Below are positions 1 through 64,000 of a stretch of 64,000 nucleotides of DNA, piece after piece. Below the pieces are notes generated by a model. It was not told the DNA's origin. It worked only from the letters and a program-made list of their open reading frames with translations, and did no database searches. Position 1 is the first letter of the stretch, and each line of letters starts with the position of its first letter. Source of the DNA: Paramacrobiotus metropolitanus (lineage: Eukaryota; Tardigrada; Eutardigrada; Parachela; Macrobiotidae); contig NW_026570336.1 of NCBI RefSeq assembly GCF_019649055.1, positions 248,001-312,000 on the forward strand, written 5' to 3'. Position numbers and translations under genes: made by a program.

Positions 1-1339
1 CGGGCCCAAAGTTTTAGCAGTGGATAACATATTAGCATTAGAAGGGGCGGGTACTAGGCATTTAGAGTGTTTCAAATGTGGTGGCTTTTTACTTTCGTGT
101 CACTATAATTCTTTTTTTAAAGGAAACTTTATCTTCCTCCTGATTTAGACTGACAGGCACATGGTGGAAAGTAAACACGCGGAGGTGCGTAATTGCGAGT
201 TTGTGACGTATTTTCCTTGGAACATGGTTTTTGCATGGTGACAGGCACAACGGGTGCAGTCTCTATGTGTTATGGGGTCAATCCGAACTTCCAAGTGCAC
301 GCAATAGGCGAGAAAGTATAAATAATAGCACTCAGCAGGAGCCTTAAGAAGGTAAATACCGTAATACCGTAATTCCATTTCAAGTTTCCGACGAGATACA
401 ACACAAACACATGCCGTTAACGTTAATTGAAGTTCCCTCTATGAGGCGTTCCTTATACTCATGACTAGAAACTTATAAACCGGAAATTCCGGTTTCATAT
501 GTATTATTGATACGTAATTACGGACTCTGCTGGATTATATTCCCTTTTACTGCTCCTCAGCTTCGCTTCGGTCAACAATGCTAGCACAAAGCAGGACACT
601 TTCTTACAGGCAAAGACATTTCACCAGGCTACTATGGTATCTGTAAGTGAACGGGCGACAAACACTTACGTAGACCAGTTTCAGTTATTCGTATTTCTCT
701 CCCGAGTCAAGAATTTTGCAATCGGCTTTTTACTTTAGCGGATTTCGGAAAACTTAATCTTTTTGGAGTACTTGAAAATGTCAGGATCGGTTCAGGCGTT
801 TTTCAGTTATTTGCATTATAAAAAAACTGATGCCGAAAGCATGTAAGTTACACCACCACCCCAGCAAGCCACTGCGGTACATTGTTGAAACAAATGCATT
901 CCCCGCCACATATGCATGTGGCTGCAGCAATTCTTTATTACAATAACAGTAATAAGGACAGCACGCAAATGGAGGTCACAGCAGTTTTGGTGCAGTTTAT
1001 ATGTGCCGGCGGCCCGGCAGTGCTGCAGCTGTGTTGTATATATATGAATGTTTCATAGGCAATATCCATCCGAATAACAAGAAATAAAGCGCGGGCACAC
1101 TACTTTACATGCATTTTTTAAACATTAAGAAAACAACTAAAATTTCCATCCACTGGCGGGTTAAAAGGCAAAGTACTCAACACCGCAGTAGCATTTTCCT
1201 TGATCACAGCCAAACCAGAACGTTGCTTGATAAAAGCAGTAGAACGCGCTTCCCCAAATCTCCGGCTAATCCACGCAGTTTTTGGCCCATGAAATGTACC
1301 AGTTCGCTCAAAGCTGGGCCGAAAACACCCAGCGTTTAA
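1..1339. other. No gene recognised
   Basis: This stretch is AT-leaning intergenic sequence with no reading frame that resembles a known protein. Around 690-790 there is weak similarity to the dispersed repeat called R3 here (clearer copies at 7245-7490 and 43080-43420). I see no splice-site-bounded exon with convincing coding character. Confidence 0.5.
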
Positions 1340-3013
1340 AGCCTGGCTGGCACAGTGGCACTGACAGTGACCGCATGCAGCCATGCAGAACGCGTGTCAT
1401 CGCCATTTCCACTCAAATTACAGTAAACCAGATTAGATCCAATTAGACCACGTTGGTCTGCGGCGCTGGCTGCCGTTTGTGCGCCGGTCAGAGAAGGGCA
1501 TTAGAGAATGGTTGGCCAGTAGCGGCCCGTGACCCTCCCGCCAGCTCCGCTTCCGCTCTCAGGTAAGGTACAGATAGGCGCAGTGGGCAAAGGCTTCCAC
1601 CCTATAATGTAGCCGATCGAGAAACTACGCAGTACAAGTAATTACTGACATGCTGTGTCATTGTTGGGCGGTCATGATCAACACTTACTGGATTACGCAC
1701 CGAAAAAAGGATCTTAATCAATATGCATACGAATAATAGTATTGTGTGTACAGGAAGTACAGCCACAGATAGTGTACAAGGTCCACCCGTACAATGTACA
1801 CCTACAGAATACAGTAAGACCGGGGAGGCAGTTTTCCATGAACGTGTGTCACTTGCAACTTTACGAACAATATTTTTTGACACACGTTCATAGAACATAG
1901 AACAATATTTTTTATTTAGAATAATTTAATTTTCCACAACCGGTTGAGCGGTTTTGTGGCTTCGCTTTCGGTCTTATAGTGCTATACGTAGCCTATAGCA
2001 GTGCACTTCCCTAGTTTATTACGCATAGTTAGTTAATTTATTATTGGTCAAAGGCCGTTTCGTCGCATTATCTGGACGACTAATACCACTCCCGTTCAGG
2101 TACAAACCCATGGGTTTGTCATTCAAATGGTATTGTCGAATGACAGCCGGATCCGCTCCCAATATTGTCAAGGGAGCAAAAAGATCGCCAAAACGGTAAT
2201 TATAAAGGTGCAGAAGTTTACTGGATCGGCCATCTGCGTCTAGCCGTCTACCAAAGGCGACAGATGATACTTCAAGCGCTTCTAATTCCAACAGAAATCC
2301 CGAGCCCGGCTAAGAAGACGGAAGTAGTTTTCGGGACACCGGAAACCAATCCAAGGATACAGCGCATCTTGGAGTGTTATGTGATTTGACATAGGGATTA
2401 ATCTTGGGAGGATTCTCATTACGGGAATGATTACTACATGTATGTCGCCTCGTTTTTGAGTGCAATGAGATCGCTGGCCATTATTAAGGTGTCGGATATC
2501 TGTTTGCGGTACTCTCCCCATCAATGATCAACCTGCCACACGCTGTGGTATCCCACATTACACCAGCAGCGTTCGTTATTCCTGTTACTTGCAGTTGATT
2601 GAGAGAGACAAATACAGTCAGTGATGATTGGAATTTGCTCAGTTTACGCGTACTTCCGTTTCGCTTAAATAAGAGAAGAGTGCTGCTCATTACTTCGTGG
2701 CTTCGTCATCAAACCGACAACACATTTTTTGTGATTCTGACAGTGCTAGCGGTCTTATAACGCTACAGCATACGTGTATTTTTCTCAGCCAAAAACGCCG
2801 GCATCGTGGAAAGATTTGGATTCAGTTAGCGATAAAAAATCCGTTTTATGATGCAGATGTTTCTTTGTTAACCGAATCCGAATCTTTTAACTGATCGATT
2901 GAAAAGGCCGATCAAGTCCTTCTCGACCTCCTTGGAGCTGTGTTGATCTGTTGGAGCTCATAGACGACTTCGCGCCTATACAACCAACAACTACGTACCT
3001 CCGTCGAAAACTG

Positions 3014-3041
3014 CTGATAATCGAATTAATTCGATTATCAG
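3014..3041. repeat. Perfect 28-bp palindrome
   Basis: CTGATAATCGAATT is followed immediately by its exact reverse complement, with no loop. It lies about 30 bp upstream of a much longer zero-loop palindrome. Confidence 0.9.
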
Positions 3042-3070
3042 TGGATTCAACTAATTCGATTCGATTAATT

Positions 3071-3150
3071 ACGGGAGTGGACGGAATGCTGGAGGTCGAA
3101 GATGATGTTCGAACATCATCTTGGACCTCCAGCATTCCGTCCACTCCCGT
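3071..3150. repeat. 80-bp zero-loop palindrome, one mismatch
   Basis: A 40-base arm starting ACGGGAGTGGACGG is followed directly by its reverse complement. The centre is GATGTTC/GAACATC and there is a single mismatched pair. The outer part of the right arm is the sequence shared with segmental copy B near 10957, so the left arm looks like a newer inverted copy of pre-existing sequence. Confidence 0.9.
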
Positions 3151-3355
3151 CCGTTGCCGGGATCCGCCTTCGCTGAGGTCACTGCGACGGCGGACCTAAA
3201 AGTAGTCGCGTGGTCGGCAAAGCGGTAATGCGAGCTGCAATCAGCCCTGTGGCGTGTCCCTGCCCGTGACCTTAAGGTGTGGCGGTGTGACCTCCTGCGC
3301 CAGCTATAACCAGACCTTCCGCTTGTTGGCTATTCCCGCGGGATCCTGACGCTGG

Positions 3356-3410
3356 CCATGGGAACCGGGAAGAGTTCCCTGCGCCAGCGAACTCTTCCTG
3401 GTTCCCACGG
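3356..3410. repeat. Hairpin with 21-bp arms
   Basis: The arms begin CCATGGGAACC and end GGTTCCCACGG, with two mismatched pairs around a 13-base GC-rich loop. It belongs to the cluster of palindromes in segmental copy A. Confidence 0.75.
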
Positions 3411-3760
3411 GCATAATTAGTGCCCCGCGGGACAGATGCCTCTATCAGCTGCACCGCCGACGCCCTGAAGACCGCAACCACCCGGCGTTTATTCAAGTTT
3501 AGTGGGCTCTTCCACGGCCACGTGATCGCCGCCCCCGCTGGCATTCCCATTACGCGGCATCTCCGCAGCTTCGCATCTGACCTTTAGCACCTTCTCCAGC
3601 CGAACGCCTACGACGGTCCCGAGCTGGGTGCGGCCGGATGATAGCCAGGGTGTTGCACCGGCAGACCGCCTATCTCCATATGGTAACCCACTCTGGCCGG
3701 CTAATCTGCTCCCATCTTTCTTCAGGATGGCAGCCCGTTGTAGTGATCGGTAAATATCAA

Positions 3761-4522
3761 AGTGGATTTCTGCGGTGGTTACGATTGAGAATTATTTAGT
3801 CCATTAGGCAAGTGTCGTATATATGTAGTGTCTGCGCACATGCAACACTGGTTACACAATGAAAAGGCCTGAAATCACCAATGGCACTTTGGTTGTAATT
3901 GCCTTCTCCCTTTGACCTCTCACGCAAGGGCTGCAGCTAACGCTTGGTACAGTTTTCGGTTGCGCTGTTGTTTCGTGGTTTTGACTTTTGTGATTTTAAT
4001 GTCCTAACTTTAAATTTAACGATGCTCAATATCGCGACGTTGTAGACTGCAAAATGTTACACTTGGCAAAATATTATAGTTAGGATTTAGGATTTTTTGT
4101 TTCTCTGTGAGAAACGCAGCGTTGTAGAGAGTGATAAAGTAAATATTATTAGAGACAGCGATCACTTCTTCAATGCTGCCTAAGTTGAGCACGAAATCCA
4201 AATACGTTCCTGTATTATAGTAGTACAGTAATACTGTACAGATGTACACCACATTCACAGCAAGGGCGTGTCTACTGCTAGCGAATAGCGATGATTAGAT
4301 AAACGGCAGCACCGCTAACGAATCAAACGCTGTCCACACCGAACATGCGTAAGCACGTACTTGACGCGGGGAATAGTGTATGACTGTATATTCTGTCCGC
4401 CTATATGGGCAATGGTCAACCATCCTGTTCTCAGTTCCATATCAGTGCTGTGTAATGTGTATACCGTCGGCGACGTACCAGCAAGGAATCGTCGTGGTTG
4501 ATGCACCACACTGACAGCTACA
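3761..4522. other. No gene recognised
   Basis: Intergenic sequence between segmental copy A and the PIF/Harbinger element. Short reading frames here have no recognisable domain. Confidence 0.4.
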
Positions 4523-4871
4523 TTAAGCCCAAAGTTATACTTCCATCATTTGCCCCAAATGATTGTCATGTAGCATCAATTCACTGATGGGCATTCATAC
4601 TCACATAAAGGAATGTAGTCCATCAGTCTCATCTAAGTATGTCACACCCACATGAAAAATGATACATGACGGTGGTCAGGTGAAAATGATAGCAAATGAT
4701 GACCACAAATTGATGGAATGGTCTGGTTCATTCTGTCATTGTCATTCGCATCAGTTTTTGCCGTTTTGGCGCATTTCAACAGAATCTACAGTAGCGTTCC
4801 AACAATTTCAGCATATCACTGCAGTTCATATACAATTCCAACCAAAAAATTGTTTTTTAACAACTTTCAAA

Positions 4872-5083
4872 ATGTCGCGTAATAAAAAAGCCGCTTCTCG
4901 ATCGACCCAATCTTCCCAACGCGCTGTTAAGAGCAAGTCCTCTGTACGTGAGGATGAGCTGCTGATCAAACTCGTGGAAGATGCAAAACCGTTGTGGGAC
5001 CTGTCAACGCCAGATTACCTAAAATCGAGGGAAAAAGGACCCCTTTGGGATTATATTGCCACCCAAATCCCCGGAAAAGATGG
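4872..5083 (+). pseudogene. MADF-domain protein, first exon only (Harbinger accessory gene)
   Basis: The ATG at 4872 opens a basic serine-rich start (MSRNKKAASRSTQSSQR), followed by a MADF (Myb/SANT-like) N-terminal half. Visible MADF features are DELLIKLVEDAKPLWDLS, then PDYLKSREKGPLWDYIA. In MADF domains the pattern is an initial helix, a conserved LWD-like turn, then a tryptophan in the second helix. The exon ends at AAAGATG/GTGAGTG, a good splice donor, and the next exon is absent. In PIF/Harbinger elements such a protein binds DNA and partners the transposase. An upstream in-frame extension to 4659 is open, but the Kozak-like context AAAATG and the basic start favour 4872. Confidence 0.75.
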
Positions 5084-5353
5084 TGAGTGCCTCATATAAT
5101 GCACAAAGCCGAAAAAATAAGAGCCCATGTAATAATATAAAATCTCTTATGCGTGGTAATGCTATGAGTGTGTTGTGCACAGTCCCTTCTCATGTAAATT
5201 GGGACAAATTCTTCATTTGATTGGTATCATTGAGCGAAGCTCGCTGTATACATATTGAGAGATTAAAATCCTAAAATCTTGGATTTATGACTATAACGCC
5301 CGGTAATTTCTGAACAGTGATCTCAGCTAAGTAAAAATTATTATTAGCTTTAC

Positions 5354-5703
5354 CTTAGTGTTAAGGCGAGCCTGTGACGGGGGGATATCGGCTGAGCGTG
5401 CGTTGGGCCACGGCTTAATTCCGATTCTACCATCCGTAGAAGTTCGTCGAATGTCTCCGCCGACATACGGAAATACTCGAAAAACTTTTCTTCATCAAGT
5501 TTATACATCCTTTCCACAATTCTGAAGAATTCTCCTGTTTCCTCTCGATTGGTATTAATTTCGCGAACGTAACAGGTCCTCATGCGCACACGATTACTGG
5601 CAAGAAGTAGTCCCAAGCGCATACGAAGATAGCGTTTACGGCGTTGTTGGCGTGAAAGCAGAATGTGAATAACTGCTGCTTTACGAATGTTATCCAGACC
5701 CAT
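5354..5703 (-). pseudogene. PIF/Harbinger (HARBI1-like) transposase, N-terminal exon only
   Basis: The ATG is at 5703 on the minus strand. The visible family signature is KFFEYFRMSAETFDELLRMV, followed by PISPRHRLALTLR, matching the region before the first catalytic aspartate in HARBI1-type transposases. The exon ends at CTAAG/GTAAAG, a clear donor after residue 116. The next family segment (the FLATG-like helix and the DDE core) is missing. About 270 bp of AT-rich sequence separates it from the oppositely oriented MADF exon. This implies an internal deletion that removed the 3' parts of both genes. Confidence 0.85.
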
Positions 5704-6429
5704 TTTATATGAGTGGTAACAAGTTGGCCTTGCAAAACTTTAATAAATTTCAATAAACATTTTTGAAATGAGCAGGCTAGTGGAACATGGTCAATGAAAT
5801 TTCGACCGTTGGCATAGTTCATACTTTTCTTGTCAAGCGTGTCATGTATTCATGCATCATTTGCCATCATGTTTCCGGCGTCATTTTCATGTTTCCACCA
5901 TAATTTAAATGATGCCACATGTAAAATGAAAATGAAAGCGCATGATCGTCAGTTTCATTTCTCATCAGGTGGAAGTATAACTTGGGCTTTATAAATACAG
6001 AATAGTGTCGACAGAATGCGCAGCCGGCACATCAAGTCCTGTTCTGCTTCGGGTTTGACTGCGCCTCATTCTACCACATTCACCCTATCAGGATGCGAAG
6101 CTGTTTGTTTATATGTTTATATTACTGTACTACTGTTTTATCATTCTGTACAATCCAGGCACCCGATAGTAGAGAATACCGGCTGGACTGTGAATTTGGT
6201 ACGTACATTGTACGTTTGTACCAAACCGACTGTTTACATTGTCCCAATGCGAGCGGAGGCTGCGCAAAGTTATTCGAAGAAGAGATGGCTTCCACTCCAC
6301 CTAGAAACAATCAGCGATGGCTGTTTATTTCTTGGCAAGAAATCCCCTCTGCCATAACAATTTCCATTTTGAATGGCCAATTTGCGGAATGGATATCGAG
6401 AGAGAGGTGATTTGCAAGCGCCAGATACA

Positions 6430-6930
6430 GACGAAGCATTGTATGTGCGCGCAACATCCGGTTCAGAAGTTATTAGTGAAATGAAATTCCCAAAGCTTAA
6501 ACGCGCGGAGGTGTACCAGAAGTCTCATTATGAACCGATGCTCTTCGAATTTTGCACGAAAACGCACATTACTATGAAGGTCGTTTTGTTACCGAACCAG
6601 GTTTCACCCTTTTTTTCAAATTTTAAAATAATTTTAAAAATTTTTGAAATTCATTCTAAAATTTGAAAAAAAATGGTAGAAAGCCGGTTGGGTACCAAAA
6701 CGATCTTCATAGTAATGTGCGTTTTCGTGCAAAATTTGAAGAGTATCGGTTCCTAATGAGACTTTTTGTACACCTCCGCAAGTTTAGACTTTTGGATTTT
6801 CAATTTACTAATAACTCCCGAACCGGTTGTTGCGCGCACAAACTGCTTTTTCGCCCATGTATTGGAATCCTTTGGCTACAAAATATCATAAAGCAATGCA
6901 AAAAAGTGATTGGGAGTGCGTGACAGCGAA
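6430..6930. mobile_element. Foldback element with about 180-bp arms
   Basis: Arms at about 6430-6610 and 6673-6850 are reverse complements with scattered mismatches. For example, CGAAAACGCACATTACTATG in the left arm is mirrored as CATAGTAATGTGCGTTTTCG in the right arm. The loop is a T-rich/A-rich self-complementary stretch. The outer part of the right side (GTGATTGGGAGTGCGTGACAG) resembles the termini of the foldback elements at 41325-42525 and 43971-44430, so all three belong to one family. Confidence 0.8.
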
Positions 6931-7244
6931 AGTTGCCGTGGATATATGAATTTGATGCTATGTACCGAGCCAAATCCCCTTAAGTCTGCCTACCGTATCC
7001 GTAATGCGAGCACAATTAAGGAGCGCATAAATTAAACTAAAATCAAATAAATCTAAACTGAATTGTTCAGCAGCACATCAGCGATCGTGGTTGCATTTTT
7101 CTTAGTGTAGGGCGTTCACAACAGCCGCACATGTGTGGCAGTGGCTACATTTTTCTTGGTGTAATGCAGTGGCTTCGGTGGCGTGGCTAAAGCGCTTTCG
7201 TCACTGATTTTTTTACGTCGCAATTGCAAAAGAATGGTTCAACC

Positions 7245-7490
7245 TTTTTTTAAAATTTCAAGTACTCCGTGAAGGGTAAGTCTTGCATGGTCAGATAAAG
7301 AACAAAACCGGAAGAAAATCGGTTTCGGGAAAAAAATATTTAAGGTGGCCCACTCAAACGACCATCCCTCATTGACTTACCATAGTGGCCCACTCAAACG
7401 ACCATACGAGTAAGTAAAAAAACACATACTGCTAAATCGAACGGGTTGCGCCAACAATCATCGGGAGAGGTCAATTGCTCTGTGTAAGCC
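7245..7490 (+). repeat. Dispersed repeat R3, copy 1
   Basis: This block resembles the reverse complement of 43080-43420 and part of 55870-56010. The shared order is a TTTCAAGTAC-like segment, an AACCGGAAGAAAATCGGTTT-like segment, a CGACCAT segment and GGTCAATTGCTCTGTGTAA. It contains a 21-bp direct repeat, GTGGCCCACTCAAACGACCAT, at 7345-7365 and 7385-7405. Confidence 0.6.
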
Positions 7491-7780
7491 TTAGCGGCGA
7501 CGCGCAAGCGGCGGTCGCGTATAAAAACATGACGTCACAGCGCGTAATCTGGTAAACGATTTGGCTGATTTGGTAAACGAGAATTTGTCACCCAGCACTT
7601 TATGGGTGCGTATATTTTATATTTTTTTATTTTTATTGGCACAGGTTTATAAGCACAGGTTCCAGTCAACTCTGTAGGTGAGCAAATTCCGTTCTTTGAG
7701 CACATTTTTACTATGTCAGCGCAAGTAATGTGTGCACTGTGTATCCGCCACGAACAACACCAACTACGGTTGCGTGCAGT

Positions 7781-7880
7781 ATATCCGTAATGGGAATCCA
7801 GTTGATTTGTCCGAGTATGGATCATGCTGTTTCTCTCCCCGCAGTGACAAAATCCGGCGCCCATCGCCAAAATGTGTCAG
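7781..7880 (+). repeat. Dispersed repeat R1, copy 1
   Basis: The block runs from ATATCCGTAATG to CGCAGTGACAAAATC and a CATCGCC-AAATGTG segment. It matches R1 copies at 40162-40260 (+), 37352-37440 (-) and 39013-39112 (-). In this copy the flanking sequence around 7893-7960 resembles the hairpin adjoining the 40.2-kb copy, but its arms are no longer complementary. Confidence 0.6.
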
Positions 7881-7899
7881 ATTTGTTATTACGGGCTTC

Positions 7900-9069
7900 C
7901 ATGAGGGGGTAATTATTCTTTTGTTGAATGTCGATAATTGATGCTCCGCCAGGTGGGCTTTCTGTTGGTAGCTTTGGCAAATGAGAAGTATGACCGAAAG
8001 GAGAAAGCCTTTCCGCCGTACCTCTCATCACCAAGCTATCAACAGGGTACAGCTGTCGCGACTTGAAACAAAGCTGTGGATCGATAAAAGTACTAGAAAT
8101 GGTATTACTCTGTAACTGCACAAGTAAATTAACAATACAGACATACAATAATTTATAAATGTACACCTACGGTGAAATTCTTAAGCCGTCATATACATTC
8201 TCGATCGAAGCGTAGCAAAGGTCATCTGTGTTCAGCGATTATGGAGAACGTGGTGTCCGTCCGTCGGCCACCGCCACTAAATGCACGTATTGGCGGTTAG
8301 CTTTGCTATCAAATTCACACTTGCGGCGTTTGAAGGCTCGTCAACGATAATTTAGCCTGAATTTAGCCTAAATAATTTAGCTTAATTTGGCCCGATGCTG
8401 GCCTGAAGCGGAGCACTTCCCTGGTTACCTGAAGTATGTGACCTAAAGCAGGTAACACTGGATGCAGTGACTGGCGCTGCTTGTCATTCATTAGGCTTAT
8501 GCCACCTGCTGCACGGACATGCAGTGTAAGTTGTGTGACCAATCGCGAAACTAAGGTTTCTGCACAATCGACATTTGTTGATTCACGGAACTGACCGCTG
8601 GTCAGTAATATGAAAGCAAGTTCCAAAGCAAGTTATGACGATATACTTGTAATTCTCCAGTTATACAACTGCTTTGCATTTTGCGAGTATTTGGCGACTG
8701 TAAGGAATGCCGCAAAAGTTTAACTGCTAGAATGAATTTTAAAATAATTGATTTTACATAAAGTACTCTGAAAATCGGTAATCAGCAAAGTGTTTGTTCG
8801 AAAGTTGTAAAGTTATAAATTCGCTTTTCAAAATGGCTGGTTAAGTAACTGGAATTCTTCCAGCGGCCTGTGCGCATTTGATAATTTTTCAACGGAATCC
8901 GTGTAATTATCTCAAAGTTTCAACTGTTTAATGTGTTTTGGATATCGACTGCGGTTGAGGAACTTTGTATTGAATTTTTTTGTTTTCCACTGACTGTACA
9001 AGGAGAGAGACGTAATAACCAAGTCTATGAAGGGCGAAATATGTACTTGCGAATTGTGAACTGGTTAAA
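7900..9069. other. No gene recognised
   Basis: Intergenic sequence. The reading frames present have no domain-like features and I see no clear exon. Confidence 0.4.
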
Positions 9070-11330
9070 GCCCGGCTGGCACAAGCAATGACCACATGCA
9101 TAAGGAGGAAGACGCGTGTCATCGCCAGTTCCTCTCACACTAGACCAAATTACACGTAGATCAAACTGGACCAGGTTGGCTGGCGGCGCTGGCTGACATT
9201 TGTGCGCCGGTCCGCGGACAGCCACCGCAGAACGGCCGACCAGTAGCGCCCTGTGGCGCTTCCGCTTTCAGGGAAGGAGCACATATGCGCAGTGGCAGCG
9301 TGCAATGTCCCGCCCTAATGTGGCCGATACAGAAACTACGCAGTACAGGTAATTACTGTACTGACTTGCTACAGATAATACTCCAGTCGTTCTAATTCCA
9401 ACAGGAATCCCGATGGGCCTGAGCCCGGCTAAGAACACGGAAGTATTTTCCAGTATACCGAGCCGGCCGGAGCATTAAAGGTTAGGCTGTAGATACGGAG
9501 ACGCCGAGGGCAAAGTGTGAACCGGAACTAATCAAATGATACTGCGCAAGATGCAGTGTTATGTGATCTGTAGTAAGGATTAAGAGTAGGAGAATTCTCA
9601 TTAAGGTAAAGATGGTAACCTATGTCATCTCGTTTTTGAGGGCAACAAGATCGCTGGCCATGGCTGACCTTATTGGTGTGTCGGATTAATGCTTCCTGTA
9701 CAGATCTGTACTCTCTCCATCACTGATCTTTTCATCACACGGTATGGTGTCCCACATTACGCCAGCAACGTTCGTCATTCTTGCAACTTGCCATTTATCG
9801 GAAGGGATGAAGTCAGTGACAATTTGAATTCTCTCTCGGTTTATGGGTGCCTCCGCTGCTTTCTCAGCTTATGAATGGTTGATTTTTAATTATTCATGCC
9901 TCCCCAGTCCAGACTATTTCTGAAGAGTAATTTGGACACTGGTCTGCCTTACTTTAGCTATATACGCGGTATAAATATTTCCTCGATTCGAGGAAATACT
10001 TATACCGCTGATATAGCTCCGAAGGCACCGTTTGGAGACAGTGTGGCATTTTCGAATGCATTAACATACAGTATATTGCCGTCATGAGACAGCACATCTT
10101 GACGTTTCATGAAATCCTGCGCAGGCATTGTGAACAGAATATGTACATCGGATTTAGATTCAGTCAGCAATAAATATCAGCTTCCGTTAAAACGGCCTCC
10201 AAAGTCTTCCCCAGTTTTCGAACAATGTGCAAGATTTTTGAAGCCGTTTGATTCCCAAGAATTCTTGGAGCAGTTTGATCTATTTGGCGCTTATGTACAG
10301 TAAATGCTCTCTGTATATTGCAGTAGCTTCACTACTTTCCCTAATTTCATATTTTATTTGACATGGAATTCTGCGCTCAACGGCTAATCGAAGTAATGAT
10401 TTTACGGAATTAATGTTTATGTCATCTATCCCTTCGCATCCGTAACTTTTCGAAATTCCTAATGGGATGTTGACCTTTCTTGCTAACGAGATGCAGCTTC
10501 GATGGAGGGATCCTGTTATCCACGCGGGTATGCTGCAGCCGGGTGGCTTGTGGCTTATTTCCTGCTTTGCCCGGACTGCTCTTAATCATCGGCCTGATCA
10601 ACGGCTGCACCAAAGACCTGCTGTCGTGGCAAGCGGCCCTGCGGCAGGCCTTTGGTACAGTTGTTGGGCAGGCAGTGCTACTTGCCACTACAGCATCGCC
10701 ACTGACCGATTTAATTCCGGCATCACAAAATTACAGTGTAAGACTCCGTAATTGTGAATGGTCTCGTTGGCTTCCTGTTATTGCAGTATGGGTTTGAATG
10801 TCATGTAACTAACTAACTCAACGGCGCCGTGCATAATATCACGGTATCACCTACAGCACGCCGCTGAGATTTCCGGACATCGTACGGCTGCTCAACCAAC
10901 TCCCGCTAGCTCACCTCCGCAACGACCGCGTCAACACCGCCTACATGTTCGGTCTCCAGCATTCCGTACACTCTCGTCCATCGCCGGGATCCCCCCGCCA
11001 CCGCAACGATGAACTTGAAAGCGCCACCGTGGAAGGTCAGCGGTGACATCAGATGCAATCAGCGCTATGTCGTGTTCCCGGCGGCGCTGTCTGTGACCTT
11101 ACGGCCTGGCGATTTACAGCAGCACGCAAGTCATCAACTGCGTGGAACTGCGCACATCGGCGCGCGTCGGGTGCTGGGCGCGGTCCGATGCCAGCCCGGT
11201 GATGCGGCGCCGGCAGACCGCTTACCTCCCAGAATAATCACTCCGGCCGCATGTTCCCGTCTTCCTTCTAGATGGCAGCTCCAACGAAGTTGTCGGTAAG
11301 TGCCAAAAGTGCGGTGGCCATGACTCAGGG
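9070..11330. repeat. Segmental duplication, copy B (partner 1340-3760)
   Basis: See copy A for the matching blocks. Around 10540-11310 this copy holds a GC-rich, formerly coding-looking stretch. One frame near 10865 reads FPDIVRLLNQLPLAHLRNDR before ending at a stop near 11045, and another near 10570 is hydrophobic. I do not recognise the family and no single frame stays open. It is best treated as a decayed gene copy. Confidence 0.65.
9956..10018. repeat. 63-bp zero-loop palindrome
   Basis: A 31-base arm (AGCTATATACGCGGTATAAA...) and its near-exact reverse complement flank one central T at 9987. It is the copy-B counterpart in style to the palindromes at 3.0-3.15 kb, but its sequence is different. 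Confidence 0.85.
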
Positions 11331-12542
11331 TTACTTATCTGTAGGTGAATAAAAAAATACCGACGTATTGATATATATACGTAAAAAACTTGCAGATACT
11401 TTCGTCTGTGCTTTCTCGGCGTTGATACAATACAGCGTCCACATCCGCGAAGTTCCCGGTGAGGCACGAACTACTGCCTGCTGCCCGAAGGCAGCATTAC
11501 CGCATCAGTGTTGGTATACTGAAAGGGTGTTTCTTATTTATCAACTGTTTTTGCCGTTACGTGTATCCCGTAGCGATCTTCCACACCGAACATCGGCACA
11601 GAACCGGTGCACGTCAGTTGTCTGCCGGAAGCGCATCACGCCGGGTGACGCGTTATAGCCACCCCCTTTCCGCACCCCGTTTACTACAGACATCCGTTTT
11701 TTCTTAATTTATCTGTTTTAAGACATTCTTTTCGCAGTTAACATTTATGTACAGTTCTTGTGCATCCGGAGCACGCGTTACATACAGTTATCATGTCGTG
11801 CATTCGCAGAAAGTACATCCTCGCGTCGACTGCAAGATTTGTCTTCTTTGTTTAATCTGTTAAACGGTAAGCAGTTCATTACTTCTAGCACTGGCTTCCA
11901 AGCGATCCTGACAATAGATTTGATCCATGAAAATGCTGACAAGTAACTGGAAATCAGCTTTTTGCTTTTCAGCAGTCTAACCTTTTTGCTTTTCCTAGGG
12001 TGCACCAGAGTGCAACAAGGACTGCGTCAATAAGAAGATCAAATGGATACGAAAATATGTGATCAAAATAGCAGTAAAGTACGAGGCAGTTGTAACAACT
12101 TAACAAGGCAGTTCTATGAGGCGGAAGCCAATTATTAGCACGGTTCGAAAAATCTTTCATTTTCTGTTTCCTTGCAACTGTATAAAAAAATTCATTAGGT
12201 CAGCCTGGTAAAACCGAATATAATTTATTGCTTATATTTTAATATTCACATTCATTACCCAAATTATTCCTTAGGAAAAAATAAAAAGGAGTATCTTAAC
12301 TTTTGGAAACCAGTTCTGCAACAAAACTGTAATTAAGTTTTGCTCGGAGCGGTGTATGTTGCATCATCATACATGGATTTGAAATCACGCTACAAGAAAC
12401 ACAGCGTCAATATGCGACTACATATAATCCGATGGCAGTTGTTCTCGTAGTATTCTGAATCAGCAAGTCGGCATGACTGCCTGCGCAGTTCAGATAGCGT
12501 GCAAACCCATTTTATCAGGGTAATCACTGCAAAGCAGCGATA
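11331..12542. other. No gene recognised
   Basis: Intergenic sequence upstream of the astacin gene, becoming AT-rich after 12160. I see no exon that I can defend. Confidence 0.4.
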
Positions 12543-13953
12543 ATGTTACACTTCGGATTGGGATGCGGAATCGCATTACTCGTCCTCCTCTGTGGATCTT
12601 CCACAGCCCGAACGCTACCAGATAGTAATTCAAAAATAACTTTCAATTCCGTAACTTGCCTCTACCATCACTGATGTTTTTTAAGGACGTTTAAGTACTA
12701 CAAATTTCTGAATAACTTTATTATACAGTATTTGCAGACTGGAGACAGTATGTTGATGCCGATGCAATGGCAGATAGTAACGACCAATCACGATACAGCA
12801 ACGACTACTGGGAGGGCGACATTGCAGGGATTGATTTCGAAGAGGTATGGCTCGTTATTTATTTGCTCGTTAATTATCAAGAAATCGCTAATGCGCGAGC
12901 GGTATATTGGAAGTTGAAAGGGAATTCCGCCGCCAATGCGGTCGACAACGACGCTTTGCTGTGGCCCAACAACACTGTTCCCTATGAATTCACCACGCAA
13001 ACTTCGGCTACATTCAGTAATCCATTTGACGTTCAAACTATGGTTCAAGAATTCCTTTAGTGTATAACGATTCAAAATAATTCAAATATTTGCAATCACA
13101 AGTTCACAACAATCGGTTTTAGGTTCATCGGAAAAGAAAATGATTAAGGAAGCGATGGATATTATCATGCATTTCACCGGCAACTGCGTCAAATTTGTGC
13201 CTCGCACTTACCAGCTTGACTACGTTAAATTTCAAAAAAGCTTTCAGTGAGCCATCCTCGATAGCAGTCCGCAATCGAACACCCACATTCTGATATGGTA
13301 TAATGCCGTCAGCACTAAAACAGTTCGCTCATTTCAGATGCTCGTCGAATATCGGTCGGTTGGGACAGAAGCAGTTAATACAACTGACACCGAGTTGCAC
13401 AGCCCATTACGGCTGCATCCAGCACGAGCTGATGCACACGCTGGGGTTCTACCACGAACAGTCACGCCTCGATCGGGATGACCACGTTATCATCAACTGG
13501 GATAACATTGCGGCAGGTGCGCTAAATCCTCAACCTAGTAACGCTTCGTGCTGTTGCTTGATAAGATCTTTTGGCGCGTCAGAAGCAAACAGCTTTTTAA
13601 AAAACAGCCATGTCTTAAAAAAAACAAAAATGTGCAGACGATTTTGCTGCTAGACTGTTGACCGATCGCGTTTTTTAGAGGACAAAGCCCAGTTCGAGAA
13701 GCGTAAAGGCGTGACATATGACCTTCCCTACGACTACCAGTCGATTATGCACTACGAATTGAAAGCCTTCGCAAAAGATCCGAATTTCCCTACAATAATA
13801 CCGTTAGTGAAGGGCATGAAAATGGGACAGAACGAGAATCTGAGTCCACTGGACTTGGCCAGGATTTACAATGGGAACATTAGAGTAGTCATTTATGAAA
13901 TTTTGCCTGTTAAAAGGACTTTCGGTGTTACGTTTGCGGTTTACTTGTGCTAG
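12543..13953 (+). CDS. Astacin-family (M12A) zinc metalloprotease
   Basis: This is a multi-exon gene. Exon 1 (12543-12624) encodes a signal peptide, [20 protein letters not shown]. Exon 2 (12738-12844) encodes an acidic propeptide with WEGDI, matching the FxGDI aspartate-switch motif that blocks the zinc in the proenzyme. The catalytic domain starts near 12950 with [12 protein letters not shown]. It continues through [19 protein letters not shown] (to 13246), then after a 91-bp intron through [10 protein letters not shown] and the zinc motif [20 protein letters not shown] (about 13433). After another intron (13517-13678) come YDYQSIMHY (Met-turn, 13741) and [11 protein letters not shown]. The enzyme is secreted and cleaves extracellular proteins. 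The junction between about 13030 and 13123 could not be phased with good splice sites, and the last cysteine-bearing exon is not resolved. The gene may be damaged there. Confidence 0.9.
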
Positions 13954-14793
13954 GTTTCTCCGCTTGCATCCATTTTAGGGACACCAATGGGGCATCGGGT
14001 TGATGTATTTAATATTGGTAGAAACAGGTCGTTGAAATTCTTAATGCAGTTTTTTAATTTAGGTTAGGGACGTGATCTCTGGGCAATAAGCGGGAGTACA
14101 GTGGTCGTAACTACTGTATACTGTTGTCTTTGTCATTTTGCAGCGTCTTTTGCGGTGCACCACTATGCCTTGGTTACAAAGCCGCCCACTATGGCATCCA
14201 TGGTAACAAGTGTTTGAGTGACCACTGGGCGTAACAAAATAAAGTTGCCAAAGCGCCAACAGTCCGGAAACACTCCCCCGTAGTCTAAAGATTCTGTTGC
14301 ACTTTAAATCAGCAAAATCGAGTGATTAAAAGCTGAGATCACTGGCCGGGAAGAAGAGGTGCCGAAATCCTGGCACAGATAATTAGTATTCACATAACTA
14401 GGATAAATGCACGTTGGCGTGCATTGGCAGACCGGAGCGCAGCAGCTTTTCGCGTGTGCGGATGATAATTAATTTTTAACGTGCAACCAGTAGCTCTCTT
14501 AACAATTAACATAATCAATAATTTTAACTTAGCAACATAACCAGCCAACAACATTTTCGAAAGACCTTTCGTAACAACTTTTCGTAAGGAACACACATAC
14601 ATTTTTGCATTGGTGCTGAATTAAGAGGACCTTCGATACGCTGTATCACTATAAGTCCGTTCATGTACGAAGTACCAATATACCACGATTTACATTAAAA
14701 ATTTTACCGTAGGGAATCCAGGCAGCGCTAGCAGTGGCAACTCCCCTCGTAAAATCATCGCAGGAGATTTGCGTTTCATCGAACACGGCGAGC

Positions 14794-15680
14794 ATGGCTT
14801 CAGATGTTACTGCCGCTGCCCCGCATGAGCCTGAAGGTAAGAGTACTTGGTTTACTGGAAGATACTCTGTAGTGCAAACCGCTTGGTGTATGGACTTGTT
14901 AATTGCCTGACACCGTGTTCAAATATGTTTTATGGTCACGAGTATTAGTACACTGTACACATGATTTATAAACCTTCCAGATCGCAGTTCCGATCCAGAA
15001 GACTACGTCTACCCACTGCCCCGTCGCCTATCTTGACCATTACACCTGAAAAGGGCGGAGAACAGTATTCGTCAGATGGCCTGTGCTTAATTTTCCACTT
15101 TCATGCCAACTGTACCCAAGGACAACACAATGACACAGTTTTATTCTACAAACTACTTTGCCACAAACCATACCAAGGAGAACCAGGACTTGCCATTGAG
15201 GAGTTGCCCCGGCCACCCATGCGCAACATTGCCGCTTCTCTGGAAGACTTCCAGAATTTGACCGGCAAACTGTTGCAACCCATTCGTAAACAAATTATTC
15301 AATTCCAGCTCAACTTTGCGGAAAGCAGTCGAGCCACCGGCAAGCTTCGTGAAATGATGCTGATCAACATGCTGCATTTTCGTATATTCGACTGTCGTTC
15401 CAATCTGACTATCCAACGAACGGATTTCACTACTTCTCCGAAGCTTCGCATACTCACTATCACTTGGTGTCGAATTGCATCGCTGGAAGCCGACAGCTTC
15501 TTCTATCTCGTGGATCTTCGTGTCCTTGCTGTGCAGTTTCAATATAAAGGATATATTGGAGACGATACTGACAAAAGAGCCGCCATTTATTGCGACCCGG
15601 CACTTGCGCTGTATCGTGCGTGGATATCCAGGAATCAGTATCTAATCCAGAATCGGGCAGAAGGCAGTGTGTATGTATAA
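14794..15680 (+). pseudogene. Leucine-rich-repeat-like extracellular protein, apparently frameshifted
   Basis: A candidate first exon starts MASDVTAAAPHEPE (14794-14836) and ends at a GTAAGA donor. Spliced to the acceptor at 14980, it reads on as DRSSDPEDYVYPLPRRLS, then stops. One frame over, an open stretch to 15680 reads SSDGLCLIFHFHANC, then LHFRIFDCRSNLTIQRTDF and LRILTITWCRIASLEADSFF. These have the L-x-x-L-x-L spacing of insect or slit-type leucine-rich repeats. One small indel near 15020-15045 would join the two parts. It could be a real lesion or a sequencing error. The end RAWISRNQYL is not recognised. Confidence in LRR identity is moderate. Confidence 0.4.
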
Positions 15681-15894
15681 TGTAGAAGGACTGCAGAACG
15701 AACGCGTTGCAGGAGAAACACCTCGAGTTGAGATGTTCTAGCAACAGCAGCACTTATGTACACAATATTTTGCACGTGTACTCAGTTTTGTATTCAATCC
15801 GGTCAGTGCGTGAATTTCATAATAGCATTAAAGCGATATTTTGAAGTATTTACATATAGAGGGAAAAATGAGTCTAGCCGAACCAGTCCCTTGT

Positions 15895-16070
15895 ACTTCT
15901 GATGTCAGCCGGCTGGTGTCTTACGTTGTGGCTATACATGGCGCTTATGTACCGCGCCTGATTTAGCCGTATGTATGCCGTAACGTCACACTCCAGCCAG
16001 GTGACGGCAGCAGTACAGGGGAACCGGGCCGAGTAGACTTGTTTGTCCCCCTATGTAATTATGTCACATT
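15895..16070 (+). repeat. Dispersed repeat R5, copy 1
   Basis: It matches 44060-44230, sharing GTCAGCCGGCTGG, GCCGTAACGTCACACTCCAG and GGTGACGGCA. The two ends of the repeat are partly complementary to each other. Confidence 0.6.
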
Positions 16071-16121
16071 AAGCTTTCCTGGCTCTTGGCGGGTTCCTGG
16101 GAACACAGATTTGCATCACTT

Positions 16122-16310
16122 TTACACCCACAATATTGTCGCCTCTGTAATAGCGCGCTTTATAACTTCGGCTTTGTAAACCGTGCCAAACGAACCCTTC
16201 GAAGTACATGTATATCTTAAGCCAACTGACGTAAACCAACTGACTGAAATTCTGTATGAGATAAACTGGAGTTTTCTAGCCGTGAATTGCATGTCACAAT
16301 CGTCTTTCAT
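16122..16310 (-). pseudogene. Protein-kinase glycine-loop fragment
   Basis: One minus-strand frame contains KGSFGTVYKAEVIKRAI, which matches the G-x-G-x-F-G-x-V-Y-x-A nucleotide-binding loop of protein kinases, except that the first glycine is serine. No other kinase subdomain (VAIK lysine, HRD, DFG) is visible nearby. At best it is a relic exon, and chance cannot be excluded. Confidence 0.25.
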
Positions 16311-16661
16311 CCGCCACTACAAACGCCAAAGGACATGAAATCGTCGTAACCCTTATTACAAAAATTATAGGTTATCTTTGCGAAATAGGTAACGAGCTCA
16401 AAAAGCAGTATGGTGGAAGAGATTGGAAATTTGTTGAAAGCGTTAGCATAAACAAGTTCCCAAATGCATAGCGAGCATGATGCCATTGCCGATCAAAAGC
16501 AAATCTCCACTCTCCGAGTGATATTCTCTTAACAGGAAGTTTTGCTAGAGCGGTCTCGTACCGCTCATAGTGGCGTTGCTGCAGTCAATCGGCGCATGTA
16601 GCCGGCAGATCTATTGGCCTGTTGACTGTTGGCGAGCCCGGCAGGAAAGTGGCTTTTCTCC

Positions 16662-16795
16662 CATAGATCTGCCGAATTGCACCCACACTTCTGCCGACCC
16701 GACCCTATGCATTGTCTATGAGAACTCCAATAGATCAGCCGAACCGGCGCAACAGCGAAACTTGATATCTCTGTTGAGTGCGAGCCGGTAATAGC
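16662..16795 (+). repeat. Dispersed repeat R2, copy 1
   Basis: The block runs from ATAGATCTGCCGAA through a TATGCATTGTCTATG core and CCAATAGATCAGCCGAACC to GAAACTTGATATC. Further copies are at 17554, 17833 and (inverted) 18950. A shorter piece with CAGATCTATTGGC sits at 16608. Confidence 0.75.
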
Positions 16796-17066
16796 GCGCG
16801 GCTAGGCTGCATCATATACATTATACAACCGCATAAGCATATTGTATCGACACCAAGCAGAGAAAAGTGGGCGCTTTTCCTTCCACCCTGCCTAATCCTT
16901 TCAGAGGGGAGTTTCTGCGGTATGTGATTCATGCGCAGATTTCCACCGCAAAACAAAGTAAATTGTTGAACAGATTTATTACTCCAAATAACCACTTTTC
17001 TAACGCATAAGCTTATAATCTTCTGTGAATAGTGTATCTGTACATTAGGCTTAGACAGTTCTACTT

Positions 17067-17163
17067 AAAATTATCAGGCACTTTATTCGGCAATATGCAC
17101 TACACAACCGGCAATATGCACTACTGTATACAAAATTATCAGGCACTTTATTCGGCAAAATGC
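17067..17163. repeat. Short direct repeats, AAAATTATCAGGCACTTTAT type
   Basis: A 32-base unit with TTATCAGGCACTTTATTCGG occurs at 17067-17098 and 17132-17163. A partial GGCAATATGCACTAC copy lies between them. From 17410 to 17480 a low-complexity run of ACATAAAC units follows. Confidence 0.8.
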
Positions 17164-17553
17164 ACTATTTCGGGTAGCCTCTACATGCGCTGATGTAACT
17201 TTGAACGAACTGGAAAACGTTTACTAAAAAGCCAAGAGTACAGAAAACTCTGTGAGATTGAACAACTGCGAATATTGAACGCCCAGGCGGGAACGCCGCG
17301 TCTCGTAGGCTGCGAATGCCACTGCTAAAAGTGAACAGTTGCTTACATTGAATACTTTCGAAGGAACCATAGGTGTTCAAATTACGCAGGTTTTACTGTA
17401 CCTAAAATTTTTCCACAACATAAACAACATAAACCAACATAACAACATAAACAACATAAACGTTTTCCGCAACATAAACATATTGACCGTTTAAATGGCG
17501 ATGTCATGCAAAGTTTGGGCACCCAGAATTAAAACGCATTTTTTATACAACGA

Positions 17554-17690
17554 CCAATATATCTGCCGAACTGCACCCACACTTCTGCCGACCTGACCCT
17601 ATGCATTGTCTATGGGATCTCCAATAGATCGGCCGAACCGGCACAATAGTGAAACTTGACACTTCTACTGAGCGCAAGCAGCAATCAATA
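17554..17690 (+). repeat. Dispersed repeat R2, copy 2
   Basis: This is a close match to copy 1 over its whole length, including CTGCCGAACTGCACCCACAC and CTATGCATTGTCTATGGG. It ends with ACTTGACACTTCTACTGAGC. Confidence 0.75.
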
Positions 17691-17832
17691 GCGGCGGGCA
17701 GGCTGGAGCATCAGATGCAGCTGCCTAGGCTCCACCGATACCAAACTCGCAGAATATTCGCAACTCGTGCTCTTTATTAATATTTTCGGAAGTATCAAAG
17801 TATGTATTTCCGGAAATAGCATTATCATTCAG

Positions 17833-17960
17833 CAATAGATCTGCTGAACTATGCCAATAGCCCTGGCGACCCGCCTTATGCGTTGTCTATGGGCACTCCA
17901 ATAGATCCGACGAACAAGGATAACAATGAAACCTGATACCACTGTCGAGCACTAGCCGGC
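17833..17960 (+). repeat. Dispersed repeat R2, copy 3
   Basis: This copy is more diverged, with CAATAGATCTGCTGAAC, TATGCGTTGTCTATGGG and CCAATAGATCCGACGAAC. Confidence 0.7.
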
Positions 17961-18949
17961 ATACCGCTGTGTGTTAAATGAGTCTATACGTTCTTGTCAG
18001 ATATGACTATAGGTTTTACGAGCGCGTGTGCTTTTACGAGACTGCCTAATATTATCTTTAGTTGCAACTCTATTGTAGTTTGTACATGCAGTACATAGAC
18101 TGTTAGAGAAACCGCTGCAATTGAATTTATATATTACTCGTACGTGCACATGAGTATATTCATGGTCTTAGTTTTTCCATTCCAAAAAACTTGATTCGCT
18201 TTGTACCAAGGAAAGTTATGATATCAAGTTGATATCAAGCTAATATGTGGTTGATACTATATATATATATATAGTATTATCAAAGCACAAAATTTTTCAG
18301 TCGTCGTTTTGTTTGATTTTTCTTCTAGTGGTCCGGCACTTTCAACTCCCCGTCTGTATGGTAGAAAGCGGTCGATCAATTACATCGTGTCGATTGTCCC
18401 GTGTGACGTATCTGATGTCTTCAGTATGAGAACAGATGTTGTACGGTACTAAATATCCGGTATCCAAAAAACGCAAAAATTTGGAAAAAAATGCAATTGA
18501 TTGACAAATTACACCGCAAACGAATTGGAAAATTATTTTAAATATGAAGAAACATTTCTGGAGAACATACTAAAACCGCCAGAAGCAATTATACCCCAAA
18601 ACATATGTATCACTAGAACTAAAAAATATCCAATGCAAGCGGCTGAAATCCAAACTTCCAGATGCTTACCCTCAGTTTTGTCGGATATCGGATTGACCCA
18701 TGAAAATTTAACCAGCATACTTGTACCAAAACACCCTTTGATAACTTTCATTACTTCGGCATAATTAGAAATTTTGAAAGGTCAGTTTCTGCAAATTGAT
18801 GGATTGCAACCACTACAAGCCTTGCACGACAAAGGTGAACTGTCATCAACCCGGCGTTCTTAATTTTTTAAAGATCGCAAATTTCAACAAAGTGAGTTTG
18901 TCCACCGCAACCATTCCGTTTCGTTTGTCCACCGCAACTGTCGGACAAG

Positions 18950-19097
18950 AACGCATCGGCTCGTTGAGCAGTCACTAGTATATGGTATAGGGTTGTCATC
19001 ACGTCGTCGTTTGGCAGATCTATTGGAGATCCCATAGACAATGCATAGTATCGGGTCGGCAGGGCTATTGACGCAGTTCGGCCAATCTATTGCCGGT
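18950..19097 (-). repeat. Dispersed repeat R2, copy 4 (inverted)
   Basis: The reverse complement carries CAATAGATTGGCCGAACTG, TATGCATTGTCTATGGGATC and CCAATAGATCTGCC in the same order as copies 1-3. It ends about 265 bp downstream of the stop codon of the zinc-finger gene. Confidence 0.7.
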
Positions 19098-19361
19098 AAA
19101 ATTGTTTCCGAAATACTTTGATGTCTTGAGGGTTTAAGGTTAGCCTTGCAAAGCTTAGTACTAATTTTTATATCATAGAAAATTTCAGGTAAACATCGCA
19201 AAAGATAGACAATGAAATAAATAGTCTGTGAGATTAATTGGAAAATAAAATAAAACTGCGAATAATGATAACAACATTCAAATATTTGATTACGTCTTGC
19301 AATAATCATGAACGATGCCGGTTATGCCTGCGTCTCACTTCACAGTAATAAGCACACTCAC

Positions 19362-21152
19362 CTAATTGGCAAAAATTAATCTTGACATTAATACAGATCG
19401 TGCGCTTATCTGATTTTTTGTCGATAAAGGGCAAACCACACAGTGTGGGATGTCCTGTGCATGCGGCCCATCCGTCGGAGCCCAACATCGACGACAAACT
19501 TCCCAGCGCGCTTTCTGAAACATAAAACTTGCAGGTACACCTGCACTTTGTGAGCACTGCATTTTGTTATGTTCATCATACTTACATTGTGACGGGTGCG
19601 CACATGTTGTTCCATTTTGTTCCAATCGACTTTCAGCCCACACAGAGCGCACAGCACGTAGTATTCTTTTTTAGACTCCCTTAAGCGAAAAAATACAAGT
19701 TAAAAATTATAATTTGTACTGAAATTATAAAAATTTAACCAACAACAATTTTATTTTTTTAAACACATCTTAACTAAAACGCTCCCTTAAGAAAAGCAGT
19801 AGAATGCGCTTCCCCGGTTAAACAAAAATACGAATGTAAGTAATCTTGCAGTACGTTTATTACGCACATTTTATACTGATGAAAATCTTCATTACGAACA
19901 GCGGAATACACCCGGCATTTCGCACATCTATGTGTGCAGGGGCCGTGCACAGCATGCGGTGCTTCGAAGTCCAGCGGCTTTCTGATGCAGCTAAGTCCAA
20001 ACGCTCAAGGATTGCTTGGACCACCTACAAAATTAATTATGCCCAAACGTGTACAAAATTGGATGTCGACATCCACAACTCACGTCGAATTTTCCGCCTG
20101 CAGCGAATGGCCGAACCCATTGCGTGACATACTCTGTTGAATCTTGTAGTTTACGCAAAACTTTTGGGCGGAAATGCTCTTCTGGCAAGGCTACATCCGC
20201 AATAAACTTGGCGGGAGCCGACATCTTTTCCAATAACGCCGCGATGTCTCCGTAGTCGAACACAGTTGCTTCCATTGTGTACAGGAGCCGATAATATTTA
20301 ACACCAAGAGCGTTGAGAAATTGCTGTTCAGTTCTGCAGAGAACAAGCGGTTAACACCAGGAGGCTCAAATTAAAAAAATACGTACGGATAGGCGCTGAA
20401 TTTGACCGCTACGGCGTTAAGCGTTTGCAGCATACGCAGTTCTTTCCCCGTCAAAAAGATGCGGCCACCTTGTATCGCAAGTCTATGTAGTTCAGGGAAA
20501 CCGTCCATGAAAGCAACTGGCAAAGCTTAAAACACGTCCTCAACCCAGGTTGAGCGCAAACGGTCACCAGATCGGTCTGCACCGACCCCTCCCGACATGG
20601 CGGTCGACCGCCAATTGATATCGCCGCCTGAATTGATTCCACCAGTTTAGAGCTTTCTTTCTGCACTTCGTTCACCCAAGGCAGCTTGCGAATCGACTTC
20701 CACCCAGGCTTGTAAGGATGTTGACATACAACTGATTTAACTGAAAAAAATAATAGCATTTAAGTTAAATTTAAATGTAGTACCGGTTACTTTCGGCAGC
20801 TCGGACACAGTGACGTATCCTCGGACACAGTATCCGTATATTTCTGATACCAAGTCCTGGCCCTTTCTTCTTCTTTTTTCTTCTCTTTTTCTGCTTGGTC
20901 TTTTATCAAACTTTTGAAACATTCCGTGCAGATAAGGTTTCCGCAACAAGAAGTAACATTGTATTCTGCGGAGTCCGACGTCTGATGCATCATGCATTTG
21001 AATGTGTCATCAATGCGCTGCAAATGTTGCAACACAAATTAAAAAGCACTAACTATTATACACGTAATTAATAACGTTAATTATGATTGCTTCACGTATT
21101 TTAATGATACACTTACCACAGCCGCGCTTTTAATTTTCTTTAGATCCGCCAT
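19362..21152 (-). CDS. Zinc-finger/RING-like protein, 313 residues, seven exons
   Basis: A fully phased model was built from seven minus-strand exons: 21152-21117, 21017-20791, 20731-20676, 20516-20387, 20333-20084, 19675-19586 and 19514-19362. It totals 942 nt including TAG. The start is MADLKKIKSAAV. A RING-like module has C20-x2-H23, then CCGNLICTECF (36-46), a lysine/glutamate-rich helix and CPSC (83-86). The middle (AFMDGFPELHRLAIQGGRIF, TGKELRMLQTL) is unknown. The C-terminus has a C2H2 finger (CALCGLKVDWNKMEQHVRTRH, C242/C245/H257/H262) and a Cys/His cluster (CRRC...HCVVC, 270-291). Introns 3 and 5 (in transcription order) each contain one perfect TGnnnGTCGAC palindrome, the motif that fills the transposon to the right. 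A nuclear or ubiquitin-ligase role is possible but inferred. It may be cargo or an accessory gene of the same element family. Confidence 0.75.
20060..20075. repeat. TGnnnGTCGAC palindrome, site a
   Basis: TGGATGTCGACATCCA is a perfect 16-bp palindrome. It lies in intron 5 of the zinc-finger gene, eight bases inside the donor. The identical sequence recurs at 32931-32946. Confidence 0.95.
20598..20613. repeat. TGnnnGTCGAC palindrome, site b
   Basis: TGGCGGTCGACCGCCA is a perfect 16-bp palindrome in intron 3 of the zinc-finger gene, 538 bp from site a. Confidence 0.95.
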
Positions 21153-24100
21153 GTTTCCACTGTCACGACAAATGATTTTCGAGTACTGAATATTCAAACA
21201 AAAATTAAATTAACACCCGTAGTACTTCATATTAATAAAATCGCTGCCCGTGTAGCTTTATATTTATAAAATCACTAATTTACCAGACTAGAATTTTTTG
21301 GATACCGTGCTTATCCGATCGGATGACTTTGGCAATTTCTGGCTCGTACTCCTTCAACAATTCAATGCCCCAGAATCCAAAAGGTTGCAGTAAGCTGAAA
21401 TTTTAGAATACTGCCGCTATAATACCACCAATGCTAAGAAAACGCTTAGGTACGAAAACCTACGTTAAAGAAGATGAATATGCCGAATACAGAAAACAGG
21501 AAGAAAGTGCAGAAGGCAAAGCCGTACTTTCCGCGCCGGTCAAGAAATCAGACCCGTGGATTACATAATCATCAAATGCCACTGTGTCTCGTGCATGGAA
21601 AGCGCAATGCGCGACAGATGAGCGAAATAATAAATAACTGCACTAATGTGCATAACTGCTCGTTTACAGTTTGGCCCGGAAACAACGGTGCCACTATTTT
21701 TTCCTTCCAGTCAACGCAAAAAATTCAGTACCGGCTCTGTTTACAATATTAAAACTGACTATACTAACGTCTACAAAAATAAGTGCTGACATGAATCTAA
21801 AAGCACCGCTTTAAAAATTTCAGAATAATCAACTAGAAATATAAAATTCGAAGCTGCACAAACAAAGTATACTGTACATGTTGAACCATCTGATGTGATT
21901 TTCTAAACGAGCCGGGGTCCAGTACAGAGAAAACTGACTGCCAGCCACTGCATTAACATACACCTATTCGAAATTATTAATCCAAGCAAAATTTACTTCA
22001 AATTTACTTTAATTTAAACAAAATGTTGTTGCTTAACTGCTTTAGAAGTAGATTTAAATGCTTCAAAGTCGACTAATTATGATGTTACAATTTTTTAGTC
22101 AATATTACAGTATCAGACATTTTTGAAACGGTCATATTGATCGGCGATCTACCGAATATTTGCAGGCACTCAAAAGCCGACACATTCCACCAAGTGCGCT
22201 CGCACAAAAAGTTCAGCCAGTTAAGGAAACATGCTCCCGATCATTAATCATATAAATAACGCCGGATACTTTCCCTTCAGTGTGTCATGATACGGCAAAT
22301 GTGGTAAATAATTCACGAGACTTGACAATTGTCTGCGCACGCGATCCAACATAGAAGACACACTTTTTACACCGAACAATTACCACAACAAGCACTTACC
22401 AATACTCCAACACGTGGAAACCAGAAACCGCACGGTAATCCTGATGCATCCGAAAAACGCGTCTCAAGCAGTCAAATCCACAGTCATACAGTCTACAAAT
22501 ATTATTCCTTCCCCAGATGCTATACAAAAAGCAAAACCACATAAAAGGGCATTCAAAGACAAGTTTTATACAATGTTGTCAAAACGATGAACTCAATATG
22601 CAAGTCATACTGTAGAAGATTAAAACAACTTAGTGAAACTACATATCGGCACATCCGTGAATTTACAAGGGAAAAATTACAATGCTGATAGTAGAATATA
22701 GTGATAATGGTAACTTTTCGACCGATAAAAACGTGAATCTGGAGCGTTTTCAAGGAAATAGCTGCATGCTCATTCCGGTACACAACAACAGATTCAGCAA
22801 CAAACGCAATCATCAATAACGACCAGCCCAAGAGTCATGGCGTCACTCCATACATATAACCAAGCACTATGGAAGAGTGATCGCTACATTGGACAGTTTA
22901 AATATTAGTCAGCCAAATCCAATGCGGGGAAAATTAAACGAAAACACCTTTTTAAAAAAAAAATCAAATTACAGAAAAGCCGATTACTGTAACCGGTAAA
23001 AATAAATTATTGTATAAAACAATTTTAAAAAGTATAACAGTAGAATTTCAACAGTCTAAGCATTACAGTAAATCAATTTTACGGCACGAAACCAAATCGC
23101 AGAAGAATTACAGCAAGCAAATTATTTGACTTGAGGATTCAGTTTTAAAGCAGAATGCGGCGTCCTCACAAAAAATACCTCGGCTAAAAATAAACCAACT
23201 CATCAGGCAACCTTTTTTTTTATTTTCATTCTGAAAACAAAGGGAGAGTAACTAACAAGGACTTAAAGAACTACAATAAATTATTAGTCATTACTACAAA
23301 ACGTATGCGCTTGAACAAAAACCCAGTGTTACATAATCATTCCACGCATGCTGTAAATAATTTGCAAGACAAGCCCTTACAAAAATTTTCCGAAGACATT
23401 AATCGACAAATAGTAAAAAATTCGTAAACAATCGAAACCGACAAAACAATTCTTCAACTGCTCAATTGACTACTGACTAATAACAGTGTACGTTGTACAA
23501 CAACACTGGTGTGATGTGAGCGTTCAGATTCAACAGTAGATGTACAGGCTCAAAAGGTGAGTTCCGTACTTTGCAAGTCTCTGCGTTAGCAATACTTCTA
23601 CGAAAGCAAAGCTGAAAAACGGCAACACAAATCAAACAAACCTTTTGCTCCGCTGAATGCTGTTCACATGGACGTCGACCGAAACTTCGGCCTGTCAAGC
23701 TTAATCCCAGAATTAACCCACATCCGCTGACAGTCACCCGCTTGGACGACAACGACAAATTCTTCTTATTCCGCAGCAGTCCGTGTCGTCTCTCGCGCGC
23801 GCACTTGCTGATACAGATCCGCTGATACACAGATCGCTATTGCACAAGAACACAATTTAAATAAATCGTCGAATTGATCCACAATAAGGGCCCATAATGA
23901 TAAGAACTGTGGACAAATAATTAAACCAGAATCAGCTCAATTAACATGGAGTAGAGTACATCAACGGAAGTTCTTCGTTTGTGGCGTTGCGGAGAAAATC
24001 AATATGGCCGCTTACGTAGTAAGTACAGTATTTCTACTGCAGTAAAAACGTGTGTCACATTAACAGCTTACCCAATGCGGGTGGCGTGCAAGACTGCATT

Positions 24101-24400
24101 ACGCTGCCAAACCGGGTGGTTATGATTGCTTCAAGCACCGGAAGTTCTTGAATTTCTTTGGTTTTGAAAATTTATTTGGCAGTTTTGAATATTTCGTAAG
24201 ATAAAATGTAAATAAATAATTTAAATTGTCTAGAATTGCTAACACGAATGGATACATCGGGACTAATACGTTGCGTATCACGGAAACGATATTGTCAGTC
24301 AGTCGCCGGAATTAAGGGAGTGCTTTTTCGGGTATAATTTTGGCAAGTATCTGGAGCACTGGCTGAGTATGGAGCTGCAACCGGGTGCACAACTGTCGCG
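21153..24400. other. No gene recognised, AT-rich
   Basis: About 3.2 kb of AT-rich sequence between the zinc-finger gene and the satellite array. It has no TGnnnGTCGAC palindromes that I can find, no domain-bearing frame and no clear exon. It could be a separate insertion, or the noncoding end of the transposon. Confidence 0.4.
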
Positions 24401-24424
24401 GATTTACTAAAATTACTTAAGCTA

Positions 24425-25380
24425 ACCACAATGTTGTAACGTTACTTGCTCAGACGTAACCTGAGACTAGCGTAACCTAACGTAACTGAAGTAAATTACT
24501 TTACTTCAAAGTTTCTTGAGGTAACCATAATGTTGTAACGTTACTTACTCAGACGTAACTTTGGACTAGCGTAACTTAACGCATATTAATTAAATTACTG
24601 CACTTCAAAGTTACTTGAGGTAACCATAATGTTGTAACGTTATTTACTTAAACGTAACCTGGGACTAGCGTCACCTAGCGTAACCTAACGTAATCGAATG
24701 CAATCACTGTACCTCAAAGTTACTTAAAGTAACCGCAATGTTGTAACGTTAATTACTTAACGTAACTTGGGACTAGTGTCACCTAGCGTAACCTAACGTA
24801 ACTGAATTAAATTATTGTACTTCAAAGTTTCTTGAGGTAACCATAATGTTGTAACGTTACTTACTTAAACGTAACCTGGGACTAGCGTCACCTAGCGTAA
24901 CCGAAAGCAATTACTGTACTTCAACGTTACTTAAGGTAACCATAATGTTGTAACGTTACTTACTTAAACGTAACCTGGGACTAGCGTCACCTAGCGTAAC
25001 CTAACGTAACTGAATGCAATCACTGTACCTCAAGTTACTTAAAGTAACCGCAATGTTGTAACGTTAATTACTTAACGTAACTTGGGACTAGCGTCACCTA
25101 GCGTAACCTAACGTAACTTAATTAAGTTACTGTACTTCAAAGTTTCTTGAGGTAACCATAATGTTGTAACGTTACTTACTTAAACGTAACCTGGGACTAG
25201 CGTCACCTAGCGTAACCGAAAGCAATTACTGTACTTCAACGTTACTTAAGGTAACCATAATTTTGTAACGTTAATTACTTAAACGTAATCTGGGGCTAGC
25301 GTGACCTAACGTAACCGAATGCAGTTGCTGTACTTAAACGTTGCTTCAGGTAACTTAAGTGTGGTAACGTTACTGAGACT
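24425..25380. repeat. Tandem satellite, about ten units of 99-110 bp
   Basis: Each unit contains a variant of ACCATAATGTTGTAACGTTAC, followed by a CGTAACCTGGGACTAGCGTC-like segment and a TGTACTTCAAAGTTACTT-like segment. Unit starts (ATGTTGTAAC or its equivalent) are near 24431, 24530, 24629, 24739, 24846, 24945, 25053, 25161, 25260 and 25360. Spacing alternates between about 99 and 107-110 bases. Each unit has the palindrome GTAACGTTAC, or GTAACGTTAA in some units. The array ends 230 bp before the first gene of the CACTA-like element, so it could be its subterminal repeat region. Confidence 0.9.
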
Positions 25381-25604
25381 AAATATGATTCCGGAACCAG
25401 CCTAATCTAGCGTTACCAGTGAAACTACAGTACTTCAAAGTTACTTAAGGTGACCTTGTGCGGCACCAGCTGCGTATTATTACCCAAGAAACGCAAATAA
25501 AAACTTCACCAATAAGCGCAACCAAACAGACCTTGCTGCATTATAGCATATGACGTTACTACACGAAAATAAAAACAAGTAACAATGAATTCAAGTTCAA
25601 CAGT

Positions 25605-26149
25605 TCACATAAACCCTTTCTTTTTTGGCTTCTTTGGCTGCACAGGTTTTCGAACGACTTCCTCCGCTTTGGCGGATGGTCCGCAGCTATCCGCCTGCTG
25701 CGTGTCGACACGCAAATCGTTAGGTTTTGGTTTCTTTTTTTGGTGTTCAGATTCACCTTCTTCGTCGGAATACACGACGCCCCTAGCCGGACGAATAATC
25801 CGACAACGTGGTTTCAGTATGCTCATGCCAGGCTGGACACGCCATGCATCCGTTTTACGGTACTTGTAGTTAACAGTATCTGGAGCGGATGGCGGGACCG
25901 ATGACGAGGCGGCTGCGTTCAGTTCAACTGGATCGAACTCTGCCATCTGGCTGGCTGCAGAAGAAGGCGGCTCTGACTGGGCTATTCGAAAATGAGATGA
26001 ATTAAAATCATGTTAGTGAATCAAAGTTATGCTGCCATCACATCGCAAACAATAACCAACGGTGACATGCCTGTTGCCAGCTCAGACGATTTCACATCTT
26101 TCTGCGCGTCGACGCGCAAACTACTATCAGCGTTATTCTGACAATCCAT
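25605..26149 (-). CDS. Small charged protein of the transposon, 154 residues
   Basis: Two phase-0 exons: 26149-26057 (start MDCQNNADSSLRVDAQ) and 25976-25605. The product is hydrophilic, with an acidic patch (YSDEEGESEH) and a lysine-rich C-terminus (KPVQPKKPKKKGFM), which suggests a nuclear or DNA-contacting protein. There is no recognised domain. The exons contain two perfect TGnnnGTCGAC palindromes (25699 and 26103). Both encode LRVD in the same frame (LRVDTQ and LRVDAQ). The gene lies just downstream of the transposase gene on the same strand and is probably the element's third gene. Confidence 0.65.
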
Positions 26150-26588
26150 GATGACCGTCGACAGGACTTGTATGTTTACCAACTACATAAAAACTTAGAA
26201 CAATAAATTTATTACTTGAAAGTGAGGTAGACAAATTCTGAGTAGTGTAAACAACGAGAATGTGCGTAACTATCACCGAAAATTTGCTGCTGTCTTTTAG
26301 CAAATAAAAAAACCTCTCCAAGAGCCGGGCCGCGTAAGGGTGTCGGCTTTTTTGAGATTATAGTAGCCGACCCTTTGTTATCGGTGGGGACGCCCACACT
26401 CTGTTTCTCAAAACTATCCCCCCAGGTGGCGACTTGTTAGTTTAACTACTGCAATTACTCCGCAAAAATACAAGTATTAGGACATAATTTGCAAGCGTAA
26501 ATATTCGTATCATTGATCACCAGTTATTGCAAACAAATAAAATACGACAAAACTGGAAATATCTACTGCTTGTCGACAAGCAATACCG

Positions 26589-29124
26589 TTACATAATGTA
26601 CTGATTATTAGGAATAAAGACTGCGAAGGTAGGAAAATCAATTACTGGATCAATTATGACAACTGCATGGCGAAATATTGCAGACACATTAATTGCCACG
26701 CATTGTCGGCGTCGTAAGCATTTTCGAAAAAACTCAGGACTATCTCCATTAGGCAACTTGAAATTCTTAAATGCAACACTCGGAATGATGTCAACAACTG
26801 CTGCCAAAGTATGGGCTTCCGGGTTGTAGAAAAATACCAAGAGCTGTGCCACTTCCAAGGCGACAGTTTGGACCCAAGTATTGTTTCTTCGGGCTTTCCT
26901 CCCGTAGCCCCGACATTCGAAGGTCACGTTATCGTCGCGTACAACAGCGCTATAAAATCGAAGATTTCCTGGCATTTCTTCGGCGTTTAAAAAATTTATA
27001 ATAGCGATTTCCTCTCTGGATAAGCGGGCTGGTTTATCTGCAGGTCGACCTGCAAAAGTGTATTTTGCTCCATTAAAGCAGAGGCCATCTTTGGGAAGGT
27101 CATGCTCTGATCGCCGCAGTAATTCGATGTGCTGGTAATTACGTAGTATCTGTGTAATCACATTCGTGCTTCCGTGGACTGAACGGTTAAGTTGTCCAAG
27201 GAAGTCCTCTGGATAAAACGTAGACCAGTGGTACGCAGGGCCCCAGCTGCACAGGGCTTCGGCGAAATGGGCCAGCTGGTGGGTGTTGTAAAGCATTTTT
27301 CGCTTCCCGTATAAACTTTCGAAACGCGCGGAAAATTTTTCCACAAGTTCCGACACGATTTCGGAATGTCTCAAAAGACTTCCGTGATATAAGGTGTGGT
27401 CGGTTAGCAAAAGATGAACAGCCATCACAAGATCCATCAAATTTTCGTACAGAACGTGAGGGACATGGCCGTCATATACATAAAACGCGCCATAGAGGAG
27501 AAGATTGAGGTATTCGCTCCCATGGTAGTATCCACTCGCAGCAAGCGGTGTAATAGACCGTGAAAATTCTGCTGGGAATTTTATTCTTGAAATTTGGAGG
27601 TCGACCTCCACAAGGCGAGCGTTGTTTAATACTTTTTTTCTTTCATCAGACATTTCATTAAAAGCTGCCAAAGATTTCACAGAATCTTTCGTCCAATACT
27701 GAATAATTTTTTTCATTTGCCCCAGGCAAATAGCGTGAAGCACATCAGGGGGGCAAGACAAAGACGGATCGACTGAGTTTAGCCGCAATATTTGGGAAGG
27801 TCCAATGCAGCCTTTAACTGGGTGCCCAGTATGGACTGCATCTTTCGATGATTCCCGATACACGGATTTTATTTTTAAAGGAAATCCTCCATTGACAACA
27901 GGATAAACGCGAACGCCTGCCACGATTTCGCCAGGATGGATGCAAAAGGTACAACCGTATTCTGCCTGGTACGATACATGAAGCATCGCATCCATTCTCG
28001 CAACGGCATCTGCGATAAATATTGCGGGGATAATTCGGAAATCATTGTGTGTCGACACACAAAGGCGCTTGCACTCGGTCGTAAACAAATGGAGCAATAT
28101 CTGCGAATTCGGCTGAACTTTACCCACCGCTACCGCATACAGAAAGGGGCGACGATAGCGCTTTCTTGACGGAAGTTCGTTGATCAAAAAATCAAAAATC
28201 GTAACAGAGCCGTTTTCACTGCCACCAATACCGAAGACGTTCCCGGAGTCCATATGGAAGGTAATTGTTAAGTCAGACGCCTCAAGATCGAAGTCCTGGT
28301 ATCGCTTGCCATCTTGAATGTCCAACATCTGCACATCACGCCGCTTCCTTTCGAATAATTCTTTTTTATTTTGTTCCAGACCGAGGTATTTCTGAATGCT
28401 CTCGAAAATAGGAAACACGTAAAAAACACCCCCCATCTCCTCCAGATCTTTTTTCGTGATGCGAGTCGACTCGCAGTCTGCACTTGCACAAAACAACGGT
28501 TCCAATAATGATGAATCTTCCCCAACATAATTTCCGTGGACAGGACAAAAATAGTGTTTCTGCGGAGGCAATGAGTGTGGCAGCAAAAATTTGTCCAGTT
28601 TATATAGATTTTCAGGAAAATCTTCTCCCGAAATAGGACCGAAAAACTTTAGCATCGCATCTTGCTGTATGCCAGACATCCGATGCTTCCGTGATATGCG
28701 AAGAAATGATATTACTTTCTCAAAGGTGCTTTGTCTTTCGACATGTACGAGCAGACTCAAATCTGGCGTTGCTTCAGATTGGACTTCAGATTCCAAGCCA
28801 GTAATAACAATCCCATTTTGGTCGTAGTTCGCTAAAACGTGGCTGCATGTAGACATGCACTCTCGCCCTGCGATAACCTGATAACACGTAACAAAATTAC
28901 AAGTAAGCAAAAACCGATATTTAAAAAAAGGAAACAAATAAAAACATTTTCCCAAGATCAGTCATTCCTTTTTTGTTTACCTCTGAAGATTCCTGGAGGT
29001 TCCGATAGTGCTCAACAGCAAAGCGTGGGAAAGCGGCAGCTCTTCGGCGATAATCCGAGCTTTTGCTCAGGCTCTTTTTACCAAAAATGCGGTCTAGGCT
29101 TGTAGTTCTTTTGGAGCGAGACAT
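26589..29124 (-). CDS. CACTA/Tnp2-like DDE transposase, 810 residues
   Basis: Exon 1 is 29124-28981 (MSRSKRTTSLDRIFGKK, 48 codons) and exon 2 is 28877-26589, phase 0. After a zinc-ribbon-like region (FCPVHG near 159; LFCASADC near 178-183) come the expected landmarks of EnSpm/CACTA-type transposases. These are TFHMDSGNVFG (first Asp about 258), IADAVARMDAML with GCTFCIHPG (second Asp about 338), DVLHAICLGQMKKII (about 426), and YHGSEYLNLLLYG (Glu about 503). The segment NTHQLAHFAEALCSWGPAYH (from 579) matches the conserved helical insertion region. No internal stop is present, so the enzyme may be active. Four perfect palindromes and one degenerate one are embedded in the coding sequence. The neighbours are the divergent BEN gene and the downstream charged-protein gene. 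Confidence 0.85.
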
Positions 29125-29647
29125 CAGTGATTTTTAAACTCTGAATGAGTGATCAAAAATGAACAACAGACAATCATCTAAATAAACAAGCAAATATGCA
29201 GCTTTTGTTGTAACAAGCTTGCATGTCGACATGCACATTTAGACCGACGCCAGTAAAGTTACCATACATTTGAGACAAGGTCATAAGACGGTGGGCGACA
29301 ACTTATCGTTACCTTTCACTTGAGTTCTGCTTTCTTATTGGTACATTTTTGGGTCGGCTGGTTTTATGCCATCTGCCATTGGCTCTCTTTAAAAATTTAA
29401 ACGTAACTATAGTGGTTTTTTTAAATTTCCCACTTGTTGAGCGTTGTCTACCTGGACAAAGAGTTTAGTGTTGAAGTTCACGGTTTTAGTAAAAAAATAA
29501 TCTAGGAATCACTTTCAGATGATTTCTGAATTGTACAGATACAATTGTTGTTTAGTGGCTGTCGACAGCCAGTGTTTTTTCTAAAATTTTGTTTGTGACA
29601 AAGTCTCACAGGTGTAATAACTCCTAGGCTTCTCGCAGTTAAACACC

Positions 29648-32600
29648 ATGACAGGCGAGAGAAAGCTGCGGGACCGGAAGGGCATGTCCATGGAAGAGCA
29701 ATCTGAAGATCCCAGCGTTATGGAAAGAGATGAGATCCACCGTCGACATGCTGAACGAAACGGTACACTAGCTGTTGTTTAGCCCGTTTTCAGCGCTGTC
29801 AGTTTAGTTACATCTGAAGCGTTTACTGCCCGTAGGCCGGAAATTTATTCGGCATTGCTTTGACGTTTCATACTTAAGCCTAACCATGCTTCTGTTGGTC
29901 TAAGTAAGATTCCGGTTAGATGGTACTGAATTTTTGCCCAACGCGCCATATTTAGTCGATCAGGTTTGCCTGTCGACATGCATAGCGAAGGATGATAAAA
30001 TTTGAATATCTATCCAGAAGTGAAATTCTCATTATCAAAGCGGAAACGTTTAAACCAGTAAATTTTCTAGTGGCAGTTTCAACGATTTTCGGCTGCATAT
30101 TTTTGTGTGCATGTCGACATGCAGTACTATTCTTCCAGATTTTTTGGTCGTTGTGTTTGAAAGCGACAAGATTCCTATGGTCCTGCCAATGAGCAAGTCC
30201 GCAACCAAAGCAGAGTGGGAACTTTGTGATGGCTACAATTACGGAGAATTTTTGGAGCCGGGTAATTACATTAGCGTACGCTATAAGCGTGAAGGCAACG
30301 CCAGGCAATTTTACGATGCCGAAGTCGTGTTGGTTACCGATGTCAAGGAGGATGCGATGGCGCGTTTCAATTCACTGAAGCCGAAAAGCGCAAAGGTACT
30401 GAACATAGGAACTAATGATGTTAGTCGACTTCCAAAAATATCTGTCGGTATTCCAGTTCTGAATTTAAAATTTAGAAAAGACAGCAGTTAACGCCATCGA
30501 AACGTGCTGCCGCAGATGCACTTTTGAATGAAATCGACAATTCAGGCCAGGAACAGGATTGTGTTTCCGGCGGGTTTGAAGAGACTGGGAAGTCTGCTTG
30601 GAAGTTTAACCCGTTCACCGGAAAGCCTGTCGACGGTATCTAATTTGCATTGGTTCTAGTATTACTTTGTTGAAGGTCGACCTTCATAAAATGATGTTTT
30701 TATTTGCAGCTAAACGTACGAAAACTGGTTGGAATTCTGAACTCCAGCTGAATTATAAAACGGACAGTAAATGCATCCGAATAATTACTTTGTTTTAAGC
30801 ATTAATTAAGTGTTTGTTTGCTGATATTTTTAATGACATTTGATGGAATATAACCCCATAAATCGTAAATAAGAGATTCCTTTTAATGTAAAATTTGCAA
30901 GCGTAGTTTTGTAACGTGAAGGTCAACCTTCAACCATTTCAATTAAAAATATAAATATGGCTCTCCTCCTCTTGCAGATTCCCGCGGTGGAACTCCAGCT
31001 TTGCAGAAAAGCACGATTAAAATTTGGCAGTTCCCAGATACCAGCTCCGACGAAGGCAAATTATTATTATATTATCATTTCTTAGCGTAGTCCGCATTAA
31101 TTCTGCCTTAGATGAGACCGCACGAGTGAAACGTACGATCGCAAAGAACAATGCCAAAACAAAAACCGGTAAGCATCTGGATAAACCGAATAGCAAATTT
31201 AAATAACCAGACGAACGGGTATGCTTTAATTTAACATTATGTTGAGACTGAAGGTCGACCTTCAAATCATTTTCTTTAAATTTACAAAAAGCGTAAAAAT
31301 AACGGCGATTGTTTTCAGGGGAAATGTGCTCTAATCGGAAGCTGATGACTGAAGGTTAGCCCTATCAATTAAGCGAATTGTAAGCGTTAAGAAAAATTTT
31401 CCAGATCTTACTTCCAAAGCTCAAAATCAGCGAAGCAATCAAGGTTCAGATGAAGGTAAACATCGAGTTGATTTACAAAAATTCCTCTTTGATTTGAATG
31501 CTTTTATGCGTTGTAAGAAATGGTACTGCACACATCAAGAATTTAATGATTTTATATTGCATAGCAATACTACACGGATAATTTTACAAATCATGTCGGT
31601 CGACCAAAAGTTTGCAATTAGGTGACTTAAATTTCAAATCAGTATTCACTTTTATGCGCAGACGTCACAGCGGGCTATTACGGCACTTCCTCGGAGCAAC
31701 CGCAACGAATCAGCCAGCAGCTCCCACAAAAGGTGTCAGAATATGGACGTAAGTGAATGATTGTTCTTTAAAAACGTGAAGATTTTCAATTAACATTTTC
31801 AGCAAAAATAAATCATAAAATGCACACCATTGTGCAAATGTAAACGTTTTCTCCAGAAAACCTGCCAACAAACAAACCTAGCAGTGGGGAATTGCTTGTT
31901 AAAAAGGATGGTTTTAATGTATACAATAATGTCCATTTACTGGTTTGCAGGATTCGGGTCGACCCGAAATAATATGGTATCTGTGCACCCTTACTTCAAC
32001 AAGCGCAGTAACGGTAAATTGTTTATCCTGCGTTCTCTTCCTTTTTTTGTTATTTTTCTTGTAGGGCAAAATTTTAAAAACCAATAACAGCTGCAATCTT
32101 TGCTACAGAGAAACGTGACTTTTACTCTTTCGATGACCAGAACGCTTCATCCAGCAGCAAAGCGGAAAGCAGCGCCGTTGGAAAGACCGCACCTCTCATG
32201 GGTTTGCCAAAAGAACAGCACTGCGAGCAAGGTATCTCAGTTTTTCCCAGACAGGTGTTCGTAATTCAGTAATATAAATTTTTTTATTTGTAGATCGTGC
32301 TGGTGGCAAGCAAAAACGCTTCTCAGCGATGCCAGAAAAGAATAAAAAGCCACGAAAAGGTTTATATTCTTTATTTTAGAATTCTTGATGTCGACATCAA
32401 AACAGTACGGTATCCTTTCAGAGCGTACTGAAGAACAGAACCTGCTGCTTGCCAAGCTGCGCCGACAATGGCGCGCACGTACGTCCGATTCAGTAGAGCT
32501 GTTTCCTGGTTCCGGGTATTTCCTACCTGCCGCCCGGTTCCAGAATTTTAAGGTCAACTTAACTCCAGCTCGCCTGTTGATTGATGCCGTAAACCTGGCA

Positions 32601-32924
32601 TTGCTGTTTTTTGGATCTGAAGAAAACGTTCTGCTGCTGTTTACCGGGGACCGCTTCGGGTTAAAGCATGCATTTGGAGCCGGTCTGCTGGGAGATGTTC
32701 TGGGTAATCGCTCTCATTTAGGCTAACGCTTAAATGAGTCAACTGAAATAATATTCTCCACATTCGCAGGTTACATCAATCAGTATCACCCAGGGATCCT
32801 AGCAAAGCGTGCCAGGCCTATTAAAGAGCTCGAGTTGCTGCAGGCTTTCAGCCGGAAATTATACTATCTCCGCAGCAAAGAGTCTAAAGGTGATCAGTCG
32901 GGATATGTCGCGGATTTGGAATAA
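29648..32924 (+). CDS. BEN-domain protein of the transposon, 563 residues, 15 exons
   Basis: A fully phased model has exons ending or starting at 29648-29762, 30139-30395, 30488-30635, 30710-30766, 30978-31055, 31091-31168, 31319-31354, 31405-31455, 31662-31748, 31857-31910, 31951-32013, 32109-32231, 32294-32359, 32380-32703 and 32770-32924 (1692 nt). Exon 2 encodes a compact domain (LVVVFESDKIP, then NYISVRYKREG and FYDAEVVLV), like the N-terminal module of some BEN proteins. Small exons 3-13 encode a charged linker. Exons 14-15 (residues 405-563) encode a BEN domain, with FLPAARFQNFKVNLTPARLL, LALLFFGSEENVLLLFTG, DVLGYINQYHP and RKLYYLRSKE. BEN domains bind DNA and mediate protein contacts. 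Thirteen of 14 introns are phase 1 and one (31056-31090) uses a GC donor. Exon 3 could instead start at 30476. Confidence 0.85.
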
Positions 32925-32946
32925 TGAATTTGGATGTCGACATCCA

Positions 32947-33619
32947 TGATTTAAGCCTGCTAATATGGCATTAATGTTGACGTGTTATGCAGTTAATGGT
33001 TGTTACTTTTATGTAATGACCTTTTCTATTTTCTAATAATCTTGTCAATTTACTTTACATTTATTGCAATTCTTTGTTATCCAAATCGATTTTTTGTCTA
33101 CGTTATCTTGTTTTTTCATGAGAAATGATGCCGTGAATGTTGGGTTTTTTATGTAAAACCAGTTATGTGGTATATGCCGAAATAAATATAGTTGATATCT
33201 AAACATGCATATCGAAATCGGTCATTTTAGTATAAACCAAAGAATTATTACATGATCTTTAATATCTACATTTAATTAAAAAGTTACCATTAAAGTATAT
33301 CATAATTCTGACAAGGGACCGTCACCGCAGTATGCCGGTACGCAGCCCGGCAACGGCAGTGACGCCGTGCAGGATTACAACACACAACGGAGCTGCAGCC
33401 TCAACGCGCCGCAGTGCTAGTTTAGAATTGTTCTGGGCGATAAGGGGATCGTTAGTACAGTGTCCGGGAAGTGGCCAGTTAAAATATAACCACAGACTGT
33501 CGGCGTGCTGCATGCTCTTCTCTAGGCTAATGAATGTTTGTACTTGCATTGTGACACTTATTAAAGCACTCGTACCTAAGCCGTGCACTTTCCTACTTAT
33601 AATTGATTCTGTATAATTT
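32947..33619. other. No gene recognised
   Basis: AT-rich sequence after the BEN gene, then a short GC-rich patch at 33315-33420. The right end of the transposon is expected in or near here, but I could not identify an inverted repeat partner. Confidence 0.4.
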
Positions 33620-34440
33620 TATCTATATACAATGTTGTGCACTGTACACGACATTGCTATGCATTTACGGAGAACTGCACTGGTGCGTTGCTTACTCCTT
33701 ATGTGACGCTTCTTTATCAGGCAATTAATGATCTTGCTTATTCTTGCAGTCTGGGAAAAGTCACCCATCAGATTGCAAAACAGCCGTCAAAATTGTGATA
33801 GCCTGTGAGCTGTCATCAGCGTTTAATAATGCAGATCCAGGTGACAAAAAGTTTGTATACGTTCGCATGCATACGTAAATTCTGATTATTATACTCTGTA
33901 CTTACGAGCATACTAAAATAGTAGAATTTGTTTATTTTAATTTCATCCGTATGAACAACTTTGGTAAGTGTCAGCGACGTAATCTTTGTACTACTATATT
34001 GCAAGACACGCTCTCGCATTTACTTCCGTAATTATACAGACAACTGTGCTGCCTTGCTATTCCTGTCCTAGGAACGAGTAAGGATAAAAGGTTCTTTTTA
34101 AATATTTTTAGCATTGTTTATACATGTACTCTGTAAGCGACGTAATACTTACTACTGTATGCCGCTTATTCTTCGAACGGCGCAATGATTACTCATAATT
34201 ATAATAAAACTACGAGTACAACTGATGCCGGCTGAACCAGTAACCACCGGAAATAAACCTGCAAAAATTGTCACCATTACGAGTAAAGTGAGCTCGCTAC
34301 CTTGAACTGGCCCTAAATTTGGCTGTGCGTAAAGTTTAATTTGTACCAATAACTTGAATAGCATCACAACCAAAAACTCGCGTTTTATAAAGAACCGCCT
34401 ACTACACTATCATAGCTTCAGAAATCTTCCCAACTTCCCA

Positions 34441-34823
34441 CTAGGTTTCGCGCAGCCAGCGATTAGGGCACGGGATGATGAACTCGTTCGCGGGTCCCGG
34501 TTCGGAATCGCACGGTGCCGGCGTGGTGGTCAGCGCTGCGGCGGCGGCAGCAGCGGCCTCTTCTTCCTTAATTCTGTCGGCGGTGATGTTGATTTCCTCG
34601 CCAATATGCAGCCAGCGCCCTTCCGGCGCCTGGGAGGTCCAGTGAGGAATCTGATTCCGCGCGTTCGCTATATTTTCCGGTGTACACTAGAAACCAATAC
34701 AAAACGCTAAAATAACTGCATCAATCGTAGTTTCGCAGAATGAAACGTACTTACCTGCGGATCGGTGCGATTAGCCAGCATGAGCGTTCGACACAGTAAG
34801 AGAAGGGGCGGCATAACACCCAT
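34441..34823 (-). CDS. Small secreted-like protein 1 (three-member family), 104 residues
   Basis: Exon 1 is 34823-34755 (MGVMPPLLLLCRTLMLANRT, signal-like) and ends CAG/GTAAG. Exon 2 is 34686-34441, starting with the codon for Cys after a TTTCTAG acceptor. The mature part reads CTPENIANARNQIPHW, then GRWLHIGEEINITADRIKEE with an N-glycosylation site (NIT), a seven-alanine run, and TTTPAPCDSEPGPANEFIIP before the last cysteine. Three cysteines (first residue of exon 2, PCD, PCP) are shared with the copies at 44971 and 56751. I do not recognise the family. Intron position and phase are identical in all three. The product is probably extracellular. The gene is preceded by a conserved TATA-bearing region. 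Confidence 0.7.
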
Positions 34824-35003
34824 GATGATTTAACGTCTAACAGTAACGGGCAGAGAAAGTTCAGTGCACAATTGCACTGAGTATTTAAATAACTTGTCAA
34901 CAGTCAAATTCAGCTACAGCGTAATGCGTATTACATGCAAATACAATTATTGTACGTACTCTGTAACTTTGTAACGTAAACTCCTGAAGCACCGCTGCAG
35001 CCG

Positions 35004-35011
35004 TTTTTATA
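35004..35011 (-). promoter_or_regulatory. TATA box of small secreted gene 1
   Basis: TATAAAAA lies on the minus strand about 180 bp before the ATG, in the context CACTATAAAAACGGCTG. The same context occurs before copy 3, and a related one before copy 2. The conserved upstream segment continues to about 35200. Confidence 0.55.
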
Positions 35012-35480
35012 GTGGGACGCAGTAATATGTCTGTCGCTGGTACGGGGAAGTGGAGATATTTGGCTGAACAGATTCGCGTGCTGACGCGGTACAAAAAAAG
35101 TGATGATAGTGAAAATGTCGTCTCGTCCACTTCACGCAGTACGACGAGCGGTTTCGGTTCTGACACGGTGCGTGCCGGCTCGTCAGCTTTCCTCTTCGAT
35201 TTAGTTTTCCCTTTCTAGGATTGTCAACTTGCGGATTTTATGAAAACTGACTAAGCGAATTTTTAGTGTTGGGAAATTCATAGAAACAGGACGTTCGAGA
35301 ATGGTAAAACATGCACGCGCCTTGTTATCGGTACAGTTCAAGTGCTTTCAGTCTGACATGGAGCCGATTGCAATGCATTCCCGGCGAAAACGCTCGAAAT
35401 ACTGATGTTCCAGTCGTTATTTAATAAGTGATTTCTTTCCCGAGCGTAGAAATTCAGGCAACCGAATGCTCACAGAATTA

Positions 35481-36934
35481 CCGGTATTTACTTGTTCTTT
35501 GGTGGGATTGCAAAACGTTCCGTGACGTTCTGCAGTACTACTTTACATGTTTCTTTGCTTATAACAACAACCCCGAAACTATAACATAAAATACTTTAAG
35601 AACTACCACGAACAAAAAATATTGCTAGGAGGAGCAGATTGTTTTCTGCACAACCGTACCTTTCTAGTTTCTACTGCCGTCGAAAATCCTAGGACGCGGT
35701 CCGCGGATGAATAGTCATTGTATCTAGCACTGCAGCAGCATTTCCCATAACACCAGCCATACTTAGGCGCGGCTTAAGGAAGGCAGTAGACCGAGGCTCT
35801 TCGGTGCCTTCCCCGTATTTTTCTGCCGACGAGACCAATAAGCTCCGCAAAGGATGAACCAAATGTACTGAGAGTGCCGATTGCCAGAAACAGATTATGT
35901 AGCCCATTTCTTCGAGGAACGCGTACTTTTGTCTTTTACTGACTTCCGCCAATCGGCGACGCTGCCGGCCGCCGTCAAACTTGCCCAGACGTGGGAAGTG
36001 GTAGATACCAGGCAAAAGTTAGAAAGTACTATTTAATACCTATACTGCATATTTACTACTACTGTCTAGCTATTTAATAACGAATTAGGCAGAAAAACGG
36101 GATGAAATTTGTCTCTAAAAAGCAGTAAAATAACTTCACCGATAGTTGATTATACAGTGCATGCATTATACAGTTGATTATACAGTGCACATACATACAG
36201 TTGATTATACAAAATGTCATTAACGGCTACAAAAAAAAGCACTGTAGTGCGAGCAAAAATATTACTTAGTTCGTCTCAATTTCTGACGAGCGAAAATGCT
36301 TACTTTTGAATTCATGCATGCGTGCGTGTAATGCATGGTTGCGGCAATACATAAATTTGCTGTCTGTATAATTTTTGGTGTTATGATTTGCTTCATATTT
36401 TGGTCATTTCAACCAGGTACATAAATTTCCTCAAACAAAAATTTGCCAGAAATGGATAGCTGTCGTGGTAAAAACTTCGCTGAAGATTTTCTGATCATAA
36501 ACAGCATTAAGTTTTCAAAAACCATAAAACTTGAGGAACGGAAACTGGACCTGGCGCAATGTACCACTAGAAGTACAAAATGCTCGTGTATTTCAAATTA
36601 GCAACTTGGCAGTGGATTATGCAGCTACAGTATTAAAATGTATTTGGCGTATGCAACTTGTGTAAATTGTCACAAATTGTTTGGTCTCTGCTCACAAGAA
36701 CAAACGGCGAAACGACGTTGACTGCAGTGGTGCTAACTGCACATGGCATCTGTTCGAACATTTCTTCGATCTTTAAAGGCGACACGGGCGAAATTTACTT
36801 TATATAATAGCATAAGTTTATAAGTCATTTACGTAGTTTGCTTATAACTGCATACTCATCCAAGTAAAATATCTACGTATGTTGATGAACGTGAACACTA
36901 TACAAGAAAGACTGTACAATACACAACCGCTAAT
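35481..36934. other. No gene recognised
   Basis: Intergenic sequence. Around 36150-36215 there are three copies of a short unit with CAGTTGATTATACA. No convincing coding exon is visible. Confidence 0.5.
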
Positions 36935-37108
36935 ATGAATGCCTCTTCAATACCTGTTAATGAGAGCAGCTCATATCCAGTGGTGGGTATACCACACCCG
37001 TTCCAATGTGATCTTCTTCGAAAAACTAACGTATATTTGTTTACATTGGCGGTTATGTTATTTGCCATCTTGATAATAAGGTGGAAAACAGCAAAACGGC
37101 CAAAGTAA
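36935..37108 (+). CDS. Short single-pass membrane protein, 57 residues
   Basis: The ATG at 36935 opens a 57-codon frame. Its N-terminal half, MNASSIPVNESSSYPVVGIP, has two N-glycosylation sequons (NAS, NES). A cysteine and a hydrophobic helix follow (NVYLFTLAVMLFAILIIRW), and it ends in a basic tail (KTAKRPK, TAA at 37106-37108). This layout fits a small type III membrane protein with a glycosylated outside face and a basic inside tail. A TATATAATA-like element lies near 36801, about 135 bp upstream. No homologue is recognised. It could also be the last exon of a longer gene, but the ATG and tail give a complete frame. Confidence 0.45.
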   Translation: MNASSIPVNESSSYPVVGIPHPFQCDLLRKTNVYLFTLAVMLFAILIIRWKTAKRPK

Positions 37109-37351
37109 CAATAGATGATAGATTTCAAAACTCGCTGTTGCAGCTACAGCAACGTAAGTAAGATGAACTTGCATTCTTCTGAATATGGTCGAGTTCTTAA
37201 AACTCGAACCGTGCGAATTTTTCGAACGCTTCGAATACTGAACTCTCGAAACGGGTATCCAAAAACTGGAGGAGGAAATTCAATGCCAGCAGAATATAGG
37301 CGAAACATTTTCCCACACAAACGCCGTCCGGAAGAGTCGCACGAGCACTTT

Positions 37352-37440
37352 TCGGCGATATGTGCCAGATTTGTCACTGCGGGCGAGAGAAACAGGATGA
37401 CCCATTCTCGCGGTCCCTAACTGGGCTCACATTACGGATA
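37352..37440 (-). repeat. Dispersed repeat R1, copy 2 (inverted)
   Basis: The reverse complement runs from ATATCCGTAATGTGAGCCCAG through TTTCTCTCGCCCGCAGTGAC to CATATCGCCGAA, in the same order as the 40.2-kb copy. Confidence 0.7.
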
Positions 37441-37594
37441 TGCTGTATTGTACGTAGGCAGCGTTAACTGTTGTTAAACGGTTACACCGTGCACACGTTA
37501 CTCGCTAGAACCGCATTGTAACTGGTTACCATTCCTATTCAGAGGAATGCCGTGGAATAGTCCCAGCAAGCCGCAAGGTGCTCTGACAGTGGGC

Positions 37595-37657
37595 CGGGTC
37601 CGTCATTATTTTAATGACACTACGACGTCACACTGTCATTAAAAGCCGACGGACCCG
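37595..37657. repeat. Hairpin with GGGTCCGTC arms
   Basis: CGGGTCCGTC and GACGGACCCG bracket a second nested pair (TTTAATGACA and TGTCATTAAA) around a short loop with TACGACGTC. Confidence 0.75.
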
Positions 37658-38269
37658 ACCGCTCAGACGCCGCGCCGGTGGTGCTCCTTCTATCTGTTGC
37701 GCTTCCTCAATCAGTACCCGCTCTAATCGCCGTATCCATTTCGCATTCTTTTGGCTACGAGTTTGGCTCTTTTTCCAGCTAGAAGATCTCCAAACACCAA
37801 TACCTGATCGCTTCTGGGTGGAGTGAAGCGGTAAAGATCAGCTTTCCTCCGAATAAAAAGCTGATCGGTAGTCTCCGGTTGCGATCGGACAATGTAAACG
37901 GCCGGTTTGGTAGACACATAAAATATATGTAATTAAAAATTGCAGGATGACCAGTTCTCATTCATCCAGCCGGCGTTCGAATACCGGCTGGATTACTGCG
38001 AACTGGAGATCTCGGCACTATGGTGTCAGATTTATACAGTTATAAATACAGCTTCGCATCCCGATACTTGGCAAAATTGGGCACCGTTGTTTCCAAATTT
38101 ATTGGAAAACAACAGATCTGGTGATCGCGGGCATGTTAGAGAGCGAGCCGCTGCCAAACCCGGAACGGCTTAATAATGTGCGGATGTGCCGCTGCGCATT
38201 CTGTCGCCACTACTTGTATCGTATCTGTACCTGTCAGTGAGGTGCATTAACCGTGATGATTCGTCACCG

Positions 38270-38420
38270 GTACGCTGCAGACGGTCTACACCATGCAGAA
38301 ACTGCACTGAGAGTGAGAACAGGATGCTTATTGGTTGCCCACCTGTGCATACAGATACAGTACAGTATTTCCAGCACCAAGGACGTATCGTACGTGCTTT
38401 TACGCGCGCTTACTGTATAA
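38270..38420. repeat. Local duplication R6, copy 1 (partner 39240-39390)
   Basis: The two copies share CCAGCACCAAGGACGTATCGTACG and CCAGCACCAAAGACGTACCATACG (differences at a few bases). Upstream they share a GAACAGGATGCTTATTGG-like segment. Both lie on the plus strand about 970 bp apart. Confidence 0.6.
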
Positions 38421-38905
38421 TATTGGCATTTTGTGCTCAACCGTTCCAGGATGTTTTGGTCGATGGGAGCGAGCGGAGCGAGGGAAGCGCTGCAGCGGAC
38501 ATTCTCCAGCCGGAATTTGACCGGTTGGGTCAGGTGAAAGGAATTAAGGAAGTAAAAAGAGGCTCCGGGGTGGCGTTGTCGTCGAAGTTGGCGATACGAA
38601 GTCGTACCATGCTTAAGCCAAGAAAAGGAAGCCACGAAGTAATGGCAGTAGTGGGCTGTGCATTATATCATTCACGCTTGATAAAACATTAATAATATAT
38701 TACACAGGCCACTTTGGCAGCTGCGCAAGGTCAGTCGGATGGCTTCAAAATTGCAAATCCTCCACGAAATCCTCAGCGTTGTATCAACAGCCACATCAGC
38801 TGGTTATTGCCGCGACAGCTGGATGCTGTTGATATCTTTACGATGAGCAGTATGGCAGCAAGTCCTCCGCCATACGGCTCATTGCTTGGCATCAATTATC
38901 CGAAA

Positions 38906-38985
38906 TTCAAGGGGAAACACTACCCCACGCAGAAGCGGTCGATGCTGTCGACCGCTTCTACGTGGGGAAGTGTTTCCCCTTGGAT
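38906..38985. repeat. 80-bp palindrome, short loop
   Basis: A 37-base arm beginning ATTCAAGGGGAAACACTACC is mirrored, with few mismatches, after a five-base loop (TGCTG). The arm end AAGGGGAA also forms the arm of the hairpin at 40300-40365. Both hairpins neighbour an R1 repeat. Confidence 0.85.
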
Positions 38986-39012
38986 TACTAGGGGAGACCG
39001 CCCACTACCACA

Positions 39013-39112
39013 TTTCGGCAAAGTGTGCCAGATTTGTCAATGTCGGCCAGTGAAACAGTATTTACCTTTCTCACGCTGCTTACAGTTGTTATTCGGGCTC
39101 ACATTACTGATA
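39013..39112 (-). repeat. Dispersed repeat R1, copy 3 (inverted)
   Basis: The reverse complement contains TATCAGTAATGTGAGCCCG at one end and GACAAATCTGGCACAC with TTGCCGAAA at the other. The middle is more diverged than in copies 2 and 4. Confidence 0.55.
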
Positions 39113-39239
39113 CCTATACCCTGTACGCAGCCTTGATTGGTCTAGAGCGCCGACACAGTGCAGAAAGTGCCGGTGCGCCGGCTGCGCATAATGTCGTTAT
39201 TGCATGTACCGGCCAGTATAGTGCATCAACCCTGACGAT

Positions 39240-39390
39240 TCTTTCGCGGGAATGTTGAAGACGGTATACACTATACAGATGGTGCTTTGATAACAGGAGG
39301 GCTGCACGCCACCATAGGTGTACAGAATATACAATTATACAAGTACAATATTCCCAGCACCAAAGACGTACCATACGAGCGTGTTTGCGC
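39240..39390. repeat. Local duplication R6, copy 2
   Basis: Partner of 38270-38420. The best-preserved piece is CCAGCACCAAAGACGTACCA at 39355. Confidence 0.55.
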
Positions 39391-40161
39391 CGGTTCTGTG
39401 TGGAGATGATTGCGCAGTTTGGGAAGCGTTTGATTCGCTAACGATGACGGTCGTACGCAGTAGACACGCCCTTGCTGTGGCGAGCCTTATCTGTACTTCG
39501 GTTTTTCCCATAGTTCGGTCACTTGCAGTATACGATTTCTTGTCTCGGTCACCGGTCACTTATACCACACCCCATGTGGCGCGCTACATGAATAGCTGCT
39601 CATCGCACAACGCGCACAACGTGTTTTCGATTTCGTTCTCATTGGTCTGTAGTCATCCAAACAAAATTGCAAATGTTGGAATTTAAAATTTCTGAATTTT
39701 GTATACGTGGAAAAGCGGCTTTTTTACATGGTATAATGGTTACCGTACACGGTATCAGTATTACATTGCGCCCGCTCCAATTCCTGTTCTTCCTTTAGTT
39801 TTTTTATGGAAGCCATTTAAAGTTCATGTTTCGAAATTCATGAGCGCAGTTTTTACTGTGAAAGCTCTTCCTCTCTGGTACTTTTTTTATCAGGTAATTT
39901 CGTATACCAGATTACCAAAATATGAGAACGCCTGCTTGAAGTGACCGAAATATGAGAAAAAGCGAAGTACAGTAGAGTATAAGAATACGTACTCTATATT
40001 ATGTTGCATGTTGTGTTCAACATAGGCAGCATTTTCTCTATCAGTGCCTACTAGTAGGTGTGGTCGAAACGGTCAACCTAGCAGGAAGACTGAAGCGTTG
40101 AGATTAAAGGAGCATCGCAGTCGCCGCGGCATCTGCGCGGGATGTACACGTGCAAGCTCCT

Positions 40162-40260
40162 ATATCCGTAATGTGAGCCCAATTAAGGAGCGAGAGAATG
40201 GATAATCCGATTTCTCTCGCCCGCAGTGACAAATCTCGCACACATCGCCGAACTGTGGCC
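40162..40260 (+). repeat. Dispersed repeat R1, copy 4
   Basis: This is the clearest copy: ATATCCGTAATGTGAGCCC, AATTAAGGAGCGAGAGAATG, TTTCTCTCGCCCGCAGTGAC and CACATCGCCGAACTGTG. A piece with GTATCCGTAATGCGAGCACA also occurs at about 6986-7030. Confidence 0.7.
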
Positions 40261-40299
40261 GTGCGACACATCCGGACGGCATTGTCCTTTTCTATAAAT

Positions 40300-40365
40300 G
40301 CTTCCCCTGGATTCCTGATAATTGATACTAATGGAGCACCAATTATCAGAAATTCAAGGGGAAGC
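40300..40365. repeat. Hairpin next to R1 copy 4
   Basis: The left arm, from GCTTCCCCTGGATTCC to ATAATTG, pairs with CAATTATCAG...AAGGGGAAGC around a 15-base loop. It belongs to the same family as the palindrome at 38906-38985. Confidence 0.8.
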
Positions 40366-41324
40366 CAGGAAGACTTTCTGCCATACTTTTCACTGCAACG
40401 CTGTCCACAGCGTCCAGTTGTTGGTCCTTGTTACAAAGCTATGGATCGATCTTAGTACTGGAAATGGTATTATTTTGTAATTGTAGAAATAAATAAACAA
40501 TGTGTTCATTATACATACAATAAGTTATAAGCGGTTTGACTTCGTAGATATCTGCGGTTTTACATTGAATTGTGTCAAGTGCTCGCTGCATGTGAGAATA
40601 AAATAAATTAAGCATTGGCAGCAGTAAAGAAAAGGATTATTTGCTCCAGTTACTAAGTAAAAGAAAAAATCAAGAAAATTATTATGAAGAACAAGATGAA
40701 TAACACGCACGGCATTCCCCACAGGTTTTGCATGTCGATAATCAAAACATTTGTTTTATTTGTTAATTGTAAACTGCCGTATCGCTTGTAAACTGTGATT
40801 ATCCCGAAGGCAGCAGCTTTTAGCACAGATGATAGTATAAGTAAATCTTCAGTGTTTTATCGGTCACTATGTTAGCCATACAAGCTGCACGAAATTACAG
40901 TCTGTACATGGAATTATATTCACGGGAATATGAGCCATGACCCGTTGGTATCGCAAATACAAAGAAACGGTTCGAAATTTGAATTCGTCTTGGTATATAT
41001 GCGAGCATTGTGGCTCTTATAAACACGTCTAAATAGGCCACAATTCTGACCTATCTTTTCGCATACCTTTAAGTCAACGTCTTAACCAGCAGCTACTTAA
41101 CTGAATTGGGAGAATATTATGCCTTAAAGACAGCAGTAGTACGGCTGCAACGAAAGAACAAATATCGGAGAAAGGTCTGATAATTGTGATTTTTACTGTA
41201 TCTCACAGTTTTGTTTTTTTAAGTCGGGTGCCTTCTGGAACGCCTTGTCTTCCGTCGGATAAGGCATGCAGCTAGATATTAGGCAATTATGACCGTGCTT
41301 GTTACGGAGAATGGCCCGATACAC

Positions 41325-42525
41325 GGCGTCAAAAATGGGATACATATGCTAAAAATTTTGATTTCGCGGTCCAAATCACTTTTTTGTTATCCTTTATGTC
41401 ATTCTGAAGCTAAATGATTTGTATGTCACCGATACTTTCTTTTTTCGTACCGCTGTAATAATTATGTTCATGGAGGCGGTCTTAATCGCGCTTTACATGA
41501 ATTTGGCATGGCTGCTGCATGCCAAATATCGATTTACGTTATAAAATACCGATATAAATAAGCAGTAAATATATTAATCGTCGAGAACAATGTTTGAGTG
41601 AATTGGACATTGTGGTAGACGTAGTGCAGTGTCAGTCGTTCATAGCGCACCTTTCGCGCTGAAGTTTTACTATCTGCAGCTATCTGTAGCTTTACTATAC
41701 AAATTAATACTATCTGTAGCTACAAATTAAGCTATCTGTATACAAATTAAGCTATCTGTATCTGTATCTGTATCTGTATCTGTATACAAATTAAGCTATC
41801 TGTATACAAATTAAGCTATCTGTAGCTTTACTATACAAATTAATACGGGACGTACTATCTGTAGCTTTACTATACAAATTAATACGGGACGTGCTTGTAT
41901 AATTATGGCTGTGTCAGCGCTTTTGTGGCATTGCTTTATTTTCGGAGACCATGCAGCAGTGCTAGTTAATTGTTCGGCGCTGTAATTACCGTAACTATCG
42001 AACTGCTGCCTCATGGTTACAAATATTTCAAACGCCTCAGGAGGTGGGCTCCAATTACGGGCATGGGCTTGTATTGCGGGGCCCTCCTATCTATCATGCC
42101 ATTCTCGTCTGTCATAAAACTATCATCCCATTGGTATAGTGAAGCTACAGATAGCATGCAATTTAGCGCGAAAGCTGCGCCATGAGCCATTGACACTGCA
42201 GACTGCACTACGTCTACCACAATGAGAAATTTACTCAAACACTTGTTCTCGACTGCTTATTTAAATAGACACTTATAGACACGAATACTGCTTATTTAAA
42301 TAGACATTTTATAACTTAGATCGATCTTTGGCATGCAGCAGCCATGGCAAATACATGTAAAGCGCAATTACTGTAAGACCGGCCCCGTGAATATAATTAT
42401 TACAGGGGTACACGAAAAGAACGTATCGGTGACATACAGATCATTTAGTTTTGTAAAGGATTACAAGAAAGTGATTCGGAGCGCGAAAGCGAAAGTTTTG
42501 GTGTGAGTATCCCCTTTTTGACACC
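41325..42525. mobile_element. Long-TIR foldback element, 1.2 kb
   Basis: Inverted ends of roughly 380 bp (41325-41700 and 42140-42525) are alignable along their whole length. The ends are GGCGTCAAAAATGGGATACA and, on the other strand, GGTGTCAAAAAGGGGATACT. Other paired blocks are GTATCGGTGACATAC, TGGCATGCAGCAGCCATG and GTAGACGTAGTGCAGT. The centre contains a tandem run (41680-41890) of CTATCTGTAGCTTTACTATA and CTGTAT units. No transposase frame is visible, so this is a nonautonomous foldback or MITE. Confidence 0.85.
41680..41890. repeat. Tandem repeat in the foldback loop
   Basis: The run mixes two unit types: a CTATCTGTATACAAATTAAG-type unit of about 20 bases, and a 42-base unit containing TTTACTATACAAATTAATACGGGACGT. 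A short CTGTAT hexamer run is embedded. Confidence 0.9.
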
Positions 42526-43079
42526 ATTTTCCAACTGTCGCAGCGGATTCGATAGGTCATCTCAACACCAGGTAACCGACACAGCGGATCCATAATATTT
42601 TCTCCACAACAAGGCATTTTCAAGCTCAGTCACAGCTGCCACAAACTAACTGTAATTACATATGTAGACTGTATACGGCTATATTGCATAGTCGTACATG
42701 CATTCGACAACACAATCCATATGCTTATAAACAAAATAATGTGTTATATCCCTACTCGTGCAGTCGCTCAAATGGCCACTTTTATATAGTGGGCCAGGTC
42801 AATTGCATCTGGGTAACCATTGCGCGTCGGGTAACGGAGAAACGCGTAAAAATCTGTCCATGACTCAGCGAAAAATTCATTGTCCAATCGTAAGTCGAGT
42901 ACGCTTCCGTGGCAAGAAAGAAATTGAACAACTGAAAAACTGAAGTGGAACCGAAAATTTTATTTTCGATCCTTTAATCTGGTAAAACGTCAAAAAAGTT
43001 AATTCTGAGTTTACGATTGTGAATCTGGGTCGCTGGATGCACTTTTGGTTCAAACAAACAAAATTTTGTTCATCTGTGC

Positions 43080-43420
43080 AGGAGAGTACGAGTTACTCGT
43101 AGTTTGGGTAACGGTTGCGCTTCGATTTCAAAGCGCAACGGTTACACGCAGGTAAGCTGAACGCGCCCTAACGTCTGGTTTTTTACCGAAAAACGTATCG
43201 TGCGTACAGACTTTTTTTAGAATGACGTAAGATTACACAGAGCAATTGACCTAGCCCAGTGAGTGAATGGGCGATGGTCGTTCATAGTGACCACCATTTA
43301 TTACAAATTCCGCAAACCGATTTCCTTCCGGTTTTTTTCTCTATCCATTTCAGCATAGCGTACTCTACATATTGTACTTTAAATTTTGAAAAAATCTTGA
43401 ACTGAAATGTTTTCTTGAAC
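43080..43420 (-). repeat. Dispersed repeat R3, copy 2 (inverted)
   Basis: The reverse complement shares GGTCAATTGCTCTGTGTAAT, the CGACCAT segment and the CCGGAAGGAAATCGGTTTG segment with 7245-7490. A fainter third copy is at 55870-56010. Confidence 0.6.
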
Positions 43421-43970
43421 TTGTTTCTGAAACTGAACTTGTTTTCTTGAAAATGCATTGTTAAAAAAACAGTGACGTTTTTGTATACAGTACGCGTTTG
43501 CGTCTATGGAACTAAAAATTTTTAAGTTGTCAACTGAGACACATAGTTACTCGCTCCATTATTGTTGACGACAGCTGCCGATGGCCATTTTTACCCAGCT
43601 AACCGTCGTTCAAAAGGGGAATTATAAGTTACTAGTTAACGGTTAATAGTCGTTATTGATTATTATGCAGTATCTCCGTTCAAAATGGAAATAACAGTGG
43701 TGAAGGTTTCTTAGGTTTCTTACTGCTGCCATGTTTAGTATCTACTGTAGTTGTTCGGTTGTCTCTGTAGTGAGCAGATTAATAATTATGAATACACCGC
43801 CACTACTTATGCGACACAGTTTTATCTGTACTCGTATTTAACTCATTATTGGTTTTTCTATGACGTTTTCGGCATAATACATACCTTTGCCGGCATATCT
43901 GCAAGTATATCACCGTTAAAAATTACAAATTACTTTAAGGAAACTGCGTTAAAAAAGCGCCAAAACATAG

Positions 43971-44430
43971 CGTCAAAAATGGGATACATACACTAAAACT
44001 TTCGCTTTCGCACACTCCGAGGAACTTTTTTGTAATGTTGGGGGATAGGCAAGCACTCCTGTACTTGCTGCCGTCAGCCGGCTGGAGTTTTACGTTGGGG
44101 CTAAACATGGTACTCATGTACCGACTACCGCTTATGCCTGATTAAACCGTATATACTGCCGTAACGTCACACTCCAGGCGGGTGACGGCATCAAGTACAG
44201 GAAGTGCGGCCTCAGCAGTTAAACTCCCCTATATGTACTGTGTACTTTATCTCATTCTAAAGCTAAATAATTTGCATAAATTGTTCTGAAACCCGTTTGT
44301 GCGCGCAAAAGGTTTTCGAAACAATATATACAATTCATTTAGCTTTAAATTGACATAAAGTACTACAAAAGAGTGATTCGGAGTGCGCTAAAGTGAAATT
44401 TTTAGTGAATGTATCTCATATATATGTGAC
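43971..44430. mobile_element. Shorter foldback element of the same family
   Basis: The left end, CGTCAAAAATGGGATACATA then ACTAAAACTTTCGCTTTCGC, mirrors the right end (TAGTGAATGTATCTCATATA and GATTCGGAGTGCGCTAAAGT on the plus strand). The interior contains R5 copy 2 (44060-44230). The termini match those of 41325-42525. Confidence 0.75.
44060..44230 (+). repeat. Dispersed repeat R5, copy 2
   Basis: It is inside the 43971-44430 foldback element and matches 15895-16070. Confidence 0.6.
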
Positions 44431-44480
44431 GTCATGTACCGGCCATTTCCCTTACAGCGCTACCACCCGAACTGCACAAT

Positions 44481-44557
44481 CGTAACCGACCAAAACGTCC
44501 GGACGACCAAGACGTCCGCCGGACATATTGGTCGTCCGGACGTTTTGGTCGGTTACG
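44481..44557. repeat. Hairpin with perfect 29-bp arms
   Basis: CGTAACCGACCAAAACGTCC and the following GGACGACCA are mirrored exactly at the right end, around a loop that itself contains a GACGTCC...GGAC inner dyad. Confidence 0.9.
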
Positions 44558-44970
44558 CACGATGCCATAAAATGAAGCAGTGCCAAGAAAACGCTGAAGA
44601 AACCATATCATACAGACAAAAGATAGCGTTGAAAAAAAGTTGAAACTTTTGACATGTTAGTGCAGAGCCCGACTGGCATTACAATTAATGTTGCTCGTAC
44701 GGAACGTCCGTAGATTATGCCGTCTGATCTACTGTAAATAATCCCTCATTTGTTGTCGCCATTACGGGTATTACCTATACTCGTACAGGTACTTCCACTT
44801 GAGCTTGAGTTATAATGTTATTTATCATATTACTTGCTATATGCTGTAAGTGTAGTTCAAAGGATTAATTTGTACCCATAACGTTAACAACATCACATCC
44901 ACAAATTTGCACTCGTATGGAACGTCACGGTGTTAAATACGGTGTTAAAGGTCTCGACAACGTTCACATT

Positions 44971-45435
44971 CTACATTTCGGGCGGCCTCCGCGGAGTAGG
45001 GCACGGGATGATGTACTCGTTCGCGGGTCCCGGTTCGGAATCGCACGGTGCCGGCGTGGTGGTCAGCGCTGCAGCGGCAGCAGCAGCGGCGGCAGCAGCA
45101 GCAGCAGCAGCCGCAGCCGCAGCCTGTTCCTCCATAATTCTGTCGGCGGTGATGTTGATGTGCTCGCCAATATGCAGCCAGCGACCTTCCGGCGGCCGCG
45201 GGGTAATCGAGATAGCAATAAAAGCCTTGGCGTTGGCTATATTTTCCGGTGTACACTGGAGAAAATAAGAAATGCCCTATAGTCCATCGTTGATAACATT
45301 GATAACATAATCCATCGTTAATCCATTTCTCGGGTATCGGTTCGTAGAATGTACACGTACCTCCAAATAGTCCTCATGCGCCAGCAAAGCAGCGGTACAG
45401 AAACGTACAATCGTCATGGCATCCATTAAACGCAT
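44971..45435 (-). CDS. Small secreted-like protein 2, 119 residues, with 19-alanine run
   Basis: Exon 1 is 45435-45361 (MRLMDAMTIVRFCTAALLAH) and ends GGAG/GTACGT. Exon 2 is 45255-44971 after a TTTCTCCAG acceptor. The mature part starts CTPENIANAKAFIAI. It keeps EGRWLHIGEHINITADRIME with the NIT sequon, then runs through 19 consecutive alanines encoded by mixed GCN codons, then TTTPAPCDSEPGPANEYIIP and a short proline/arginine tail. The alanine run is much longer than in copy 1 (seven) or copy 3 (interrupted). A frameshifted reading of the same repeat gives long false ORFs on both strands. The family is unknown, and the signal sequence is less hydrophobic than in copies 1 and 3. Confidence 0.65.
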
Positions 45436-45542
45436 GATTTATGTAGCGTTTGTAACGGGTTAAAGAAGAGATGAAGTTTAATGAGTTATGCGGAGTATTT
45501 AAACGACTTGTGGAGAATAAACTGTAGCTGTGCATCCCACGC

Positions 45543-45550
45543 TTTTTATA
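45543..45550 (-). promoter_or_regulatory. TATA box of small secreted gene 2
   Basis: TATAAAAA lies on the minus strand about 110 bp upstream of the ATG, at the position equivalent to the boxes of copies 1 and 3. Confidence 0.5.
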
Positions 45551-46322
45551 GTTAAAGAGAGAAAATATTCATCGCTGGTAGACGGGTGCACTAGACGGAG
45601 AAGTGGGAATATTTTGCTGATTCGTTAAGCCAAATTCGTGTGCTGATACTGTACAAAAAGGTGCAGATTGTCACGTCCACTTCACATAATACGACGAATT
45701 TATTTCGGCTCTGACACGGTGTATGCCTGTTCGTACTGCTTCCTTCTTGGTTTTTGGTCGTTATGAAGATAATAGATTTTCGGTTTTAGGATTGTCGACT
45801 AGCGAATTTTAAGAAAACTGACTAAGCGAATTTGTAGAGGTAGGAAACGAGCACTCTCGAGAACGGCAAAATATGGAAGCGCCCTGCCATGGGTGTACCC
45901 TGTAGAGTATATTTCGAGTGATTTCAGTCTGGCACGAGCCGACTGCAATGAATTCCTGACGAAAACGCTCGAAATACTGATTTGTCAGCCAAAACCTGCG
46001 CATGTGTTTGCTGTCCGAAATAATATTAATGCAAGTGTATTTTAATTAGGATTTAACTGATGAAGTTCAACCGTATAACTTTATTGTCAATATTTTAATT
46101 TGGTTTCTATAATTTTATCGCAAATTAATTTTAGTAATACTCGTACATATTTTAAATTAACCGTGGAAGTTACTTGTGCCCGTAATTTAATGTGGGTAAT
46201 AAATTAGGAGTATAATTTAATTTTAATTTAACTGGGGTAATATTTTACATAACCGTGGAATTTCATTTCAATTGTGCAATAATTTTAATGAAATTTAATT
46301 ACGCGCCGGTGTGTTTGTTCAG

Positions 46323-46503
46323 ACAAGTGCCGGTGCTGCTGCAAGGCGAGACGTCCATCGGGAAGACGAGCCTGATCACATGGCTGGCGCGGGCCACCGG
46401 CAACCGCTGCGTGCGCCTCAATAAGTCCACGAGCACACCGACCTGCAGGACTACCTCGGCTCCTACCAGCCCAACAAGGACGGCAAACTGGTCTTCTGCG
46501 AAG
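46323..46503 (+). pseudogene. Midasin (MDN1/Rea1) AAA-domain exon, frameshifted
   Basis: The exon sits between a good acceptor (GTTTGTTCAG) and a possible donor (GAAG/GTCCGT). It reads VPVLLQGETSIGKTSLITWL, which contains the Walker A motif GETSIGKT, and then RCVRLN. After a two-base excess near 46421-46430 the frame shifts, and it continues HEHTDLQDYLGSYQPNKDGK then LVFCEG. Midasin is the giant AAA ATPase that remodels pre-60S ribosomes, and this run is typical of one of its AAA modules. No neighbouring midasin exon is visible, so this is an isolated, broken exon copy. Its GC content is far above the surrounding AT-rich DNA. Confidence 0.8.
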
Positions 46504-47774
46504 GTCCGTATTTAACCTATAATTGCACGATACAGAAAAATGACTGTCCTGTAAGTAGGAATTCTGGTGGACGCCGTCCGCAAAAGGCTTCTGGATTAAG
46601 TTCTTAAAACAGCTTCTACCAATGGCACAGCGGTCAACCTTACAGAGCAACGAGACCACAACTCAACATTTTTCCAGTTATGCAGTCGAAACTTTTAGCG
46701 TACAGCGAGTCTCGCACTCACATCACAAAATCAATTGATTTTTCACAAATTACATTTCGATACAGGCGTTGTTTACTTTTATTTTTGTTAGTGCGAGACT
46801 GTGTGGCTTTTCACTGCGGATCCAGTGATGTCAAAACTGGAACGATTAGTGCTAGTAGTGAACTAAAAAATAAGTAGTATCTCTCATACAGACTTGTGTG
46901 TGAAAAGGTACTGTATTGTAGCAGTAGCCGATGTGGCTGCTGTTCTAGTGGGTTGGCGTGTTGACCGTACCACGATGTTGTGTGGACTGTTGGGATGAAA
47001 GGTTGGCGCGACCGGCAACGGCGCGGTCGTGGACGCTCTTACTGACGTAACACAATTACGGAACGTAACAACGGAAGTTCGCGGCATGTTTAATGACAAG
47101 AACAATGCATGACAAGGAGCAAGGTTTAGGCAAGAATTTACCTAGCTGATCAAGCTGTAACAAGGGAATGCAAGACTGAATTCTAGAAATTGTGAAGAAG
47201 AACAGCTAGCCGGTAAAATGGACAAAAATTCATAACGCAATGATGAATCATAACTGGGTGGTCTTATGGTTGTACAACTTCTATCGCTACAGTAGCATCC
47301 GAAGAATGTGTTTGCCTAGAGCGCGGATCGCCTTGAGCCAGGCGTTAGTGATTCCAAGAAAGTTCGAAAAAGACAATGTGAAAACCAGAAAAGATGTTGG
47401 GGTTTAAGGGTAGCAAGGGAAAATATTTTGTTAATACACTTGGTGAGATCGACCTGCACTTCTGGTGAGAAATGCGAGTTCTGCATCGTAACGGAGCCGG
47501 GAGAGTTCCTTTCAGATACCGAACACCTTGAACTCGAGCGTCCAATCAACGGTGAGGGGTGTGGTCAGAACGTTACAGAACTTCCGGACATGTATCTTAC
47601 AGAACTCAAAGTGCGTGTCGAGTGGGCCTAGTGCAGTGCTAATGCGTCGTTAGTACGTCGTTAGATCCGCGTAGGCAGTACCACTGCACCACGGCGCAAT
47701 ACGTTGAAATCCTTCAAAAGACTTTGTCGCTTTACGTGAGCCGCTTCTCGCTTCACAGGTAGTATGATCGCAGC
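46504..47774. other. No gene recognised
   Basis: I could not tie any reading frame here to a family or to consistent splice sites. Confidence 0.4.
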
Positions 47775-48893
47775 CTAATTGGATAACGCGGGCGCAAACA
47801 AGTCCCGACTGGTTCGTCCATCGGCATCGGCATGCGACCCATCGGGCCCCTCGTCCAACGATGACGAGGGAGACCGGAACACCGCCTGTCGGTCACCGGC
47901 CGGGCCAACGGCCGCCACCAGACACATGGTCCCACTGCAGTACTCATACGACGCCCGCTTGTGATCCCGCATGGCGTACGGCGTCCGGGTGACGTTGTGC
48001 TGCGTCAGCTCGGTAATCCAATGGATCTTCGCGACGCGTTCCCGCAGTTTGTCCGCGAGAAGGTATTCCTCCTCTTCATCCAGCTCGTACGGATCAATCT
48101 CCTCGGGCAACAGTACAATCGCCCCTTCTTCCTCCGCCATCAGATCAAACAGCTCCTCATCGTCGTCGAAATCGTAGAGAACATCGAACTGCATGACACG
48201 CTCCGTCAGCACGGCCCCTGGGAAATGCTCCCGCGGGCGACCGGGGTGGCGCCGCAGGCGCAGCTCGCCCTGGGTGCACAGCTTGAGACGGACGGGCAGC
48301 GAGAGCGCCTCGCACACCCGCTTGACCATGGCGTCGCGGCCTTGCAGATAACCCATCATTCTTCCGATACTATTCTCCCGCTCACGGTAGTCGGGGCACT
48401 GCGGGTACGCCGGCGGATATGGATACTGCAGTCCGAAGCCAAGGAGACCGCCCTTCGGTAAGAAACTGGACTCGGCCAGTAGCTGGGTCAAGGTGTCGCG
48501 GACCAGGGTCTCGCTGTCGACCGCGGTCTGGCTGCCGACGACGTCTGGGAGGGTCGCGGGCGTCAGGGCGAGGTTGTAGGTGAGGGTGACACGGTGGCCG
48601 TTCTCCACCGGGAGCATCTGGTGATGGACACCGCCGCGGAAGGCCATGAAGGCGATGGAGGGCTGCTGCGCAGCGGCCAGCGCCTGGGCCGCGTCGAAGC
48701 GCCACTGTCGGCCGCTGCAGCGCAGCACCGACGCGCCACCCGTGTGGAGGGTAGGGAAGACGACGATCAGGGAGCCGAACGTGTCGGCGCCGCGCGGTAT
48801 AGTCGGGGGAGGCTGGGAGAAGCCGCCTGTCCCTGCAATTGCACGTCTCAAAGGACAGTCGTCGGTCTTCACAGTTACACAAGAAATCCACAA
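47775..48893 (-). CDS. 2OG-Fe(II) oxygenase-like (prolyl-4-hydroxylase-type) protein
   Basis: An open frame of about 370 codons with no ATG at its start, so at least one upstream exon or start is missing. The recognisable core is TFGSLIVVFPTLHTGGASVL, then SIAFMAFRGGVHHQMLPVEN and GHRVTLTYNLAL. This is the pattern of the large fungal/protist/animal family in which GxLVVxxPxxHxGG precedes EHEVxPVxxGxRVTLTYNL. The distal histidine (VHH) and the arginine of RVTLTYNL are present. The upstream HxD iron motif, normally FKPHxDTxK before the FGSL strand, is replaced by SQPPPTIPRGAD. A glutamate-rich segment (EEIDPYELDEEEEYLL) follows. The protein may be catalytically inactive or mis-modelled at its N-terminus. 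The GC-rich sequence contrasts with its flanks. Confidence 0.65.
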   Translation of the reverse strand: MWISCVTVKTDDCPLRRAIAGTGGFSQPPPTIPRGADTFGSLIVVFPTLHTGGASVLRCSGRQWRFDAAQALAAAQQPSIAFMAFRGGVHHQMLPVENGHRVTLTYNLALTPATLPDVVGSQTAVDSETLVRDTLTQLLAESSFLPKGGLLGFGLQYPYPPAYPQCPDYRERENSIGRMMGYLQGRDAMVKRVCEALSLPVRLKLCTQGELRLRRHPGRPREHFPGAVLTERVMQFDVLYDFDDDEELFDLMAEEEGAIVLLPEEIDPYELDEEEEYLLADKLRERVAKIHWITELTQHNVTRTPYAMRDHKRASYEYCSGTMCLVAAVGPAGDRQAVFRSPSSSLDEGPDGSHADADGRTSRDLFAPALSN

Positions 48894-49180
48894 TTTAACC
48901 AGCGTAACAAATTAATTTTTTTTTCTCATAAAAACGTTGTGGAATTCTATCAATTTTTAACTCCATCCATATATGCATTTTATTATTAATTCTTTCGTAA
49001 AATTATTCTACAAAAAATATTCAAATAACTCAGAAAATTAGATAAAAGCTAGGAAATACCGGAATTAATAAATACGAGAACTTCAATAATAATAAATACG
49101 AGAACTCGTAGTGAACTTTAACTATTAAATAATTAAAAATATTTATTAAGTAACAAAAAGAAAATAATTTATTAAATAAA

Positions 49181-50118
49181 TTAAGATAACGGACGAATAT
49201 GAATAATATTTGTAGTATACTTAAAATTTACAGAAATTCCGTTGAGGCAAACAGCCAGCTTACTGTAGACCCTCATGTGGGAGAGTTGCGCTGTGATGGT
49301 ATTGGTCTGGCTGCGCTGCTGTTCCGACAGCAGGTCTATGCTGATGCAGCGCAGCAGCCCCGCCTGCTCCACGTCCAGTTTGCTGGCGAAAGCGTCCACA
49401 TCCAGCTGGCCCGCTGTGTGGCAGGACGCGTCCAGCACATCCTCAGCGGGATCACAGGCGCCGGCCAGCAGTTCCAGCTCATCGGGAGTGGCGCGCTGCA
49501 TTGAAATCCGTCTGCCCAGGAAAAAAGCAATGTACTGTTACCAGTTACACCGTCAGTACTCAGTACGGAACGTCAGTGGCGCCACTATTATTATTATAAT
49601 TATTACATCAAGAGCAGACAACCCGCTAAACGGGACTTCAGCGTCTGGTCGGCAAAAAGCTAAACAAATCAGAATTGCTAAGACAGAGCAACAGTTCGGA
49701 GAGCAAATTTGAAAAATCCCACACCATCAACACCGAGTATCTGCAGGTTAACTTTTGTATGCGTTCACAGTCTGCACCTGGCAATACGGTCTTTCCCGTA
49801 ATACAGCGTCAACGCCGCGGCCGGCACACGGCACACACCGCAGGACACGCGCGAGCCTGGCACGATGGAGGCGCGAACGGAGGCGATGAGCTGATCGCAG
49901 AGCATGTTGCTGGCAGCAGTCTGGTTGGCCACGGACGCAGCGCTGCTGGCGTTTGCCGTAGCCGTTGCCGTCGATGGCGCGTAGACAACAGCATCTCCGC
50001 AAAATCTCCTCTGCCCACTGGCTGAACGAAGGCAAAATGGTTGGGCAGCTGTTTGGATTAGCCTGCCCAGATTCAGGAGATAGTGTGATTTCGTCAGGGG
50101 ATTAAACTTGCCAAGCAT
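49181..50118 (-). CDS. Unknown protein, two exons, about 223 residues
   Basis: Exon 1 (50118-49778) starts MLGKFNPLTKSHYLLNLGRL and contains an alanine/serine/threonine-rich stretch (STATATANASSAASVANQTA). It then has a cysteine pair (SCGVCRVPAAALTLYYG) and ends GCCAG/GTGCAG. Exon 2 (49511-49181) follows a GGGCAG acceptor in matching phase 2 and reads RATPDELELLAGACDPAEDV, then LDVDAFASKLDVEQAGLLRC. I do not recognise a family. The last 30 codons are less convincing and may be intron read-through. The matching phase and composition support a real gene. Confidence 0.5.
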
Positions 50119-51059
50119 TCTCCAGCGTGTTGCTTCTCTAGCGCATGTATTACTGGTGTTTAACGAGTTGTGGTGACTTAACTAGCCTAGCATATTCGAT
50201 GTTCTTCAACGGATAAGGATATGTGAGAGCCCCGTTTACGGGCTTGGCTACTCGAAATTAAATCAATCAATCTAACAAACTGAACAAAGTTAAAAGGAGA
50301 AAACTCAGAGAAGTTAGAAAATTCATCAAGACATCCACAACGTCTGACAACATGATTCAGGTCGCGACATGTCCGACTCCAATACCACTACACAATTCCA
50401 ATGAAACCGGAAACGGCTGCAGCTGCCCATTTAATGGAATTCCCAGCCGTAAATCACTGTAAATGCCATTGCGCAACGATAGACGATTTTATTCATATTA
50501 TTTTATTCGGCTTTTTACTTCTCACTGAATCTCACAGCTCGTTTTACCGTTTCTGTGCCTGTGAGAAGAACTCAGGTTTATCGTGATCGTGTTCTTTGAG
50601 TCATTCGTAATGGGATAGTTTGTATCCTTCCTTTCAGAATCATTGAGGAATTTTACCGTGTAAAAGTTGTCTGAGCGCACGTTTGCATGCGTGAAGCGGC
50701 GTGCTGCGCAGCCATGGACGCCGTGAATTCCTCGGCAGTCTTCTGAATTTTCTTTTGATTTTTGATCTTTTCATTTGTAAATCTGTGCTACCCTCGTCAG
50801 CCCGCGTTTGCCCGGTTTTTTCACAGTACGGGTATTTTCTGTAGCACTCCTCCGGTCTTGTAATCCGGCCGAACCACTAACTTTACCAATTTGTCGGCGA
50901 ATCGTGTCGCTGCATCCTGTCGCAGCGCCGCCCGCCGCGCGATGGAGAGGCAAACCCCCGTGTCCCTCCATCAGTCTGCCCCCCGCCTCCCTATCCACCC
51001 GCGACGCCGGCCTGGGGCGGCGCGTCACCGGGCCCCCTCTGGAGACCCTCTGGGAGGTG

Positions 51060-51350
51060 TACCCCCAACAGCGCTGGCGCCTGGGGCAGCCCGCGCAGGA
51101 CCCCGCGCGCCAACTGTAGGACGACGACAGCATCGTCATCTTGTCCGACTCCATCCCCAAGTCCCGCCACCATTATTTAGTCCTTCCCTTGGAGCCCCAC
51201 GACACCGTCCAGGATTTGACGGCGGAGCATGTGCCGTTGTTGCGGCATATGTATGATCCAGCGGGTGCAGTGCTTTGCGGATGAGCAGATTTTACCGGAA
51301 ACGCACTATCCGCTGGTGCTGGGGTTTCATAGGATTCAGACGTTTATTTG
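51060..51350 (+). pseudogene. Aprataxin-like HIT-domain remnant
   Basis: One frame reads DDDSIVILSDSIPKSRHHYL, VLPLEPHDTVQDLTAEHVPL and LRHM. It closely follows the pattern of the aprataxin HIT domain (DDxIVVIxDxYPKARxHxLVLP...LxxEHLxLLxHM). An in-frame TAG sits just before DDDS (at 51117). After RHM the frame must shift to continue as CFADEQILPETHYPLVLGFH. The HxHxH catalytic motif expected soon after LGFH is absent. Aprataxin resolves abortive DNA-ligation intermediates. This copy cannot encode it as it stands. Confidence 0.45.
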
Positions 51351-51500
51351 AGTGCATATAAATATGCGTCTTATTACCGTGGATTTTCAGGGGACAGGTT
51401 AGTGCACGGATCAGTGGAATATTATTTTTTATTAGAATTCTCTGGCCTAATAAGTATTCAGTTCTGGGTTCTGTTAGTTTTCTCTCGTTTTGTGTAGGTA

Positions 51501-52254
51501 TTTACAGCCCTGCTCCGCCACACGCGGGCAGTAATAAAAATCTTCTGACTTCGAATGCTGAAGTGTACCATTTATGCTTTATTTTTGCATGATAGTCCTT
51601 GGTCTATAGCAACTTCCTAAAATATGTTTCTAGGCAAGAAGCGAAAGAGCAGGGAATGAGAGCAAAAGTTTTACTTTAACTTTTTTCGAAAAAATCAGGT
51701 TGCTTATCAAGAAATAACTGTGTCTGATCAATATTATTTTAAAAATCCTAGACGAATGAAAGCGAGCAAATGGCAACGTAGCTTTCTATTGTTCCTTTCC
51801 CAAGTTTCGTTTAATCCTTAACATCATCTCTACAACTCTGAGTCCTCTTGGCATCCTCATTCTTTGGAAGGTACCGTTAACCATACAAGTCTATGGGAGA
51901 TAGATCTTGTTTTGGGTTCACCTCGAGCGCTGATAGCGCAAGGTGCTTTTGTTAACCAGTAACAGATACCTTTTGGGTGTGTCAATAATTTACAAAAAGG
52001 TCAACTCAAAAAAATCGGTTGTTGAAATTGCTATGAAGGCTAGTATAAGCATCTAAACAATGACCGCTACCTCCTCCCCTTAAATACGGCTTGGCTCGCT
52101 ACTGACACTTCAAAAGATCTCAATTTTAGCATTTCTGAATCCGCAACAAAAAGTTACACCAGGAAAGGGCAAAGAAGAAAACGAAACGGCTCACAGAAGT
52201 ATTTTCAAATTTATTTTGTGCAACTGCCCGCGTGTGGCGGAGCAGGGCTGTAAA
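51501..52254. mobile_element. 754-bp element with perfect 32-bp inverted ends
   Basis: 51501-51532 (TTTACAGCCCTGCTCCGCCA...) and 52223-52254 are exact reverse complements over 32 bases. The interior is AT-rich with no reading frame. The perfect termini suggest a recent or still mobilised nonautonomous DNA transposon. Flanks are GGTA on the left and TTAC on the right. No convincing target duplication is visible, so the superfamily is open. Confidence 0.8.
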
Positions 52255-53133
52255 TTACATACGTAATTAAATTAAATTAAATTACATTACAACGTATACG
52301 AAACCAGAGAAAACTAACAGAACTGTAACTAACAAATTACAGTACTTAATTTGTTTAAATTTAATTTTTGTAATAATTGTTCGTTGATTTATTTGATTAA
52401 TTTCACTGTTTTTTCCCTTCTTTTGCGTTTGGTACTTACCAATAAACTCTTTTATTTTTCTGTCTTTTTAATTATTTTTTTCAAGTTATTCTCTTATGAC
52501 AATTTATTTAGTTGCTAATTTTTTCATGCGTACTTGTTCGCTGATTTATTTGATTTCTGTTTCAGCTTATTCTCCATTATGTTGAATTGTTTGCTGATTT
52601 TTCAGAATAATAATGCGGAAATCCTTCTTCCCACTCAAGTTTATATAGGGACCGGTTTTCGTACCGGGTTTATTACAGACACGGAGACACCCAATTTTAC
52701 AAATGTAATTTATTTCATATTTCTGTGAAAATTATAGTTATGGCATTTTCGCGGGCGTGTTATTATTTATCTTTTTTCCAGTTAAATAATTATAATAGTC
52801 ATGTAATTAATAATCACCAGGTTCAAGTTTTTCGTTTTGCTTTCTCGTTGGTTTATTTGATTACGCTTCCGAATTAATTTTCTAATGCCTGGTATTTCTC
52901 GTCGACTTGAAAAAAATAATGGAGTGATTGAGTATTTGATTTCTCATGTTAACTTTACTTTGATTTGTTTGGCTCTCCTAGAGAATAGTTTTCTGTTTGT
53001 AGTTTATGCCAGATTAAAAATGTGTAAATAAAAATATTTTTTTCGGATGCCTCAATTAGGTAAAACTGCAGTTAATATTTATTTTATTTGAATTTTTTTG
53101 CATGGTGTTTTAATTTGTCTTTATTTGTTGTAG

Positions 53134-53268
53134 CACGGTGGTGCCGACGGACTAGCGCTCCTTCAGCCACAGTGCGCTTTTCATGCCGTCGGACACGCCA
53201 CCGACCTGCACACCGCCGAGACGGAGGATGCAGATGCCGGTTACGTCTGTAAATTCCAGGACGAATAA
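53134..53268 (+). CDS. Terminal exon of an unknown protein, 44 residues
   Basis: A TTTGTTGTAG acceptor is followed by an open GC-rich exon, HGGADGLALLQPQCAFHAVG then DLHTAETEDADAGYVCKFQD, ending in TAA. An AATAAA overlaps the stop (53264) and another follows near 53300. D-A-G-Y-V-C resembles the end of an Ig-like or similar beta-sandwich domain, but this is only suggestive. No upstream exon was found in the 1.8 kb before it. Confidence 0.35.
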   Translation, partial: HGGADGLALLQPQCAFHAVGHATDLHTAETEDADAGYVCKFQDE

Positions 53269-56049
53269 ATTAAAATTGCCGTTAATTTTTTAAAAAATTA
53301 AAAATAAAATTCTCAGTCTACTCATGATGAATTTGTGATGGATACAGTTTGCGCCGATGTTGTAACGATTAATTTAAATTGATTAATTGGTTAATTTAAA
53401 TTAATTAGTTCAGTTTTAAATTATTTGTTGTGACAGTTTATTTTTATTTATTATGGGTTGATTAATAGTGTAATTATGGAACAAGAACCCGTGCTTACTT
53501 GTCAGCAGTTATCTGGGATTTCGGAAATATCGCTATAGCCAGAATTAGCTGTATTTATGATAATCAATCATTTTAATCGTGAAAAGTCGTGTAATTACCG
53601 TTCGCAAGTCAATCTGTCGAATCAGTAGCCATACACAGTTCAGGTTGGTGATCAAAGCAGTCCGATCATTTTTTAGATTATCATTTTATTTTTTTATGTT
53701 ATATATTACTATTTACGGTCCTTTTCTTTTATTTTCTGATCATTTTAATATTTTTATTTTACAGTTACGGTATTCTGTTATCATTTTCTTTTACTCTTTT
53801 GTTTTAATTTCTGATAATTTTATTTTTGTTTAACATCCTAATAACTCTGGAAGAAAATATCTCGAACATCACCGAAACAAAATAAATTTGCGAAATCTGC
53901 AGTCTAAAAAATTACGCTCCACCAACTCACGGCATTATTTATCCTTCTTGCTTTGCATCGCTGGCATTTTACCCAAATAATCACGAATGCACATATTAAA
54001 ACAGCTGTTGACCTTTTTTATGCAGCTCTCCCAGGTTGTCATTCCGCGACCCGAATTCCCATTTTCCAATAATTTCCAAAATTTGCAAAGCAGTATTACA
54101 GATATGACGCGGCTTTTATACCAATCAGACGGCTACTGTTTTTTATACTAATTTTATGCTACCGCTGTTTGACCAGGAAAAACTGATTCTTTGCTTTCTA
54201 ACGAAGTTCTTGGTAATTTATTTTCCCGAATTCAGAATCAACGGTCAGAAAAATCAATTGCCGGTATCGGCTCAAGATTTTCGAAAGTTTCTAGGTTTTT
54301 AAGACTTTTGGAAAGGGCATCCCAGGAAACACAAGAATACAAATTGTCCCAGGAAGCACAAGAATACAAATTGACTGTATTTCTATGTTATGGTGGTCGG
54401 TGTATCAGAATTAGTATAATTCAAGTCTTAAACTTTTCGTACTAGCGAAATGAAAGTACAGATATCAGCTTAATAATATATGGGAGATTATGTTTGATAA
54501 CAGAAAATAAAGAAACAGTGGAGAAGATGGCACAGGACTTGAAAGGCAAATACTGTAAGTGAAACAGCAGATGAACGTCATTTGAAGAGCTTTAATTCAA
54601 ATGTCATTTGTTGTTTAAGAGTTTTTGTTCATCGGTATTACGCTTGCAATGTAATGAATAGATATTACAGAAATTTCCTGCGAATTCATACAAAAATAGC
54701 AATTACACAAAAATCGTATCGCTGCTAGCTGCTGCAGAGGCATTTCTTCTAACTATCGCTTCGAAACGCTGTTGATCATGTTCATGGCTCCTCGGTAGCT
54801 TTGGCGTAATTCGCGGCCTATGTGACATATTATTGCGCAAAGCCCGAACCAGATATTCCCAGCGTCTCAGCTACCAGTGGAAAGGAAAGATATTCGGATT
54901 CCACTCCCTCGACTGAAGCGGGCTTACGCCGCTTACTGTCATATAATTACATTGCATACAGGTAGCGCGCATAGAACGCTTTTTGTCCCGAATTTAAATT
55001 TCATGGAGCATGGAGCGTACCCAGTCGCAGTACTTGCTACAGATACAACTTATGAGACGGTTTAAATGTCACTCGGTTTCGTTGCTTTTCGCGCGAGGCT
55101 CCCTATCTTCTGCAGTACTGTCATTCAGTGCCAACGCCGGAATTGTGATAAATGATTATATCTGCAATAGCTAGATTTGTTGTTATTCCGTGCACGTGAC
55201 TGACGTAAGTGCTGTGCAAGTACGAATATCTATATTCGTAAAATTTTGCCAGCCAACTCACAGTGCAAGAACGCCGGCTGGCAGCTCTGGTATCCGCATC
55301 CGGGGTGGTGCACTGGGCAAGTCTGGCCATAACCATAATGGGTCGACATCCAGATTATGGCTGAAACGTACAGGTAACGCATTGCGTTTGAGTCTTCAAG
55401 TAAAAACAGGGGCCAGTCAAACCGCTTGGTTACGCCGGCCGCCCCTCCCCTTTGACTTACCGCGCCCAGATCGGTTCACGGGCTGCATTATGTCCAGTCT
55501 TCAAAGGCCTATCGACAGATGCACATCCGACAAATAAATAACGCAAGAATACTTAGTGCGGGCTAATGTTGGTTTTTTCATCCTCATTATGTTTTATCCA
55601 CTCTCGTCTGTGCAGTGCAATGTTTACAGTGTGGCTTTCCACAATGCTGCAAATAACTTTAACAAAATACTGGACAGCAACTCGCGGTACGCATCGCTAT
55701 GCAACATCACACCCGATGAGGACAGTCATCATGAAGTGGACAGTACATCATAATACATTACATAAATACTTACATTACGTAAATAAGTAATTCGGAATGA
55801 ACGTTAGTAATTTATGACTGTTGTCCTACTACGAGTATTATACGCAAGAGCAGAACATGCATGTGCATGTTAAGTGAAATGAGCGATCGTCGTCTACGTG
55901 GACCACCAAAAATCTAGAATTTCAGTTATTATTCCACAAACCGGTTTTTTCGTCCGATTAAACGGTATATACCCTTTACGGAGCACTTGAAAATGGTAAA
56001 AAACTAAAAGCTAGAACCGTTTTCTCGCAATTGCGTTGTAATTAATGAT
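53269..56049. other. No firm gene
   Basis: The stretch is AT-rich up to about 54700. A 27-base tandem duplication with CCCAGGAA-CACAAGAATACA lies at 54320-54375. Around 55556-55752 one frame reads a hydrophobic stretch, GFFILIMFYPLSSVQC, then NVYSVAFHNAANNFNKILDS and CNITPDEDSHH to a stop. It could be an exon after the acceptor CTGTGCAG, but has no ATG upstream in frame. R3-like sequence lies at 55870-56010. Confidence 0.4.
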
Positions 56050-56750
56050 AGTTGTGCACCATTTGGTAATATTGGGTACGATATACAGCATTGTGGTGTA
56101 TTTACGGAGAATTACCGCATTTGTACGTTTCTTCCTCCATATGTGGCGCTACTTCACCACGCAGATGATCATGCAGTCTGGGAAAGGTCACCCATCACTG
56201 TCAAACTGTTATCAAAAATTGCAATTGCGTGAGCTGTCTTCAGCGTTTAATAATGCGGATCCAAATGACAAAAAGTGTTTGTGCACCTTCGTATGCATAC
56301 ATAAATTTTGATTATTAACTCTGCGCTTATGAACGGCGTGATGATTACTAATAATTACAGTATTATCGTAATAATTCAGAGGATAAACGTAGAGTAACAA
56401 GACTGACTGCCGACTGAACTGCCTACACGTTTATGGCTAACGCCATTTACATGTGTGCCATCAGCAATAATAATAATTACAAATTATTATCCAGTTCATT
56501 AGGCCGTATAGTGTCTGTAGTGAGACTGGTAATGTTGATCGTCGGTAATTATGACTACGAGTACAACTGATGCCGGCTGAACTAGCGTAAATAAACCAGC
56601 ACAGGTTGTCGCCATCACGAGTAAAGTACTGTACGTTAACTGGAGCTGGCTCTGCGTAAAGACCGATAACTTTATTAGAATCACAACCACAAATTCGCGT
56701 TATGAAAAACCCACAATATTATCTGCTTGGGCAGCGTTCCCAACTTCTCA

Positions 56751-57145
56751 CTACTGGTAGGTTTGGAGCCGGCGGCGCGCAGCAGGGCAGAGAATGATGT
56801 ACTCGTTCGCGGTTCCCGGCTCCGAATCGCAGGGTGCCGGCGTGGTGGTGTGCGCGGCGGCGAAGGCGGCAGCGGCCTGTTCCTCCTTAATACGGTCGGC
56901 GGTGAGGTTGACTGCCTCGCCAATATGCAGCCAGCTTTCGTGCGCCTGGGAGGCAAAGTGAGGAATCTGACTGCTGTCGTTCGGTATAGCGTCCGGTGCA
57001 CACTACAACAAATTCAAAGTGCTACAGTTAATAACTACATCAATCATAGTTTTCGTTAAATGAAACTCACCTGCATTCGCGGATCGGTTTGGTTAGCCAG
57101 TATCAGCAGTCGACAAATTAACATAGGGGGCGGAGTGTTATTCAT
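56751..57145 (-). CDS. Small secreted-like protein 3, 108 residues
   Basis: Exon 1 is 57145-57071 (MNNTPPPMLICRLLILANQT) and ends ATGCAG/GTGAGT. Exon 2 is 57002-56751 after a TTTGTTGTAG acceptor. The mature part starts CAPDAIPNDSSQIPHF. It keeps WLHIGEAVNLTADRIKEEQA with an NLT sequon, then an alanine stretch interrupted by Phe and His, then TTTPAPCDSEPGTANEYIIL and CP, and ends in an arginine-rich tail (ARRRLQTYQ). Intron site and phase equal those of copies 1 and 2. Changes are concentrated in the signal, the alanine run and the tail, while the WLHIGE and CDSEPG cores are kept. This suggests purifying selection on a functional protein. Confidence 0.7.
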
Positions 57146-57267
57146 GATGATTTAGCGTCGAACGGGGAGGCAAAGGTTAGCGCACAACTGTACTGCGTAG
57201 TGAGAATTGAAGTAACGGGTAAACAGTCAAATTACATGCAAATGTAATTATAACTGTGTGACAGCCG

Positions 57268-57275
57268 TTTTTATA
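57268..57275 (-). promoter_or_regulatory. TATA box of small secreted gene 3
   Basis: TATAAAAA on the minus strand in CACTATAAAAACGGCTG, the same context as copy 1, about 125 bp before the ATG. The conserved region continues upstream to about 57470 (GAAGTGGAGATACTTGGCTG and CGTCCACTTCACACAATACG). Confidence 0.55.
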
Positions 57276-57780
57276 GTGAGACGCCGGCAAATGTCTGTCG
57301 TTGGTACGGAGAAGTGGAGATACTTGGCTGGCCTGATAAGCCGAATTCGCGTGTTGACGCGGTACAGAAAAGTGATGATAGTGATAGATGTCGTCGCGTC
57401 CACTTCACACAATACGACGAACGGTTTCGGTTCTGACACGGTTCGTGTCTGCTCGTACAGATTTTTCTCTTCGGTTTTGCTTGCTATGCGGATTTGAAAT
57501 TGTCGGTTCCACGATTGTCAAGTAGTGGATTTTCAGAAACTGACCAAGCGAATTTGTAGTGACAGAAAATGGGTACGTTCAACAACGGTAAAACATGGAA
57601 GCGTCCTGTCATCGGTGCAGAGTATATTTCAAGTGCTTTATCCTGACACGAGCTGGCTGCACTGAATTCCTGGCAAGAACACTCGAAATACTGATTTGTC
57701 AGTAAAAATTATAATAAGTGATGGCTTTTCCGAGCACCGCAAAATGAGGCAGCTGAATGCTCGCAGAATTATAATTTTGG

Positions 57781-58430
57781 CTGATTTTTTTACGGGACTG
57801 AGGTGGTCTTAAATTTAATGAATAGTAATTAAAGGTTCGCAATTGCTGCTGCAGAAGTTATGGTTCTTACAAAAAGTTATCGTAATGCACAAGGCGCTTT
57901 TCCAGTAGTTCAGAGAATGATTTTATTCCTAGGATACTGAGTAATTATTTTAATGAGTATTCATTGATGCGGAGGACATGCCAGCTACATTAAATGCTGT
58001 TTAAAGTTTATTCAGTATTCTAACTGTCGCGACACCGACAAAATCCGATACCTACACCGGGCCGTAAACTGCGTGTGCACGGCCGGGCAGCGGCTGTGCT
58101 TTTTCAAATGCTGTCGCTGACCGTCAGTAACATTTCGTACACCGGCACGCAAGTATCATACTGCAACACCGGCATCGGGATTATTGAAAGCGCGAAGCAA
58201 ATATATAGTTCTGCGTCATGTGTGCGAAGGCAGCTGGGAATGACTACGCGCGTCACCTCGGTGGGCAATCCCTGCTGACCTTTCTCTAGGAGGCAGTAAC
58301 GATGAATCGATGAGCACATTATATCGTTATCGCAGCCGTCGTGGAAATACTATTGATATTAACTAGCCAAACGGAGGTCCTCTAATTCAGGCAATACAAA
58401 AAAGTAGACAGTAAAGACTGTACACCCGCG
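57781..58430. other. No firm gene
   Basis: Two overlapping short frames at 58018-58278 are cysteine-containing (NCRDTDKIRYLHRAVNCVC, and NISYTGTQVSYCNTGIGIIE with a final NPC). Neither has clear splice sites, so neither is called. Confidence 0.3.
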
Positions 58431-58751
58431 TCAGATGCACAAGAAGAACATGGTGTCAGAGGTACCCTTCGCTGTGATGCAGTCGATAAAATTGTCATCT
58501 CGGAACTGAAAAATTAGCGAGGTTACCGGATCTCGTTCTCCCAGAACTGCATAGCGCAGATTAAGTTCTCCCAGAACTTTGGATTTCACGACTCGTGGGT
58601 AAATAATTTTTGGTGCGAAAAAGTTATCGGGCTTAAAGGGTGTTGTACGTGTAAGTACAGCAGATGGTGGGTGCCCGTATTGTTCTTTTATAAATTGAGG
58701 TTTGGCGTGATATTGTCCATGAAGCTTGGGTTTGTCCGAATTCACAACCAA
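58431..58751 (-). CDS. Possible 3' exon, unknown function
   Basis: An open minus-strand stretch ends in TGA at 58431. It reads KSKVLGELNLRYAVLGERDP and FRDDNFIDCITAKGTSDTMF in one frame. It begins after an AG acceptor at 58752. It has protein-like composition and lies downstream of the Ig-domain exon on the same strand, so it may be a later exon of that gene. No domain is recognised. Confidence 0.3.
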   Translation of the reverse strand: MVVNSDKPKLHGQYHAKPQFIKEQYGHPPSAVLTRTTPFKPDNFFAPKIIYPRVVKSKVLGELNLRYAVLGERDPVTSLIFQFRDDNFIDCITAKGTSDTMFFLCI

Positions 58752-59059
58752 CTATCACCTGGCATGTATGCATTAGTGCTCTTGGTGGCCAATGATCTTT
58801 TTTTCCGTCAGTTTGCTTTTCTCAAAATATTTTACGTGTTGCTGTTCAAAGAAAACAGCAAAACGTCTGTGTTTATTGATATTTCTACACTAACGCTGAC
58901 ACCGTTAACGTTGAGGGCGATATTATAATTTATTGATTATTATTTTCACATTTCATACTTATTACAGACAATTTACAGTATATGGATGTTCATCAGTGAT
59001 GGTCATAATATTATGTTTTGTTATTCAGACAAACAAGAGTGACGGCTAATTGGCAACCT

Positions 59060-59515
59060 TCAAAGCCAGGCATCCGGTGCTGGAATAACGTGCAGATACG
59101 CCGTCTGCATCAGCCAGACTTCCCGCTGATAATCCGGCTGCACCCAGCACTCCACCCGCGCCGACGCCCGCAGCTGCACGTCGGGAATGACCAGCGTGCT
59201 GGTGTAGTACTCGCTCTCATTGTACAACACACGGTACGCCGCCAGTGTCTCCCCGGAGGACATGTTGTCCCGCAGCGCCGGTGGGACATGCTTGGGGAAG
59301 GGGCGTCGCGGCGGAGGCGTGGTCATGGGGCCCACGAAGGGATGCAGCGCGGGGAATGCGGGCGCCTCCAGCCACTGCGTGTTGAAGCGCCAGATGAAGC
59401 CCATCATAGCGTGGAAGTTGTCGGTAGGCAAGGTCAGCGTGGTGGCGCACTGGAAGCGCGCCTCCTCGGAGCGGACGACCGTGACGTTGTACAGCGGCGT
59501 CAAAAGCGCTCGCTA
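59060..59515 (-). CDS. Immunoglobulin-domain exon
   Basis: The open frame begins after a CACTAG acceptor (no ATG of its own) and reads YNVTVVRSEEARFQC, GFIWRFNTQWLEAP, YYTSTLVIPDVQLRASARVE and CWVQPDYQREVWLMQTAYLH. These match the Ig-fold landmarks: first cysteine in FQC, core tryptophan in FIW, the STLxIxxV strand and the second cysteine in VECWV. It contains sequons (NVT, NES). It is probably the extracellular domain of an adhesion or receptor protein. The proline-rich insert (TTPPPRRPFPKHVP) between strands is unusual. The frame ends at a TGA near 59060, probably intronic. Confidence 0.6.
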
Positions 59516-59619
59516 GTGGTGAGCATCCCATCACAGACCGTATCATGTATACTTCGCTTTGACCATTATTTCGAATGGTTGCACTGTACGAATCAATATT
59601 TCTAACACCCAACACACAC

Positions 59620-61600
59620 ATTTACCCGTGTTGGTGGTCTACGGCTTTTACACTCGGCATTTGAGTCATCGCATTCAGTCAGCTTAAATGTTAAACCGCA
59701 TGCTACAGGCTACAGCCTACGTAACTTTAGGCATTTCAGTTAGCCTGTTCAAGTAGTCGCCCGCTAGAGTGCCTGTGAATTTGGCCGAGTGTTAGAAATA
59801 TTGATTCGCACAGTGCAAGTGTTCGGAATAATGGTCAAAGCGAAGTATATAACTGTATGCTCAATAAATCATCGTAAATACGTGAGGGTTGAGCATATAG
59901 GCATATAGGTTGATGTTGGCGAAGCATGGCGCCGTAAGACAACGCCTCCGACGGAAAATCCAGCGATGAGGAACAACTACAGGCGAATGACTAATGACAC
60001 ATACTTTGCGCATGTTAAACTATGCAATGTGATTATGTGATAACAAAAGTATTATGGGAATGAACCGAAGCGATACTGCAATAGCAACAACATGAAGGTG
60101 TTTATTCCAAAGAATGAGGTTATAATTATCGACTTGTGATAATAACCAAGTAATCTTTAAATAAAACAAACAAAACACGTAAACCGTGTCCGTAAAAGAA
60201 AATTGTTAACAATATTGAATTTTTCTGGAAACCGGTACGTACGCGCTGTTTTTGAAAGCCTTGGCGACCGGTAGCCGATGGCTTTCCAAAATAGCGCATG
60301 CGTAATTAAAACGTATGTTAGAAAATGAACTTGCATGTTCCGAATAAATTTTACAGAGATTAATACAGTCGAAAATGTACAAGACTTTTTAGCAACGCTT
60401 GTATCATGTGCAATATACGTTGAGAACACTCGTCAAGAACGTTGAGAAGTGCATGGTGATATTTTGCGAAGTACCAAGCACCAAGAATGACAGCGTTAGA
60501 ATAATATGTGAATGTTATTACCAAATTAAAATTTTATGAAGTTTTCTGGTAGCCGAACGACGGATCCCTTCAGTTCTCGGATTGTTTTACGGATGCCAAA
60601 GATGCAGCGTACAGCGGTTTGCATTTAATTTTAGCGCAGCTACAATACTAGATAAAAGTACGAATATAATAATTATAGTACTGTTACTGTGTAATTATAC
60701 TAATATTATTACTATCCATATTACAGTATATTAAGTAAAGTACAAAGTCAAATGCACCAAATCTCTTGAATTCCGTATTCTATAAAGGTCAACACGACAA
60801 ATAGGTATGAGCCATCAAACCAACGTTAGTAAAATAAAAGCGCCACTTAAATTCTTGTGGAAATTCTATCGGAGTGCGCGACAAAGGTAACTGGGCGTTT
60901 GCGGGTAGATCAGGTCGACGGTGCAAAGTCGGCGGCCACTGGAGCACATTTCCAGCGCCGACAAGAAAGTGGGCTGGGCCACACGTAACAAAGCATACAG
61001 AGAATTTGCCACAAATTTAACTACACTTAGCTCGCTAACTGTTCTTTGTCTTTAAGCAGTACTGCTTAAATTAAGTCATTTAATTAAGGCGAAATTAATT
61101 AATTCAGGCAGAACCACTGCTGCAGATGCATTACAGTACCTGCTCTTTGGCCAACCAAATGAGGCCCAGTATGCATGTGGAAAAATGGCCCGGCAAAGAA
61201 AGAATCCACATTGATTTTATCTTGATGCATATGCAGATAAAGTAATAACTTTATTACTATGTATTATAGCATTACTGTGTAAACCCTGCATGATATCTGC
61301 AATAAATACATATAGATAGATATATGCACAACTACACGCTTTCGATTAATATACACTTGTGTGGTAGTTTTATTGTTGTGAAAGAAATTCTGACTGTAAT
61401 AATATCTTGTGGCAGAAGCGATTACATCACAACCCTACGGTATCTACGATAATATTAATTGACATCGATATGCTCATAATTATTGCCTTCAGTAAACTGA
61501 CCAGATTGTTGTTGTCGAAGCTGCGGCAAAGGTGGCCTATTGGCCATGGCCGGTTTCGGGCCGGGTAACTGCAACTTTGCCAGTAACAATAATCGCCGAT
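59620..61600. other. No firm gene
   Basis: Mostly AT-rich. A GC-richer patch at 60877-60985 has one minus-strand frame, TFLSALEMCSSGRRLCTVDL followed by IYPQTPS, after a GGCCCAG acceptor. It may be a single exon, but it is too short to identify. Confidence 0.3.
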
Positions 61601-61626
61601 AATCATGGGCAGACAATATTGTATAT

Positions 61627-61900
61627 CACTTCCACTGATCTGCCGAGACACAGCAGAAAAATGTTTTGGTAGCTCTGAGTGCGATTATAACCCCGCAAAA
61701 GATAATTGTACCCAGAGCTACCAAAGCAGTTGGAAGTACAGATAGTAGTGGTCCAAAAATGGTATACTACCTGGCTTGTCCGTACTAGTTTCGTTCGTTG
61801 CAGCCGCTTCAATTATTCTGGCCGCCTGAGCGGCAATTGCCTTAATCGCAATCGATGTCAAAGCTTTATTCTTGTGATCACTCCGATATTAATTATCAGA
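61627..61900 (-). pseudogene. Possible membrane-protein fragment, frameshifted
   Basis: On the minus strand one frame reads AIKAIAAQAARIIEAAATNE, then TSTDKPG. One frame over, a hydrophobic helix follows (FGPLLSVLPTALVALGTIIF, CGVIIALRA), with a short cytoplasmic-like tail ending SADQWK and TGA at 61627. A small indel or an unrecognised intron near 61765 separates the two parts. No family is recognised. Confidence 0.25.
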
Positions 61901-64000
61901 ATAAAAGAATAAAACTTTGCCATCGACTGCGAATCAAAAATTTTCAAATGATGGATTAACTTTTTCAGGTCAGAATGTGTGGATCCCTTGTTTAGAATGA
62001 TAAATAAGATTACACACAAAATTGTAGAGAAACTGCAATAGAAATTAATATTTCTTGTGTTGTGACTGAGTAGTAGGTATCATGCTTCGAATTCTCGCAT
62101 CATAGTGGCAAGAGACAGACGAGGACTGAAAACACTTTTATAGTGATCATGAAGGCTTTCATGATCAGTAGAGACTGTAGAGCTAACCCGCCGGATGCTG
62201 CAGTAACCGGCGGGTGTTCAGTGTCAACTTAATAAATGAAATTAGGCGACAAATTGTTTTCTTGCATCGTTTGCGCCAGTGTCAATATGTCAATCGTGGA
62301 AATTTAATACATGTTAGCCATTATCCGCCTATGCGGTAAGAACAAGTACCCGTAGTTATTGAAATCCACAGACACAGCCTAGATGGAAGAATTTTCGATC
62401 ACTTCCAAGCGAGATAACTCGCTTTTTATTTTCTGTAGGTGCAGCTGTGAAAACAGCGAACGGTGCAACTGGGCTACCATTTCCCACTTGTCTGCGGCTG
62501 TTCGCTCATTATGAACTTCCGGTTACCCATGAGTCTGTGGCACTGTGTAATGCAACATAAATAAGGCTGTGTTAATATCCAGCGTGGGTACAGTACTTGT
62601 TTACCGGAACCATCAGCGTACAGTTACACAGTGGGCCAGCAGCTAATACGGTGCACACTACGTAGTACGCAGCTGTACAAGCTTGTCCCGTAATTTTCAT
62701 CGCATCAGCACAGTGACAAATGCAGAATCACGGGCTACGTCAAACCCCATTCAACGGCTGTCGAGTACGGCGCGCCACGCCACACGAATTACGCTCTACA
62801 AGCATTTGAAATGCATGCATGCCAAGTGGAGGAGGAAAGGATAAATAATTTGGTTGTTTTTTAAACGTTTAAATTCAGATCATTTTTATTAGTATGACCG
62901 CGGATGCTAGTGTTATATGTCAACTTGATGGATATTGCCGAATAAAAATTACAATGACAAACTACTCATATAAAATAAAATATTTACTTTTTCCCTTTGT
63001 ATTTACCTATCTGAAATCTAGAGAGGCGCGGATATAATATTGCTAATAACGGCAGTAGCCATAATTGTGTAATTGCAGTTGACACTCAGTTCTAGCAGCA
63101 CTCTACGCTTATCCTCTAAATTATTATAATTATATTTATTTTAAACCGTTATGACATTTGTATAAATGGCATTAATATGGTATAACAGACGGTTATAAGT
63201 GTTATTTCGTTTACAGATACTTATATAAATGAAAGCGTGCCTTGTACCGCAAGATCACCTCTCAAAAACTTCAAGTTTTTGCATTCGGATTATTTTAAAA
63301 TGTACGAAACTATTACTTTAGAGCGAACGTAATTAATTTTTATATGCATAAGAAGTGCGAGCAACGATCATCCTGTCTTTTGGGTCCACTTTATTAAATG
63401 CTGAGGACAGCGGACGTTATCGAATTTTTCCGGCAGCTTTGCAATGTGATCGGTGACCGTTCCAGATTGCAAGATCATTCGCAGGATGCAGTGGCGGTCA
63501 CATATGGAGTAAGCAACGCAAAAATGCGACAGTTCTCCGTATATGTACAGCAGTAAGTTATGTACAGTGCACATTATTGCCAAGTTTTGAAAACTGATCC
63601 TTTTGTCGTTACGACTGCGGTTACTATCTTTAAATTTCAAACGATCGAACACGAAAATTTCTGGAAGACATGCGTCTGATCGTTAAACCGTATGCTTTGT
63701 ACCAGGTATCGAGCTAGATCGAAGCTAAGGCCAATATCATCGCCAGCGCCGAACGTGTCGCCGTTTCGTTCAGAAACCAGATAGTCGTACTCGTGGCCGC
63801 CGGTATCAAGTACTTCATTATAATGGTCAGTAGTATTTGATTAGTATCCAATATTTGCGGTACTTCCACGAGGAGAATTACTGCCATTTTAAAAACGTTC
63901 CAAATACATGCGACCGGAATTATGCGCACATATATACTTAACTGGCGTTTTAATGTTTTGTTTCCATATCAGTTTGATACTGAACCCTGGTGGCGCGGTC
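61901..64000. other. No firm gene
   Basis: A small hairpin (CCCGCCGG...CCGGCGGG) lies at 62188-62215. At 63660-63930 two overlapping minus-strand frames both look protein-like. One is hydrophobic (VFKMAVILLVEVPQIL, then LIPAATSTTIWFLNET). The other is hydrophilic (TGGHEYDYLVSERNGDTFGA, then GDDIGLSFDLARYL) and is loosely like a SPRY strand. They cannot both be real, and neither is called. Confidence 0.3.

Follow-up and report, generated by a model that had tools for sequence, protein, structure and literature searches.

Evenly spaced GTCGAC-centred palindromes in a tardigrade DNA transposon

The element and its genes

The window (the whole stretch of 64,000 nucleotides analysed) contains a copy of a DNA transposon, here placed in family A. 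Its right end at 33,317 reads CCCTTGTCA on the minus strand; on the left side, homology to another copy (C19) reaches about 19,438, and the left end itself was searched for and not located. The following features belong to this copy, with sites numbered as in the list further below.

19438..33317, minus strand, DNA transposon, family A copy
20787..21038, minus strand, RING-like zinc-finger open frame (Pfam matches below the curated cut-off)
24409..25374, tandem array of ~99-108-bp units rich in GTAAC/GTTAC, in the stretch from S20 to S21, which has no sites
25605..26012, minus strand, charged-protein open frame
26589..28961, minus strand, transposase open frame, 790 aa from stop to stop
29649..32870, plus strand, gene of several exons whose C-terminal domain is putatively BEN-like

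The exons of the BEN-like gene were placed by eye and are approximate (near 29,649; 30,140-30,400; 32,380-32,720; from about 32,769). Its name is a weak one: none of five members matched Pfam at E<=10, the best match in a PDB profile search was the BEN domain of NAC1 with a weak E of 0.45 (two dehydrogenase matches have E 0.8), and the fold prediction gave a pLDDT of 38, too low for a fold to be read. BEN-like genes are also present in C76 and C11, relatives without the dyad array described below. Among the loci fetched, the charged protein occurs in family A only, and the RING-like frame has relatives in family A and C76 and weak ones in family B.

An AF2 model of the transposase, from 26,592-28,859 (the best of five, with mean pLDDT 75.4 and pTM 0.79; the other four 59.7-63.6) had 33 PDB matches at E<=0.001 in Foldseek, all of them RAG1 or HzTransib, and superposes on RAG1 with a VIA Z of 19.4 over 456 residues (rmsd 4.8); the transposase profile searched against PDB sequences gave a best E of 0.53. 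Judged by this model, the enzyme has an RNase-H fold of the RAG1/Transib type, as in the CMCT clade (CACTA/EnSpm, Mirage, Chapaev, Transib). That clade is marked by two motifs that lie between the second D and the last E, C(2)C and H(3-4)H (PMC12730594), to which GCTxCxH and HQLxH, recognized by eye in the transposase alignment, appear to correspond. Target-site duplications of 3 bp, within the 2-5 bp of the clade, were seen by eye in six of nine short relatives (TAT, TAT, TTA, AAT, TAA, AAT); of the others, two are mismatched and one has no located right end. Since the termini are 5'-CCCTCGTCA, with small variations, and not the 5'-CA..TG-3' stated for most CMCT cases, the element is not filed as a classical CACTA.

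The model differs from RAG1, Transib and ProtoRAG in an extra C-terminal domain that is BAH-like by its predicted fold: residues about 598-745 give Z values of 9.0-9.6 to the BAH domains of DNMT1, TNRC18, ZMET2 and ORC1, with an E of 0.055 at best in Foldseek and no match in Pfam. If the model holds, the joining of a RAG1-like core to a BAH-like domain would allow a connection of chromatin with mobility to be put to the test. We know of no internal array like the present one in RAG1, Transib or ProtoRAG.

Number, spacing and conservation of the sites

The sites of the window copy are the following.

S1, 32931..32946, TGGATGTCGACATCCA, perfect
S2, 32385..32400, TTGATGTCGACATCAA, perfect, ends TT/AA
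S3, 31953..31968, TTCGGGTCGACCCGAA, perfect, ends TT/AA
S4, 31594..31609, decayed in the window; outermost pair imperfect in C19 and C122; centre GTCAAC in C57, C19 and C122
S5, 31249..31264, TGAAGGTCGACCTTCA, perfect
S6, 30917..30932, core GTCAAC, arms perfect
S7, 30671..30686, TGAAGGTCGACCTTCA, perfect
S8, 30419..30434, two mismatched pairs in the window; perfect in C57, C19 and C122
S9, 30108..30123, TGCATGTCGACATGCA, perfect; CAC/GTG arms and changed core in C122; one-sided in C57 and C19
S10, 29967..29982, one mismatched pair
S11, 29556..29571, TGGCTGTCGACAGCCA, perfect
S12, 29220..29235, TGCATGTCGACATGCA, perfect
S13, 28844..28859, core GTAGAC, arms perfect
S14, 28460..28475, TGCGAGTCGACTCGCA, perfect; within the transposase frame, with a homologue in family B
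S15, 28046..28061, TGTGTGTCGACACACA, perfect; within the transposase frame; family B counterpart a few bases away
S16, 27595..27610, TGGAGGTCGACCTCCA, perfect; within the transposase frame, with a homologue in family B
S17, 27039..27054, TGCAGGTCGACCTGCA; TGCGGGTCGACCCGCA in C57, C19 and C122, a paired substitution; the site has a homologue in family B
S18, 26567..26582, TGCTTGTCGACAAGCA, perfect
S19, 26103..26118, TGCGCGTCGACGCGCA, perfect
S20, 25699..25714, TGCGTGTCGACACGCA, perfect; within the charged-protein frame
S21, 20598..20613, TGGCGGTCGACCGCCA, perfect
S22, 20060..20075, TGGATGTCGACATCCA, perfect
S23, 19530..19545, core GTACAC, arms perfect

Perfect 16-bp palindromes centred on GTCGAC number 17 in the window, whereas 40 simulations of it under a first-order Markov model gave a mean of 0.025, in keeping with the initial annotation, which had expected far fewer than one by chance. 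Fifteen lie in 25,699-32,946, with ends TG..CA in 13 and TT..AA in two. In the same interval the site at 29,967 has one mismatched pair and that at 30,419 has two mismatches, and at 28,844 and 30,917 perfect arms flank an altered core. The 19 sites originally counted there (15 perfect, three with one defect, one with two mismatches) were thus recovered; the decayed site at 31,594 had been missed, and those at 20,060 and 20,598 (both perfect) and 19,530 (changed core) lie outside the limits then drawn.

From S1 to S20 the mean step between the 20 sites is 381 bp (CV 0.27), close to the earlier estimate of near 400 bp, and gaps run from 141 to 556 bp; in 20,000 random placements none was as even as the observed sites. 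Positions are indifferent to exon, intron and intergenic borders, as had been described. The open frames of presumed genes contain the perfect sites at 25,699, 27,039, 27,595, 28,046, 28,460 and 32,385 and also those at 30,419 and 28,844, the last being an addition to the six perfect and one degenerate coding sites first reported. Chance and simple repeats as the origin of the array are ruled out by the simulations, the random placements and a control without dyad (below). Small mobile insertions are likewise ruled out, the transposase frames remaining open despite their internal sites. Decay of CpG by methylation as the source of the variable centres is unsupported, with a CpG o/e of 1.13 in the window.

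On the plus strand of the genome there are 363 matches to TGNNNGTCGACNNNCA and 236 to a control with the reversed pattern. Among the 50 matches listed (contigs C1-C9), all 23 perfect dyads are inside 8 clusters, as are four of the 27 imperfect ones; the imperfect match at C1:2823393 sits in a transposase relic. No genome-wide background of such palindromes was seen among these 50, and the proposal that the array is bound to the element holds for the places listed. The pattern TGSNTGTCGACANSCA has 118 genome matches (control 5) and GGAGTCGACTCC has 74 (control 4); the 50 listed matches of the former include a few isolated places, e.g. C21:782923 and C27:887312.

Three other long copies, C57 (S1-S22 in the DNA fetched), C19 and C122 (S1-S20), were chosen by protein, and carry the sites in unchanged order and mostly with the same inner triplets. 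Between the window and C57, 13 of 320 site bases differ (corrected for the misplacement of window S5 by MAFFT; raw window pairs give 23-27 of 320), compared with 550 of 1,430, or 38.5%, in the flanks, all such counts coming from related copies and not from independent events. Loss of the sites from other copies, once raised as a possible objection, is therefore not what is found. The inner bases at a given place are nearly fixed across copies and the variation is between places, so that the drift originally proposed applies to places and hardly to copies at one place. Gap lengths vary from copy to copy. Half-site shuffling by recombination was not seen, the triplet order being identical in four copies.

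Nine short copies (about 2-2.5 kb) are gene-poor, with a longest frame of 79-159 aa and no match to the exons of the element, and retain five to eight sites each. Between L007 and L014 of these, 1 of 80 site bases differs against 495 of 1,827 other bases, a contrast inflated by the choice of short copies through exact match to some palindromes; this retention indicates that the need for the sites is in cis. Such copies are ready-made minimal substrates.

The array type is common to families with transposases about 43% identical. In family B (C46, C214 and C105; transposase 42-44% identical to that of family A), stretches of about 17 kb contain GTCGAC 23, 21 and 26 times, where 2.8-3.0 would be expected, with shorter dyads, mostly of 10-12 bp. 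Three sites lie at exactly homologous codons in the two families, in phases 2, 0 and 1, and a fourth within a few bases, showing conservation of the DNA itself across reading phases; at these four places, two pairs at ±1/±2 differ between the families in both bases, and no pair differs in one base alone. The closest family B contrast (C46/C82) is small, with differences of 4.2% in the core and 5.8% elsewhere. Of the array-less relatives, C76 has 4 GTCGAC per 16 kb, and C11 has 6 per 9 kb against 1.4 expected, a modest core excess without dyads that includes one GTCGAC at the place of S17. No motif comparable to GTCGAC in families A and B was found in C76 or C11, the strongest being ACAGTA (24 vs 7.7 in C76), and the distant relatives L025-L030, at about 2 kb apiece, contain GTCGAC no more than twice (0-2), in too little DNA for a judgement.

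Two-fold symmetry within sites

In family A (40/41 sites from four loci, flanking GTCGAC included), the bases at ±1 to ±5 are paired in 35, 33, 32, 32 and 35 of 40 sites, against 15.7, 13.9, 11.5, 28.2 and 32.5 expected from the marginals. At ±6, 4 of 40 are paired against 11.3 expected, and 0.003 of shuffles are as low. Family B, counted in the same way (51/52 sites, six loci), has 46, 44 and 30 of 51 paired at ±1 to ±3 and then 10, 7 and 6. The match between half-sites far exceeds that of independent half-sites and drops below chance just outside, which bears out the constraint on two-fold symmetry proposed in the initial annotation. As a control, 20 GTCGAC were taken from beyond the element or from two relatives that lack the array, in counts that include five in-element GTCGAC that are not sites; over positions ±1 to ±5 they show no clear dyad.

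Between the window and C57, 60 inner pairs have five one-sided changes and one two-sided; the ratio is 4 to 2 for both window/C19 and window/C122, and 1-2 to 0 among C57, C19 and C122 themselves. Because one-sided changes outnumber two-sided ones between long copies, the symmetry rule rests more on place-to-place comparison than on paired substitutions, and the compensatory variation first described is partly supported, with a single two-sided pair for window/C57.

The central CG is the most variable part (8 changes in 46 columns) and the closing G/C is invariant (0 of 46), a pattern that suits a stem-loop no less than a dimer. The middle inner pair is altered in 7 of 46 columns. Some asymmetric centres with paired arms are shared, namely TCAA (S4 in three long copies, S11 in two) and ACGA (S9 in three), and among short copies TTGA in group g1 and TCGT in group g2. 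In the arms, the outermost pair of S4 is the sole asymmetry common to at least two of the four long copies; in short group g2 an extra TCG-type site shares asymmetry at ±4 and ±5 (three copies) and ±1 (two copies), and in g3 a TCG-type site is asymmetric at ±3 (L013, L015) and a CAT-type site at its outermost pair.

Possible readers of the array and its relation to known systems

It is concluded that the palindromes form a cis-acting array under DNA-level selection, the rule of which is local two-fold symmetry; something apparently depends on the symmetry of the sites itself. The chances seem about even that they are the transposon's own cis binding sites, read by a symmetric homodimeric protein that would most likely be element-encoded. 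Such a reader would be two-fold symmetric and act on double-stranded DNA. The BEN-like and charged proteins are candidates, as suggested at the outset; the Pfam result and the BEN-like genes of the array-less C76 and C11 speak against the former, and the latter was found only in family A among the loci fetched. With sites some 380 bp apart along most of the element's length, the protein might coat or condense the DNA, and thereby bring distant ends together and/or hold off host chromatin silencing. A dimer requiring both halves in the same conformation is assumed here. Against the proposal, matching halves with nearly free letters go beyond ordinary additive protein-DNA recognition, in which a dimer needs no such match, and the reader would have to sense the agreement of one half with the other.

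A more tentative formulation is a symmetry code, in which tiled sites need self-complementarity over a set length (16 bp in family A, 10-12 bp in family B) and most paired letters are free. If true, it would call for a reader of base-pairing symmetry, whether a stem-loop, a cruciform, self-annealing or a symmetry-locked dimer. To our knowledge, no transposon has a DNA signal read in this way.

Stem-loops or cruciforms, formed from single-stranded or extruded DNA with a 6-bp stem (TGNNNG/CN'N'N'CA) and a TCGA loop and read by shape with any pairing stem, are a rather unlikely alternative to the protein. They would account for a constraint on pairing more than on letters, for arms that remain paired at sites with a shared asymmetric centre (long copies, g1 and g2), and for pairing that has a set extent and falls below expectation immediately beyond it; CACTA subterminal motifs are also described as stem-loop-capable (PMC2613891). 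However, short copies share arm asymmetries too, the middle inner pair is altered as noted, a hairpin has no need of a palindromic loop such as this one, and a prolonged single-stranded phase does not follow from a transposase of RAG1 type. The family B dyads would mostly leave stems of 3-4 bp, and are hard to reconcile with the cruciform of the initial annotation. The symmetric element-encoded protein is favoured over these structures.

A chromatin spacing ruler, with sites phasing nucleosomes at 381 bp or about two nucleosome repeats, is improbable: the even spacing and the several sites within 2-2.5 kb of short copies agree with it, but gaps of such different length, differing also between copies, do not, and the dyad is left unexplained. 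It is also quite improbable that the sites act at the RNA level, as hairpins in transcripts of either strand read by an RNA-binding protein. A palindrome would give an identical hairpin from both strands, and some sites are in open frames; however, sites disregard exon, intron and intergenic borders and are retained in short copies without long frames or element exons, and the 15 one-mismatch sites listed have no clear G-T excess. Template switching at quasi-palindromes is a known process, but mutation of this kind, copying one arm onto the other, is largely refuted and very improbable as the maker of the symmetry in place of selection, since it predicts paired triplet drift near the neutral rate, whereas one of 60 window/C57 pairs changed on both sides against 38.5% in the flanks, and GTCGAC outside the arrays has no clear dyad.

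Binding-site arrays in transposons are known; new, as far as the searches show, are the nearly free letters with kept symmetry and the tiling through coding frames. In open PMC full text, judged by titles and abstract starts among the matches listed, no array like this was found. There are precedents in CACTA elements (PMC2613891) and in VANDALs (PMC5735166), where proteins encoded by the transposon bind motifs repeated within its own DNA. The present element resembles CACTA/EnSpm elements with TnpA-like-bound subterminal repeats, such as soybean Tgmt*, in its broad transposase clade (fold and motifs), 3-bp target duplications, and many short family-specific cis motifs, some stem-loop-capable; there, a single motif recurs in the end regions, directly repeated or inverted (PMC2613891), whereas here single palindromes with site-specific dyad arms are tiled along the greater part of the element and through its coding frames. 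BEN-domain factors (NAC1, BANP) are chromatin-linked and bind palindromic motifs, BANP requiring oligomerization, but these palindromes have fixed letters (PMC11472053), and the element protein is linked to the BEN family only weakly. With the VANC/VANDAL anti-silencing system the element shares a dense, element-specific motif array whose form varies by family. VANC motifs are mainly non-coding and are not palindromes; they share one orientation and frequently stand in tandem repeats (PMC5735166). The present sites are single, palindromic, and both coding and outside. VANC functions in loss of DNA methylation (PMC5735166), and here CpG is not depleted in the window.

Palindromic sites and their symmetry

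The regularly spaced GTCGAC-centred palindromes listed in the initial annotation were all recovered in a scan of the window for GTCGAC and for sequences close to TGNNNGTCGACNNNCA whose inner triplets are complementary. The scan added a decayed site at 31,594 and three more leftward, at 20,598, 20,060 and 19,530; the sites are numbered S1 (32,931) to S23 (19,530). Of the window's 25 perfect palindromes of 16 bp, whatever their sequence, 17 have the GTCGAC core, while 40 first-order Markov simulations of the window gave means of 1.2 and 0.025. The regular spacing is also borne out: between 25,699 and 32,931 the sites, 20 in all, are on average 381 bp apart (SD 102), an evenness not matched by any of 20,000 random placements.

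Real dyads were compared with halves drawn independently from the observed base frequencies. In family A (the window's transposon copy and three long relatives, n=40 sites), 35, 33, 32, 32 and 35 sites are paired at offsets 1–5, counted outward from the core (expected 15.7, 13.9, 11.5, 28.2 and 32.5), but at offset 6 pairing falls to 4 of 40 versus 11.3 expected, and 0.003 of shuffles are equally low. Family B, a second family of copies (n=51 sites), has 46, 44 and 30 paired at offsets 1–3 (expected 20.4, 28.1 and 17.5), and 10, 7 and 6 at offsets 4–6 versus 14.4, 13.5 and 12.8 (counts without a p-value). By these counts the dyad has a set length in each family, and pairing is below expectation just outside it. 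The constraint on two-fold symmetry first proposed is supported. Two independent half-sites bound additively are rejected as a complete explanation, since pairing exceeds the independent-half expectation. Outside the arrays, GTCGAC sites showed no clear dyad (n=20).

The transposon carrying the sites

Homology with other copies ends at 33,317, the right limit of the element. No left end was located for the window copy; homology to the long copy C19 persists to about 19,438. Three long and nine short copies have a common terminus, CCCTCGTCA, with small variations. Flanking 3-bp A/T duplications occur at six of the nine short copies and are absent from two; for the other, the right end was not located. 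Frames placed in the element include:

26,589–28,961, minus strand: open transposase frame, RAG1-like by predicted structure
20,787–21,038, minus strand: RING-like zinc-finger frame inside the element, with Pfam matches below cut-off

The transposase has no match in Pfam. The best of five AlphaFold2 models had a pLDDT of 75.4 and a pTM of 0.79 (pLDDT of the remaining four, 59.7–63.6), and all 33 of its Foldseek PDB matches at E≤0.001 are RAG1 or HzTransib; VIA-align gave Z 19.4 over 456 residues versus RAG1. The transposase alignment shows CxxC and HxxxH motifs, which the available text of PMC12730594 states for the CACTA/Mirage/Chapaev/Transib group. The model has a separate C-terminal BAH-like domain (residues about 598–745) matching the BAH domains of DNMT1, TNRC18, ZMET2 and ORC1 (VIA-align, Z 9.0–9.6), a possible chromatin-reader domain within a transposase.

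The other genes are a multi-exon one whose end is putatively BEN-like, one for a charged protein and one for the RING-like protein, whose relatives occur in family A, in the array-less transposon C76 and, weakly, in family B. A tandem array (24,409–25,374) of about 99–108-bp units full of GTAAC/GTTAC motifs lies in the site-free gap of the element, and repeated blocks in this gap also align between the long copies. Just left of the element (16,660–19,092) is an 82–126-bp repeat with copies in both orientations, also found adjoining the short copy L011. Near the right side of C19 an inverted repeat spans about 550 bp (last ~580 bases of locus L004, C19:1018900–1019480).

Conservation of the sites among copies

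Searching the genome at the protein level found close long copies, C57, C19 and C122, at 72–76% identity, with others near 45% and lower. The close copies have open transposase frames of 761 aa (C57), 767 aa (C19) and 762 aa (C122, as far as the fetched DNA reached). Site order is identical in all three, and inner triplets are mostly unchanged place by place; all six arm pairs are matched at 20/23 sites in the window, 20/22 in C57, 19/23 in C19 and 17/20 in C122. Between the window and C57, 13 of 320 bases differ in S1–S20, versus 550 of 1,430 (38.5%) in the 40-base flanks, and the long copies, unlike the short ones, were chosen without regard to palindrome matches. An S16-like site that has lost one pair, TGGAGGTCGACTTCCA, lies in a transposase relic with stops (C1:2823211–2824099).

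It had been suggested that the bases drift while the dyad holds, which fails between copies. S17 is one clean paired replacement (CAG/CTG in the window, CGG/CCG in the three others), and S9 another, between the window and C122, accompanied by a core change. Among 60 inner pairs, however, C57 differs from the window by five one-sided changes and one two-sided, C19 and C122 each by four and two; among these three copies there are one or two one-sided changes and none two-sided. Letters at each place are thus close to frozen, and the main support for symmetry comes from comparison between places.

The nine short elements (about 2–2.5 kb, longest frame 79–159 aa) resemble the long copies in nucleotide sequence only near the S1-side end, and protein-level searches gave no match to any element exon. 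Each has five to eight sites that depart from the palindrome rule by at most two mismatches; their arms are GAT, CAT, GCT and TCG. In group g1, comparing L007 with L014 gives 1 difference in 80 site bases and 495 in 1,827 others; L007 and groups g2/g3 differ at 9–14 of 96 versus about 47% elsewhere. These contrasts are partly built in, because short copies were picked via exact matches to some palindromes. Since sites are kept without element exons, the array seems to be needed in cis and not for a gene.

Family B (C46, C214 and C105) has a transposase 42–44% identical to the window's, and arrays with the same core and a shorter dyad. GTCGAC occurs 23, 21 and 26 times in about 17 kb each (2.8–3.0 expected), and core plus arms differ by 2–4% between copies, versus 5–12% elsewhere. 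When the codons of A and B are aligned, three sites coincide exactly, their reading phases being 2, 0 and 1, and one more is off by a few bases; of the pairs at ±1/±2 in these four places, two have changed on both sides and none on a single side. With three reading phases and divergent proteins, the conserved entity is the DNA and not the protein. Neither of two further relatives, C76 and C11, has a dyad array; bare GTCGAC is modestly in excess in C11 (6 versus 1.4 expected). Beyond one end of C46 are tandem units of about 47 bp with TCGAC-like words (L017:7366–7735).

What may read the sites

It is about an even chance that the sites are read by a symmetric, element-encoded protein bound to duplex DNA, which is favoured by the short family B dyads, the palindromic core and the DNA-level constraint. 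That they act as stem-loops or cruciforms is rather improbable, although several long copies have asymmetric centres in common and share no arm asymmetry except at the outermost pair of S4. Also favouring stem-loops, the central CG is the most changeable (8/46 columns, versus 7/46 at the middle inner pair and 0/46 at the closing G/C), which is not attributable to CpG depletion, as CpG is not depleted. Against stem-loops, good stems would need longer dyads than family B has, the core is itself palindromic, and short copies do share some arm asymmetries (an extra TCG-type site in g2 and g3, a CAT-type site in g3). The remaining probability falls to chromatin phasing, RNA, mutation and other causes; mutational correction of palindromes is unlikely to make the symmetry, because paired drift of the triplets at the neutral rate is not seen.

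The BEN label of the multi-exon gene should not be relied on, since Pfam matched none of five members, a PDB profile search gave NAC1 at E 0.45, the predicted structure had low confidence (pLDDT 38), and the gene is also present in array-less relatives. Searches of the open literature for such an array or its BEN link listed, by title or abstract start, no paper on a transposon tiled with dyads whose letters are free. Among known arrays that an element carries for itself, the closest are the subterminal motifs of CACTA elements, bound by TnpA-like proteins (PMC2613891), and the VANC motifs of VANDAL elements (PMC5735166); in the available text of these sources both are described as repeated copies of a motif, in end regions or mainly in non-coding repeats.
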